From an uncultured Pelagibacteraceae bacterium (lineage in GTDB: Bacteria > Pseudomonadota > Alphaproteobacteria > Pelagibacterales > Pelagibacteraceae), in contig CACLMD010000005.1 of the NCBI GenBank assembly GCA_902607945.1, forward strand, positions 1 to 46,320: a DNA stretch of 46,320 nucleotides. The letters are read 5' to 3'. Every line of letters starts with the position of its first letter. Position 1 is the stretch's first letter. Both the position numbers and the translations under genes were made by a program. The notes beneath the pieces were generated by a model. That model was not told the DNA's origin, ran no database searches, and saw only the letters and a program-made list of their open reading frames with translations. Below, piece by piece: positions 1 through 46,320 of the stretch.

Positions 1-1731
1 ATTCAAAAAAGAAAAAAAGATGGTCTTCCTGAGATGGGGGTTTTAAGAGATAGTGATAGTAGATGGTATATGAGGGAAGAAGCAGGTGGATTAATTCTAG
101 GTCCATACGAAGATGGTGCTCCAGCTTGTTATGTTGAAGGACCTTCAAAAAATTCTGAGTATGAATTATTTCAAGAGGATTTAGATAGATTAGCACCGCA
201 TATTGAAGGAGCAATTCATCGTGTTCCTGCTTTTGGAGAAGTTGGAGTTAAAAAAGTTTATAATGGAGCTATTTGTTATACACCTGATGGGAATCCAATT
301 GTAGGTCCTGCTTGGGGACTAAAAAATTTTTGGATTAATGAAGGACACAGTTTTGGAATTACTGCAGCAGGTGGTGCTGGTTGGCAATTGGCTGAGTGGA
401 TAGTTGATGGCGAACCAACTATAGATATGCTTGGTGTTGAACCAAGACGTTACGGAAATTATGCAACTAAATCTTATTTAAAAGCTAAAAACGAAGAAGC
501 TTACAGTCATGTTTTTATTACTCATTATCCTGATGAAGAAAGACCTGCAGCAAGACCATTAAGAACTGCTCCTTGTTACGAGAGAATGAAAAATTTGGGT
601 GCAGTGTTTGGTCAAAAATTTGGCTGGGAAAGACCAAATTTTTTTGCAACAGATGGTGTGGAACAAAAAGATGATTGGTCTTTTAGGAGATCTAAATGGT
701 TTGATGCAATTAAAAAAGAATGTCAGAATGTAAAAGAAAACGTTGGTCTTTTAGATATGACAGCATTTGCCAAATGTAGAATAAAAGGACCTAAATCTGA
801 AGAGTTTTTAGATTATTTAGTAGCTAATAAAATTCCAAAAAAAATTGGTAGAATTAATTTGTGTCATGCACTTAATACTAAAGGTGGGGTTCATTCAGAA
901 TTTACAATTATGAAGGAAGCAGAAAACTCTTATTATTTAGTTTCTGCTGGTGCAAATTTAAGACTTGATCATGACTGGATCCAAAAGTGGATGCCTAATG
1001 ATGGTTCAGTTATATTTGAAGATCTTACTAATAGCACAGGTGTTCTTGTAGTGGCAGGACCCAAAGCTAGAGAATTAATGCAAAAAGTTTCTACAGATGA
1101 TTTTTCAAATGAAAATTTCAAATGGTTAACAGCTAAAAATGTTAACGTTGGATATGCCCCAGTAAATGCTATGAGAGTGAATTTTGTTGGCGAATTAGGT
1201 TGGGAATTACATCATCCAATTGAATACCAAAATCATATTTTTGATAAATTAATGGAAGCAGGTAAAAGCTTAGGAATTAAACCTTTTGGAATTAGAGCAA
1301 TGAATAGTTTGAGACTTGAGAAGTCATATAAATTAGTTGGTACTGAATTATCTATAGAATACTCTCCATATGAGTCTGGCCTAGATAGATTTGTTCATCC
1401 GAATAAAGGGAACTTTATAGGTCTTGAGGCTCTTAATAAGTGGAGAGAAAAAGGATTTGATAATAAATTAGTAACTTTAGAAGTTCATAATACTAAAGAT
1501 GCAGATGTTTTAGGAAATAACCCAATATATAAAGACAACAAGGTAGTAGGAAGAGCCACAGGTGGAGAATTTGGATTTAGATTGGATAAATCAATAGCTC
1601 TTGCAATGGTAAAACCAGATTTTGCAAATGTGGGTGACAAATTACAAGTTGATATCTTGGGTGAAATGTACGACGCTACAGTTCTAGATGAAAGTCCGTA
1701 CGATTCTGAAAATAAATTATTGAGAGCTTAA
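1..1731 (+). CDS. Dimethylglycine/sarcosine dehydrogenase-like flavoprotein, 5' end cut off by the window
   Basis: The reading frame is open from base 1, so the gene begins upstream; the ATG at 34 is internal. The fragment is 576 residues of a protein whose family is normally 800-850 residues. What remains is the C-terminal part of the FAD (DAO-type) oxidase domain, with the motif [20 protein letters not shown], then a short linker, then a GcvT-like folate-binding domain (about residues 200-460) and a GcvT C-terminal barrel. This architecture is that of dimethylglycine and sarcosine dehydrogenases, which demethylate N-methylated glycines, pass the one-carbon unit to tetrahydrofolate and give electrons to ETF. 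It overlaps etfB by one base (TAATG), which supports that role. The exact substrate (dimethylglycine or sarcosine) cannot be settled from the fragment. Confidence 0.85.
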
Positions 1732-2480
1732 TGAAAATATTGGTCGCTGTTAAAAGGGTAATAGATTACAATGTTCAAATAAGAGTTAAAGAAGATGGCT
1801 CAGGAATTGTGACAGACAATGTAAAAATGTCTACTAATCCACCTGATGACAATGCAATTGAAGAAGCAGTAAAAATAAAAGAGGCCGGTAAAGCAACAGA
1901 AGTAGTTGCGGTAACAGTTGGTGAGGAGAAAGCTCAAGAAACAGTTAGGAAAGCTTTAGCAGTTGGTGCTGATAGAGGTATTCACGTAAAAGCAGATGGT
2001 ATTATTGAGCCTTTAGCAGTTTCAAAAATATTACAAAAAATAGTAGATAAAGAAAAACCAGATTTAGTATTCATGGGTAAACAAGCAATTGATGATGATT
2101 GCAACCAAACAGGACAAATGTTGAGTTCTTTATTAGATTGGCCTCAAGCAACATTTGCTTCTAAAATTAATGTTAAAGATAGAAAACTTGAAGTTGTTAG
2201 AGAAATTGATGAAGGGTTGGAAACAATTGAAATTGCCACTCCAGCAATAGTTACATGTGATTTAAGACTTAATGAACCAAGATACGCTTCATTGCCAAAT
2301 ATAATGAAAGCAAAGAAAAAACCAATTGAACAATTAAATGCTTCCGACCTAGGTGTTGATGTAGTACCAAAAATACAACAAATTAAAGTTGAAGAGCCTC
2401 CTAAGCGTAAGGCTGGAATAAAAGTTTCAAGTGTTGCTGAGTTAGTTCAAAAATTAAAAAATGAGGCAAAAGTCATATAA
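1731..2480 (+). CDS. etfB: Electron transfer flavoprotein, beta subunit
   Basis: This 249-residue protein has the family's usual length and N-terminus ([20 protein letters not shown]). It also has the beta-subunit adenine-nucleotide region around residues 120-140 ([22 protein letters not shown]). EtfB pairs with EtfA to carry electrons from flavin dehydrogenases to ETF-ubiquinone oxidoreductase. Its start overlaps the upstream dehydrogenase stop by one base, and its own stop overlaps etfA by one base, so the genes are very probably translationally coupled. The neighbour suggests this ETF serves methylated-glycine oxidation. Confidence 0.96.
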
Positions 2481-3433
2481 TGTCTGTATTATTAATAGCA
2501 GAACATAACAATAAAGAGCTAAAAGCATTTACTTTAAATGCAGTAACAGCTGCTTCTCAAATTGATACTGATGTTCATGCATTGGTTATAGGAAATAATT
2601 GTGCTGATGTTGCTAAAGCTGTATCTCAGTTACCTCCGGTTAAAAAAGTAATTTCTATCGAAGCAGCCCATTATGAAAATTTTATTGCTGAAAACTTTGC
2701 ACCAGTTGTAACTAAACTTGCACAAAATTACTCACATATTGTTTGTTCAGCAAATACATTTGGAAAAAATTTAATGCCAAGGATTGCTGCTAAATTAGAC
2801 ACATCACAAATAAGCGATATTATTAAAGTACAGTCGCCTGATACTTTTGTGAGACCAATTTATGCTGGTAATGCTTTTGCAACGGTTAAAACTTCTGACT
2901 CAAAAAAATGTGTTACTATAAGACCTACTTCTTTTGATCCTTGTGAAAGTTCAGGAGGTTCAGCCCCAATAGAAAGTGCTGAAGTAGGAGAAGAATTTGT
3001 ATTAACAAAATTTATCAAAAGAGAAGAAATTAAATCAGATAGACCAGAGCTTGGTACTGCAAGAATAGTTGTTTCTGGTGGAAGAGGAATGCAGAATGGA
3101 GATAATTTTAAATTGATTACAGCTATTGCAGATAAATTAAATGCTGCAATAGGAGCATCAAGAGCTGCAGTTGATGCAGGTTATATAAGTAACGATCATC
3201 AAGTTGGCCAAACAGGCAAAGTGGTAGTCCCAGACCTTTATATCGCAGTTGGAATTTCTGGTGCAATCCAACATTTAGCTGGAATGAAAGAAAGTAAAGT
3301 GATTGTCGCAATCAATAAAGATGGTGAAGCACCAATTTTTAGTGTCGCAGATTATGGTTTAGAGGCTGATTTATTTGAGGCTCTTCCACAGTTCTTAGAA
3401 GAACTGAATAAATTAAATACTATACAAAAATAA
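2480..3433 (+). CDS. etfA: Electron transfer flavoprotein, alpha subunit
   Basis: This 317-residue protein matches EtfA in length. It has an N-terminal alpha/beta domain, and the C-terminal FAD domain is plainly visible from about residue 190: the [13 protein letters not shown] segment, then [20 protein letters not shown], then [17 protein letters not shown]. It binds the catalytic FAD of the ETF heterodimer. It is joined to etfB by a one-base stop/start overlap and followed 22 bp later by the ETF-QO gene, giving a complete route from dehydrogenase to quinone in one operon. Confidence 0.96.
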
Positions 3434-3455
3434 TTCTTAAAGATAAAAATACCAC

Positions 3456-5075
3456 ATGGGTAAAGAGTCGATGGAGTATGATGTAGTGATAGTTGGTGGT
3501 GGTCCTTCAGGTCTAGCAACAGCAATAAAATTAAAACAATTAGACTCAAAATTAAATGTATGCTTGCTTGAAAAAGCATCTGAGATTGGAGCTCATATTC
3601 TTAGTGGTAATGTTTTTGAAACAAGAGCTTTAGATGAACTTTTGCCAAATTGGAAAGAACTTAATTCACCAATTAAAACAAAAGTTTCAAAAGAAAAATT
3701 TTTATTTTTAGGAAAAACTAAATCTTTGAGCTGGCCAACATGGTTACTTCCCAAAGTTCAGCAAAATCATAATAATTATATAATTAGCTTAGCAAATTTG
3801 TGTAGATGGCTTGCTGAACAAGCTGAAGCATTGGGTGTAGAAATTTTTCCTGGATTTCCTGCGAGTGAAATTTTATATCATGAAGATGGATCAGTAAAAG
3901 GTGTTGCTACTCAAGACATGGGTATAGATAAAGAGGGAAATCAAAAAGATAGTTTTGAACCTGGTATAGAATTATTAGGAAAAGTTACAGTATTTGCTGA
4001 AGGATGTAGAGGTCATTTAGGAAAACAATTAATAGAAAAATTTAAACTTTCAAAGGATAAAGATCCTCAGCAATATGGAATTGGCTTTAAAGAAATTTGG
4101 GAAATAGAAGATAAAAATCACGAAGAGGGAATGGTCATGCATACTGCTGGATGGCCACTAGATAATAGTACATATGGTGGAAGCTTTATGTACCACGCAG
4201 AAAACAAGCAAGTTTTTTTGGGTTATGTAATAGGTTTAGATTATAAAAACCCATATCTTTCACCATTTGATGAGTTTCAAAGATTTAAAACTCATCCAGC
4301 CATTAGAAAGATAATTTCTGGTGGTAAAAGAATTTCGTATGGTGCTAGAGCGTTAATTGAAGGCGGACTACAAAGTCTTCCTAAAATGTTTATGCCTGGA
4401 GCTTTGTTAGTTGGATGTGATGCTGGAACTTTAAATATGCCTAAAATTAAAGGCTCTCATACTGCTATGAAAAGTGGAATGATTGCTGCTGAAACAATAA
4501 TTGAGAATATTAGAGAAAATAAAGATTTATCAATTTACGAGGAAAAATTTAAAAAAAGCTGGGTATATAAAGAACTTCACTCTGCACGTAATGTTAAGCC
4601 TAGTTTTAGCTGGGGTTTAATTCTTGGAATAATTTTTACAGGAATTGATCAAATTTTATTTAGAGGAAAATTACCTTTTACTTTAAGGCACAAACATGCA
4701 GATCACGAGACTTTAAAGCCTGCAAGTGAGATGCCAAAAATAGATTATCCAAAATATGATAACGTTATAACATTTGATAAAACTAGTTCAGTTTATTTGA
4801 CTGGTACAAATCATACAGACAACCAGCCAGTACATTTAAAACTTAAAGATCCTAATTTGCCAATTAGTTATACATTAGAAAAATTTGATGAACCTGCTCA
4901 AAGATATTGTCCAGCTGGTGTTTATGAAGTTCAAAGAGAAGATGATATAAATAAATTTGTAATTAATTCTCAAAATTGTATACATTGTAAAACTTGTGAT
5001 ATTAAGGAACCCTCGCAAAATATTACTTGGGTTACGCCTGAAGGCGGTGGTGGTCCTAAATATGGAAATATGTAG
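3456..5075 (+). CDS. Electron transfer flavoprotein-ubiquinone oxidoreductase (ETF-QO)
   Basis: This protein of 534-539 residues passes electrons from reduced ETF to ubiquinone at the membrane. An N-terminal dinucleotide-binding motif (VVIVGGGPSGLATAIKLK) binds FAD. The C-terminus holds the 4Fe-4S cluster: CPAGVYEV, then a C-x2-C-x2-C series in QNCIHCKTCDIKEPSQNITW, then GGGGPKY. Two starts are possible, ATG at 3456 or ATG at 3471 (MEYDVVIVGGG); the second leaves the usual short N-terminus before the FAD motif. The gene ends one base before a convergent gene with no obvious terminator between. Confidence 0.95.
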   Translation: MGKESMEYDVVIVGGGPSGLATAIKLKQLDSKLNVCLLEKASEIGAHILSGNVFETRALDELLPNWKELNSPIKTKVSKEKFLFLGKTKSLSWPTWLLPKVQQNHNNYIISLANLCRWLAEQAEALGVEIFPGFPASEILYHEDGSVKGVATQDMGIDKEGNQKDSFEPGIELLGKVTVFAEGCRGHLGKQLIEKFKLSKDKDPQQYGIGFKEIWEIEDKNHEEGMVMHTAGWPLDNSTYGGSFMYHAENKQVFLGYVIGLDYKNPYLSPFDEFQRFKTHPAIRKIISGGKRISYGARALIEGGLQSLPKMFMPGALLVGCDAGTLNMPKIKGSHTAMKSGMIAAETIIENIRENKDLSIYEEKFKKSWVYKELHSARNVKPSFSWGLILGIIFTGIDQILFRGKLPFTLRHKHADHETLKPASEMPKIDYPKYDNVITFDKTSSVYLTGTNHTDNQPVHLKLKDPNLPISYTLEKFDEPAQRYCPAGVYEVQREDDINKFVINSQNCIHCKTCDIKEPSQNITWVTPEGGGGPKYGNM

Positions 5076-5076
5076 A

Positions 5077-5451
5077 TTAAGATAAATCTATTGCAAACTT
5101 TTTTAAAGTTTCAATAGGCACATGTTTAAGAGTATTTTCATGTGTTCTTTTCAAAAATATTGGACATCCTTTACCTGCTTGGACTGCTCTTGCATACCAA
5201 CTTGCGCACAAACACCATCCGTCTCCATCTTTTAAACCTGGAAATCCAAATTCAGGATGTGGGGTTATTAAATCGTTACCTTCTTTTTTCATCCACTCTA
5301 AGCATTCAGTAGTAACCTTAGCACAAACTGTATGAAGTCCATGATCATTTTCATCTGTGTTACAACAACCATCACGAAACCATCCTGTTACAGGATCGTT
5401 AGAACATTCCTCCAAATCTTCGCCAAGAACATTTTTTTGTTTATCTGACAT
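5077..5451 (-). CDS. DUF2237 family protein
   Basis: This 124-residue protein is recognised as DUF2237. It has an N-terminal NVLGEDLEECSNDPVTGWFRDG-type segment, then a cysteine-rich CCNTDENDHGLHTVC stretch and the motif FPGLKDGDGWCLCASWYARA. The family is small and soluble and its biochemical function is unknown. The start codon directly follows the hisI stop (TAA then ATG with no gap), so the two are probably one transcript. The conserved cysteines and acidic residues could bind a metal, but that is inference. Confidence 0.85.
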   Translation of the reverse strand: MSDKQKNVLGEDLEECSNDPVTGWFRDGCCNTDENDHGLHTVCAKVTTECLEWMKKEGNDLITPHPEFGFPGLKDGDGWCLCASWYARAVQAGKGCPIFLKRTHENTLKHVPIETLKKFAIDLS

Positions 5452-5919
5452 TTAAATTTTGGTTGGATTTGGTTGTCCCTTATAGACTTTTTCTGGGTCA
5501 AATTTTTTTTCTTTTTCAGTAAATTGCATTTTAACTTCTCTACCATTATTTATTGGGCCTAAGGGAATTGATCTATAAAAACATGATCGATATCCTACAT
5601 GACAGCTAGCTCCATCTCCAATATCAACAGTTAACCAAATAGAATCTTGGTCATCATCAATTCTCATTTCAGTAACTTTTTGAGTAAAGCCACTAGTTTT
5701 ACCTTTATGCCAGATAGCTTTTCTTGATCTACTAAAATAATGAGCTTCTTTAGTTTCAATAGTTTTTTTTAATGCTTCAACATTCATGTATCCATGCATT
5801 AAAACTTCTCTAGTTTTTGAGCACATAGTAATGATTGGAATAAGCCCATCATTATCAAATTTTGGGGAAAGAAGATTCCCTTCTTCAATTTCAACCACAT
5901 TCTCTCTTTTTTTGAACAT
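5452..5919 (-). CDS. hisI: Phosphoribosyl-AMP cyclohydrolase
   Basis: This enzyme catalyses the third step of histidine biosynthesis, opening the purine ring of phosphoribosyl-AMP. The HisI signatures are visible: HYFSRSRKAIWHKGKTSG, then a D-D-D-Q-D segment (residues about 101-105) for metal binding, then CHVGYRSCFYR with the zinc-binding cysteines. It is 155 residues with a C-terminal tail of about 25 residues after the catalytic core, as seen in some alphaproteobacterial HisI proteins. There is no fused HisE domain. It starts 76 bp from divergent folE, so the gap must hold promoters for both. Confidence 0.95.
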   Translation of the reverse strand: MFKKRENVVEIEEGNLLSPKFDNDGLIPIITMCSKTREVLMHGYMNVEALKKTIETKEAHYFSRSRKAIWHKGKTSGFTQKVTEMRIDDDQDSIWLTVDIGDGASCHVGYRSCFYRSIPLGPINNGREVKMQFTEKEKKFDPEKVYKGQPNPTKI

Positions 5920-5995
5920 AATAAGTGATTATGTAGCACATATAGGCATATTTTAAATATTTTAAAAATATAGATTTATAGGTATAAAACTCATC

Positions 5996-6610
5996 ATGAA
6001 ATTAGTTAAAGATACAGATAGCAACGAAATCTCAAATAAGGTTTCTGATAAGGAAGCTGAAGAAGCTTTTAAAACAATATTGTCTTGGATGGGTGAGGAC
6101 CCAAATAGAGAAGGATTATTAGAAACTCCTAAGAGGGTAGTAAAAGCGTTTAAAGAATATTTTAAAGGATATAAAGAAGATCCTAATAAAGTCTTAGAAA
6201 AAACCTTCGGTGATGTTGAGGGCTATGATGACATGGTCATCCAAAAAAATATTTCAATCCAAAGTCATTGTGAGCATCATATGGCTCCAATAATTGGGAA
6301 AGCACATGTAGCATATATTCCGAAAGAAAGAGTTGTAGGATTAAGTAAACTAGCAAGAGTTGTAGAAGTTTTTTCAAAAAGATTACAAACACAAGAAAGA
6401 TTAACTATGCAAATTGCTAAGACAATAATGGAGTCTTTAGATGCAAAAGGTGTAGCAGTAACTATAGACTCAACTCATCAATGTATGACGATGCGAGGTA
6501 TAAAAAAGGAACAAGCAACAACAGTAACAAATTATTATTTAGGTCAATTTAAAGATGATCTTAGTTATCAAAATAGATACTTAAGATTTATTAGTATTTC
6601 AAAAGATTAA
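5996..6610 (+). CDS. folE: GTP cyclohydrolase I (type IA)
   Basis: This 204-residue enzyme converts GTP to dihydroneopterin triphosphate, the entry to folate. The zinc and catalytic motifs are clear: SHCEHHMAPIIGKAHVAYIP, then a QERLTMQIA helix, then HQCMTMRGI. Length and motif order are normal for FolE. A TATAAA hexamer lies at 5982-5987, only 8 bases before the ATG, so transcripts may have a very short leader. Folate matters locally because the dimethylglycine-dehydrogenase-like protein and DmdA both use tetrahydrofolate as one-carbon acceptor. Confidence 0.96.
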   Translation: MKLVKDTDSNEISNKVSDKEAEEAFKTILSWMGEDPNREGLLETPKRVVKAFKEYFKGYKEDPNKVLEKTFGDVEGYDDMVIQKNISIQSHCEHHMAPIIGKAHVAYIPKERVVGLSKLARVVEVFSKRLQTQERLTMQIAKTIMESLDAKGVAVTIDSTHQCMTMRGIKKEQATTVTNYYLGQFKDDLSYQNRYLRFISISKD

Positions 6611-6611
6611 A

Positions 6612-7613
6612 GTGCCAGATCAATTCAAAGCATTAATTCTTGATCAAAAAGGAGAAGAGTTTACTCGAGAAATCAAATCAATAGACAAAAGTTTTTTAAA
6701 ACATGGAGATGTAACAATTAAAGTAGATTATTCTGATCTAAACTTTAAAGATGGAATGATCTTAAAAAATGGAGGAAGACTAGTTAAAGAGTTTCCTCAT
6801 ATACCAGGTATTGATTTTTCAGGAACTGTTATTGAAAGTGAAAATTCAAATTTTAAGGAAGGTGATGAGGTTATTTTAACTGGTTTTAGAGTAGGAGAAA
6901 TCTTTTACGGCGGGTACTCGCAAGTTGCAAAAGTCAATGGAGATTTTTTAGTTAAAAAACCAAAAAATTTAACGAGTAAACAAGCGATGATACTTGGAAC
7001 TGCTGGCTTTACTTCACTAATGAGTGCATTTGCAATTAAAGCAAGAGAAGAATTATTGCTTGGTGAAAAAGTGAACAATGTTTTAGTCACTGGAGCAACA
7101 GGCGGTGTTGGGAGTGTTGCCGTTATTGCATTAAACAAAATGGGATATAATGTAACCGCGGTCACAGGAAAAGACTCAAAAGCTGATTATTTAAAATCAA
7201 TAGGTGCTAAAACTGTTGTAAATAGAGCTGAATTTGACAAAGACCCAAGACTAATTGATAAAGGATTATGGGACGGTGTAGTGGACACAGTAGGTGGAAA
7301 AATCTTAGCAAACGCAATAGTTCAAACTAACCCAAATGGAATAATTGCAGTGTGTGGAAATGCAAATACAAATGAACTCAATACAAGTGTAATTCCATTT
7401 ATGCTTAGGGGAATAAAACTTTGGGGAATGGACTCTGCAAATTGCAGTATTAAAAGAAGAGAATTTATTTGGAGTGAAGCTGCAAATCTAATTGATTTTA
7501 GTTTATTAGAAAAATCTATTCAAATAGTTAGCTTAGAAGAGTTAATTGAAACTTATCCAAAAATATTAAAAGGTGAAATTTCAGGAAGAGTTTTAGTTGA
7601 TTTAAATAAATAA
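6612..7613 (+). CDS. acuI: Acryloyl-CoA reductase / YhdH-type MDR oxidoreductase
   Basis: This 333-residue zinc-independent medium-chain dehydrogenase is of the YhdH/AcuI type. The N-terminal GroES-like domain includes DLNFKDGMIL and HIPGIDFSGTV. The Rossmann domain has VLVTGATGGVGSVAVIALNKMGY, followed by the family's WDGVVDTVGGK segment. AcuI reduces acryloyl-CoA to propanoyl-CoA with NADPH in DMSP breakdown. It starts with GTG one base after the folE stop and overlaps the next gene by one base. The physiological substrate in this organism is inferred; YhdH relatives reduce other enoyl compounds. Confidence 0.85.
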   Translation: MPDQFKALILDQKGEEFTREIKSIDKSFLKHGDVTIKVDYSDLNFKDGMILKNGGRLVKEFPHIPGIDFSGTVIESENSNFKEGDEVILTGFRVGEIFYGGYSQVAKVNGDFLVKKPKNLTSKQAMILGTAGFTSLMSAFAIKAREELLLGEKVNNVLVTGATGGVGSVAVIALNKMGYNVTAVTGKDSKADYLKSIGAKTVVNRAEFDKDPRLIDKGLWDGVVDTVGGKILANAIVQTNPNGIIAVCGNANTNELNTSVIPFMLRGIKLWGMDSANCSIKRREFIWSEAANLIDFSLLEKSIQIVSLEELIETYPKILKGEISGRVLVDLNK

Positions 7614-8500
7614 TGGATTGGGATAAGTTAAAAATATTTCACGCTGTCGCTGAGGCTGGCAGTTTTACTAATGCCACAATTAATTTGAATCTTAGTCAAT
7701 CAGCAATTAGTAGACAAATTCAGTCTTTGGAACAAGATTTAAAGGTTCAATTATTTGAAAGGCATGCAAGAGGGTTAACGCTTACTGAAAATGGTGAATA
7801 TGTATTCAAAACAGCTCATGAAGTAATCAGCAAGTTAAAAGAGGTAGAAACTTCTTTAGGAGATCAAAAAAATAAGCCTACAGGCAAATTAACAATCACT
7901 ACCGTAAGAAGCTTCGGGACTCACTGGTTAACACCAAGAATTCAAGAATTTATGCGTCTAAATCCAGAAATAGAAATAGAGCTTGTTTTTGATGATAAAG
8001 AGCTGGATTTAAGTACCCGTCAAGCAGACATTGGTATTTTCATGAGAAGACCTAAGCAACTTAATTATATTCAAAAAAAGCTAGTTGATATTAAGTATTA
8101 TATATATGGTTCAAATAAATATTTAGAAAAACACGGAATGCCTAAAACTATTGGTGATTTGAACAAACATAAATTTATATCTTTTGGAAAAGGCGCTCCT
8201 TCACCAGTTTATAATCCTGATTGGGCGTTAAAACTTGGAATGCATGATGGAAAAAAAAGAAAAACTATAATGAAAGTTAACAGTGTTATGGGTTTACTTT
8301 TAGCAGTTGAATCAGGGGTTGGATTAGCCGCTTTACCAGAATATTTAGTTACAAATTCTAACAATGTTATAAAAGTCCTCCCTAAATCAGAGGGACCTAT
8401 AACAGAGGCCCACTTTGTTTATCCTCAATCACTTAAAAATACTGCTAGAGTCCAGGCATTTAGAAACTTCTTGTTTAGCAAGATAGGTGACTGGAAGTAA
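7613..8500 (+). CDS. LysR-family transcriptional regulator
   Basis: This 295-residue regulator has an N-terminal winged helix-turn-helix (residues 5-63: FHAVAEAGSFTNATINLNLS, then SAISRQIQSLEQDL) and a LysR substrate-binding domain. It overlaps acuI by one base (TAATG), so it is cotranscribed with folE-acuI rather than divergent as is usual for LysR genes. Its inducer is unknown. Control of acuI or of DMSP/acrylate metabolism is a reasonable guess from position only. Confidence 0.9.
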   Translation: MDWDKLKIFHAVAEAGSFTNATINLNLSQSAISRQIQSLEQDLKVQLFERHARGLTLTENGEYVFKTAHEVISKLKEVETSLGDQKNKPTGKLTITTVRSFGTHWLTPRIQEFMRLNPEIEIELVFDDKELDLSTRQADIGIFMRRPKQLNYIQKKLVDIKYYIYGSNKYLEKHGMPKTIGDLNKHKFISFGKGAPSPVYNPDWALKLGMHDGKKRKTIMKVNSVMGLLLAVESGVGLAALPEYLVTNSNNVIKVLPKSEGPITEAHFVYPQSLKNTARVQAFRNFLFSKIGDWK

Positions 8501-8560
8501 GAATTTATTAGCACTTAATCTCAAAATTATTAAAAAATTCTTTACAACTGCGACACTATA

Positions 8561-8603
8561 TGCGATTGATTATCATTCGCATTGCGAATAATTCTCATTC
8601 GCA
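8561..8603 (+). promoter_or_regulatory. Two tandem Fur-like inverted repeats upstream of futA
   Basis: Dyad 1 (8561-8581) reads TGCGATTGAT-T-ATCATTCGCA, with 9 of 10 arm positions paired. Dyad 2 (8583-8603) reads TGCGAATAAT-T-CTCATTCGCA, with 8 of 10 paired. They start 22 bp apart, about two helical turns, and share a central palindrome ATTCGCA-T-TGCGAAT (8575-8589). The reverse of dyad 1 contains AATGATAATCA, the core of the classical Fur box. The pair lies 25-67 bp before the ATG of an iron transporter gene, so iron-dependent repression by a Fur-family protein is the natural reading. Confidence 0.75.
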
Positions 8604-8627
8604 AAATAACTCAAATAATAGGAATAT

Positions 8628-9656
8628 ATGAAAAAAATATCAATATTTGCATTAATAATGACTTTATGTGTGTCTGCTATCGCAGTTGCAAATGAAGTGA
8701 ATATTTTTAATGCAAGACACTATAAAGCAGATTCTGAGCTTTATTCGAAGTTTACAAGTATGACTGGAATTAAAGTTAACCTGATAAATGGAAAATCTGG
8801 TGCTTTAGAAAAAAGAATAATTGAAGAGGGTGCAGATTCTTCTGCAGATCTTTACATCACTGCTGACGCCGGAAGATGTGGTGCTATGGATGCAAAAGGT
8901 CATCTTCAAAGTGGTTTATCATCTAAAGCTATAAAAGCTGCTGTTCCAAAAAGTTTTAGAACAAGTAAATGGGTTGGAATAGCAAAAAGAGCTAGAATAA
9001 TTTATTATTCACCTGAAAGAGTAACTGGTGCTGAACTATCTGGAATGACTTACGAAGGTCTAGCTGATCCTAAATGGAAAGGAAGATTAGTAATAAGAAA
9101 ATCTAGCAACATATATAATAAATCTCTTGTAGCTTCATTAATCGAAAATAATGGAAAAAAAGCTACAGCTGAATGGGCAAAAGGGGTTGTTGCAAATATG
9201 GCTAGAGACTCTAAAGGAAATGATAGAGCTCAAATTATGGCAGTAGCTGCTGGAGAAGCTGATATTGCTGTGGCAAACACTTATTATTTAGCTTTAATGT
9301 TATCTGGTAAAAAAGGTGCAGAACAACAAGAAGCTGCTAAAAAAGTTAAAGCTTTTTTCCCTAATCAGAACGATAGAGGAACGCATATGAATGTTAGCTG
9401 TGCTGCTTTAGTAAAAGGTGCACCTAACAAAGCTAATGCCGTTAAACTTGTAGAGTTTTTATTAACTCCACAATCTCAAGAGCACTTTACAAACAATACT
9501 TTTGAGTTTCCAATGATTGATGGTGTTTCACCAAGTCCATTAGTAGTGAATAACTTAGGATTAGATTTCAAACAAGATATGAATACTAAGTTAGCTTCTT
9601 ATGGAAAAAATCAAGCTGCTGCATTAGAAGCAATGACAGCTGCAGGTTGGAAGTAA
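8628..9656 (+). CDS. futA: Iron(III) ABC transporter, periplasmic substrate-binding protein
   Basis: This 342-residue protein has a signal peptide (about residues 1-21, ending AIAVA) and the start of mature ferric-binding proteins (NEVNIFNARHYKADSELYSKFT). It also has the tyrosine-rich NTYYLALML segment near residue 220 that supplies iron ligands in FbpA/FutA proteins. It captures ferric iron for the FutB/FutC membrane complex encoded downstream. It is the first gene of the operon behind the Fur-like dyads. Family members differ in whether they bind free or chelated iron, which is not decidable here. Confidence 0.92.
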   Translation: MKKISIFALIMTLCVSAIAVANEVNIFNARHYKADSELYSKFTSMTGIKVNLINGKSGALEKRIIEEGADSSADLYITADAGRCGAMDAKGHLQSGLSSKAIKAAVPKSFRTSKWVGIAKRARIIYYSPERVTGAELSGMTYEGLADPKWKGRLVIRKSSNIYNKSLVASLIENNGKKATAEWAKGVVANMARDSKGNDRAQIMAVAAGEADIAVANTYYLALMLSGKKGAEQQEAAKKVKAFFPNQNDRGTHMNVSCAALVKGAPNKANAVKLVEFLLTPQSQEHFTNNTFEFPMIDGVSPSPLVVNNLGLDFKQDMNTKLASYGKNQAAALEAMTAAGWK

Positions 9657-9663
9657 TAGAAAC

Positions 9664-9858
9664 ATGAAAAAGAATTTATTTGCTTTTGATTTTAACAATT
9701 CTTCTAGTTCGAGTGGCTCATATAGTAGTCAGGAAACATGTGAACCATGCTCATTAGAAGTTGAAAGAATTAAAAAAAAAATAAATAAAAGAAAATTATC
9801 TGAAATTAAAGATGATGATATTGATCATGTCATAAACGTTTTTGGTATTAAAAGATAA
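9664..9858 (+). CDS. Small Ser-rich CxxC protein inside the iron-transport operon
   Basis: This is a 64-residue open frame starting 7 bases after the futA stop. I do not recognise it. It begins MKKNLFAFDF, then has a run of serines and glycine (NNSSSSSGSYSS), a CEPC (C-x2-C) motif at residues about 26-29, and a charged, probably helical C-terminus (VERIKKKINKRKLSEIKDDD). There is no clear signal peptide or membrane segment. Position between the binding protein and permease genes suggests iron-regulated expression. The CxxC could bind a metal or form a disulfide. Function unknown. Confidence 0.65.
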   Translation: MKKNLFAFDFNNSSSSSGSYSSQETCEPCSLEVERIKKKINKRKLSEIKDDDIDHVINVFGIKR

Positions 9859-9870
9859 TTTTTAAAAAAA

Positions 9871-9934
9871 GTGAACATAATCTAATAGTTTTACCCTCTA
9901 TTAATTATGTTCACTTAAAGTTAAAAGGGTAAAA
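9871..9934 (+). promoter_or_regulatory. Hairpin with loop complementary to the futB Shine-Dalgarno (candidate pseudoknot)
   Basis: Positions 9871-9888 and 9898-9914 form a 17-bp stem with one bulged C at 9882. The 9-nt loop, TTTTACCCT (9889-9897), is perfectly complementary to AGGGTAAAA (9926-9934), which contains the only Shine-Dalgarno-like sequence of futB and ends directly at its ATG (9935). The linker is 11 nt. Loop pairing would block ribosome binding. No U-tract follows the stem, so it does not look like a terminator. If the long stem stays fully closed, the 11-nt linker may be too short for full loop pairing, so partial opening or a two-state switch is more likely. Confidence 0.6.
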
Positions 9935-11563
9935 ATGTTTTTAAAAAAAATTAATTTATGGAACTCTAGTTCGTTTTGTATTTCAGTAATTGTTCTAATA
10001 CCAATTTTAACCGTCTTTGCTAGTTTTTTTGAAGATACTTCTAATTATTATCAAATCTTAAAAGATACATTTTTATTTGAATATATTTTCAATTCACTAA
10101 CTTTATTAATTTGTGTTTTAGTTTTAACCTTTATATTTGGAACCACTACTGCATATCTAGTTTCCTTTTATACATTTCCACTCAGTAATTTTTTCAAATG
10201 GGCCTTGATATTATCTTTTGCAGTACCCCCTTATATTTATGCATATTCATTGACTGCTTTTTTTGAAAATTATGGAACTTTATTTACAATTTTAAAAAAT
10301 CTGTTTGGAGAAGCAAATTATAATCAAAATATTCCAAAATTTGATGGTTTATTTGGAGCTGTGATTTCTCTTTCTTTTTCTTTATTTGCTTATGTATATA
10401 TTCTTGCTAGAGCATCATTTCTTTATCAATCTCAAAATTTAATTGATTTAGGAAGAAGTCTAGGATTTTCTAAATTGAAATCTTTACATTCTTTATTGTT
10501 ACCAGCAGCGCGTCCAGCGATTGTAACAGGTTTATCTCTTGTTGCGATGGAAACCTTGGCAGAATTTGGAGCTGTAGATTTTTTTTCTATTAATACTTTG
10601 ACTACAGGAATTTATAATTCATGGATAACATTCGATGATTTAGCATTCTCTAATAGAATATCCTTTTTTCTTCTAATTTTTATATTCTCATTGTTTATTT
10701 TAGAGAATTTATCTAGAAAAAAAGCAAAATATCATTCTAACACAAGAGGCGGTATTAAACAGAAGGTGAAAATCCAGCTTTTGGGTATCAAAGCATTTTC
10801 AGCATTTATGATTTGTTTTTTTATTTTCTTTTTGAGTTTTTTATTTCCATTAAGTCAAATGTTATATTGGACACTAAAATTTCCTGAAAATTTTTTTGAT
10901 CTTCAAATATTTACTTTAACTATAAATACAATCTATTTAGTATCATTATCAAGTTTAGTTTTGATAATTCTTTCTTTAATTTCAAACTATGGAAATAGAG
11001 TTTCAAAAAATAAAACCTTAAATCTTTTATCTACTTTATCCATTTCCGGTTATGCTATTCCAGGTATAATTTTAGCTTTAGCATTTATAACTTTTGTGGC
11101 ATGGTTTGATGATAATATTGTTAAAGCATTAGGTTTTTTATCAATCAAAAAATTTTTTATTGGTTCAGTTTTTGGTCTTGTTTTAGTTTATTTTGTAAGA
11201 TTTTACTCTTTGTCTTTTAATGGAATAAAATCTGGATATGAAAAAATCAACATATCAGTTGATGAAAGTTCTTACCTACTTGGTTATTCAAAAAAAAAGA
11301 CATTTATGAATATCCACATACCTTTTTTGAAAAATTCTCTTTTATTTGTCGCTATCCTTATTTCTTTAGAAATAATAAGAGAATTACCAATTACATTAAT
11401 TTTAAGACCTTTTAATTTTGAAACTTTTGCTACAACTGCATATATATCTGCTTCAGAGGACTTATTAGAGGCTGCTGCAGTACCTTCATTGTTTTTAATA
11501 TTAATTGCTTCTTTATTTATTATAATTAGTTCAAAATATATTTTAAGAGAAAACAATGAATAA
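9935..11563 (+). CDS. futB: Iron(III) ABC transporter permease (two fused permease domains)
   Basis: This 542-residue protein has about twelve membrane segments and two binding-protein-dependent transport domains. Each half carries a cytoplasmic coupling loop: GRSLGFSKLKSLHSLLLPAA near residue 170, and the SSYLLGYSKKKTFMNIHIPF region near residue 450. This is the typical FutB/FbpB/AfuB architecture. It is separated from the 64-residue gene by a 76-bp gap holding the hairpin, and its final ATGAATAA overlaps the ATPase gene by 8 bases. Confidence 0.92.
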   Translation: MFLKKINLWNSSSFCISVIVLIPILTVFASFFEDTSNYYQILKDTFLFEYIFNSLTLLICVLVLTFIFGTTTAYLVSFYTFPLSNFFKWALILSFAVPPYIYAYSLTAFFENYGTLFTILKNLFGEANYNQNIPKFDGLFGAVISLSFSLFAYVYILARASFLYQSQNLIDLGRSLGFSKLKSLHSLLLPAARPAIVTGLSLVAMETLAEFGAVDFFSINTLTTGIYNSWITFDDLAFSNRISFFLLIFIFSLFILENLSRKKAKYHSNTRGGIKQKVKIQLLGIKAFSAFMICFFIFFLSFLFPLSQMLYWTLKFPENFFDLQIFTLTINTIYLVSLSSLVLIILSLISNYGNRVSKNKTLNLLSTLSISGYAIPGIILALAFITFVAWFDDNIVKALGFLSIKKFFIGSVFGLVLVYFVRFYSLSFNGIKSGYEKINISVDESSYLLGYSKKKTFMNIHIPFLKNSLLFVAILISLEIIRELPITLILRPFNFETFATTAYISASEDLLEAAAVPSLFLILIASLFIIISSKYILRENNE

Positions 11564-12617
11564 TAATTTTTTTGAAGTTAAAAATGTTGATTTTAAAGCC
11601 GGAGGTAAAACTAAAGTTTCAAATGTATCTTTTGCTATTGAAAAGGAGGGTGATATTATATGTCTTTTAGGCCCATCAGGTATTGGTAAAACTACAATAT
11701 TAAGAACAATCGCAGGTTTAGAAAAAATTAACAATGGATCAATAGCATTAAAGGGAAAAATATTATCTTCAGAAAAAGAAAACATCGAACCTGAGCACAG
11801 AAATATATCTCTTGCTTTCCAAGAAAATAGTTTATTTCCACATTACACTGTGAAAAAAAATATACTATTAGGTGCAGATAGAAATAAAGATAAAAAAAAT
11901 CATCAAGTTAGTTTTCAAGAAATTGTCAAATTATTAGATATTTCTTTTATATTAAATAAATACCCACATGAAATTAGTGCTGGAGAAGCTCAAAGAGCCT
12001 CACTTGCAAGATCTCTTATTTCTCAGCCTGATTTATTGTTGTTAGATGAACCATTATCAAATGTTGATCAAAGTTTTAAGGAAGAGATTCAAGAAAAATT
12101 AAAAAAAATATTAAAAAGTTCAAAGATTACCACAATAATTGTAACGCATGATTCTTATGAAGCTTTTTATTTAGGGTCAAAATGTGGAATAATTTTAAAT
12201 CAAGAGCTAAAACAATTTGATGATCCATATAATGTTTATCATTTACCAAATTCGGTTGAAGTAGTTAATTTTTTGAATAGAGGTACTCTTATTCCTGCAG
12301 AAGTGACAAGTCCTAAAAGTTTAGAAAATAAAGATCTTGGAACAATTACGGGTAATTTTATAAAACAATTTCCAATAGGATCAAAAGTTAAGCTTTTAGT
12401 ACAACCAGAGGATCTACACCACGATGACAAAAGTAATTTAAAATTTGAGGTTATAGATAGAAAATTCAGAGGTACTAATTTTATTTACACCCTTAAAACT
12501 CCGAATAACATGCTAATACCAGTTTTTGTTCATTCACATCATATTCATCAACATGAGGTAGATGAAAAATTTGGAATTAAAAGACCAATTCATATTGATC
12601 ATATAGTTTGCTTCTAA
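11556..12617 (+). CDS. futC: Iron(III) ABC transporter ATP-binding protein
   Basis: This 353-residue ATPase energises ferric iron import. It has Walker A GPSGIGKTT (about residues 38-46), a Q-loop (LAFQENSLFP), a divergent signature SAGEAQRASLARSL in place of LSGGQ, and Walker B LLLLDEPLSNVD. A C-terminal TOBE-like regulatory domain (about 230-353) is present. The ATG sits in an 8-base overlap with futB (ATGAATAA), which implies coupled translation. The altered signature (SAGEA) is also found in other members of this family and need not mean inactivity. Confidence 0.9.
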   Translation: MNNNFFEVKNVDFKAGGKTKVSNVSFAIEKEGDIICLLGPSGIGKTTILRTIAGLEKINNGSIALKGKILSSEKENIEPEHRNISLAFQENSLFPHYTVKKNILLGADRNKDKKNHQVSFQEIVKLLDISFILNKYPHEISAGEAQRASLARSLISQPDLLLLDEPLSNVDQSFKEEIQEKLKKILKSSKITTIIVTHDSYEAFYLGSKCGIILNQELKQFDDPYNVYHLPNSVEVVNFLNRGTLIPAEVTSPKSLENKDLGTITGNFIKQFPIGSKVKLLVQPEDLHHDDKSNLKFEVIDRKFRGTNFIYTLKTPNNMLIPVFVHSHHIHQHEVDEKFGIKRPIHIDHIVCF

Positions 12618-12632
12618 TAAAAACTTTTGTAA

Positions 12633-13334
12633 ATGAGCAATAAATCAAAAAACTTTTTTAAAGGTATAAAAGATACGAGTCCATTAATGATACCAGTGGT
12701 ACCATTTGGGATTATTTTTGGAGTGTTAGCAATCGATTTAGGTTTAACGCCATTAATGACGATTGCAATGTCAGTTATTATTTTTGGTGGTGCATCACAA
12801 ATAATTTTTCTCCAATTATTTTCAGCAGGAGCCTCTTCATTTGTTATTCTAAGTTCAGTTGGTGCGGTAAATTCAAGACATTTATTATATGGAACTGTTT
12901 TATCCGAACATCTTTCTGATTTAAATTTAACTTGGAAAATAATTGTTTCATATTTTTTAGTTGACCAAGCTTTTGCAGTTTCAAATAATCATTTTAAGAA
13001 AAACAAAAAAGATAAAGATAAATATTTTCATTTAATAGGTGGAGGATTGAATTGTTGGACAATTTGGCAAATTACAACAATAATTGGAATTTATCTGGGT
13101 TCAATAATTCCAGAAAAATTAGGTTTAACTTTTGCAATTCCACTAACATTTTTAGCATTACTAGTTAATGATTTTAGAAAGTTTATTAATGTAATTGTAA
13201 TTATCATATCAGGTTCCGTTGCAACATTAGGCTACCAAATAATCCCTTATAAAGCATATGTGATTGTTGCAGCTTTTGTAGGATTGTTTGTGGCGTTTAT
13301 ATTAACAAAATTTGTAAAAAAAAATTATGAGTAA
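12633..13334 (+). CDS. azlC: AzlC-family branched-chain amino acid exporter, large subunit
   Basis: This 233-residue membrane protein has about seven helices and AzlC hallmarks: an N-terminal GIKDTSPLMIPVVPFGIIFG segment, then IIFGGASQIIFLQLF, then a conserved NSRHLLYG motif near residue 80. AzlC works with the small AzlD in export of branched-chain amino acids or azaleucine. It starts 15 bp after futC and overlaps the azlD start by 8 bases (ATGAGTAA), the same arrangement as futB/futC. Confidence 0.88.
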   Translation: MSNKSKNFFKGIKDTSPLMIPVVPFGIIFGVLAIDLGLTPLMTIAMSVIIFGGASQIIFLQLFSAGASSFVILSSVGAVNSRHLLYGTVLSEHLSDLNLTWKIIVSYFLVDQAFAVSNNHFKKNKKDKDKYFHLIGGGLNCWTIWQITTIIGIYLGSIIPEKLGLTFAIPLTFLALLVNDFRKFINVIVIIISGSVATLGYQIIPYKAYVIVAAFVGLFVAFILTKFVKKNYE

Positions 13335-13640
13335 TTTAGCATTAATAATTTATTGTGGATTGATTACTTTTTTAACAAGGTTTTCAATGATTGCTCTACT
13401 AAAAAAGAAATGTTTAATGATAGAATTAGAGAAGTTTTATCTTATGTGCCATCAGCAATCTTTCCTGCAATTATTTTTCCAGCTATATTTTTAAATAATT
13501 CTGGATTTATTCAATTAGATGATAATCCTAAAATTTTAGCATCAATTATTGCTATGATTATTGGAGTTTTTAGTAAAAATGTTTTAGCAACAATATTTTC
13601 TGGTTTATTTTCATACTGGACCATAATTTTTATTTTTTGA
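13327..13640 (+). pseudogene. azlD: AzlD-family small subunit, split by a -1 frameshift at A AAA AAG
   Basis: From ATG 13327 the frame encodes a normal AzlD N-terminus (MSNLALIIYCGLITFLTRFS) as far as codon 27. The rest of AzlD (EVLSYVPSAIFPAIIFPAIF and a second hydrophobic half) lies in the -1 frame and ends at 13640. The junction is 13401-13407, A AAA AAG read as CTA AAA AAG in the zero frame, the same heptamer as the dnaX -1 slippery site. A -1 shift there gives a 104-residue protein of normal AzlD length; otherwise translation ends after 55 codons. The cause may be programmed frameshifting, a true one-base change in the A6 run, or a homopolymer sequencing error. No convincing downstream stimulatory structure is visible. 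Confidence 0.75.
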
Positions 13641-13697
13641 GTTATCTAGAAATTAAATAAATTGTTTTTTATATTTTAAGATATATAGTTTTTATAA

Positions 13698-14084
13698 ATG
13701 CCAATAAAATCATCTCAAACTCTAGTTCAGGAAGCTCTAAAAGAAATTAAAACAATTAATACCGATGAAGCATATGAGTTATCACAAAGTGATAAATGTA
13801 ATTTGATTGATATAAGAGATATTCGAGAATTAGAAAATGAGGGAAGAATTGAAAATTCGCATCATATTCCTCGAGGTATGTTAGAATTTTGGTTAGATCC
13901 TGAAAGTGCTTATTTTAAAAAAGGAAAATTAGATCCGAATAAGGAGATGGTTTTATTTTGTGCTGGAGGATTAAGATCAGCTCTAGCAACCAAATCTCTT
14001 AAAGAAATGGGCTTTGAAAAAGTTTCACATATTGAAGGTGGATTTAGCGCATTAAAACAAAGTAAGTTTAAAATTTCTCAATAA
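13698..14084 (+). CDS. Rhodanese-like domain protein
   Basis: This single-domain rhodanese of 128 residues has NLIDIRDIRELENEGRIENSHHIPRG, and an active-site loop VLFCAGGLRSALATKSL with the catalytic cysteine (CAGGLRS, about residue 95). It ends in a FEKVSHIEGGFSAL segment typical of the family. It likely transfers or carries sulfane sulfur in the cytoplasm. There is no signal peptide. It follows the azlD segment by 57 bp. Confidence 0.9.
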   Translation: MPIKSSQTLVQEALKEIKTINTDEAYELSQSDKCNLIDIRDIRELENEGRIENSHHIPRGMLEFWLDPESAYFKKGKLDPNKEMVLFCAGGLRSALATKSLKEMGFEKVSHIEGGFSALKQSKFKISQ

Positions 14085-14091
14085 AAAATAG

Positions 14092-14108
14092 TATCTATTA
14101 ATTAGATA
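14092..14108. promoter_or_regulatory. 17-bp inverted repeat after the rhodanese gene
   Basis: TATCTA-TTAAT-TAGATA is a perfect 6-5-6 inverted repeat between the rhodanese stop and the structured leader of proX. It is too weak and too AT-rich for a terminator and has no T-tract. It could be an operator for proX. The assignment is tentative. Confidence 0.3.
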
Positions 14109-14109
14109 T

Positions 14110-14160
14110 ACGAGACTGAATGTCTTTACCCAAAATGGACAAGCATTTTCTTTGACTCGT
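14110..14160 (+). promoter_or_regulatory. Structured-looking 5' leader element of proX
   Basis: Within a 125-bp AT-rich gap, this 51-base block is less AT-rich than its surroundings. It is bounded by ACGAG (14110-14114) and CTCGT (14156-14160), which pair. Inside, TGTC (14121-14124) can pair with GACA (14138-14141), or AATG (14119-14122) with CATT (14144-14147), which are alternative, partly exclusive pairings. It ends about 50 bases before the proX ATG. It may be a cis-acting RNA for betaine-transporter control. I do not recognise a known riboswitch class. Confidence 0.35.
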
Positions 14161-14209
14161 CTTTCTTAATTTAGTTTAATTAATTTTTTAATAAACAAAA
14201 GGGGAAATA

Positions 14210-15172
14210 ATGAAAATAATTAAAACTACACTTGTAGCTGGATTAATTTCAATTTTTGCAACTTTTTCATCATTTGCTGAAAAAGTAAAAATTGGAGATC
14301 CAGGTTGGACTGGTGCTACTGCAATAGCAAATTTACTTGCAGCAGTTGTTACAGATAAAATGGGTGGAGAAGCAGAGCTTGTTCCAGGAAACAATACAGC
14401 TATCTATGGTGCAATTGATAGAAGTAAAGGTGAAATAGAAGTTCACCCTGATATATGGTTACCAAATCAACAAGCTTATACAAATGATTTAGTTCCAAAG
14501 GGAACTTTAAAATTAAGCAGCAAACCTTATGAAGGAAACCAAGGTTATTGTGTTTCACAACAGTTTGCAAAAAAGATGAATATTACTGCAATCGAAGATT
14601 TAGGAAGACCTGAAGTTGTCAAAGCTATGGATAGTGATGGCAATGGTAAAGGTGAATTTTGGATTGGAGCAGATGGTTGGGCATCAGCAAATGTTAACCA
14701 AGTTAAATTAAGAGACTATGGTTTATATGATGCTGGTATTGAACCAATAAGAGCTGCTGAAGCAGTAAAAAATGCTAGAGTTCTTGACTCAATTAAAAAA
14801 GGTGAAGGATATGCATTCTATTGTTACAAACCACATGCAATTTGGGGAATGGCAGATGTAGTTATGTTGGAAGAACCAAAATTCGATCCAGCTAAATACA
14901 AAATGGTTCAACCAAAAGAAGATGCAGATTGGTATAATAAATCATACGTAGCTTCAAAAGATGCACTTAAACAAATCCAAATAGGTTGGGGTACGTCTTT
15001 AGAAAAAAAATCACCAGCAATTGTAGAATTCTTTAAGAATTTTCAATTAACAGCAGATGATGTTTCGTCAATGGCTTATGCAATTTCAGTTGAGAAAAAA
15101 GATCCAGCTGATGTAGCTAGAGCTTGGATGAAAGCAAATAAATCAACTGTTGATGGTTGGTTAGGACTATAA
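14210..15172 (+). CDS. proX: Glycine betaine/proline-type ABC transporter substrate-binding protein
   Basis: This 320-residue protein has a signal peptide (about residues 1-23, ending SSFA) followed by an OpuAC-family domain: EKVKIGDPGWTGATAIANLL, then EIEVHPDIWLPNQQAYTNDLV. Several tryptophans suit the aromatic cage that binds quaternary ammonium compounds. It captures glycine betaine or a related osmolyte in the periplasm for ProVW. A strong Shine-Dalgarno (AGGGGAAATA before the ATG) fits high expression. The ligand could also be proline betaine, choline or DMSP. Confidence 0.88.
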   Translation: MKIIKTTLVAGLISIFATFSSFAEKVKIGDPGWTGATAIANLLAAVVTDKMGGEAELVPGNNTAIYGAIDRSKGEIEVHPDIWLPNQQAYTNDLVPKGTLKLSSKPYEGNQGYCVSQQFAKKMNITAIEDLGRPEVVKAMDSDGNGKGEFWIGADGWASANVNQVKLRDYGLYDAGIEPIRAAEAVKNARVLDSIKKGEGYAFYCYKPHAIWGMADVVMLEEPKFDPAKYKMVQPKEDADWYNKSYVASKDALKQIQIGWGTSLEKKSPAIVEFFKNFQLTADDVSSMAYAISVEKKDPADVARAWMKANKSTVDGWLGL

Positions 15173-15188
15173 TCTAAATTAAACTATT

Positions 15189-15224
15189 TATACTCGGCAA
15201 TTAAATATTGCCGAGTATATTTTC
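15189..15224 (+). terminator. Hairpin between proX and proV (attenuator or partial terminator)
   Basis: TATACTCGGCAAT (15189-15201) pairs perfectly over 13 bp with ATTGCCGAGTATA (15207-15219), with a 5-nt loop and then TTTTCC. It lies in the 72-bp gap between the binding-protein gene and the ATPase gene. Such hairpins often reduce read-through or protect upstream mRNA, making more binding protein than membrane complex. Confidence 0.75.
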
Positions 15225-15244
15225 CTAAAATATAAGAGAGACTA

Positions 15245-16306
15245 ATGAATTCGTCTGGATCAGCCATTGTAATTGAAAATGTTTGGAAAGTTTTTGGCAA
15301 TAATTCCAGTGAAGCTTTAGATGCAATTCAAAATCAAAAAATTTCAAAAACAGAAGCTTTAGAAAAATATAATTCAGTAATAGGTGTCTCCGATGTTTCT
15401 TTTGACGTAAAACACGGTGAAATATTTTGTGTCATGGGCCTATCGGGTAGTGGAAAATCAACATTAGTAAGACATATCAATAGACTTTTAGAACCTACTT
15501 CTGGAAAGATTTTAATTAATGATCAAGATGTGATGAAACTTGATAGGGAAAGTCTACAAGAATTAAGAAATAAGAAAATAGGCATGGTTTTTCAAAATTT
15601 TGCTCTAATGCCACATAGATCTGTAGTGGATAATATAGCAATGCCTCTAGAAATTAGAGGGGTTAGCAAAAATGACAGATTAGATGTAGCAAATAAAATT
15701 TTAGACATTGTAGAATTACAAGGTTGGGGTAATAAATTTGCACATGAATTATCGGGTGGTATGCAACAAAGAGTTGGTCTTGCAAGAGCGTTAGCTGCTG
15801 ATCCTGAATTTCTTTTAATGGATGAACCATTTAGTGCATTAGACCCATTAATTAGAAGACAACTACAATCTGAATTTATTAAGCTTTCAAAACAGATGAA
15901 AAAAACAACTGTCTTTATTACACATGATTTAGATGAAGCAGTAAGAGTTGGACACAGAATTGCGATTATGAGAGATGGTAAAGTAATACAAATTGGAACA
16001 CCTGAAGAAATAGTAGTTAGTCCTGCAGATGAATATGTGGCAGACTTTGTAAAAGGTATTTCACGATTAAAAGTTGTGCAAGCCAAATCAATAATGCAGT
16101 CGGTAGAAGCTTATGAAAAAAAATATGGTAAATTATGGGATGACCCTGAAAGTGTTCATGACAACGAACTATTGAGCCAATTAATTGAAAAATCTAAATC
16201 TAAAGAAAAACCATTAGTGGTAAAAAATTCTGATGAGAATGTTATTGGTGTAATCACACAGGCGGATCTTTTAAAAGCTGTAATTGAGGGTAGCGATGGA
16301 GAATAA
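15245..16306 (+). CDS. proV: Glycine betaine ABC transporter ATP-binding protein
   Basis: This 353-residue ATPase of the ProV/OpuAA type has Walker A GLSGSGKST (about residues 66-74), Q-loop VFQNFALMPHRSV, signature LSGGMQQRVGLARAL and Walker B LLMDEPFSALDP. The long N-terminal extension before the ATPase core (about 40 residues, including SEALDAIQNQKISKTEALEKYN) is normal for ProV. The C-terminus retains what looks like one CBS-like unit (NVIGVITQADLLKAVIEG), so osmosensing tandem CBS domains may be reduced. Confidence 0.93.
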   Translation: MNSSGSAIVIENVWKVFGNNSSEALDAIQNQKISKTEALEKYNSVIGVSDVSFDVKHGEIFCVMGLSGSGKSTLVRHINRLLEPTSGKILINDQDVMKLDRESLQELRNKKIGMVFQNFALMPHRSVVDNIAMPLEIRGVSKNDRLDVANKILDIVELQGWGNKFAHELSGGMQQRVGLARALAADPEFLLMDEPFSALDPLIRRQLQSEFIKLSKQMKKTTVFITHDLDEAVRVGHRIAIMRDGKVIQIGTPEEIVVSPADEYVADFVKGISRLKVVQAKSIMQSVEAYEKKYGKLWDDPESVHDNELLSQLIEKSKSKEKPLVVKNSDENVIGVITQADLLKAVIEGSDGE

Positions 16307-17795
16307 AAATAACCCTTCTAGGTCAGAATTGATCACAGATTTTGTCAAAACAAACCCTAATTATTATATAGAGCAGTTTCAAAAAATAGGTAGCAAACCA
16401 ACATTTTCTTACTCATTTAATCTTTATGCTGCAATTTTTGGACCTATATGGTTTGGGATAAGAAATATTTGGAACTGGGCATTAACATTTTTAATAATTG
16501 AAACTTTTGCAGTAGTTCAAATTATAAGAGGTTTATTTGGTAATATTACAGCTGAGGCAATTCAAAAAATTGAGCAAGTTCAATCAACTATAGCATTTAG
16601 AAATAAACAATTAGAGGCTGCTATAACCAATAATCCAGATAAAGTTGATGTTTATAAGCGAAATATCAAATCGTTAGAGGATGCAATGCAAGGCTATATT
16701 AATGAAGTTGATAGAATTGAAGCCTCAGCAATTTGGATTACTATTTTTGGAATAATATTATTAATTTCAATAAAAATAATTCAAGGGATTATTGCAAATT
16801 CTAAATTGGAAAAAAGATATTCTGAGTGGTTATCCGATAAAACTATTAGCCCTGGTATGCATACAAAGAATTATATTCTTAGTACTATTTTTACATCAGT
16901 GATAATGTTTTTTTCAGTAGTTCACTATAGTTTTCCTGGGTTAATTACAATTATGAATGAATTTCCAACACATCCAGAAATTAGATTAACATCTATTAGT
17001 TGGGTTGAAAAAGTATTTAACTATGCTGTCATCAAAGGTGATGCTCTATTTACAGCAATTACAATTGGTATTCGTTCTGTTTTAGATTTTTTAGAATTGT
17101 TGTTTGTTAAAACCCCTTGGATAGTAATCATAACCACTATCGTTATTTTAACTGGTTTATCTGCAGGACCGCGTGCTGCAATTTATTCAGCTGGTTTTTT
17201 ATGTTACATGGGTTTTTTAGGTTTTTGGGTAAAAGCGATGACTACTCTGGCCTTACTTGGAACAGCAGCAATTTTAAGTATTGTAATTGGAATACCTCTC
17301 GGGATTTTTTGTGCTAGACGTCAAAGATTTTATTCGATGATCAGACCAATAATGGATTTTATGCAAACAATGCCTGCTTTTGTATTTATGATACCAGTTA
17401 TTGCTTTCTTTGGAACAGGAAAGGTTGCAGCAGTAATCATTACAATGATTTTTGGTGGCACTCCTGTTGTTAGATTAACTGTACTTGGATTAAGAGGTGT
17501 CCCTGAAACTATTAGAGAGGCTGCGATAGCATATGGAGCAAGCAAATGGTATTTGCTTAGAAAGGTAGATTTACCTTTAGCAACACCTTCAATTTTAGCA
17601 GGAGTAAACCAAACTGTAATGTTAAGTTTAGCAATGGTAGTTGTGGCATCATTAATAGGTGCAAAAGGTTTAGGACAAGATGTTTTGGAGGCTTTACAAT
17701 ACGCTAACGTAGGACAAGGTATTCTTGCTGGTGTTGCTATCTTATTTGTCGCATTAATTTTAGATAGGGTTGTTCAAGGGAAAAAAAGAGTTTAA
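16296..17795 (+). CDS. proW: Glycine betaine ABC transporter permease with extra N-terminal domain
   Basis: ATG 16296 is preferred because GAGGG lies five bases upstream; an in-frame TTG at 16284 is the alternative. The protein is 499 residues, longer than typical ProW. Residues about 30-75 resemble DUF2628 (a FNLYAAIFGPIWFGIRNIWNW segment). Residues about 80-120 are polar and probably helical, and a further hydrophobic helix follows at about 130-150. The permease core (about 230-495) carries the coupling-loop motif GVPETIREAAIAYGASKWYL and a LIGAKGLGQDVLEAL ending typical of the ProW/OpuAB family. It overlaps proV by 11 bases. Confidence 0.9.
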   Translation: MENKNNPSRSELITDFVKTNPNYYIEQFQKIGSKPTFSYSFNLYAAIFGPIWFGIRNIWNWALTFLIIETFAVVQIIRGLFGNITAEAIQKIEQVQSTIAFRNKQLEAAITNNPDKVDVYKRNIKSLEDAMQGYINEVDRIEASAIWITIFGIILLISIKIIQGIIANSKLEKRYSEWLSDKTISPGMHTKNYILSTIFTSVIMFFSVVHYSFPGLITIMNEFPTHPEIRLTSISWVEKVFNYAVIKGDALFTAITIGIRSVLDFLELLFVKTPWIVIITTIVILTGLSAGPRAAIYSAGFLCYMGFLGFWVKAMTTLALLGTAAILSIVIGIPLGIFCARRQRFYSMIRPIMDFMQTMPAFVFMIPVIAFFGTGKVAAVIITMIFGGTPVVRLTVLGLRGVPETIREAAIAYGASKWYLLRKVDLPLATPSILAGVNQTVMLSLAMVVVASLIGAKGLGQDVLEALQYANVGQGILAGVAILFVALILDRVVQGKKRV

Positions 17796-17803
17796 AAACA
17801 ATT

Positions 17804-18166
17804 ATGAAAAAAATACTTACATTAATTTTTTGTATATTCGCATTTAGTACAAATGCAAAAGAAACAACTTTTAATAAACAGTTATTCGATAAAGCCCAAT
17901 TAGATGGCAAGGTTGTAATAGTTAGTTCTTGGGTAAAATATTGTACGTCTTGTGCAAGTCAAATGAAAGTTTTAGATAAAGCTAAAAACGATTTTAATAA
18001 TATTGAATATTTTAAATTCGATGTAAGAAATAAAGAAATAGCTGATTTATTTAACATTCAATATCAAACAACTCTTTTAATTTTTAAAGACAATAAAGAA
18101 GTTTATAGAAGCATTGGTGAAACAAGTAGAGAAGCAATTTATAAAGCTATTAAATCTTCAATTTAG
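17804..18166 (+). CDS. Exported thioredoxin-like protein (DsbD gamma-like)
   Basis: This 120-residue protein has a signal peptide (MKKILTLIFCIFAFSTNA) and one thioredoxin fold with a C-x2-C active site in SSWVKYCTSCASQM (about residues 46-49). The YCTSC context is closer to the C-terminal domain of DsbD than to general thioredoxin. It probably handles disulfides in the periplasm. It starts nine bases after proW and ends 2 bp before a convergent gene. Confidence 0.85.
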   Translation: MKKILTLIFCIFAFSTNAKETTFNKQLFDKAQLDGKVVIVSSWVKYCTSCASQMKVLDKAKNDFNNIEYFKFDVRNKEIADLFNIQYQTTLLIFKDNKEVYRSIGETSREAIYKAIKSSI

Positions 18167-18168
18167 GT

Positions 18169-18849
18169 TTAAGCACCTAAATTAATATTTCTAGATACAT
18201 TAGTTTCTATTTCTGCAGGTTTTTTTAAATTAAGATTATTCATAATAATAATATATTCATCAACACTGCTAACTTGTAATCTAGGATTATTTTTTTTTTC
18301 TTTTCCAATTGTACTTACTTTTTGACCTTTATAGTCATGGGCAGGATATACAAGGGTTTCTTCTGGTAATTTTAAAAGCCTATTGAATATTGAATTATAT
18401 GCATCTTTTGAACTTCCATTTTGGAAATCTGTTCTACCTGTACCATTAATTAATAGTGTATCTCCAGAAAATAAATAGTTATCCATTAAAAAACTATAGC
18501 TGTCCGAAGTATGTCCTGGAGTATACATTGCTCTAATTTTGAGATTATCTAAATTAATATATTCATCATCTTTAACTTTTATTTCAACAGCATCTGCAGG
18601 AGAATGGGCACCCATAATAGTTGAACATTTTGTAATATCTTTAAGCTTAGATGCTCCTGTTACGTGATCTGCATGTATGTGAGTGTCAATCACTTTAACT
18701 AATTTTAAATCTAACTCTTTAAGTAGTTTAATATAATCACCAACATTCTCTTTAACAGGATCAATAATTAATGCCTCTCGACCTTTTCCTGATGAAATTA
18801 AATATGTATATGTTGAAGATTTTGTATCGAACAATTGTTTAAAAATCAT
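18169..18849 (-). CDS. ETHE1-like persulfide dioxygenase (metallo-beta-lactamase fold)
   Basis: This protein is about 226 residues from the chosen ATG (18849, MIFKQLFDTKSSTYTYLI); the longer frame from 18885 adds 12 residues that do not look conserved. Metal-binding motifs are THIHADHVTG (H-x-H-x-D-H), PGHTSDS and YPAHDYKG. The segment GTGRTDFQNGSSKDAYNSIF is typical of ETHE1/sulfur dioxygenases, which oxidise glutathione persulfide to sulfite. A rhodanese gene 4 kb away would suit a shared sulfur role, but that is inference. Confidence 0.85.
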   Translation of the reverse strand: MIFKQLFDTKSSTYTYLISSGKGREALIIDPVKENVGDYIKLLKELDLKLVKVIDTHIHADHVTGASKLKDITKCSTIMGAHSPADAVEIKVKDDEYINLDNLKIRAMYTPGHTSDSYSFLMDNYLFSGDTLLINGTGRTDFQNGSSKDAYNSIFNRLLKLPEETLVYPAHDYKGQKVSTIGKEKKNNPRLQVSSVDEYIIIMNNLNLKKPAEIETNVSRNINLGA

Positions 18850-18876
18850 CTTAATATAATACCATAAAAGTACAAA

Positions 18877-18906
18877 TTGACCCATTGTTAAAATAAAATT
18901 TAATAT
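18877..18906 (+). promoter_or_regulatory. Sigma70-type promoter for the cupredoxin gene
   Basis: TTGACC (18877-18882) and TAATAT (18901-18906) are separated by 18 bp, and the ATG of the cupredoxin follows 15 bases later. No Shine-Dalgarno is present, so the transcript would have a very short leader. The same gap must also hold a promoter for the divergent MBL gene. Confidence 0.5.
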
Positions 18907-18921
18907 TAATTTTTCTAAAAT

Positions 18922-19425
18922 ATGAGGTTGATAAAATTTATAATTTTATTTCTATTTTTACATTCATTTGCGTATGCAGACAAGAATATGAAAATTGGCT
19001 CTAAAGGTAAAGAGAGTGAAGTCTCACGTGTAATTAAAGTTGTTATGTATGACAATTATTATGAGCCAAGTTCATTTCAAATTAAAGTCGGCGAGACGAT
19101 AAAATTTGAAGTAGAAAATGCCGGTATGCTTGTTCATGAATTTAATATCGCAAATAAAATGATGCATATGAAACATCAACCAGAAATGTTGAAAATGGTT
19201 GAAAATGAAATTCTTTTAGCTGACTCAATCGACAAAAAGAAAATGCAAAAAATGGCAAAAATGGATAAAGCCATGGGTCACTCACATAGTAATAGTGTTT
19301 TACTTGAGCCAAAACAAAAGGGAGAAATCATCTGGAAATTTGATAATGCTGTCAACATTGAAGTAGCTTGTAATGTGCCCGGTCATTATCAAGTTGGAAT
19401 GATTGCTAAAGTTGATATAAATTAA
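18922..19425 (+). CDS. Exported cupredoxin (plastocyanin/azurin-like) with Met/His-rich insert
   Basis: This 167-residue protein has a signal peptide (about residues 1-19, ending FAYA) and a cupredoxin fold. Probable type-1 copper ligands are the histidine in VHEFNI (about residue 71) and the Cys, His and Met in ACNVPGHYQVGM near the C-terminus. Between them is an unusual Met/His/Lys-rich insert of about 50 residues (including NKMMHMKHQPEMLKM and MGHSHS) that could bind extra copper. It is cotranscribed with a DUF4396 membrane protein starting 4 bp downstream. Electron transfer or copper storage is likely. Confidence 0.85.
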   Translation: MRLIKFIILFLFLHSFAYADKNMKIGSKGKESEVSRVIKVVMYDNYYEPSSFQIKVGETIKFEVENAGMLVHEFNIANKMMHMKHQPEMLKMVENEILLADSIDKKKMQKMAKMDKAMGHSHSNSVLLEPKQKGEIIWKFDNAVNIEVACNVPGHYQVGMIAKVDIN

Positions 19426-19429
19426 CTTG

Positions 19430-19876
19430 ATGGACACTGCAGCTAAAGCTAATTTTCATTGGTCATGCAAACATACCTGGAAGAGAAGTGCTAAAAACAC
19501 AGGTTGGTGTTTGTTGGGTTGTGCTATTGGAGATTTGGGTACAATTTTATTTTTTCAGCTTTCAAAAATTCCTTTTCCTATTTTAGGAATAATGATTTTA
19601 GCTATTATTAATGGTTTAATTACAAGTATCATTTTAGAAACAATTATTTTGATGAGACAAAATTTTGATTTTTCTAAAGCTTTTAAAACAGCAATGGGAA
19701 TGAGTTTTATTTCTATGATTAGTATGGAGGTTGCAATGAATATCACTGATTATTTTTTAACTGGAGGTGCAATTCTAAATTGGTGGGTCATTCCTATTAT
19801 GCTTGCAGTAGGTTTTGTGACACCATGGCCATATAATTATTGGAGATTAAAAAAGTTTGGTATCAACTGTCATTAA
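19430..19876 (+). CDS. DUF4396 membrane protein
   Basis: This protein is 148 residues from ATG 19430; an in-frame TTG directly upstream at 19427 is less likely. It has about four membrane helices and the family's N-terminal FHWSCKHTWKRSAKNTGWCLLGCAIGD-type segment. It also has a MSMEVAMNITDYFLTGG segment and a final VGFVTPWPYNYWRLKKFG segment. The DUF4396 family is uncharacterised. The adjacent cupredoxin and the conserved His/Cys/Met residues suggest metal handling, but this is inference. Confidence 0.85.
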   Translation: MDTAAKANFHWSCKHTWKRSAKNTGWCLLGCAIGDLGTILFFQLSKIPFPILGIMILAIINGLITSIILETIILMRQNFDFSKAFKTAMGMSFISMISMEVAMNITDYFLTGGAILNWWVIPIMLAVGFVTPWPYNYWRLKKFGINCH

Positions 19877-20576
19877 AAATTGGGACAAAAATAATTGGCT
19901 TTCATCTAAAAGCTATATATCAGATTTTAATCTTTTCTTAACAAAAGTTATAAAATTGAACACAAGTTCACAAATTTTAGATATTGGATGTGGTCGAGCT
20001 AAAATTATAGGTTCTTTAAGCTCTAAATTAAAGCTTAGAGATAGACCGATCGGGATTGACCTAGTTAGTCATAAAGACAAAGATAAAAGAGTTGATTTTA
20101 AAAAGATTGATGCCACATCTTTTTTTTTAACTAATAAAAAAAAATTTGACTTAATTTTATTAAAGCAAACTATTCACTTACTTAAAATGAGTGAAATAAA
20201 AACCTTGTTAATTAAGATGAAAAAAAGTTTAAAACCTAATGGTAAAATTTTAATATTCACGTTAGAACCACATAAGAACGAAATACCCAATTTTACATTA
20301 ATGAAAATAAGATTATTAAAATCTCTAAAAAGAGATGAAAAAATTTTAAAATTTATCTCAAAACTTTATCCAAAAAGAATTATGAAATATTTTTCATATA
20401 AAGTAAAAATTAGTAAAAAAAAATATATTAGTATGATTTCAAAAAAATTTATTTCTACGCTTCTTAATTTAAATAAAGAGCAAATTGTCACTGGTATTAA
20501 TGAAATTAATCTTAAATACAAAAAAGATTTAAATTTTAATGATAAATTAGTTTGTATAATTATCAAAAATAACTAA
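19857..20576 (+). CDS. Class I SAM-dependent methyltransferase
   Basis: This 239-residue protein has a glycine-rich SAM motif ILDIGCGRAKIIGSL (about residues 40-54), an acidic residue after beta-2 (PIGIDLV) and a motif IV-like KFDLILLKQTIHLL. The substrate is unknown. The apparent start is TTG at 19857, which overlaps the DUF4396 gene by 20 bases; no ATG lies before the SAM motif, so the TTG start is the best available. The C-terminal half is very lysine-rich. Confidence 0.75.
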   Translation: MVSTVIKNWDKNNWLSSKSYISDFNLFLTKVIKLNTSSQILDIGCGRAKIIGSLSSKLKLRDRPIGIDLVSHKDKDKRVDFKKIDATSFFLTNKKKFDLILLKQTIHLLKMSEIKTLLIKMKKSLKPNGKILIFTLEPHKNEIPNFTLMKIRLLKSLKRDEKILKFISKLYPKRIMKYFSYKVKISKKKYISMISKKFISTLLNLNKEQIVTGINEINLKYKKDLNFNDKLVCIIIKNN

Positions 20577-20586
20577 ATCTAATTAT

Positions 20587-20997
20587 ATGAATCACTTAAT
20601 AACAAAATTTAATAATTTTTTCTTAAATTTTGAAGCTATAGGATCTCTTTTATTAAGACTTGCAGTAGGCACAGCTTTTATCATTTATGGTATTGGGAAG
20701 TTTCCTTTACCACCTGAAGGCCTTATAGAGTATTTTGATTTATCCCCATTTCTTGCAAGTTTAGTTGCAATATCAGAGGTATCCACAGGTATTATCCTTA
20801 TCATCGCTAATTTTATTAAAAATCCTATTGGCCACACATTAACCAGATTGGCAGGTTTGAATATTGTCATTTTAATGATTTGTATTTTTGCTGTAGCTCA
20901 TAGAGATTGGTTTATAACAAAACAACTTTTCACAAGTGTACAAATCTTTCTTTTGATTGGTGGTTTTTATTTTTTAATTAAGGGTAATAAAATATAA
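20587..20997 (+). CDS. DoxX-family membrane protein
   Basis: This 136-residue protein has four predicted membrane helices and the DoxX pattern LLRLAVGTAFIIYGIGKFPLP near the N-terminus, then a LARLAGLN-like third helix region. DoxX proteins are linked to thiosulfate or quinone-dependent redox reactions in some organisms, but most members have no known role. It starts 10 bases after the methyltransferase gene. Confidence 0.8.
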   Translation: MNHLITKFNNFFLNFEAIGSLLLRLAVGTAFIIYGIGKFPLPPEGLIEYFDLSPFLASLVAISEVSTGIILIIANFIKNPIGHTLTRLAGLNIVILMICIFAVAHRDWFITKQLFTSVQIFLLIGGFYFLIKGNKI

Positions 20998-21032
20998 ATT
21001 GCGTTAAATTTGAATTTATATATTCTTAGACT

Positions 21033-21212
21033 ATGAAATATATAAATGGTTTTATAAATTTAATTACAAGCTTAATAGTTTCAACAATTATTATTTATTC
21101 AATTAATTTCGTTGCAGGCTTTGCAGGTGCAGATTATTCATTTTCAAACGGTGAAGTATTTGTAATGTGGATTTTAATGGCAATATTAGTTAATAATTGT
21201 TTTAACAAATAA
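21033..21212 (+). CDS. Small membrane protein, 59 residues
   Basis: An ATG at 21033 opens a frame ending TAA at 21212. The product begins MKYINGFINLITSLIVSTII and has a hydrophobic N-terminal helix, a short polar loop (ADYSFSNGE) and a second hydrophobic stretch (VFVMWILMAILVNN), so probably two membrane segments. I do not recognise a family. Support is the open frame in the same direction as its neighbours and the short gaps (35 and 11 bp) that otherwise would be a 226-bp void. Confidence 0.55.
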   Translation: MKYINGFINLITSLIVSTIIIYSINFVAGFAGADYSFSNGEVFVMWILMAILVNNCFNK

Positions 21213-21223
21213 TCTTTCTTCTA

Positions 21224-21511
21224 GTGAATAAATCAGTAAAGACTGATGATGTAATTTTCAACTTTTTTAAACAAATTTGTGATGAAAAAGATGATGAAAA
21301 ATGTGTTCAACTTGGAAATCAATGGATTGATGCAATGGAACTAAATTTAAACAATATAGAAAAAAATTTAGATGAAAATGATAAAATTAAACATAAAGAC
21401 GACATTCAGAATAATAGAAATCACCTAAATAGTCTTAAAGGTAAAAGTTCTTCAGAATGGCGTGAGTATGCAACTACATGTATGATTGAAATTATTGATA
21501 ATAAAGTATAA
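21224..21511 (+). CDS. Small acidic/charged hypothetical protein, 95 residues
   Basis: A GTG start at 21224 gives 95 residues, soluble and highly charged (DEKDDEKCVQLGNQWIDAM, then IEKNLDENDKIKHKDDIQNN), probably mostly helical, with three cysteines. I do not recognise it. It lies directly before the TPP riboswitch. No conserved motif is visible. The start could be later, but no ATG occurs before about residue 38. Confidence 0.6.
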   Translation: MNKSVKTDDVIFNFFKQICDEKDDEKCVQLGNQWIDAMELNLNNIEKNLDENDKIKHKDDIQNNRNHLNSLKGKSSSEWREYATTCMIEIIDNKV

Positions 21512-21512
21512 G

Positions 21513-21586
21513 AATGTTCCAAAGGGGTGTCCTTACAGACTGAGATTAAACCCTAAGAACCTGTCCGGTAATTCAGAAAGGGAGAA
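21513..21586 (+). ncRNA. TPP riboswitch (thi box)
   Basis: The conserved thi-box segments occur in order: AAGGGGTGTCC (from about 21522), ACTGAGATTAAACCC (from about 21539), AAGAACCTGTCCGGTAAT (from about 21556) and the closing AGAAAGGGAG. The 3' strand of the closing stem overlaps the GGGAG Shine-Dalgarno of the next gene, whose ATG is at 21589. Binding of thiamine pyrophosphate would therefore most likely hide the ribosome site directly. Confidence 0.93.
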
Positions 21587-21588
21587 TA

Positions 21589-23031
21589 ATGGATAAAACA
21601 TACTTTATAAATCAATCAACATCACTAACATTAGTAATTTTCATAAGTTTAATCTTTGCATTTTTAGGTTTCTATTATTCAAAAAAATATCAAGGACTAA
21701 ATAATTATTTAACAGCAAATAGGAATATTGGATTATTTTCTTTAACAACAAGTTTAACTGCTTCAGCTTTAGGAGCATGGATCTTATTTGGCCCAGCCTC
21801 AGCTGCAACATGGGGAGGAATGGGAGCAATTATAGGTTATTCATTGGGAACAGCATTTCCAATGTTCTTTTTGATTTATTTAGGTAAAAAAATCAGAAAT
21901 GAATTTCCTAAAGGATCATCATTAATTGAATTTATGAGAAAAAAGTTTGGAAAAAGTTTATTCAAGCTTATTTTGCTTATGACTGTTTTCTATATGTTTA
22001 TTTTTTTATGTGCAGAAGTTACAGCAGTAGCTGTTTTAATTAATTATATTTCAGGCACCGATCTATGGATTACAGCTCTAATTGTTTTATTATCTACCCT
22101 AGCTTACACTTTATATGGAGGGTTAAGAGCCTCAATATTTACAGATAATATTCAAATGGTTGTGATTGGAGTTTTATTATTGATTTCTTTAGCTTATATC
22201 AACTCCTTTAATGGATCTGAATTTTCTTTTGAGTTCATAAAAAGAAAGAATCCTCAACTTTTAAGCTCATCTTACATGCCTAGTTATACTGCCGGTTTGA
22301 CTTTTTTTATTGCTGTTGCTGCTACAAATTTATTTCACCAAGGTAATTGGCAAAGAGTGTATGCTGCAAAAAATTTTGAAATTTTAAGAAAAAGCTTAAT
22401 TATATCTTTCTTTATTATTGTACCAGTAGTTTTTTATATGGGTTTTACAGGAATGGTTGCTTTTTCAATAGATCCAACTTCAAGACCTGATCTAGGATTT
22501 TTTACATTATTACTTAAAGAACAAACTAAGTTATTGTCTTTATTTATAATTGTACTAGGTTTAGCATTAACAATTTCTACTGTTGATACTTTAATCAATG
22601 CAATATCAAGTTTAATTGTAGTAGATGGAAAAGCTGTGTTTAATTTTAAAAAAAAAATAGATTATCTTAAATTTTCTAAATATATAATTATATTTTTATC
22701 TATTATTTCTTTTATTATTGCCTCCAGAGGATTTGATATTTTATATTTATTTTTATTAGCAGACTTATTTTGTTGTGCTTTTGTATTGACTGTCTTCTAC
22801 AGTTTTTATAATAAGAATATCAATGAAAAAACTGCCTATGTCTCAATTATAATTGGGTTAGTTGGTGGTTTATTAATGTTTCCATCTCCAGATTTTTCAA
22901 AAAGTTTACTAGTTGGAGTCTTGATGCCGAAAGAACTGTTTGGACCATTTGTAGCACAATCATTATTATTTTTGTCTTTTGCAATTGCAACTTTTTTACC
23001 AATTGTAGTTTTTAAAGCAAAAAAGTTTTAA
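21589..23031 (+). CDS. thiV: Sodium/solute symporter (SSS family), probable thiamine-precursor transporter
   Basis: This 480-residue protein has about 12-13 membrane helices. SSS-family segments include LTTSLTASALGAWILFGP near residue 50 and a sodium-site-like LALTISTVDTLINAISSL near residue 330. It lies immediately behind a TPP riboswitch, which ties it to thiamine metabolism. In SAR11, a riboswitch-controlled SSS transporter named ThiV has been proposed to import the HMP pyrimidine precursor, because these cells lack its synthesis. Family and regulation are visible here; the HMP substrate is taken from that knowledge. Confidence 0.85.
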   Translation: MDKTYFINQSTSLTLVIFISLIFAFLGFYYSKKYQGLNNYLTANRNIGLFSLTTSLTASALGAWILFGPASAATWGGMGAIIGYSLGTAFPMFFLIYLGKKIRNEFPKGSSLIEFMRKKFGKSLFKLILLMTVFYMFIFLCAEVTAVAVLINYISGTDLWITALIVLLSTLAYTLYGGLRASIFTDNIQMVVIGVLLLISLAYINSFNGSEFSFEFIKRKNPQLLSSSYMPSYTAGLTFFIAVAATNLFHQGNWQRVYAAKNFEILRKSLIISFFIIVPVVFYMGFTGMVAFSIDPTSRPDLGFFTLLLKEQTKLLSLFIIVLGLALTISTVDTLINAISSLIVVDGKAVFNFKKKIDYLKFSKYIIIFLSIISFIIASRGFDILYLFLLADLFCCAFVLTVFYSFYNKNINEKTAYVSIIIGLVGGLLMFPSPDFSKSLLVGVLMPKELFGPFVAQSLLFLSFAIATFLPIVVFKAKKF

Positions 23032-23041
23032 TATTACTCGA

Positions 23042-23069
23042 TTGTATTAACGGAATTTATAGTTATAAA
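23042..23069 (+). promoter_or_regulatory. Candidate sigma70 promoter for the YadGH-like exporter genes
   Basis: TTGTAT (23042-23047) and TATAAA (23064-23069) are 16 bp apart. The ATG at 23079 is only 9 bases from the -10 box and has no Shine-Dalgarno, so the message would be nearly leaderless. Confidence 0.4.
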
Positions 23070-23078
23070 TCTGTCTCA

Positions 23079-24014
23079 ATGACAGACAATCAGATAATTA
23101 TCAATGAACTTACAAAAGTTTATGATAATGGTTTTGATGCACTTAAAAAAATTAGTCTTAGAGTTAAACAGGGTGAAATTCTTGCAATGCTTGGACCAAA
23201 TGGTGCAGGAAAGACAACTTTAATTAGTATAATTTGTGGGATTGTTACCCCCTCATCTGGTTCTGTTACTGTGGACGGCTTTGATATAATAAAAAATTAC
23301 CGAGAGACTAGATCCAGAATAGGAATGGTTCCTCAAGAGTTAAATTTAGAATCTTTTGAAACAGTTTTTGATACTGTATCATATTCAAGGGGTTTGTATG
23401 GAAAATCTCCAAAACCAGAACACATAGAAAAAATTTTAAAAGATTTGAGTCTATGGGACAAAAAAGATCAACGATTAAAACAATTGTCAGGTGGAATGAA
23501 AAGAAGAGTTTTAATTGCAAAAGCTTTATCTCATGAGCCAAAAATATTATTTTTAGATGAACCAACAGCCGGAGTAGATGTTGAGCTTAGGAGAGACATG
23601 TGGATGGTTGTTGATGATCTTAGAAAAACTGGGGTCACAATTATCTTAACTACTCATTATATTGAAGAAGCTGAAGCTATTGCTGACCGTGTTGCTGTTA
23701 TTAATCAAGGTGAAATTATAGTTGTCGAAGATAAAAAAGAACTAATTAAGAAAATGGGTCATAAAAAATTAAATATTGAATTACAGGAAAAGATTACTGA
23801 AATCCCTAAAGATTTAGCCAAATATAATCTTGAAATAGATGATGAACATATGTCTTTAATTTATACTTATAATGTTGGAACCGAAAAAACAGGCATTACT
23901 AATTTGTTGCAAGATTTAAAAGATACCGGTTTAAAATTAAGAGATTTAAAAACAGAACAAAGTAATCTGGAGAAAATATTTGTTAATTTAGTTAAGGAAA
24001 ATAATGAAATTTAA
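23079..24014 (+). CDS. ABC exporter ATP-binding protein (YadG-like)
   Basis: This 311-residue ATPase has Walker A GPNGAGKTT (about residues 40-48), signature LSGGMKRRVLIAKAL, Walker B ILFLDEPTAGVD and a C-terminal regulatory segment. Its length and partner match the YadG/YadH pair found in many proteobacteria, whose substrate is unknown. It overlaps the permease gene by 11 bases. Confidence 0.88.
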   Translation: MTDNQIIINELTKVYDNGFDALKKISLRVKQGEILAMLGPNGAGKTTLISIICGIVTPSSGSVTVDGFDIIKNYRETRSRIGMVPQELNLESFETVFDTVSYSRGLYGKSPKPEHIEKILKDLSLWDKKDQRLKQLSGGMKRRVLIAKALSHEPKILFLDEPTAGVDVELRRDMWMVVDDLRKTGVTIILTTHYIEEAEAIADRVAVINQGEIIVVEDKKELIKKMGHKKLNIELQEKITEIPKDLAKYNLEIDDEHMSLIYTYNVGTEKTGITNLLQDLKDTGLKLRDLKTEQSNLEKIFVNLVKENNEI

Positions 24015-24771
24015 TTATTACGGATTTAAAGCCATATATTTTCATGAGATGAATAGATTTTATAGAACAGTAGGTCAGTCTCTTCTCTCACCAGTAATTT
24101 CTACATCATTATATTTTGTTGTTTTTGGTTCGGTGATTGGTGGTTACATTCAAAAAATTGATGGCGTAAGCTATGGTTCATATATCGTTCCAGGTTTATT
24201 AATGCTTACATTGCTTACTCAATCAATAAGTAACACCTCATTTGGAATATTTTTTCCAAAATTTAATGGAACTATCAATGAGATTTTAGCAGCACCCATT
24301 TCAACTCTTGAAACAGTTTTAGCTTTTGTTGGGGCAGGAGCTACCAAAACTTTAATTGTCGGTGCTGTGATCTTTGTTACCGCTTCATTTTTTGCTGAAG
24401 TGACTGTTCAATATCCAATGTTAATGATATTTTTGTTAGTTTTGGTCTCTTTTACTTTTGCATTATTTGGTTTTTTAATTGGTGTTGTTAGTAAAAACTT
24501 CGAACAAATGTCTATCATTCCTTCTTTAGTTATTACACCAATGGTTTTTTTAGGAGGGAGTTTATATAGTTTGGATATGTTGCCACCATTCTGGCAAACT
24601 GTGTCTTATTTTAATCCAGTAGTTTATCTAATTGACGGCTTAAGATTTTCATTTTATGGAATATCAGATTTTAATATTTGGATAAGTGTAGGTTCAATGG
24701 TGTCATTTTTAGTAATATGTGTGATCGCTGTCTCAATATTATTGAAAAAAGGTTATAATATTAAATCTTAA
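24004..24771 (+). CDS. ABC-2 type transporter permease (YadH-like)
   Basis: This 255-residue membrane protein has six predicted helices. The conserved segments LYFVVFGSVIGGYI, then YIVPGLLMLTLLTQ, then ITPMVFLGGSLYSLDMLPPF and YFNPVVYLIDGLRFSFYG fit YadH closely. With the upstream ATPase it should form a two-gene exporter. Its stop overlaps the convergent dmdA stop by four bases, so there is no room for a terminator. Confidence 0.88.
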   Translation: MKFNYYGFKAIYFHEMNRFYRTVGQSLLSPVISTSLYFVVFGSVIGGYIQKIDGVSYGSYIVPGLLMLTLLTQSISNTSFGIFFPKFNGTINEILAAPISTLETVLAFVGAGATKTLIVGAVIFVTASFFAEVTVQYPMLMIFLLVLVSFTFALFGFLIGVVSKNFEQMSIIPSLVITPMVFLGGSLYSLDMLPPFWQTVSYFNPVVYLIDGLRFSFYGISDFNIWISVGSMVSFLVICVIAVSILLKKGYNIKS

Positions 24772-25907
24772 GAAGAAGCAATTTTTTTCTTTGGATCATA
24801 AAAAGGTTTTTCAATTACTTTAGAACCAATCTCATCACCATTTATAATAACCTTAAAATTATTTCCAATCTCTGAATTATTAATATCTACTATTGCTAAT
24901 GCTATATTTTTTTTTAATCTAGGAGAATATACAGCAGAAGTAACTTTACCAATTTTTTTACCATCTTTATATATTGACCAGAATGTAGTGTTAGGTCCTT
25001 TTAAAGGTTCACAATTTAACTCTAAACCAACTTGTTTTCTTTTAATTCCATTCTGTTTTATTTTTTTTAAAGCTTCTTTACCAATAAAGTTAACCTTATT
25101 TTCTAAGTTAACCAATCTATCTAAACCTAGTTCAAATGGATTTGTATTGATGTCTGCATCTGCATGATAAGAAAGCATTCCACCTTCAATTCTTCTTATA
25201 GACGATGTATGACCTGGTTGAAGACCATGCTCTTTTCCTGCTTCCATTATTTTTTCATAAAGTTCATTACCTTTAGAACCATCTCTGAGGAATAATTCAT
25301 ATCCAAACTCACTAGACCAACCAGTTCTTGAAACAACTAATGGTATTCCATCTAATTTATATTCTCTAAACCAGTAATATTTAAGATTTTTAATATCTTC
25401 ACCAAATAATTTAATCATTATTTCAGCTGAATTAGGTCCTTGTAATTGAAGTGGGGATACGTCAGGTTCTGTAATATTTACATTTAATCCTGAATTCACA
25501 GCTACTCCTTGAGCCCATAATAAAACATCGCTGTCGGCAAGAGATAACCAAAAATGATTTTCGGCTAGTCTTAAAAGAACAGGATCATTAATTATTCCAC
25601 CCTTATTATTTACAATTAGTACATATTTACATTGACCAACTGATAATTTTGAGAGGTCTCTAGGAGTGAGTAATTGAATAAATTTGTAAGCATCTGGACC
25701 AGTAATTTCTACTTGTCTTTCAACTGCTACATCACAAAGAATTGCTTTTTCAATTAAATTCCAAAAATTTTGTTCGGGACTCCCAAAATCCCTTGGTATG
25801 TACATATGATTGTAAACCGAAAAACCTTTAGCTCCCCATTTGACTGTCGAGTCAAAATAAGGCGATTTTCTAATCTGAGTTCCAAAACCAAAATTTTTAT
25901 TTACCAT
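24768..25907 (-). CDS. dmdA: Probable DMSP demethylase (GcvT-like folate-dependent methyltransferase)
   Basis: This 379-residue stand-alone GcvT-family protein has its features resembling DmdA rather than glycine-cleavage T protein: GAKGFSVYNHMYIPRDFG, then DVAVERQVEITGPDA, then WLSLADSDVLLWAQGVAVNSG and EPDVSPLQLQGPNS. It also has RTGWSSEFGYELFLRDGSKG and GMLSYHADADINTNPFELGL. DmdA transfers a methyl group from dimethylsulfoniopropionate to tetrahydrofolate, giving methylmercaptopropionate. Length is close to the SAR11 enzyme. It lies downstream of aceA on the same strand. The start has no clear Shine-Dalgarno. A related aminomethyltransferase is the main alternative. Confidence 0.8.
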   Translation of the reverse strand: MVNKNFGFGTQIRKSPYFDSTVKWGAKGFSVYNHMYIPRDFGSPEQNFWNLIEKAILCDVAVERQVEITGPDAYKFIQLLTPRDLSKLSVGQCKYVLIVNNKGGIINDPVLLRLAENHFWLSLADSDVLLWAQGVAVNSGLNVNITEPDVSPLQLQGPNSAEIMIKLFGEDIKNLKYYWFREYKLDGIPLVVSRTGWSSEFGYELFLRDGSKGNELYEKIMEAGKEHGLQPGHTSSIRRIEGGMLSYHADADINTNPFELGLDRLVNLENKVNFIGKEALKKIKQNGIKRKQVGLELNCEPLKGPNTTFWSIYKDGKKIGKVTSAVYSPRLKKNIALAIVDINNSEIGNNFKVIINGDEIGSKVIEKPFYDPKKKIASS

Positions 25908-25945
25908 AGGGGCTCATAGCATAGACCATAAAGATTACAAACGTT

Positions 25946-25979
25946 TAAATAACCAACCCATTTCTGAGTTAGTTATTTA
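25946..25979 (-). terminator. Hairpin after aceA with GAAA tetraloop
   Basis: On the minus strand, TAAATAACTAACTCA pairs with TGGGTTGGTTATTTA around a GAAA loop: 13 Watson-Crick and two G-U pairs over 15 bp. On the plus strand these positions would be A-C mismatches, so the element acts on minus-strand RNA. It lies between aceA and dmdA and probably ends or attenuates the aceA message or protects its 3' end; a strong U-run is lacking. Confidence 0.6.
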
Positions 25980-26009
25980 CAAATCTAACATTAAAGAGGA
26001 ATTATTTTA

Positions 26010-27284
26010 TTAGAATTGTTCAGACTCTGTTGAGCCATCCATTGCTGTAGTTGAGCTTTTTCCACTACTTATAGTATTAGAAACAGCATCGAAATAAGAA
26101 GTACCAACTTCTCTTTGATGTTTAACACTAGTGTAACCATCTTTTTCACGAGCGAATTCTTGTTCTTGAATTCTTGAATAAGCTGACATGCCTTCTTTTT
26201 TATATTTTTCTGCTAATTCAAAAATAGCAATGTTTTGAGTGTGAAAACCAGCAAGTGTTATGAATTGAAACTTATAGCCCATCTTGCTGATTTCTTGTTG
26301 AAATGATGCAATCTCTTCATCAGATAAATGTTTTTTCCAGTTGAATGAAGGAGAACAATTATAAGCTAGAAGTTTGCCTGGAAATTTTTTATGAATAGCA
26401 TCAGCAAATTTTTTAGCTTCTTCCAAGTTTGGTGTTGCTGTTTCGCACCAAATTAAATCTGAATAAGGTGCATAAGCTAATCCTCTAGATATTGCTTGAT
26501 CTATACCTGCCTTAACATAATAAAAACCTTCCGGGGATCTTTCACCAGTTAAGAAAGATTTATCGTTATCATCATGATCGTTAGTAATTAGTTTCGCTGC
26601 ATTTGCATCTGTTCTGGCTAATATAATCAGTGGCACGTTTGCTATGTCTGCTGCTAATCTTGCAGCTTTTAAATTTTTTATCATCGTTCCAGTTGGCACT
26701 AGAACTTTACCACCCATATGACCACATTTTTTTTCACTTGCTAATTGATCTTCAAAGTGAACACCAGCAGCACCAGCTTTTATAAATTTTTTTGCAAGTT
26801 CAAATACATTTAACGGTCCACCAAATCCTGCTTCACCATCTGCAATAATTGGCAACATGTAATCAACTTTTTTTTCCTTTTTCATATCGCCATCTTTAAT
26901 TTCCATGTGTTGAATTTGGTCTGCTCTTATTAATGCGTTATTCATAGACTCAACTAACTTAGGCGCACTATCATAAGGATATAGAGATTGATCTGGATAC
27001 ATTTCACCAGCACTATTTGCATCAGCTGCAACTTGCCACCCACTTAAATAAATAGCCTTTAGACCAGCTTTAGCATGTTGTACAGCATGGTTTCCTGAGA
27101 GAGAACCTAGAGTATTTACATACGGTTCGGAATTTAATAAATTCCATAATTTTGTTGATTGATGTTTGCACATTGAATATTCAATTTTTATTGAGCCTCT
27201 CAATCTTTCTACTTCCTCTGGAGTATAATCTCTTTTAATTCCTGCAAATCTTTTTAAATCGTATGAGATATTTTCTGCGCTCAT
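26010..27284 (-). CDS. aceA: Isocitrate lyase
   Basis: This 424-residue enzyme splits isocitrate into glyoxylate and succinate (glyoxylate bypass). The catalytic motif [14 protein letters not shown] (about residues 187-200) contains the active cysteine. [20 protein letters not shown], then [16 protein letters not shown] and [13 protein letters not shown] are typical. The length matches short bacterial AceA. A RamB/ScfR-like regulator is encoded divergently nearby, the type of regulator that controls isocitrate lyase in other bacteria. Confidence 0.96.
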
Positions 27285-27347
27285 TATTAATATCCTGTGC
27301 TGTTTAATATTACTTGTTAAGAAATGAATTAAGTTGAATAAATTAAA

Positions 27348-27509
27348 TTAGTTTGAGTCGTCAAGGGTCTCAACTAGATCTTTCATTCCACTTGAACCCC
27401 AATCACAATGATCATCTCTCATGTAGATCCCTCTACTATTATGTCTAGCAAGATCTTCGTGTCTAATGATTTGAGCCTCATTTTCGTTGTTTTTTAATTT
27501 ATCGTTCAT
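27348..27509 (-). CDS. Small hypothetical protein between aceA and its likely regulator
   Basis: From ATG 27509 the product is 53 residues, beginning MNDKLKNNENEAQIIRHEDL and containing ARHNSRGIYMRDDHCDWGSS. The open frame extends to 27545, but those 12 extra residues lie inside the operator array and look non-coding. I do not recognise a family. It is 63 bp upstream of aceA on the same strand and would be first in an aceA transcript controlled from the TTTACAA array. Soluble, with one cysteine and several histidines. Confidence 0.55.
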   Translation of the reverse strand: MNDKLKNNENEAQIIRHEDLARHNSRGIYMRDDHCDWGSSGMKDLVETLDDSN

Positions 27510-27522
27510 GTAAATCTTATAA

Positions 27523-27611
27523 TTTACAAGATTTACAAAATCCACAAAAAAGTTTAAAAAGCTTGTAAATAAAAGAAAAAAATTGTAAAAATTAATTTAC
27601 AAAATTTACAA
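27523..27611. promoter_or_regulatory. Six-copy TTTACAA operator array between aceA-side ORF and regulator
   Basis: TTTACAA occurs at 27523, 27532, 27596 and 27605, and its reverse TTGTAAA at 27563 and 27583. The outer copies form two nearly identical direct-repeat pairs (TTTACAAGATTTACAA at 27523-27538 and TTTACAAAATTTACAA at 27596-27611) whose starts are 73 bp apart, close to seven helical turns. The array ends 10 bp before the regulator ATG. It resembles short A/T-flanked half-sites bound by RamB-type regulators, so control of both directions is likely. Confidence 0.7.
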
Positions 27612-27620
27612 ATAGAAAAT

Positions 27621-29054
27621 ATGAGTCAATTAGATTTAAAAATTGGTCCAAAAATCAAGGCTTTTAGAAGACAGCTAGGTCTACAAGCCAATAAACTAGC
27701 TGAAGAATTAAGTATTTCTCCTAGTTATTTGAACTTAATTGAGGGAGGAAAGAGAAAAATTGACGGAGATTTGCTATTAAAAATTTGTGAAAAACTTAAT
27801 ATTGAGCTTTCTCAATTAACATCAAAAACTGATATTAATTTAGAAAACACTTTATCAGAAATTTTGGATGATAAATTATTTGAAGATTTAGATATTTTAG
27901 GTCCTGAAGTAAAAGATCTTGTAGGAACAAATCCAAAAATAGGAAAGGCAATAGTAAGATTAGGAGACATATTAAAAAAAAAAGATCATGAGTTAGTAAA
28001 CAAGATAGAGAGCATATCTGGAAAAATTGTTGATGGAAGAAAAAGCGCATTTCCTGGTGAAGTTATTTCAGATTTTCTTCAAGAAAATAAAAACTATTTT
28101 CCAAAACTAGAAGAATTTGCAAATAAAGTTTTTGAAAAAGTTCAAAAAAATAATAGAACAAGATATATAGCTTTATGTGATTTCTTAAAATCTGAATATT
28201 CAATTTCTGTTAAAGATGTAATTCCCGAGGAAAATAAACCTTTTTCAAAAATTTATCACAAAAATAAAAAAGAATTATTACTTAGCGACTATAGTTCATT
28301 AGAAACTAAAAAACTTCATGCAGCAGCTCAAATAGCTCAAGAAGGAGCTATAAAAGAAATAGAAAATTATTTATCTAAATTTACATTTCCATCAGAAGAG
28401 TCAAAAAAATTAACAAAAGTTGCATTGTTAAATTATTGTGGTGCAGCAATATTAATGCCATATAAACTTTTTCATACTGAGTGTAAAAAGCTTAAATATG
28501 ATTTAGAATTATTACAAAATACTTTTGCAACATCATTTGAACAAGTAGCTCATAGAGTAACTTGTTTGCAAGATCCAAAATTACCAGGGATTCCTTTCCA
28601 TTTTCTCAGAGTTGATATGGCTGGTAATATTTCAAAAAGATTTTCATTATCAGGAATTGAGATACCAAGATATGGAGGCGCCTGTCCAAGATGGAATGTT
28701 TATTCTGCACTAACAAGACCAGGAGTTATTCAAGCAGCAGTAAGTAAAATGACTAATGGTGAAAAGTATGTTTGTATTGCAAGAACTGTTGAAAAAGGTA
28801 TTGGAAGATTTGGTCAATCGAAGAGTATTTTATCTATTGGATTAGGATGTGAGGCAAAATATGCAAAAGATTTTGTGTATACAGAAAATATAAATATTAA
28901 TGATAAATCTACCGAAATACCAATCGGCGTTTCGTGTAGGACTTGTGATAGGTTAGATTGTTCACAACGAGCTTTTCCTCCCCTACATAAAAAATTTGAC
29001 GTTGATATTAATTCTAGAGGGGTTTCAGTTTATGTTGGTGATAAAAACTCTTAA
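27621..29054 (+). CDS. XRE-type short-chain fatty acid / glyoxylate regulator (RamB/ScfR-like)
   Basis: This 477-residue regulator has an N-terminal XRE helix-turn-helix (residues 8-62: KIKAFRRQLGLQANKLAEEL, then SPSYLNLIEGGKRKIDG). An IrrE/DUF955-like middle segment follows (KKLHAAAQIAQEGA region). The C-terminal DUF2083-like domain carries cysteines (GGACPRWNVYSAL, CRTCDRLDCSQRAFPPLHK). Members such as RamB and ScfR control acetate, propionate and glyoxylate genes, which fits the divergent aceA. The TTTACAA array directly upstream suggests autoregulation. Confidence 0.88.
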   Translation: MSQLDLKIGPKIKAFRRQLGLQANKLAEELSISPSYLNLIEGGKRKIDGDLLLKICEKLNIELSQLTSKTDINLENTLSEILDDKLFEDLDILGPEVKDLVGTNPKIGKAIVRLGDILKKKDHELVNKIESISGKIVDGRKSAFPGEVISDFLQENKNYFPKLEEFANKVFEKVQKNNRTRYIALCDFLKSEYSISVKDVIPEENKPFSKIYHKNKKELLLSDYSSLETKKLHAAAQIAQEGAIKEIENYLSKFTFPSEESKKLTKVALLNYCGAAILMPYKLFHTECKKLKYDLELLQNTFATSFEQVAHRVTCLQDPKLPGIPFHFLRVDMAGNISKRFSLSGIEIPRYGGACPRWNVYSALTRPGVIQAAVSKMTNGEKYVCIARTVEKGIGRFGQSKSILSIGLGCEAKYAKDFVYTENININDKSTEIPIGVSCRTCDRLDCSQRAFPPLHKKFDVDINSRGVSVYVGDKNS

Positions 29055-29065
29055 TTTAAATTTTA

Positions 29066-29230
29066 ATGATTAAATTTATTGTTCCAGCTGTTATTATTTT
29101 TTTGATTATCTTATATTGGGATAAAATTAATGAAATAATTTATAAAAAATTCAATATTAGAATAAATTATTTATTACTCACTGCTGCTTCATTATTAATT
29201 TTGGCTATTTACTTACTAATCAAAAATTAA
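29066..29230 (+). CDS. Small two-helix membrane protein, 54 residues
   Basis: The frame from ATG 29066 to TAA 29230 encodes MIKFIVPAVIIFLIILYWDK, then a polar basic stretch and a second hydrophobic helix (LLLTAASLLILAIYLLI). It starts 11 bp after the regulator gene on the same strand and fills an otherwise empty 190-bp gap. I do not recognise a family. The clear hydrophobic-polar-hydrophobic pattern supports it being real. Confidence 0.55.
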   Translation: MIKFIVPAVIIFLIILYWDKINEIIYKKFNIRINYLLLTAASLLILAIYLLIKN

Positions 29231-29244
29231 TTTTTGGAAATTAA

Positions 29245-29628
29245 TTATTTTTTTTTATTTTTTGATTGAATACCAAGTTTTGAGCTATGTCTTAGTCTCA
29301 TGACAACTATTGCAAAAGCTATCAACAAAATGGCTCCAGATTGATAAACTAATGCTGACGGATCCATTTCTTTACCCTGCATAATAATAAATCTAGATAA
29401 TGCAGTAATAGCAATTAATAGAGGTAAAGTTATTCTAATTGATTGCTCCTCCCAGAAAACTCTAACCATTGCCATAACTTCTAGATAAAGAAACATTAGC
29501 AATAGATCAGCTAGAGTAACTGTTTTTACTTCATACATATTGATAATTTCTATGAATATTGCAATAATAGTGCTTAATAAAATTATTATCAATAATCCAA
29601 GTTGCAAATTTTTAATTATATTCTTCAA
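29245..29628 (-). CDS. psiE: PsiE-family (phosphate-starvation-inducible) membrane protein
   Basis: This 127-residue protein has four hydrophobic helices. PsiE-family features are LADLLLMFLYLEVMAMVRVFWEEQSIRITLPLLIAITALSRF followed by a GKEMDP segment and a final helix. Its biochemical function is unknown; E. coli PsiE is induced by phosphate starvation. No Pho-box is recognised upstream. It stands alone on the minus strand. Confidence 0.8.
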   Translation of the reverse strand: MKNIIKNLQLGLLIIILLSTIIAIFIEIINMYEVKTVTLADLLLMFLYLEVMAMVRVFWEEQSIRITLPLLIAITALSRFIIMQGKEMDPSALVYQSGAILLIAFAIVVMRLRHSSKLGIQSKNKKK

Positions 29629-29777
29629 AATAAATTTTTTTAATTATTACTTAAAAGCCATTTTAAACATTAATCGAAAAAATTAAATCTTAAATATTAC
29701 CAGATCGATTACCTTATATGATAAAAATGAATACCTGCGACAAATTAAAAATGATAAATATGATATATAAATAATCT

Positions 29778-30401
29778 ATGAGAGAAATTTTCAAAAATGT
29801 GAAAGAAAAATTGGTTAGCAAATATTTAGATAACAATATTTCAAAAAAAACAAAAAAATTTAATCCTAGAATTAAAGCTAGAATTAGAAAAAACAAGCAA
29901 CTCTTAAATAAAAATATTAATAATTTGTTTGATTGGGTAAAAGGTGCTGAATTAATAGAACTAAAAAAATGTAACATTGATGAAGATCCAGTAAGACCAG
30001 AATTAGACAATGTTTTTAGAAGAAGTTACGGAAGAAAAATTTATGGAGTAAAATATGGTGATGAGATACATGCAGTTATGTGTTTTGCTTATACTAACGA
30101 AATACCAAAATCTGTAGAGGAATTAGATATATTAAGTCAGGATGCTCATTTGCAAAGTACATTAAGAGGTCAAAATGTTGGACGTATAGCTATAGCTTAT
30201 ACAGTTTGGTCAAAAAAAAAAGGTGGTGGAAAACTAATTGTTAAAGAAGTTTTTAAGAAAATAAAAAAATCTAATCATTTGAATAGGCTAGTGACACTTT
30301 CTCCTCTTACAGAAATGGCAACAAAATTTCATAGTAGAAATGGCGCTAAACTTTTACAAAAAAATGAAACTACTCAGAATTTTGAATATAAAATTATTTA
30401 A
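29778..30401 (+). CDS. GNAT-like hypothetical protein
   Basis: This 207-residue protein has a lysine-rich N-terminal third (about residues 1-55). It is followed by a domain with the order of a GNAT acyltransferase: HAVMCFAYTNEIP (beta), then RIAIAYTVWSKKKGGGKLIVKEVFKKIK (possible acyl-CoA pocket and helix), then LNRLVTLSPLTEMATKFHSRNGAKLL. The last segment, with 'phenylalanine-His-x-Arg-Asn-Gly-Ala', resembles the end of GNAT proteins. Substrate unknown. Similar stand-alone proteins occur in marine phages, but there is no other phage signal here. Confidence 0.5.
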   Translation: MREIFKNVKEKLVSKYLDNNISKKTKKFNPRIKARIRKNKQLLNKNINNLFDWVKGAELIELKKCNIDEDPVRPELDNVFRRSYGRKIYGVKYGDEIHAVMCFAYTNEIPKSVEELDILSQDAHLQSTLRGQNVGRIAIAYTVWSKKKGGGKLIVKEVFKKIKKSNHLNRLVTLSPLTEMATKFHSRNGAKLLQKNETTQNFEYKII

Positions 30402-31452
30402 TTCTGTAATTTTTTTTGTTTTAATTTTTACTTTTAATAGTTTATCAATAGAAATGAGCAAGAAACCTTATCATCATTTATCAAACGGAACATTTAGAAA
30501 TCCAGAGGGATCTCCTGAAAGAGACACAAATTTTAAGTGGTCATTCAAGGTTTTTAATAAAGAAAAAAAGAAACTTGATATGACAGTTTCTAAAGGACAC
30601 GTTGTTAAAAAGGAAAAAGTATTATCAGATTTAGAAAAATTTAAAGATGATGATTATATTGCTTGGATTGGTCACGCTACATTTATTATTAAACTAGGTA
30701 ATACCACAATAATAACAGATCCTGTCTTTTCTAAAAATGCAGGGCCGCTAATATTTGGTCCAAAAAGATTTACTGAACCAGCATTAAAATTAAATGAGAT
30801 TCCTAAAATTGATTTATTTTTACTTACTCATAATCATTATGACCATCAAGATATGATGACAATTCGAAGGTTTCCATTTAAGGATGCAAAGGTACTACTT
30901 CCACTTAAACTTGGTAAATATTTTACGAGAAACGGATTTAGAGATGTAAATGAAATGGATTGGTATAATCAAATAAATATTAATGAAAAATTAAAGATTA
31001 CATTTCTTCCAGCAGTTCATTGGTCCAAAAGAAGCTTAACAGATACAAATAAAACTTTATGGGGCAACTTTTTAATTGAATATGATGGAAAAAAAATTTT
31101 ATTTGCTTGTGATACTGGAGTTGGAAATATTTATAAAGACTTAGGAAATAAGTATGGCCCAATAGATATTTCTTTTATTAATATTGGTGCTTATAATTTT
31201 TATCCAATATCACCTTACAAAGATAAATCTGCTTATCATACAAATCCTGAAGAAGCATTAAGTATAGGCAGAGATTTAAAAAGTAAAAAAATTATAGGTA
31301 CTCACTGGGGTACGTTTGTTTTGTCTTTAGAACCAATTATGGAACCTCCCATAAGATTTAAAAAAAATGCAGAGAAATTTGGGTTTAAAAAAGAAGATGC
31401 TGTGATTTTTAAGATTGGCGAGTTTAATAAATTAAAAGATATAATTAATTAA
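30364..31452 (+). CDS. MBL-fold metallohydrolase (NAPE-PLD/RomA-like), exported
   Basis: From ATG 30364 the protein is 362 residues with a hydrophobic leader (LFNSVIFFVLIFTFNSLSIE), so it is probably membrane-anchored or periplasmic. It has HHLSNGTFRNPEGSP, then IAWIGHATFIIKL, THNHYDHQDMM (metal site), an AVHWSKRSL motif, CDTGVGNIY in place of GDTG, and a final IGTHWGTFVLS. This order matches NAPE-PLD/RomA-type beta-lactamase-fold hydrolases. It overlaps the upstream gene by 38 bases. An alternative start at ATG 30454 would remove the leader. Confidence 0.8.
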   Translation: MKLLRILNIKLFNSVIFFVLIFTFNSLSIEMSKKPYHHLSNGTFRNPEGSPERDTNFKWSFKVFNKEKKKLDMTVSKGHVVKKEKVLSDLEKFKDDDYIAWIGHATFIIKLGNTTIITDPVFSKNAGPLIFGPKRFTEPALKLNEIPKIDLFLLTHNHYDHQDMMTIRRFPFKDAKVLLPLKLGKYFTRNGFRDVNEMDWYNQININEKLKITFLPAVHWSKRSLTDTNKTLWGNFLIEYDGKKILFACDTGVGNIYKDLGNKYGPIDISFINIGAYNFYPISPYKDKSAYHTNPEEALSIGRDLKSKKIIGTHWGTFVLSLEPIMEPPIRFKKNAEKFGFKKEDAVIFKIGEFNKLKDIIN

Positions 31453-31499
31453 ATAAAAGATATTACATTTAAAAAATACTAAAAACCCAAGCTTTTAAG

Positions 31500-31538
31500 T
31501 GTGTTAAAAATGGTTAATCTAATGATATTTTAAACACA
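31500..31538 (+). promoter_or_regulatory. Hairpin abutting the glycosyltransferase start codon
   Basis: TGTGTTAAAA (31500-31509) pairs with TTTTAAACACA (31528-31538) with one bulged base, and the last paired base is directly before ATG 31539. The gene has no Shine-Dalgarno. The stem could control initiation or mark an operator. Confidence 0.35.
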
Positions 31539-32555
31539 ATGAAAATTTTATATATCCCAGTAGCAAAAAAAATAAAAGAAAAAAATTTTAAAAATCATAT
31601 TATATGTTTTTTGCATGATATTAAGATTGTTCTAAAAAATTTTTTTTTTAATAGACAAGCGACTAAAAGTACGTCCGGTTATATTGACTCTGCCATTCAT
31701 ACGAATGCCTTTACTCTAGAGCTTCCTTATAATTATTGTAGGATTTTTTCAAAAATTTTAGATTTATTATTTGATGGTATTTTTGTAAATTTTAAATTTA
31801 CTAATGATAGAAATGATAAAGAAATAGAGTCAAAATTAATTGAATTATCTAAAAAATTTAAAATAAAAAAAGTTATTGTTGATGCTAGAGATGAAAGTAC
31901 AAATGTTATCAAAAATGAAGTACTTGAAAGATTTGATTTTGTAATTAAGCGGGAAAAAAATAAATCTATATCTGATAAAAGATACTTAACTACAATGCTT
32001 CCTTGCAAATTAATAGATTATAAAATTTTAAAAAAAAAAGAAAATATAAATTGGAATGAAATCGGTAAATCTATAAAAAATGATAAATTCAAATATGATA
32101 TATTTTTTTCTGGCAAACAAAGCTCAGAATATAGAACTAAATTAGTTGAATTTATAAAAAGTCAGCACTTCAACTTTTATGGTGGAGTTGAAAATTCAAA
32201 GATTCCTTACCCTCAATATCTAGAAACCATATACAGTTCTCGTATTAATCTGGCTCTTGAAGGCAAAGGAGAGTTTACTTTTAGACATTTAGAAATTTTA
32301 GCAAGTTGTTCGTTTATGATATGTGAAAACTCTATAAATCAATTAGAATTACCAATACCTTTAAAAGAAGGTATGCATTTTATAACATTTGATAACAAAG
32401 AGGATTTATTAGAAAAAATAAAATTTTATCTTAAAAACGAAATATCAAGACAAAATATTGCATTAAACGGTAGAAGAATACTTGAGCAATATTATTCACC
32501 AAAAAAACATGGGGACATTATTTTAAAAAAAATTTTTTATAATGAAAAAATATAA
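31539..32555 (+). CDS. CgeB-like / family-1-type glycosyltransferase
   Basis: This 338-residue soluble protein's C-terminal half has the pattern of a CgeB/YkvP-like glycosyltransferase: KYDIFFSGKQSSEYRTKLVEF, then YPQYLETIYSSRINLALEGKGEFTFRHLEILASCSFMICE (nucleotide-sugar site with a Glu in RHLE), and a GRRILEQYYSPKKHGDIIL ending. It is very lysine-rich. It overlaps the alcohol dehydrogenase gene by 14 bases. Donor and acceptor are unknown; surface polysaccharide or protein glycosylation are possible. Confidence 0.7.
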   Translation: MKILYIPVAKKIKEKNFKNHIICFLHDIKIVLKNFFFNRQATKSTSGYIDSAIHTNAFTLELPYNYCRIFSKILDLLFDGIFVNFKFTNDRNDKEIESKLIELSKKFKIKKVIVDARDESTNVIKNEVLERFDFVIKREKNKSISDKRYLTTMLPCKLIDYKILKKKENINWNEIGKSIKNDKFKYDIFFSGKQSSEYRTKLVEFIKSQHFNFYGGVENSKIPYPQYLETIYSSRINLALEGKGEFTFRHLEILASCSFMICENSINQLELPIPLKEGMHFITFDNKEDLLEKIKFYLKNEISRQNIALNGRRILEQYYSPKKHGDIILKKIFYNEKI

Positions 32556-33705
32556 TTGGAATTATCCTACAACAATGTGGGTTGGAGAAAATAGAATTAA
32601 AGATCTTGGATCTGCATGTAAAAATTTAAATATTAAAAAACCTCTTCTTGTAACAGACGATGGTTTATCACAATCAGATATTGTTAAAAATGCGTTATCT
32701 GATCTAAAAAAAAAAGAAATTCCCGTTGAATTATATTCAAATGTAATTGGCAATCCTACAGGTACTAACGTTAGTGAGGGTGTTGAATATTATAAAAAAA
32801 ATAATTGTGATGGTGTAATTGCTTTTGGTGGAGGAAGTGGCTTAGATGTTGGGAAAGCTGTTGCTTTTATGTCTGGTCAAACTTTGCCAATATGGGATTT
32901 TGAAGATGTTGGTGATAATTGGACTAAAGCTAACTCAAATAAAATTGCTCCAATTATTGCTGTTCCAACGACTGCAGGAACAGGATCTGAAACTGGGAGA
33001 GCTTCAGTCATTTTAAATGAGAAAACAGGAGTTAAAAATATTATTTTTCATCCAAAATTTTTACCATCGATTGTTATCTTAGATCCTTTTTTGACTGTGA
33101 AACTTCCCCCAAAAATTACAGCAGCAACTGGTATGGATGCTTTAGCTCATTGTCTTGAGGCATATTGTGCATTTGGTTATCATCCAATGGCAGATGGTAT
33201 TGCTCTTGAGGGAATTAGGATTATTGATAAATGGTTGTTAAGAGCTGTAGAAAATGGCTCAGATATTAAAGCCAGAATGAATATGCTTACGGCTGCAAGT
33301 ATGGGATCTACTGCATTTCAAAAAGGTCTAGGAGCCATTCATTCACTAAGTCATCCTGTAAATGCTTTAAACAATATTCATCACGGTTTATCGAACGCTA
33401 TATTTATGCCATATGTTTTAACTTTTAATAAAGATGTTATAGAGAAAAGGATAATTAAAATCTGTAAATACATAGAATTAAAAAATTATACATTTAATGA
33501 ATTTATTAAATGGGTTTTAAATTTAAGAACAAAATTAAATATTCCACATAAATTATCTGAAGTGATTAAGGAAGAAGATTTTAATATTGAGAAATTGTCA
33601 AAAATGGCTTTGAATGACCCATCAACCACAACAAATCCAAAGGAATTGTCTATTGACGATATGAAAATTTTATACGAACATAGTATGAGCGGAAAACTAT
33701 TTTAA
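32542..33705 (+). CDS. Iron-containing alcohol dehydrogenase
   Basis: This 387-residue group III alcohol dehydrogenase has nucleotide motif AFGGGSGLDVGKAVA (about residues 94-108) and PTTAGTGSETGRASV. The metal site is provided by GMDALAHCLEAYC and AIHSLSHPVNALNNIHHGLSNA, so the usual Asp and three His ligands are present. The family oxidises alcohols or reduces aldehydes, including 4-hydroxybutyrate. Substrate unknown. It overlaps both neighbours, by 14 bases with the glycosyltransferase and by one base with the amidotransferase. Confidence 0.88.
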   Translation: MKKYNWNYPTTMWVGENRIKDLGSACKNLNIKKPLLVTDDGLSQSDIVKNALSDLKKKEIPVELYSNVIGNPTGTNVSEGVEYYKKNNCDGVIAFGGGSGLDVGKAVAFMSGQTLPIWDFEDVGDNWTKANSNKIAPIIAVPTTAGTGSETGRASVILNEKTGVKNIIFHPKFLPSIVILDPFLTVKLPPKITAATGMDALAHCLEAYCAFGYHPMADGIALEGIRIIDKWLLRAVENGSDIKARMNMLTAASMGSTAFQKGLGAIHSLSHPVNALNNIHHGLSNAIFMPYVLTFNKDVIEKRIIKICKYIELKNYTFNEFIKWVLNLRTKLNIPHKLSEVIKEEDFNIEKLSKMALNDPSTTTNPKELSIDDMKILYEHSMSGKLF

Positions 33706-34502
33706 TGAAAAATTTAAATTTACTAGTGGTAGAAGGAAATCTTCGAGAAGAAAATGAGAGTTTTAAAAAAAACGGTATTCCTACTCACGCAGAAAGTTTG
33801 AAGGAAAGTCTTTCATATTATACAAAAGATTTAAATATAGATGTTTTTAACCCCTGTTCTGAAAAAAGTTTTGATAAAATATTACCAGATATAAAAAAAT
33901 ATCATGGAATGATATGGGGAGGAAGCAGCTTAAATATTTATAATGATTGCATAGAAATTCGAAGACAAATAGCCTTCATGAAAGAATGTTTTAAAAATAT
34001 AAATAAAATTTTAGCAATTTGTTGGGGAATGCAAGTAGCAGTTACTGCTGCTGGTGGATCAGTAAAAAAATCACCTAACGGAGCACATATTGGTATTGCA
34101 AATAACATAGAAATTAATGAAAACGGAATTAATCACCCCTTATATGAGTCAAAAAGTAAAAAGTTTAATTCACCTGCATTTAATTTTGATGAGGTTGAAA
34201 CTTTACCAGAGGGTGCAATTCATTTAGCTTCAAATAAAATTAATAAAATACAAAGTGTACATTTTAAAAGAGACAAAAGTGATGTTTGGGGTCTTCAATA
34301 CCACCCTGAAATAACATATGATAAAATGATTTCATTAATTAAGTTTAGGAAAGATAAATTAATCAATTCAAGAAAATGTTTCAAAGACGATAATGAAATT
34401 AAAGAACATATAAATTTTATTGAAAAAGAGATTAAAATTTCTGAGAGAGAATCTAGAATGTTAGAGCTGAGAAATTGGCTCAATTATTTAAAAGCTGCGT
34501 AG
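33705..34502 (+). CDS. Class-I glutamine amidotransferase-like protein
   Basis: This 265-residue protein's GATase fold shows the nucleophile elbow ILAICWGMQVAVTAAGG (Cys about residue 107) and the His-Glu pair in VWGLQYHPEITYD. It has the N-terminal LLVVEGNL and GMIWGGSS segments typical of stand-alone YfeJ-like amidotransferases. It may hydrolyse glutamine or gamma-glutamyl compounds. No synthetase partner is adjacent; it is coupled to the Fe-alcohol dehydrogenase by a one-base overlap (TAATG). Confidence 0.8.
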   Translation: MKNLNLLVVEGNLREENESFKKNGIPTHAESLKESLSYYTKDLNIDVFNPCSEKSFDKILPDIKKYHGMIWGGSSLNIYNDCIEIRRQIAFMKECFKNINKILAICWGMQVAVTAAGGSVKKSPNGAHIGIANNIEINENGINHPLYESKSKKFNSPAFNFDEVETLPEGAIHLASNKINKIQSVHFKRDKSDVWGLQYHPEITYDKMISLIKFRKDKLINSRKCFKDDNEIKEHINFIEKEIKISERESRMLELRNWLNYLKAA

Positions 34503-34504
34503 TT

Positions 34505-35971
34505 TTATCTATTTTTTTTAAACCTTTTAAATGAAAAGTTTTTAGGTCTTTTTCTATTCTTAAATTTTTTATTACCTTTAAAAGAAGATTTTTTTTTACC
34601 TAAATTTACATTTTCATCTTTTGTTTTTGCACCAAAATAATTTGGATTATTTGTATAACCAAAAGGTTTTTTTTTATTTTTAGAGTCAGATTTTCTATTG
34701 TTTTTTTTCTTAAAGAATTTTTTTTTATCTTTAAAATCAGAATTTCTATTATCTTTTTTATTAAAGGATTTATCTCTATTTTTAAAATTTGATTTTTTTT
34801 TATCTCTAAATCTTGTCTTTTTATTATATTTAGTTTTATCTTTTTTATTTCTATTAAAATTTCTTTTGTGAGAACCTTGTAAAGTTTTAAAATTTGGATC
34901 AACCAATCTTTGAATTGAGTTCCACATAGATCTATCATTTGGTGTAAGAAATGTTAATGAAGAGCCTTCTTTTCCTGCTCGCCCGGTTCTTCCAATTCTA
35001 TGAATATAATCTTCAGGAACTTGTGGTAAATCATAATTTATCACATGTTGAATAAGAGGAATGTCCAACCCTCTTGATGCAACATCGGTTGCAATTAAAA
35101 TTCTACTATTTCCATTTCTAAAGCCAGTAATAACTCGGTCTCTTTTACTTTGTCTCAAGTTTCCATGGATAGCATCTGCTTTATGGCCATCATATTTCAA
35201 TCTTTTAACAATTTTATCAGCTCCATGTTTTGTTTTAACAAAAACTAAAATTGATCCATTTCTTGAAATAAGTTGATTAATTAGTTCGTGATATTTTTTG
35301 TCTTGAGTAATTTCAAAAGTTTCTTGTTTAATTTTTTCTATTGGAGTTGATAAAGAACCAACCGAAATTCTTTCAGGATTATTTAAATATTTTTGAGAGA
35401 TTTTTAAAATATTATTTGGCAAAGTTGCTGAAAATAATAATGTTTGATGATCCTTAGGAATGAATTTTAAAATAAGTTCTATTTGTGGAGTAAACCCCAT
35501 GTCCAGCATTCGGTCCGTCTCATCTAATACTAAGTAATTTACATTAGATAAATTTAAAGTTTTTCTTTCTAAATGATCATTAATTCTTCCTGGTGTTCCA
35601 ACTATTATCCTTGCTCTTTTTTTTAGTTTTTTAAGTTGTTTTTGCATACTCTCTCCACCTATCAAAAGAGCATTACCAATCCCAATTTCCCTAATATTTA
35701 ATTTTAAAACTGTTTGCATAACTTGCGTCGCAAGTTCTCTTGTTGGACAAACAATTAATGCCATGGCTTGTTTATTTTTGATTAATTTATTAATCATTGG
35801 AATAGTAAACGCTAAAGTTTTACCAGTCCCAGTTTGTGCAGTTCCTAAAATATCTTTTCCTGTTAAACTAATCGGAATTGACTTGCTTTGGATAGGTGTT
35901 GGTATTTTAAAATCAGCCAAATCAATTGATTTTTTCAGTTTATTTTCAATTTCTAAATCTGTGAAGTGCAT
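34505..35971 (-). CDS. DEAD-box RNA helicase (RhlE-like) with long basic tail
   Basis: This 488-residue helicase has all core motifs: a Q-motif region, AQTGTGKT, PTRELA, GTPGR, DETD (in place of DEAD), SAT, a RGLDIP and HRIGRTGRAG. The core ends near residue 365. The remaining about 120 residues are a low-complexity tail rich in Lys, Asn, Phe and Arg with repeated KKKxFKxK-like units, probably for RNA binding. The family helps in ribosome assembly and mRNA turnover in the cold. It converges on the amidotransferase gene with a 2-bp gap. Confidence 0.92.
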   Translation of the reverse strand: MHFTDLEIENKLKKSIDLADFKIPTPIQSKSIPISLTGKDILGTAQTGTGKTLAFTIPMINKLIKNKQAMALIVCPTRELATQVMQTVLKLNIREIGIGNALLIGGESMQKQLKKLKKRARIIVGTPGRINDHLERKTLNLSNVNYLVLDETDRMLDMGFTPQIELILKFIPKDHQTLLFSATLPNNILKISQKYLNNPERISVGSLSTPIEKIKQETFEITQDKKYHELINQLISRNGSILVFVKTKHGADKIVKRLKYDGHKADAIHGNLRQSKRDRVITGFRNGNSRILIATDVASRGLDIPLIQHVINYDLPQVPEDYIHRIGRTGRAGKEGSSLTFLTPNDRSMWNSIQRLVDPNFKTLQGSHKRNFNRNKKDKTKYNKKTRFRDKKKSNFKNRDKSFNKKDNRNSDFKDKKKFFKKKNNRKSDSKNKKKPFGYTNNPNYFGAKTKDENVNLGKKKSSFKGNKKFKNRKRPKNFSFKRFKKNR

Positions 35972-36096
35972 TATGTAAAGAAAGATATAAATATATGTAT
36001 TTTAGATTGATGCTTATATCTTTTTGCAATAATAGCAAGAATACTTAATTAAATCGATATTGAGAATGTTGGATTTCTCAGTTAAAATAGTGGTAT

Positions 36097-37209
36097 ATGT
36101 TAACTTATATATTGCCTTTTATTGCACTGATTTTAATCGTGGTCTTTATTCATGAATATGGACATTATTATTTTGCAAAAAGATATGGGGTTGGTGTTAC
36201 TGATTTTTCAATAGGTTTTGGTAAAGAAATATTTGGTTGGAATGATAAATCAGGAACTAGGTGGAAAATTTGTTGGATTCCACTTGGTGGATACGTAAAG
36301 TTTTTTGGAGATCGTAACGTATATTCACAAACTGATCATAAAGAAATATTAGAAAAATATAACAAAGAAGAACAGCAAAAACTATTTACTTTAAAACCAT
36401 TATACCAAAGATCTTTAATTGTTTTTGGAGGTCCTTTAGCAAATTTCTTACTTGCATTAGTTATATTTTTTTCAATTTATACCTTTATTGGAAAAGATTT
36501 TACTCCAGCAGTTATTAATGAAGTTCAAAAAGATAGTCCTGCGATGATTGGAGGATTGAAGCAAAATGATATTATTTTAGAAATTGATGGAAACAAAGTT
36601 CAAAGTATTATGGATGTTTCAAAATACATTACAATGTCTACAGATGAATTAATTGATTTTAAAGTTAAGCGTTCATATGATGAAATTTTATTAAAGATTA
36701 AACCTGACATGGTATTAGGTAAAGATAATTTGGGAAATTCTTTAAAAAAAAGAATGGTTGGAATAAAACTTGGAGCTTATAACAATGAAATAAACCATGT
36801 TAAACTAGGCCCTGCACAGTCATTATTACATGCTGCAAATGAAGTTTACTATGTAAGTATTGCAAGCCTGAAATACATCGGTGGAATGATAGCAGGAAAA
36901 GCCGATACTTCACAATTGGGAGGCCCTATACGAATTGCCAAGATATCAGGTCAAGTTGCTGAATTTGGGATTTTAGCTTTTATCAGTATGATGGCTTACA
37001 TATCTATAAGCCTTGGATTAGTAAATTTATTCCCAATACCAATGTTAGATGGTGGTCATTTAATGTTTTATGCATTTGAAAAAGTTTTGGGTCGTCCTTT
37101 ATCTCAAAAAACTCAGGAAGGTTTTTTTCGAATCGGTATGTTTTTATTGATATCTTTGATGTTTTTTACAACCTTTAATGACCTGAAAGACCTTGGTTTA
37201 TTCAGATAA
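36097..37209 (+). CDS. rseP: RIP metalloprotease RseP (site-2 protease)
   Basis: This 370-residue membrane zinc protease has the HEYGH active site (HExxH type) in IHEYGHYYFAKRYG near residue 19, one PDZ domain (about residues 125-200; SPAMIGGLKQNDIILEIDG) and NLFPIPMLDGGHL near residue 310 for the third zinc ligand. It cleaves membrane-embedded anti-sigma factors and leftover signal peptides. The single PDZ is common outside gammaproteobacteria. Confidence 0.94.
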   Translation: MLTYILPFIALILIVVFIHEYGHYYFAKRYGVGVTDFSIGFGKEIFGWNDKSGTRWKICWIPLGGYVKFFGDRNVYSQTDHKEILEKYNKEEQQKLFTLKPLYQRSLIVFGGPLANFLLALVIFFSIYTFIGKDFTPAVINEVQKDSPAMIGGLKQNDIILEIDGNKVQSIMDVSKYITMSTDELIDFKVKRSYDEILLKIKPDMVLGKDNLGNSLKKRMVGIKLGAYNNEINHVKLGPAQSLLHAANEVYYVSIASLKYIGGMIAGKADTSQLGGPIRIAKISGQVAEFGILAFISMMAYISISLGLVNLFPIPMLDGGHLMFYAFEKVLGRPLSQKTQEGFFRIGMFLLISLMFFTTFNDLKDLGLFR

Positions 37210-37254
37210 TTATAATTTATAAAAATAAAAAAAATCAATTAAATCAATACTAAT

Positions 37255-37283
37255 TTAACATTATACTATATATTGTGTATAAA
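37255..37283 (+). promoter_or_regulatory. Sigma70 promoter of the HU gene
   Basis: TTAACA (37255-37260) and TATAAA (37278-37283) are separated by exactly 17 bp. Transcription would start near 37290, giving a leader of about 75 bases before the HU start at 37365. The leader also holds a six-codon ATG frame (37318-37338). Confidence 0.6.
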
Positions 37284-37364
37284 ATTTTATTAACTACTAA
37301 AAAAAAGGTTGATTTATATGGCTTTTTTTGAAAGATAGAAAATAACCAATAAACCGGAGCTAAA

Positions 37365-37640
37365 ATGAACAAGAAACAATTAATCGTTAAACTTTCAGGT
37401 GCTTTAAATCTAAGTAAAGCAGATGCTGAAAGAACATTCGATACTATTACCAACACTATTTTAGATGCTTTAAAAGGAGATGATTCAGTAAAAATTGCTG
37501 GATTTGGTACTTATAAAGTTGCTAAAAGAAAAGCTAGAGTTGGAAGAAACCCTAGGACTGGTGAGCAGATTCAAATCGGCGCATCACAAAAGGTTAAATT
37601 CTTACCTGCAAAAGCCTTAAAAGAAGTATTTAATAAATAA
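37365..37640 (+). CDS. hup: HU-family DNA-binding protein
   Basis: This 91-residue protein is normal for HU and begins MNKKQLIVKLSGALNLSKAD. The beta-arm motif GFGTYKVAKRKARVGRNPRTGEQIQI carries the conserved RNPxTG that inserts into DNA. It is a nucleoid-structuring dimer. It has a clear Shine-Dalgarno (CGGAG), its own promoter and a strong terminator, so it is a single-gene unit. Confidence 0.95.
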   Translation: MNKKQLIVKLSGALNLSKADAERTFDTITNTILDALKGDDSVKIAGFGTYKVAKRKARVGRNPRTGEQIQIGASQKVKFLPAKALKEVFNK

Positions 37641-37648
37641 GACTTTTT

Positions 37649-37692
37649 AAACAGCCTTAATGTAATCTTAATAAGCATTAAGGCTGTTTCTA
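37649..37692 (+). terminator. Rho-independent terminator after the HU gene
   Basis: AAACAGCCTTAATG (37649-37662) pairs perfectly over 14 bp with CATTAAGGCTGTTT (37676-37689), loop 13 nt, followed by a short T-rich tail. It lies 8 bp after the HU stop. Confidence 0.85.
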
Positions 37693-37709
37693 TATGCAAA
37701 TATTGCATA
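37693..37709. promoter_or_regulatory. Perfect palindrome upstream of amtB
   Basis: TATGCAA-ATA-TTGCATA is a perfect 7-3-7 inverted repeat, 72 bp before the amtB ATG. It is a likely operator for nitrogen control. It does not match the E. coli NtrC consensus exactly; the binding protein is unknown. Confidence 0.5.
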
Positions 37710-37781
37710 CCCAATTTTCCTAATCAGCGTTAGTTTTAAATAATTAAAAAAATATAACTCTTTGCTTAACAGGGAGGTCTA

Positions 37782-39083
37782 ATGACTAAATTAATGAAAA
37801 AAATTAGTGTACCACTTATAAGTTTAATATTTTTATTAAATATGAGTAGTGCAGGTATGGCAGATACGACAGTTTCTGCTGAAGTAAGTTTCATATTTAA
37901 TACTTTGCTATTTTTAATTTGCGGGTTTCTAGTATTTTTTATGGCTTGTGGATTTGCAATGTTAGAATCAGGTATGGTTACATCAAAAAGTGTATCCGTA
38001 ATTTGTGCAAAAAATATAGGTTTGATATCAATCTCTGGAATTATGTTCTGGATGTTTGGCTACAATCTTGCTTATGGTATACCAGAAGGGGGATATATAG
38101 GTAGCTTTATTCCTTGGTCTGACTCTAGTGCAGTTGATACTGGTTATTCAGATGGTTCTGATTGGTATTTCCAAATGGTTTTCTGTGCGACAACAGTATC
38201 GATTGTTTCTGGAACTTTAGCAGAAAGAATTAAGTTATGGCCATTTTTCTTATTTGCAGCAATTCTATCTGGAATTTTATATCCAATAGTAATGGGATGG
38301 CAGTGGGGTGGAGGCTGGTTATCTTCTATCGGCTTTTCTGACTTTGCTGGATCAACTTTAGTTCACTCTACAGGTGGAGCAGCTGCATTAGCTGGTGCTA
38401 TAATTTTGGGCCCTAGATTGGGAAGATTTACTAAATCTGGAACTCCAGCACCTTTAAAACCATTTGCAGCATCTTCAATACCACTTGTAACCTTAGGAGT
38501 ATTTGTTCTATGGTTAGGTTGGTTTGGATTTAATGGTGGTTCACAACTTGCTATGGGAACCGCTGATGATGCAATAGCTGTATCTACAATATTTATGAAT
38601 ACATTTTTAGCTGGTGCCGGTGGAGTTATTGCCGCTGCAGTAGTTACAAGATTAAATTTTGGAAAAACAGACGTTGTCCAAATGTTAAATGGATGTATTG
38701 GTGGATTAGTAGCAATAACCGCTGAACCGTTAATGCCTTCACCTTTAGCTGCAATCTTAATTGGTGCAGTAGGTGGTATAATTGTGGTTTATGGAACTAA
38801 GCTATTATTCTCATTGAAAATAGATGATGTGGTAGGAGCAATTCCAGCTCACTTGTTTGCAGGTATCTGGGGAACTTTAGCAGTGCCAATAACAAATACA
38901 GATATATCATTTAGTGCTCAGTTAATTGGAGTACTTTCAGTTAATATATTTGTTTTTGTAGTCGCTTACATTGTATGGAGTTTGATGAAAGCAACCATCG
39001 GTATCCGATTGAGTAAAGAAGCAGAAACTAAAGGAACAGATGTTACAGAAACAGGTGTCATTGCTTATGCGATACGTGACTAA
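37782..39083 (+). CDS. amtB: Ammonium transporter (Amt family)
   Basis: This 433-residue protein has a cleaved leader (about residues 1-27, ending GMA) and eleven membrane helices. Amt features are FFMACGFAMLESGMV, then FAGSTLVHSTGGAAALAGAIILG with the first pore histidine, then WFGFNGGSQL, then IPAHLFAGIWGTLAV with the second pore histidine. It imports ammonium. A strong GGGAGG Shine-Dalgarno precedes the ATG. No glnK lies next to it in this window, unlike many proteobacteria. Confidence 0.95.
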   Translation: MTKLMKKISVPLISLIFLLNMSSAGMADTTVSAEVSFIFNTLLFLICGFLVFFMACGFAMLESGMVTSKSVSVICAKNIGLISISGIMFWMFGYNLAYGIPEGGYIGSFIPWSDSSAVDTGYSDGSDWYFQMVFCATTVSIVSGTLAERIKLWPFFLFAAILSGILYPIVMGWQWGGGWLSSIGFSDFAGSTLVHSTGGAAALAGAIILGPRLGRFTKSGTPAPLKPFAASSIPLVTLGVFVLWLGWFGFNGGSQLAMGTADDAIAVSTIFMNTFLAGAGGVIAAAVVTRLNFGKTDVVQMLNGCIGGLVAITAEPLMPSPLAAILIGAVGGIIVVYGTKLLFSLKIDDVVGAIPAHLFAGIWGTLAVPITNTDISFSAQLIGVLSVNIFVFVVAYIVWSLMKATIGIRLSKEAETKGTDVTETGVIAYAIRD

Positions 39084-39099
39084 TTGTTAATAACAATAA

Positions 39100-39150
39100 A
39101 GAGATCCTTCGACCTCTTGTATATCTCCGCGATATTCTCGAAGGATCTCT
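39100..39150 (+). other. Nested hairpin in the 3' region of amtB
   Basis: AGAGATCCTTCGA (39100-39112) and TCGAAGGATCTCT (39138-39150) pair over 13 bp. The loop contains a second small stem, ATATC (39121-39125) with GATAT (39131-39135). It lacks a T-tract and precedes a separate terminator, so it is not needed for termination. It may be mRNA-protecting or a small RNA. Confidence 0.5.
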
Positions 39151-39175
39151 CTTAATCTCTCTAATGTTTAGTTAA

Positions 39176-39201
39176 AAAAGGCCCTTAATTAAGGGCCTTT
39201 T
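39176..39201. terminator. Bidirectional terminator between amtB and the glycosyltransferase gene
   Basis: A perfect 26-bp palindrome made of AAAAGGCCCTTAA and its reverse complement, flanked by A-runs and T-runs, so it works for both convergent transcripts. Its last bases touch the stop codon of the minus-strand gene. Confidence 0.85.
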
Positions 39202-40177
39202 AATTTTTATTTTCTTCCCAAAGTTTTTTATAATTTATAAATGGCGACAAACCATAGCTAGAATTTATGTTTGTTAAATGTAAAGAAAGACTTTTAATAG
39301 GGGAAATACAAAATTCCTTTTTATAAATTTCATTCAGATGTTTTTCAAAAGGATCGTTTCTGTCTAAACAAGTATTATAAAAACTATTCCAATACTTATC
39401 TAATAAAGGTTTTGTAGTCATAAATGTGCATAGAGATTTATTAATTGTTCTCCAATGTCTTTTATTTCCAATAAGAATATTTGTTTTTTCATTGTTCATA
39501 TAAAGATATGGATAATCTGAGGGGCACATAAAAATATCCCTATTAATTTGTGTGGCTATTCTTTCATATGATGCAATCATTTCCTCCATCATAGGTTCAA
39601 AATGCAGATAATCATCTTCAACAAAAAAAATTAGATCTTCACCATTATCTTTTGCAAATTCAAATGATTGAAGCAAACTAGCTAAATTTGAAAAAGTCTG
39701 TTCATTTTGTTGTTTTTTTATAATGTCTTTATATTTGTCATGGTCTAATGGAATAATTTTTATATCCAAATCACTTATAACTTTTAGTTTTTTTATCTTA
39801 TTTAAGTTTTCTTCTTTGGATTTATCATCGATAATAATTATTTTGTATTTAATATTTGGATATTTTTCTTTACAAAAATTAATTGATTTAATTAGAGAAT
39901 TTAAAGCCCTTAATGAATATTCAATTTTGGGCTCTTCAAATAATCTTTTTTTATTTTGATCCCATATTTCTACATCTGTGTTGGTTCTAAATATAATTAG
40001 GACAGAATTAACTTTTTTTGTAATTTTTACTTCTCCTAACGGTAAAACAATAGATTTATCATTAATAAAAGAAAGATCTTCATTTAATTTTTTGTCCAAA
40101 GTAGGTGAAATAAAATTATTTTGATCAATAATTTCATAACCTAGCAGTTTTGCTAATTTTATAAAAAGTTTTTTCAT
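39200..40177 (-). CDS. GT-A-fold glycosyltransferase-like protein
   Basis: This 325-residue protein's central region has the pattern of a GT-A fold: VLIIFRTNTDVEI, then YKIIIIDDKSKEENL, then GEDLIFFVEDDYLHFEPMMEEMI, where the E-D-D would be the DxD-like metal site. The C-terminal region RHWRTINKSLCTFMTTKPLL resembles other sugar transferases. An N-terminal about 60 residues are not assigned. Substrate unknown. Its stop lies in the bidirectional terminator; it starts 13 bp from the stop of the next gene upstream on the same strand. Confidence 0.65.
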   Translation of the reverse strand: MKKLFIKLAKLLGYEIIDQNNFISPTLDKKLNEDLSFINDKSIVLPLGEVKITKKVNSVLIIFRTNTDVEIWDQNKKRLFEEPKIEYSLRALNSLIKSINFCKEKYPNIKYKIIIIDDKSKEENLNKIKKLKVISDLDIKIIPLDHDKYKDIIKKQQNEQTFSNLASLLQSFEFAKDNGEDLIFFVEDDYLHFEPMMEEMIASYERIATQINRDIFMCPSDYPYLYMNNEKTNILIGNKRHWRTINKSLCTFMTTKPLLDKYWNSFYNTCLDRNDPFEKHLNEIYKKEFCISPIKSLSLHLTNINSSYGLSPFINYKKLWEENKN

Positions 40178-40190
40178 TTCTAAATTTTAT

Positions 40191-40769
40191 TTAATTTTTT
40201 GACTCATCTATTGCATATTCTAAACGATCTTGTCCCCAAAAAAGTTTATTATTTACCAAAAAGGTAGGGGCTCCAAAAATATCTAATTTAAATGCCTCAT
40301 TTGTTAAATCTTTAAGCTCATCTTTAACTTTCTGTTCTTTTATACTTTTTTCAAAAACAGTATAATCAATATCACAATCTTTTAAAATTTTTTGTATGTT
40401 TTCTTTAATTGAAATATCTAAGTTGTCTTTCCAGTAAGCATCAAAACATAAATCAATAAATCTATTTTTTTTATTATCATCAATAATCAAAAATCCTCTC
40501 ATTAAATATAAAGAATTTATGGGAAATTTTTCATTCCATTTGAATGAGATTTTATTTTTTTTTGAAACTAAAATACAATCATCTTTCATATTTTTTATCT
40601 TTTTTTCATTAAAAGCAGGAGGTGTAACTTCAGCTAGATTGTGTAAACCACCTAGCAGAATAGCTTTATAATTAAAAATATTTCTTAGATTTAAATTAAT
40701 TATTTTTTTATGAGCTAAATATGAATAAGGACTTATAAAATCAAAATAAAAATCTATATATTTATTCAT
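40191..40769 (-). CDS. DsbA-family / 2-hydroxychromene-2-carboxylate isomerase-like protein
   Basis: This 192-residue protein opens with YIDFYFDFISPYSYLAHKK, the signature of HCCA isomerases where a Ser replaces the DsbA cysteine pair (SPYS). It ends with the thioredoxin-fold LDIFGAPTFLVNNKLFWGQDRL. These glutathione-dependent enzymes isomerise aromatic breakdown products, but many homologues are uncharacterised. It overlaps the ABA4-like gene upstream by eight bases. Confidence 0.85.
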   Translation of the reverse strand: MNKYIDFYFDFISPYSYLAHKKIINLNLRNIFNYKAILLGGLHNLAEVTPPAFNEKKIKNMKDDCILVSKKNKISFKWNEKFPINSLYLMRGFLIIDDNKKNRFIDLCFDAYWKDNLDISIKENIQKILKDCDIDYTVFEKSIKEQKVKDELKDLTNEAFKLDIFGAPTFLVNNKLFWGQDRLEYAIDESKN

Positions 40770-41235
40770 ATAGACTTAGGCGTTTTGCATAAAAAATTCT
40801 AATTATCCAATAAACAAACAAACCTATCGGCCCTATTAAATATGTAATAATTAATGGTAAAGTTAAAAGAAATTTATTAATAAGAAACTTTTGTGAATCT
40901 TTTAAAATCCATCCACCAACAAATAAATTTATGGATACAAAATGGATCCAAAATAGCATTAAGTACAAGTCGTCTTCAAATAAATCAGCAACATAAGTTA
41001 TACCTAGATATAAATTGAAGTTACCTAAAAAATCATATGCACCTAAATAAGACTTGTATAGAACAAAACCGTAAGCAGCACTTAGTAAGAATATTGGAAA
41101 TATAGATGTTGCCAGATATTTACATACTTGTGATTGAGGAAAAAATACAATTAAAAACCAAAATGGTAATACCCCAAGGTTTATCCAAAAGTAAAGCATT
41201 TCAATAGTAAAGTAATTATAAATTTGTTCGATCAT
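40762..41235 (-). CDS. ABA4-like (DUF4281) membrane protein
   Basis: From ATG 41235 (MIEQIYNYFTIEMLYFWINL) the product is 157 residues with four to five membrane helices; the longer frame from 41283 would run into recX and is unlikely. Family segments are YLMLFWIHFVSINLFVGGWILKDSQ and IITYLIGPIGLFVYWIIRI. In plants ABA4 affects neoxanthin formation; bacterial roles are unknown. It is divergent from recX with only 28 bp between starts. Confidence 0.75.
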   Translation of the reverse strand: MIEQIYNYFTIEMLYFWINLGVLPFWFLIVFFPQSQVCKYLATSIFPIFLLSAAYGFVLYKSYLGAYDFLGNFNLYLGITYVADLFEDDLYLMLFWIHFVSINLFVGGWILKDSQKFLINKFLLTLPLIITYLIGPIGLFVYWIIRIFYAKRLSLYE

Positions 41236-41263
41236 TCTAAAATATATTATATTAGATCTTATT

Positions 41264-41827
41264 ATGATTCCCATAAGAAACAAAAAAAAATCATTACAGG
41301 TAACTGTTGAAGAAATGCGTAATTTTGCATTAGCTTATGTAGAAAAATATGCACCATCTAAACAACAGCTCAAAACCTATCTCTTAAAAAAGTATTTAAA
41401 AACCTCAGTTCCTAATGTCAAAAAACAAGATGTGACCAATCTAATTGATATTGTTTTAGCTGATCTAGAAAAAAATAAATTTATAAATGATAAGTTTTAT
41501 TCTGAAAGTAGAGCAAAAAGTATGATTCAAAGAGGTAATTCAATTAATAAAATTAGAAGTTATTTATTTGTGAAAGGAATTAATAATGAATTTATCAAAG
41601 AAACTATAGATAAAATTCGTGATGAGAATTCAGATCAAGATTTTTTTTCAGCTATCAAATTATGCAAAAAAAAAAGGATAGGCCCAGCAAGAACAGTTGA
41701 TAATAGACCTTTATTTTATAAAAAAGATATTTCTTTATTAGCGAGAAATGGTTTTGATTTTGAAACTTCTAAAAAGGTAATGGATATTGAAAAAGAAGAT
41801 TATCTAAAAATAATAAATTTACTTTGA
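41264..41827 (+). CDS. recX: RecX-family regulatory protein
   Basis: This 187-residue protein has the RecX three-helix repeats: ALAYVEKYAPSKQQLKTYLLKKYL, then DIVLADLEKNKFINDKFYSESRAKSMIQRGNSINKIRSYLFVKGI, then a third repeat with RPLFYKKDISLLARNGFDFETSKKVM. RecX modulates RecA filaments. recA is not in this window. Its stop overlaps a convergent 46-codon gene by nine bases. Confidence 0.82.
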   Translation: MIPIRNKKKSLQVTVEEMRNFALAYVEKYAPSKQQLKTYLLKKYLKTSVPNVKKQDVTNLIDIVLADLEKNKFINDKFYSESRAKSMIQRGNSINKIRSYLFVKGINNEFIKETIDKIRDENSDQDFFSAIKLCKKKRIGPARTVDNRPLFYKKDISLLARNGFDFETSKKVMDIEKEDYLKIINLL

Positions 41828-41959
41828 TTTTTTTTTCTCCTCTTTAACTAAATGATTAATCTTATTTTTTATATAATTTTTTACAAATACAAATACCAGA
41901 AGTCCAAAAATAGAAACAGAGACAATAATAATCAATATAATTCTTAATTGCTCATCCAT
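41819..41959 (-). CDS. Tiny single-helix membrane protein, 46 residues
   Basis: The frame starts at ATG 41959, sharing one base with the stop of cysQ (TAATG), and ends TAA at 41819. The product is MDEQLRIILIIIVSVSIFGL continuing hydrophobic, then a basic tail (KNYIKNKINHLVKEEKKKSK): one membrane helix with a positive cytoplasmic end. Translational coupling to cysQ supports it. I do not recognise a family. Confidence 0.6.
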   Translation of the reverse strand: MDEQLRIILIIIVSVSIFGLLVFVFVKNYIKNKINHLVKEEKKKSK

Positions 41960-42732
41960 TAAACTAATTTTTTACTTTTTAAGATTAAGCTTGAATTTTT
42001 AAAATCTTTTTTCCCGTATAAGATTTCTTTATTCTCAAAGTCTGTAATCGAACCACCTGAATGTTTCAATATTGCATGTCCAGCGGCAATATCCCATTCA
42101 CAAGCTCTAGGCTCAGCTACATAACCGTCATATTCACCAGTGGCAATTACACAAAATTTTAAAGAACTTTTCATTCTAGTATGTTCTTGGACTTTAAGTT
42201 CTTTAAAAATTTTCTGAATTTCTGGTTTTAATTTACTAGAATATGCTACAAATTTAATATTATTTTCATTATAATTTCTTGAACCGTCAAGTTTGATTTC
42301 TTTTCCATTTGTAAATTCATACGCTTGACCTTCGCCATACGAATAAAACATTCTTTTTTTTTCTGGGGCATAAATTATTCCGGCAACAGGGTTTTTATCC
42401 AATATTAAACCTGCATTGATAGTGAATTCATCTAAATTATTAATGTAATCATAAGTTCCATCTATTGGATCAACTAGCCAGAAATTTCTAAGATCTTTAG
42501 TAGTTTTGTTATCAGATGTCTCTTCAGAAATGATTGGAATTGAGGGAGTCAACTCTTTCAATTTTTTGGTAATAATTTTATTAACTTCTAAATCTCCATT
42601 ACTAACAGGAGTGTTGTCTGATTTAATTCTTTTTGTAAGACCTTCTTTTCTCAAATTTATTGAAACTTCACCTGCACTCAAAAAAGTTTCTATTAGATTT
42701 CTAATTATTTCTTTGGTATTAATTTTTGTCAT
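41959..42732 (-). CDS. cysQ: 3'(2'),5'-bisphosphate nucleotidase (inositol monophosphatase family)
   Basis: This 257-residue protein has metal-binding motifs PIISEETSD, DPIDGTYDYINNLDEFTINAGLI and EWDIAAGHAILKHSGG, in the order of CysQ/IMPase enzymes. It most likely removes the 3' phosphate from PAP or acts on a related substrate. It overlaps a DUF3553 gene by 14 bases upstream and the 46-codon gene by one base downstream, making a compact three-gene unit. Confidence 0.88.
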   Translation of the reverse strand: MTKINTKEIIRNLIETFLSAGEVSINLRKEGLTKRIKSDNTPVSNGDLEVNKIITKKLKELTPSIPIISEETSDNKTTKDLRNFWLVDPIDGTYDYINNLDEFTINAGLILDKNPVAGIIYAPEKKRMFYSYGEGQAYEFTNGKEIKLDGSRNYNENNIKFVAYSSKLKPEIQKIFKELKVQEHTRMKSSLKFCVIATGEYDGYVAEPRACEWDIAAGHAILKHSGGSITDFENKEILYGKKDFKNSSLILKSKKLV

Positions 42733-42895
42733 TTATTTTTTTTAATTCAATATTATTTGAATTGATTACTTTTTTTCCAGCATTTTGAAAATTAACCGTT
42801 ACTTTACCCCTTATTATTGATTGAACTTGTCCAATACCCCATTCTTTAGCTGATGGATTATAAACTTTATCTCCAGGCTCAAAATCTAATATCAT
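42719..42895 (-). CDS. DUF3553 family protein, 58 residues
   Basis: ATG 42895 to TAA 42719 encodes [20 protein letters not shown], then [20 protein letters not shown] and a short tail. The pattern GDxVxxPxxxEWGxGQVQS...VTVNFxxAGK is that of DUF3553, a small SH3-like domain. The gene is 14 bases into cysQ, so translation is coupled. Function unknown; similar domains occur near helicases such as UvrD/PcrA. Confidence 0.8.
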
Positions 42896-42935
42896 TTATT
42901 TAACTTATATTAGAAATAAGTATAAATACCAGATA

Positions 42936-44054
42936 ATGAACTCTCAATTAAACTCTATAGGTTTATTAAAAAAACCATCAGAAACAACTGTTGTGGTTGC
43001 TATGTCTGGAGGAGTTGATTCCTCAACTGTTGCAGGAATAATGAAGAGAGATGGATACAATGTAATTGGAATTACTTTAAAACTTTATGATGATGGCAAA
43101 GAAGTTGCTTTATCCAAACAATGTTGTTCGGGTCAGGACATTATGGATGCAAAAAGAGTTGCCCATAAACTCGGTATAGAACACAAAATTTTATATTATC
43201 AGGATAAATTTAAACAAGGAGTAATTGATAATTTTGTGGATAGTTATCTAAAAGGAGAAACGCCAATACCTTGTGTACAATGTAACCAAACTGTGAAATT
43301 CAAAGACTTATTTGAAGTTTCAAAAGACTTAAAAGCTGATGCTTTAATTACAGGACATTATGTAAAAAGTATAACTTCTGGTGATGAAACAAACATGTAT
43401 CGTGCAATTGATGAAAATAGAGATCAAAGTTATTTTTTATTTAATACTACAAGAGAACAATTAAATTATATCAGATTTCCTTTAGGAGGAATGCTTAAAG
43501 ATGAAACAAGATCAATAGCAAAAAAATTAGATTTAAATGTTGCAGATAAACCAGATAGTCAAGATATATGCTTTGTTCCAAATGGTGATTACGCATCTGT
43601 GATAAGAAAATTTAGACCAGATTCTTATAAAAAAGGAAATATAAAAAATCTAAAAGGAAAAGTTATTGGTGTTCATGATGGAATAATCAATTTTACAATT
43701 GGTCAAAGAAAAGGGATTAGGGTTTCAGATAGAGAACCTTTATATGTTTTAAAAATTGATTCTGAAAAAAATGAAATAATAGTTGGTTCAAGAGATAAAC
43801 TTGGAAAAAAAAATATTTATATTAACAATATAAATTTACTTGTTGACAAAAGGAATTTAGAAAAAGATATTTTAGTTAAAGTAAGATCTACAGGAAAATT
43901 ATTAAATGCTAAAATAAGCTTAAAAGAGAATAGTTCAGCAGAGGTTAATTTAAAAGAATTTGAAGATGGAATTTCTCCTGGTCAAGCTTGTGTTTTTTAC
44001 GATCTTGATAAACAAGGTCATAAAGTTTTAGGTGGTGGATGGATTGTTAGTTAG
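42936..44054 (+). CDS. mnmA: tRNA-specific 2-thiouridylase
   Basis: This 372-residue enzyme adds sulfur to U34 of Glu, Gln and Lys tRNAs. Motifs are [15 protein letters not shown] (PP-loop), a [14 protein letters not shown] segment, [14 protein letters not shown] with the first catalytic cysteine, DQSYFLF, and [12 protein letters not shown] with the second catalytic cysteine, then FTIGQRKGI. Length is normal. Its stop overlaps the convergent membrane-protein gene by eight bases. Confidence 0.96.
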
Positions 44055-44763
44055 TTGGTTTTCTCCACATAAAGAAAGTTAAAAGATAAAAAGATATTAC
44101 CCCTAAAAAATAATCCCACTCTAGAGCATGTTTTAAAAATTTAAGATTTATTCCAAAAAAATCATTTCCTGGCAAACTAATTATAGGAATACTTATAGTA
44201 GCTACTAAAATAAGCAAACTTACTAAAATTAATTTAATTTTAAGTATGGTCTCATTAATATATCTTAATATTTTTTCTTTAATAGAATACAATGCCAAAA
44301 CCAAATAGGTTTGGGCAACTATTTCAAATATTATAAATACAAACATTATTATTCTTCTAAATAATTTATATAGATCATTATCAAATTTAACTCCTAGAAA
44401 AATTGAATGTAGTATTAGTGCAATTGCTGATGCAATACCAAAGTATACAATTTTATCTCTATATTTATTAGTATTATCAAAATGATTTATTATTTTTCGG
44501 TTATTTAACCAGTAAACAATAAGAAGATAAGCAGTAAAAAACATTGCTGGTTTAAAAATTAAATAAGTAGGAAAATATCTTGCGGTCCTACTAATTGAAA
44601 CTCCACCATCTAAATAAGGAAAGGGATAAGAAATTTTAAACTGATCTGCTATTAAATCAAATTGATGGAATTGGGTTGTAATAAGCAAGCAGGTATTTAC
44701 AGCTATGAATGGTACAATAAATACCCATATACTTATGGACTTGACTTTATTGATCTGCACCAT
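44047..44763 (-). CDS. Multi-pass membrane protein of unknown function
   Basis: This 238-residue protein has about six membrane helices. It has a periplasmic-looking loop with [22 protein letters not shown] and a C-terminal [24 protein letters not shown]. The overall pattern resembles Frag1/DRAM/Sfk1-type proteins, but that is a weak match by eye. It overlaps mnmA convergently by eight bases and lies six bases after a 27-codon gene on the same strand. Confidence 0.65.
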
Positions 44764-44769
44764 CGGAAA

Positions 44770-44853
44770 CTACTTTTTCTTATTTTTTCTTTTAGCTCTT
44801 CTTTTTTTAGACCCTTGTTTTCTTCTGCCTCTATGTTTCTTTGGATAACCCAT
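44770..44853 (-). CDS. Very basic 27-residue peptide gene
   Basis: ATG 44853 to TAG 44770 encodes MGYPKKHRGRRKQGSKKRRA followed by KRKNKKK; 16 of 27 residues are Lys or Arg. A good Shine-Dalgarno (AAAGGAA) lies five bases before the ATG, and a TATAAT sequence (44865-44870, minus strand) is close upstream. Size and charge resemble tiny ribosomal proteins such as Thx, but sequence identity is not evident. Too short for routine gene calling. Confidence 0.6.
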   Translation of the reverse strand: MGYPKKHRGRRKQGSKKRRAKRKNKKK

Positions 44854-44930
44854 TAATTCCTTTAATTATAATTTTAATTGAAATTATCAGCGGGATATAG
44901 CATTGTCCTCTCAAGTTATCAAATTTTTTT

Positions 44931-46106
44931 ATGCCAAATTCATTTAAAACTTTCTTAAAACACACAGCTAAAGACTTTCATAATCAGTCTGTAAATCCTC
45001 CAGTGGTTAGAGCTTCCACAATTATATTTAAGTCAATGAAGCATATTAGAAAGACCCAATTAAAAGCCCTCAAAAACCCAACAGGGGGTTATTATGATTA
45101 TGGAAGACAAGGAACTTCAACAACCCATATATTACAAAAAATTTTAACAAAATTAGAGGAGAGCTATCATGTTTTTACGACACCTACGGGTTTTGGATCC
45201 GTATTTTTAGCAATATTTAGTGTTGTAAGACCAGGAGATGAAATGTTGGTAGCTGATCCAGTTTATAGTCCAACAAGAATTTTAACCCAAGACTTTTTAA
45301 ACGAATTTAACATAAAGACAATTTTTTATAACCCACACGATTTAAAAACATTGCAAAAAAACATAACTAATAAAACAAAGTTAATATTTGTTGAAAACCC
45401 TGGAAGTAATTCTTTTGAATTTCAAGATTTGGGAAAAATAATAACTATTGCTAAGAAAAATAAAATTTTAACAGCAATAGATAACACTTGGGCTACTCCA
45501 TATTATTTTAAACCAATTAAATTTGGATTTGATATGTCAATTGTGTCAGCAACCAAATATTATTCAGGACACTCAGATGTAATGGGGGGTAGTTTGGCAG
45601 TAAATAAAAAAGTTTTTAATAAAGTAAAAATAGCAGAAAAAATTACTGGCCTAAGACTTGGCCCAGATGATGCTTATTTGATCACAAGAGGATTAAGAAC
45701 TCTTGATGTAAGATTAGACAGACACAGAGAAAATGCAAAAAAAGTTGCTGGTTTTTTATCAAAAAATAAAAAAATTAAATTACTTTATCCCTATAAGAAG
45801 GACTCCTATAATTTTAGAATGTGGAAAAAATATTATTCAGGAGCTTCAGGATTAATGGGATTAAAGATTAAAGCCAAAAATATTAATTCAGTTAGAAAAT
45901 TTGTTAATTCACTTAAACTTTTTGGTTATGGGTATAGCTGGGGTGGTTTTGAAAGTTTAGTCTTACATCAAGAATTTAGAGAAACTGGAAATAGGACTTA
46001 CATGAATTTATCTAAAGATGAACATCTTGTTAGATTTCACATAGGACTAGAAGATCCAAATGATTTAATAGCAGATATTAAGCAAGCTTTAAAAAACTTA
46101 AAATGA
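44931..46106 (+). CDS. metC: Cystathionine beta-lyase-like PLP enzyme
   Basis: This 391-residue Cys/Met-metabolism PLP enzyme has FTTPTGFGSVFLAIFSVVRP, FVENPGSNSFEFQDL, IDNTWATPYYFKP, SATKYYSGHSDVMGG with the PLP lysine (about residue 202), and LRLGPDDAYLITRGLRTLDVRL. These segments are those of MetC-type lyases, which cleave cystathionine to homocysteine. Related enzymes use other cysteine S-conjugates. The ATGA overlap with the next gene suggests cotranscription with a transporter. Confidence 0.9.
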   Translation: MPNSFKTFLKHTAKDFHNQSVNPPVVRASTIIFKSMKHIRKTQLKALKNPTGGYYDYGRQGTSTTHILQKILTKLEESYHVFTTPTGFGSVFLAIFSVVRPGDEMLVADPVYSPTRILTQDFLNEFNIKTIFYNPHDLKTLQKNITNKTKLIFVENPGSNSFEFQDLGKIITIAKKNKILTAIDNTWATPYYFKPIKFGFDMSIVSATKYYSGHSDVMGGSLAVNKKVFNKVKIAEKITGLRLGPDDAYLITRGLRTLDVRLDRHRENAKKVAGFLSKNKKIKLLYPYKKDSYNFRMWKKYYSGASGLMGLKIKAKNINSVRKFVNSLKLFGYGYSWGGFESLVLHQEFRETGNRTYMNLSKDEHLVRFHIGLEDPNDLIADIKQALKNLK

Positions 46107-46320
46107 GTTCAGAAAAATTTTTTAAATCTAAAACGGCGATAGTAACCTTATTTGCCGCATGTTTTGTCGTCTTAATTTCACTTGGTGTGAGACAAACCTT
46201 TGGTATGTTCTTTATGGATTTTAACAAAAGTTTGAATATCAGCAATACAGCATTTGGCTTGGCTATTGGTTTGCAAATGTTAATGTGGGGTTTAACAGGG
46301 CCCATCTTTGGTGCGATAGC
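46103..46320 (+). CDS. MFS transporter, 3' end cut off by the window
   Basis: ATG 46103 overlaps the metC stop (ATGA) and the frame stays open to the window end, giving 72 residues. They contain a first membrane helix (TAIVTLFAACFVVLISLGV), the MFS-like RQTFGMFFMDF segment and a second helix (AFGLAIGLQMLMWGLTGPIFGAIA), as in oxalate/formate-antiporter-like MFS proteins. Substrate unknown. Confidence 0.75.
   Translation, partial: MSSEKFFKSKTAIVTLFAACFVVLISLGVRQTFGMFFMDFNKSLNISNTAFGLAIGLQMLMWGLTGPIFGAI

Follow-up and report, generated by a model that had tools for sequence, protein, structure and literature searches.

A divergent potC-type RNA hairpin whose loop may pair with the futB start in a Pelagibacteraceae iron-transport operon

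The fut operon of an uncultured Pelagibacteraceae bacterium carries a long hairpin just before the permease gene futB, and the entire loop of this hairpin is complementary to the futB start region. On balance, and with modest confidence, we interpret the element as a divergent cis-acting RNA of the potC type whose loop, where futB is near, pairs with the futB start in an H-type pseudoknot that closes the start. The loop probably base-pairs with the futB start because relatives change both sides together. Computation establishes the conserved position of the hairpin, covariation in its stem helix (S1) and at one pair of the loop–start helix (S2), the near-fixed spacing and the restriction of the complement to loci where futB is near. 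The window is the whole 46,320-nucleotide stretch of DNA that was analysed, and its relevant features are collected in Table 1.

Table 1. Elements of the fut locus in the window
Feature	Positions	Strand	Basis
futA (sfuC), Fe(III)-type substrate-binding protein, operon's first gene	8628..9656	+	ORF; Pfam SBP_bac_8 2e-16, SBP_bac_6 8e-16
smORF, 64 aa, CxxC, between futA and hairpin	9664..9858	+	ORF, conserved family
Whole potC-like RNA, model R1 match	9865..9920	+	40.5 bits, E 4.1e-8; next best in window 15.0 bits
Hairpin stem S1, 5′ arm	9869..9888	+	One bulged C; folding, stem covariation
Apical loop TTTTACCCT, potC-like UUUACCC motif; proposed S2 5′ strand	9889..9897	+	Folding, covariation
Hairpin stem S1, 3′ arm	9898..9916	+	Folding, stem covariation
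Linker L3, hairpin to GGG, 10 nt	9917..9926	+	Spacing in relatives; A-form distance estimate
AGGGTAAAA, futB Shine-Dalgarno region; proposed S2 3′ strand	9926..9934	+	Exact loop complement; covariation
futB, permease	9935..11563	+	ORF; BPD_transp_1 1e-8
futC, ATPase	11556..12617	+	ORF; ABC_tran 2e-30

The hairpin and its operon

An earlier note on this DNA had described a bulged stem of 17 bp. That stem is borne out from position 9871, and the full hairpin (9869-9916) reaches 19 bp when the outer AA/TT is included, with one bulged C and a 9-nt loop. The 11-nt linker of the same note agrees with the 17-bp count; counted from the 19-bp stem, 9 nt separate the hairpin from AGGG. Its observation that the loop matches the futB Shine-Dalgarno at all nine positions is likewise correct, since AGGGTAAAA is the exact reverse complement of the loop and lies directly 5′ of the futB ATG. 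The 67-nt stretch holding the hairpin has a folding z-score of -4.6, and none of 200 shuffles was equally stable. Within the 46 kb, both strands included, AGGGTAAAA occurs twice, as the loop and as the start site (1.15 occurrences are expected from shuffles); by our own arithmetic, the chance of one falling within 60 nt downstream of the loop is roughly 7e-4. A scan for strong hairpins found 22 on the plus strand and 10 on the minus strand of the window, and because it allowed one mismatch and no bulge it missed the window hairpin itself on the plus strand. When the minus-strand image of the window hairpin is left out, two of the remaining 31 had a 7-nt complement of their loop within 60 nt; a complement of at least 8 nt occurred in none. 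The stem is followed by AAAGTTAAAAGGG and lacks the 3′ U-tract of an intrinsic terminator. Elsewhere in the window, at 39176-39201, a perfect inverted repeat with overlapping arms, AAAAGGCCCTTAATTAAGGGCCTTTT, is typical of a bidirectional terminator.

The futA protein matched no NCBIfam equivalog above its cutoff, and its putative assignment to iron rests on synteny and on the available text of PMC2864753. Inside the futA–futB gap lies a small ORF (smORF) that the earlier note had overlooked; its stop codon is 10 nt upstream of the hairpin. The smORF product has no Pfam family above cutoff and no NCBIfam match, and its AlphaFold model (pLDDT 70, two helices) is uninformative. It belongs to a family of 55-64 aa proteins with a CxxC motif (often CxxCxxxC) and a conserved INxRxLSxI...VF tail, whose genes occupy the futA–futB gap in most of the Pelagibacter loci read. 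The family profile matches 65 of 147 genomes of the order, 61 of these in Pelagibacter's genus. No smORF match at E up to 1 was found in G007, G012, G076, G082, G108 or G064, genomes with completeness of 99-100% (G012, G082) or 76-79% (the other four). We rejected the smORF product as an obligatory partner of the hairpin, as the smORF-less G007, G012, G076, G082 and G108 keep a futA–futB hairpin. In a set of smORF-less loci (L106, L118, L120, L122, L361), AGAGG precedes the hairpin and the futB AUG follows it by 5-10 nt, an arrangement in which the hairpin might place a remote Shine-Dalgarno next to the start codon.

Position among relatives and kinship with potC RNA

A FutB search of 201 genomes of the genus matched 142, of which 12 were left out as fragments without the N-terminus or as weak matches. 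Among the 130 loci taken, 129 have futA (L068 is without), and a hairpin was called in 127 of these; the script left L101 and L127 uncalled though a stem is visible. The hairpin starts 8-26 nt after the stop codon of the smORF (or of futA) in 126 of the 127 loci, and the exception, L100 at -1, seems to be a fold extended too far. Between hairpin and futB the distance ranges from 5 to 708 nt, and in 17 loci an extra gene lies between the two. This inserted gene belongs to the Redoxin family by Pfam in the L014 type and has no Pfam match in the shorter L060; the other inserted peroxiredoxin-like genes were named by likeness, and the inserted start of L059, a locus without a UUACC loop, is probably miscalled. 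Peroxiredoxin-like inserts are found in scattered lineages (L013, L014, L031, L058-L060, L064, L067, L116, L117, L119, L129), and L059 and L060 have two hairpins in tandem after the smORF.

The hairpin goes with the upstream stop codon, and futB is not the only reason why its loop is kept, because with a gene inserted the hairpin stays behind the smORF and the UUACC-type loop is retained in 12 of 17 loci. The start of the inserted gene holds the complement in none of these 12 and in none of the 5 loci with other loops. As loops are kept before a peroxiredoxin gene that lacks the complement, the UUACC loop has a further or an earlier role. Pairing with futB does not extend to every locus, and because UUACC loops persist independently of futB, a pseudoknot cannot be the hairpin's only or original role.

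The slot is more conserved than its content. A T-rich tail (at least 7 T in 9 nt) follows the hairpin in 25 of 127 loci, none of them with a futB complement; because these loci of other types carry a terminator-like tail, the function of the slot may differ from lineage to lineage. In distant Pelagibacteraceae (L261, L269-L271, L281, L284-L286, L289, L291, L295, L296, L306) an unrelated hairpin, TC(T/C)CTGG...CCAG(A/G)GA, sits 16 nt after the smORF stop, so that the slot is kept and the sequence is not. Loci without a hairpin are L236, L359 and L363, of which L236 keeps a GGGTAAA site. Two apical-loop words were considered as elements used genome-wide and rejected, no family of copies being present: GGATNTTTACCCTTTCC occurs once in 11 of 121 genomes, nine of these at the fut locus by coordinates, and AAGNTGTCTCCTT once in 13 of 121, nine at fut.

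The earlier note knew of no described element of this kind. That view no longer stands, since the hairpin is a divergent relative of potC RNA, matched at E 4e-8. The match was obtained with R1, a covariance model built from 13 potC-like relatives, none of them in the window's own group; among its members L104 scores below the Rfam cutoff and L027, L119, L248 and L254 carry no cmscan score. The potC RNA family is known from positions before transporter or peroxiredoxin genes, and the same genomic slot is found here, where futB or a Redoxin-family gene comes next. Against the Rfam model itself (RF01751), the window locus (L001) scored 32.9 bits (E 0.0033 in a 21-kb search) and did not reach the gathering score of 44. 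A permissive Rfam scan of nine fut loci placed potC RNA in five: L014 (92.2 bits), L031 (76.7), L116 (50.8), L104 (34.2) and L001; relatives above the cutoff score 48-94 bits. In a 20-locus scan potC RNA appeared in 10, nine above the cutoff, and the window locus was absent from the list. Across the genus, RF01751 matched 45 of 399 genomes at one site each, 41 of them above the cutoff, and none of 14 control genomes; the window's own genome is absent among the 45.

We take the window hairpin to be a divergent potC RNA homologue that falls below the Rfam cutoff and does without the inner UCUCC bulge. Both the inner UCUCC internal loop and the UAGGA/UCCUA upper stem of the potC consensus are absent from it. 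Against 48 loci, R1 gave matches up to E 1 for about half, which take in the greater part of the window's group and, at weak scores, some lineages beyond it; no such match is listed for L008, L057, L062, L102, L118, L121, L122, L251 and L255, among others. Because R1 misses distant lineages, it is position and loop, rather than model score, that connect their hairpins with the rest. Known riboswitches and other Rfam families were rejected: the window matched none at gathering score, riboswitch models included, and at E up to 1 no riboswitch model matched any of the nine fut loci. Also rejected as a match were the less-supported motifs of Meyer et al. 2009, as they lie at other loci in the available text (PMC2704228). 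The potC table entry of Weinberg et al. 2010 (PMC2864571) is 'y, y, ?, marine only', and on our reading the first columns stand for RNA, cis-regulatory and switch. No description of the loop–futB pairing or of a potC RNA mechanism was found in the literature searched, most subscription papers lying outside that search.

Pairing of the loop with the futB start

Where futB is the next gene, its start holds GGGTAA in 20 and GGATAA in one (L121) of 31 loci with UUACC-type loops, as against 0 of 79 loci with other loops. Distance sorts the UUACC loci further: of 22 with the hairpin 5-26 nt from the start codon, 21 have the complement (the exception is L096), and of nine with the hairpin at least 31 nt away, none has it. 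A second set (L228-L307), which partly repeats the first and in which the hairpin caller is unreliable for distant lineages, gave GGGTAA at futB in 14 of 18 loci with a UUACC hairpin and in 1 of 62 without. The one is L236, which has lost its hairpin; among the 14, L237 has an inserted gene in between. Near-identical loci are not independent, so these presence counts overstate the evidence.

Most relatives that have the complement show a distance of 7-12 nt from the hairpin to GGG. Relative to the start codon, GGG stands either at -7 to -10 or, within AUGGGUAA, at +2, and the spacing to the hairpin is alike in both cases. The exceptions are 16 nt in L046 and L056 (L046 has a second copy at 10 nt, and its extra GGG copy is at -16 from the start codon), 6 nt in L230, whose stem was called longer, and, where the site is double (L106/L234), 0 and 10 nt. 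Neither L233 nor L236 entered the spacing list with a true hairpin call. The spacing of GGG thus follows the hairpin and not the start codon. The earlier note placed the loop complement at the futB Shine-Dalgarno, where it lies in the window; in one lineage the proposed pairing covers the AUG instead.

Covariation strongly supports the S1 helix. Both partners have changed at 12 of the 17 pairs, including 9 of the 11 that form the outer helix, and 91.2% of cells are paired against 28-49% in slid controls, in a test of 22 of 31 unique sequences chosen as alignable, with L046, L056, L106 and six of the L118 type left out. The S2 helix is supported by covariation at one variable pair, with exceptions. 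Because the sequences were chosen for GGGTAA and TTACC, only the free pair (loop NTTACCC, start GGGTAAN′) is a fair test, and it was scored on anchored 7-mers since the MAFFT alignment misplaced the loop column. By majority it is T-A, A-T or C-G, changing in step, in 9 of 9 lineages of our own assignment (permutation p 0.002); merging lineages with a common sequence gives 6 of 6 (p 0.017). T-A is found in most of the window's group and in L104, L106, L248 and L254; A-T in L046/L056/L057/L062, in L247/L251/L255 and in L118/L120/L121/L229-L231; and C-G in L232 and L233. In L233 the match is extended to 11 bp, TACTTACCCTT with AAGGGTAAGTA. As scored, 26 of 31 unique sequences are Watson-Crick, a count of 27 if L046, scored at its overlapping copy, is read at the other copy, where the pair is A-T. 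The nearly complete genome G384 (99%) has a T-G wobble, the expected intermediate.

Exceptions at the free pair are A-A in L008, L012, L202, L310-L312 and L315 (L312 and L012 are the same genome). Mismatches elsewhere in S2 are G-G in L235, which also has a T-G wobble, and C-A in L121. The extra locus set was read for 8 of 30 loci under a strict pattern. Six of the seven S2 pairs hardly vary, and about three independent switches occurred at the seventh. The earlier note had named the lack of covariation between loop and Shine-Dalgarno as grounds for abandoning its proposal; covariation was found, with one pair in three Watson-Crick forms and a nearly fixed spacing. Its cis-acting pseudoknot at futB gains from both, and it is restricted by the UUACC loops that persist beside genes without the complement.

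Chance resemblance of a conserved pyrimidine loop to a G-rich Shine-Dalgarno can be weighed by comparing each lineage's own next-gene start region with swapped ones. Over 29 lineages assigned by hand, own pairs were better (p 0.005). The advantage is driven by the UUACC lineages (p 0.007 when limited to 30 nt, 0.08 for the full 12); it is absent from lineages with other loops (p 0.65). With a 14-nt loop window the corresponding values are 0.023 for the 29 lineages, 0.014 for UUACC within 30 nt, 0.30 for the 12 UUACC lineages and 0.53 for the others. Complementarity in the UCUCC-type lineages was rejected: their futB starts, such as AAGTCGGA (L095) and AAAGCGGA (L049, L115), are unmatched by loop changes, and swapped loop–start pairs are as good as own pairs. 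Many lineages without UUACC loops (e.g. L089, L102, L023) have a conserved palindrome near ATTATAAGGCGGATTATAAT that holds the futB Shine-Dalgarno in a hairpin loop, and GCGGA recurs in many futA leaders of genomes with a ATTATAAGGCGGATTATAAT-like palindrome.

In the window the proposed pseudoknot would combine an S1 of 19 bp, an S2 of 7-9 bp and a linker of about 10 nt. We infer that the pairing forms in the cell and represses the futB start, and it would be limited to this lineage and several others with futB within about 26 nt. Ribosomes ending at the stop of the smORF (or futA), 8-26 nt upstream, could open the foot of the hairpin. Synthesis of permease and ATPase would hinge on how much the binding-protein portion of the message is translated, and would remain lower. 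The straight-line A-form distance across S1 is 35-50 Å for 14-20 bp, and in this model a linker of about 10 nt can feasibly span it. L009, with a 7-nt linker on a 20-bp stem, would be borderline: 50 Å is needed against a reach that we put at about 48-52 Å at 6-6.5 Å per step, and the stem foot may therefore have to open there, which comes near the earlier suggestion that the two pairings may compete.

The alternative that we take most seriously, while considering it rather unlikely, is that the hairpin is mainly a stabiliser, a processing site or a weak attenuator following the abundant message for the binding protein, with a pyrimidine loop that binds a protein or RNA in trans and a futB match that is secondary or incidental. 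The hairpin does track the upstream stop while its distance to futB varies, UUACC loops are kept before peroxiredoxin genes without a partner, and terminator-like tails occur at other loci. Iron-starved transcripts of HTCC1062 drop along the operon, with array increases of 16.0 fold for sfuC, 10.4 for sfuB and 5.0 for sfuA in the available text of PMC2864753. Such a role leaves unexplained the in-step switching, the near-fixed spacing and the confinement of the complement to loci near futB, and no U-tract follows the window hairpin.

It is quite improbable, in our judgement, that the loop pairs mainly with the 5′ leader of futA instead, which would join the two ends of the binding-protein message and make the futB match a second target or relic. 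Leaders were readable in 124 of 127 loci. GGGTAA stands upstream of futA's own Shine-Dalgarno, usually as AGGGTAAAG some 20 nt from the futA ATG, in 12 of 42 leaders of UUACC-type loci as against 2 of the 82 others. Both the loop TTAGCCTGA and the leader TCAGGCTAG of G012 (L122) have changed from UUUACCC/GGGUAAA and still match over 8-9 nt (-13.3 kcal/mol), which suggests a long-range pairing of loop and 5′ leader; L122 is, however, a single genome on a long branch of a quick tree. The window's own futA leader has no GGGTAA site, L003 (GGGTAG) and L005 (AAGGTAAA) of its group have no more than near matches, and the base of the leader that faces the variable loop position does not track the loop (A in L118, L120 and L232). 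Given the leader GGGTAA sites, futB appears not to be the sole candidate partner of the loop. A speculative synthesis, which we consider unlikely, would make one loop a portable anti-start element for both the futA leader and the futB start, with potC-type RNA balancing binding protein against permease and lineages rewiring it by compensatory change, from Shine-Dalgarno to AUG, with spacing kept. Chance alone, for which one may cite the general affinity of pyrimidine loops for Shine-Dalgarno sequences and the lineages with other loops that do no better than swapped pairs, is very improbable in view of the own-over-swapped advantage, the in-step S2 switching and the contrast of 21 of 31 with 0 of 79.

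Iron response and comparison with known RNAs

The cultured strain HTCC1062 appears to carry the hairpin element. G408 is taken to be HTCC1062 by coordinates, because its FutA gene (1180955-1181968, minus strand) adjoins the intergenic region 1181972-1182071 listed by sfuC in the accessible part of PMC2704228. Its loop is AATTACCC, its futB start AUGGGUAAU and its futA leader AAGGGTAAA; the set that includes G408 comprises 13 genomes, eight of them without a FutA match, and L360 was unreadable. Under iron limitation SfuC protein of HTCC1062 rises 27 fold, and SfuC has been proposed as a marker of iron limitation (PMC2864753). The transcript and protein figures fit a separation of binding protein from transporter and do not single out the pseudoknot. 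If the proposal is true, the transcript level of sfuC is not necessarily a guide to transport capacity, since permease synthesis would be controlled independently on the shared message. For potC RNA the analysis provides a host group with an operon and a neighbouring small protein, together with a pairing that can be tested; the host, Pelagibacter, is very abundant in the ocean.

The riboswitches SAM-II, SAM-V and preQ1 are H-type pseudoknots in which a hairpin loop pairs with a downstream Shine-Dalgarno and closes the start. The window loop is likewise complementary to a downstream Shine-Dalgarno region, but its S1 is far longer, it is intercistronic rather than in a 5′ leader, and it has no sign of a ligand pocket. 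The pseudoknot of ColIb-P9 repZ, the work of Asano and Mizobuchi in 1998, reportedly favours translation, is tied to a short upstream ORF and is controlled by antisense RNA. Pairing of a loop with a downstream site near a start, together with a short upstream ORF, is proposed here as well, whereas the effect here would be repression and no antisense RNA is known. In icaR of S. aureus, a C-rich element behind the gene is said to pair with the Shine-Dalgarno region. This likeness, a C-rich element behind a gene, is relevant only to the futA-leader alternative, and the window differs in having no corresponding leader site. The 5′–3′ UTR pairing of icaR appears in the available text of PMC3868564. 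The closest comparison is with potC RNA itself, which shares the operon slot, the stem foot and the UUUACCC loop with the window hairpin; the latter is shorter, is without the inner UCUCC bulge, stands before futB rather than prx, and has a Shine-Dalgarno complement that is not part of the Rfam model.
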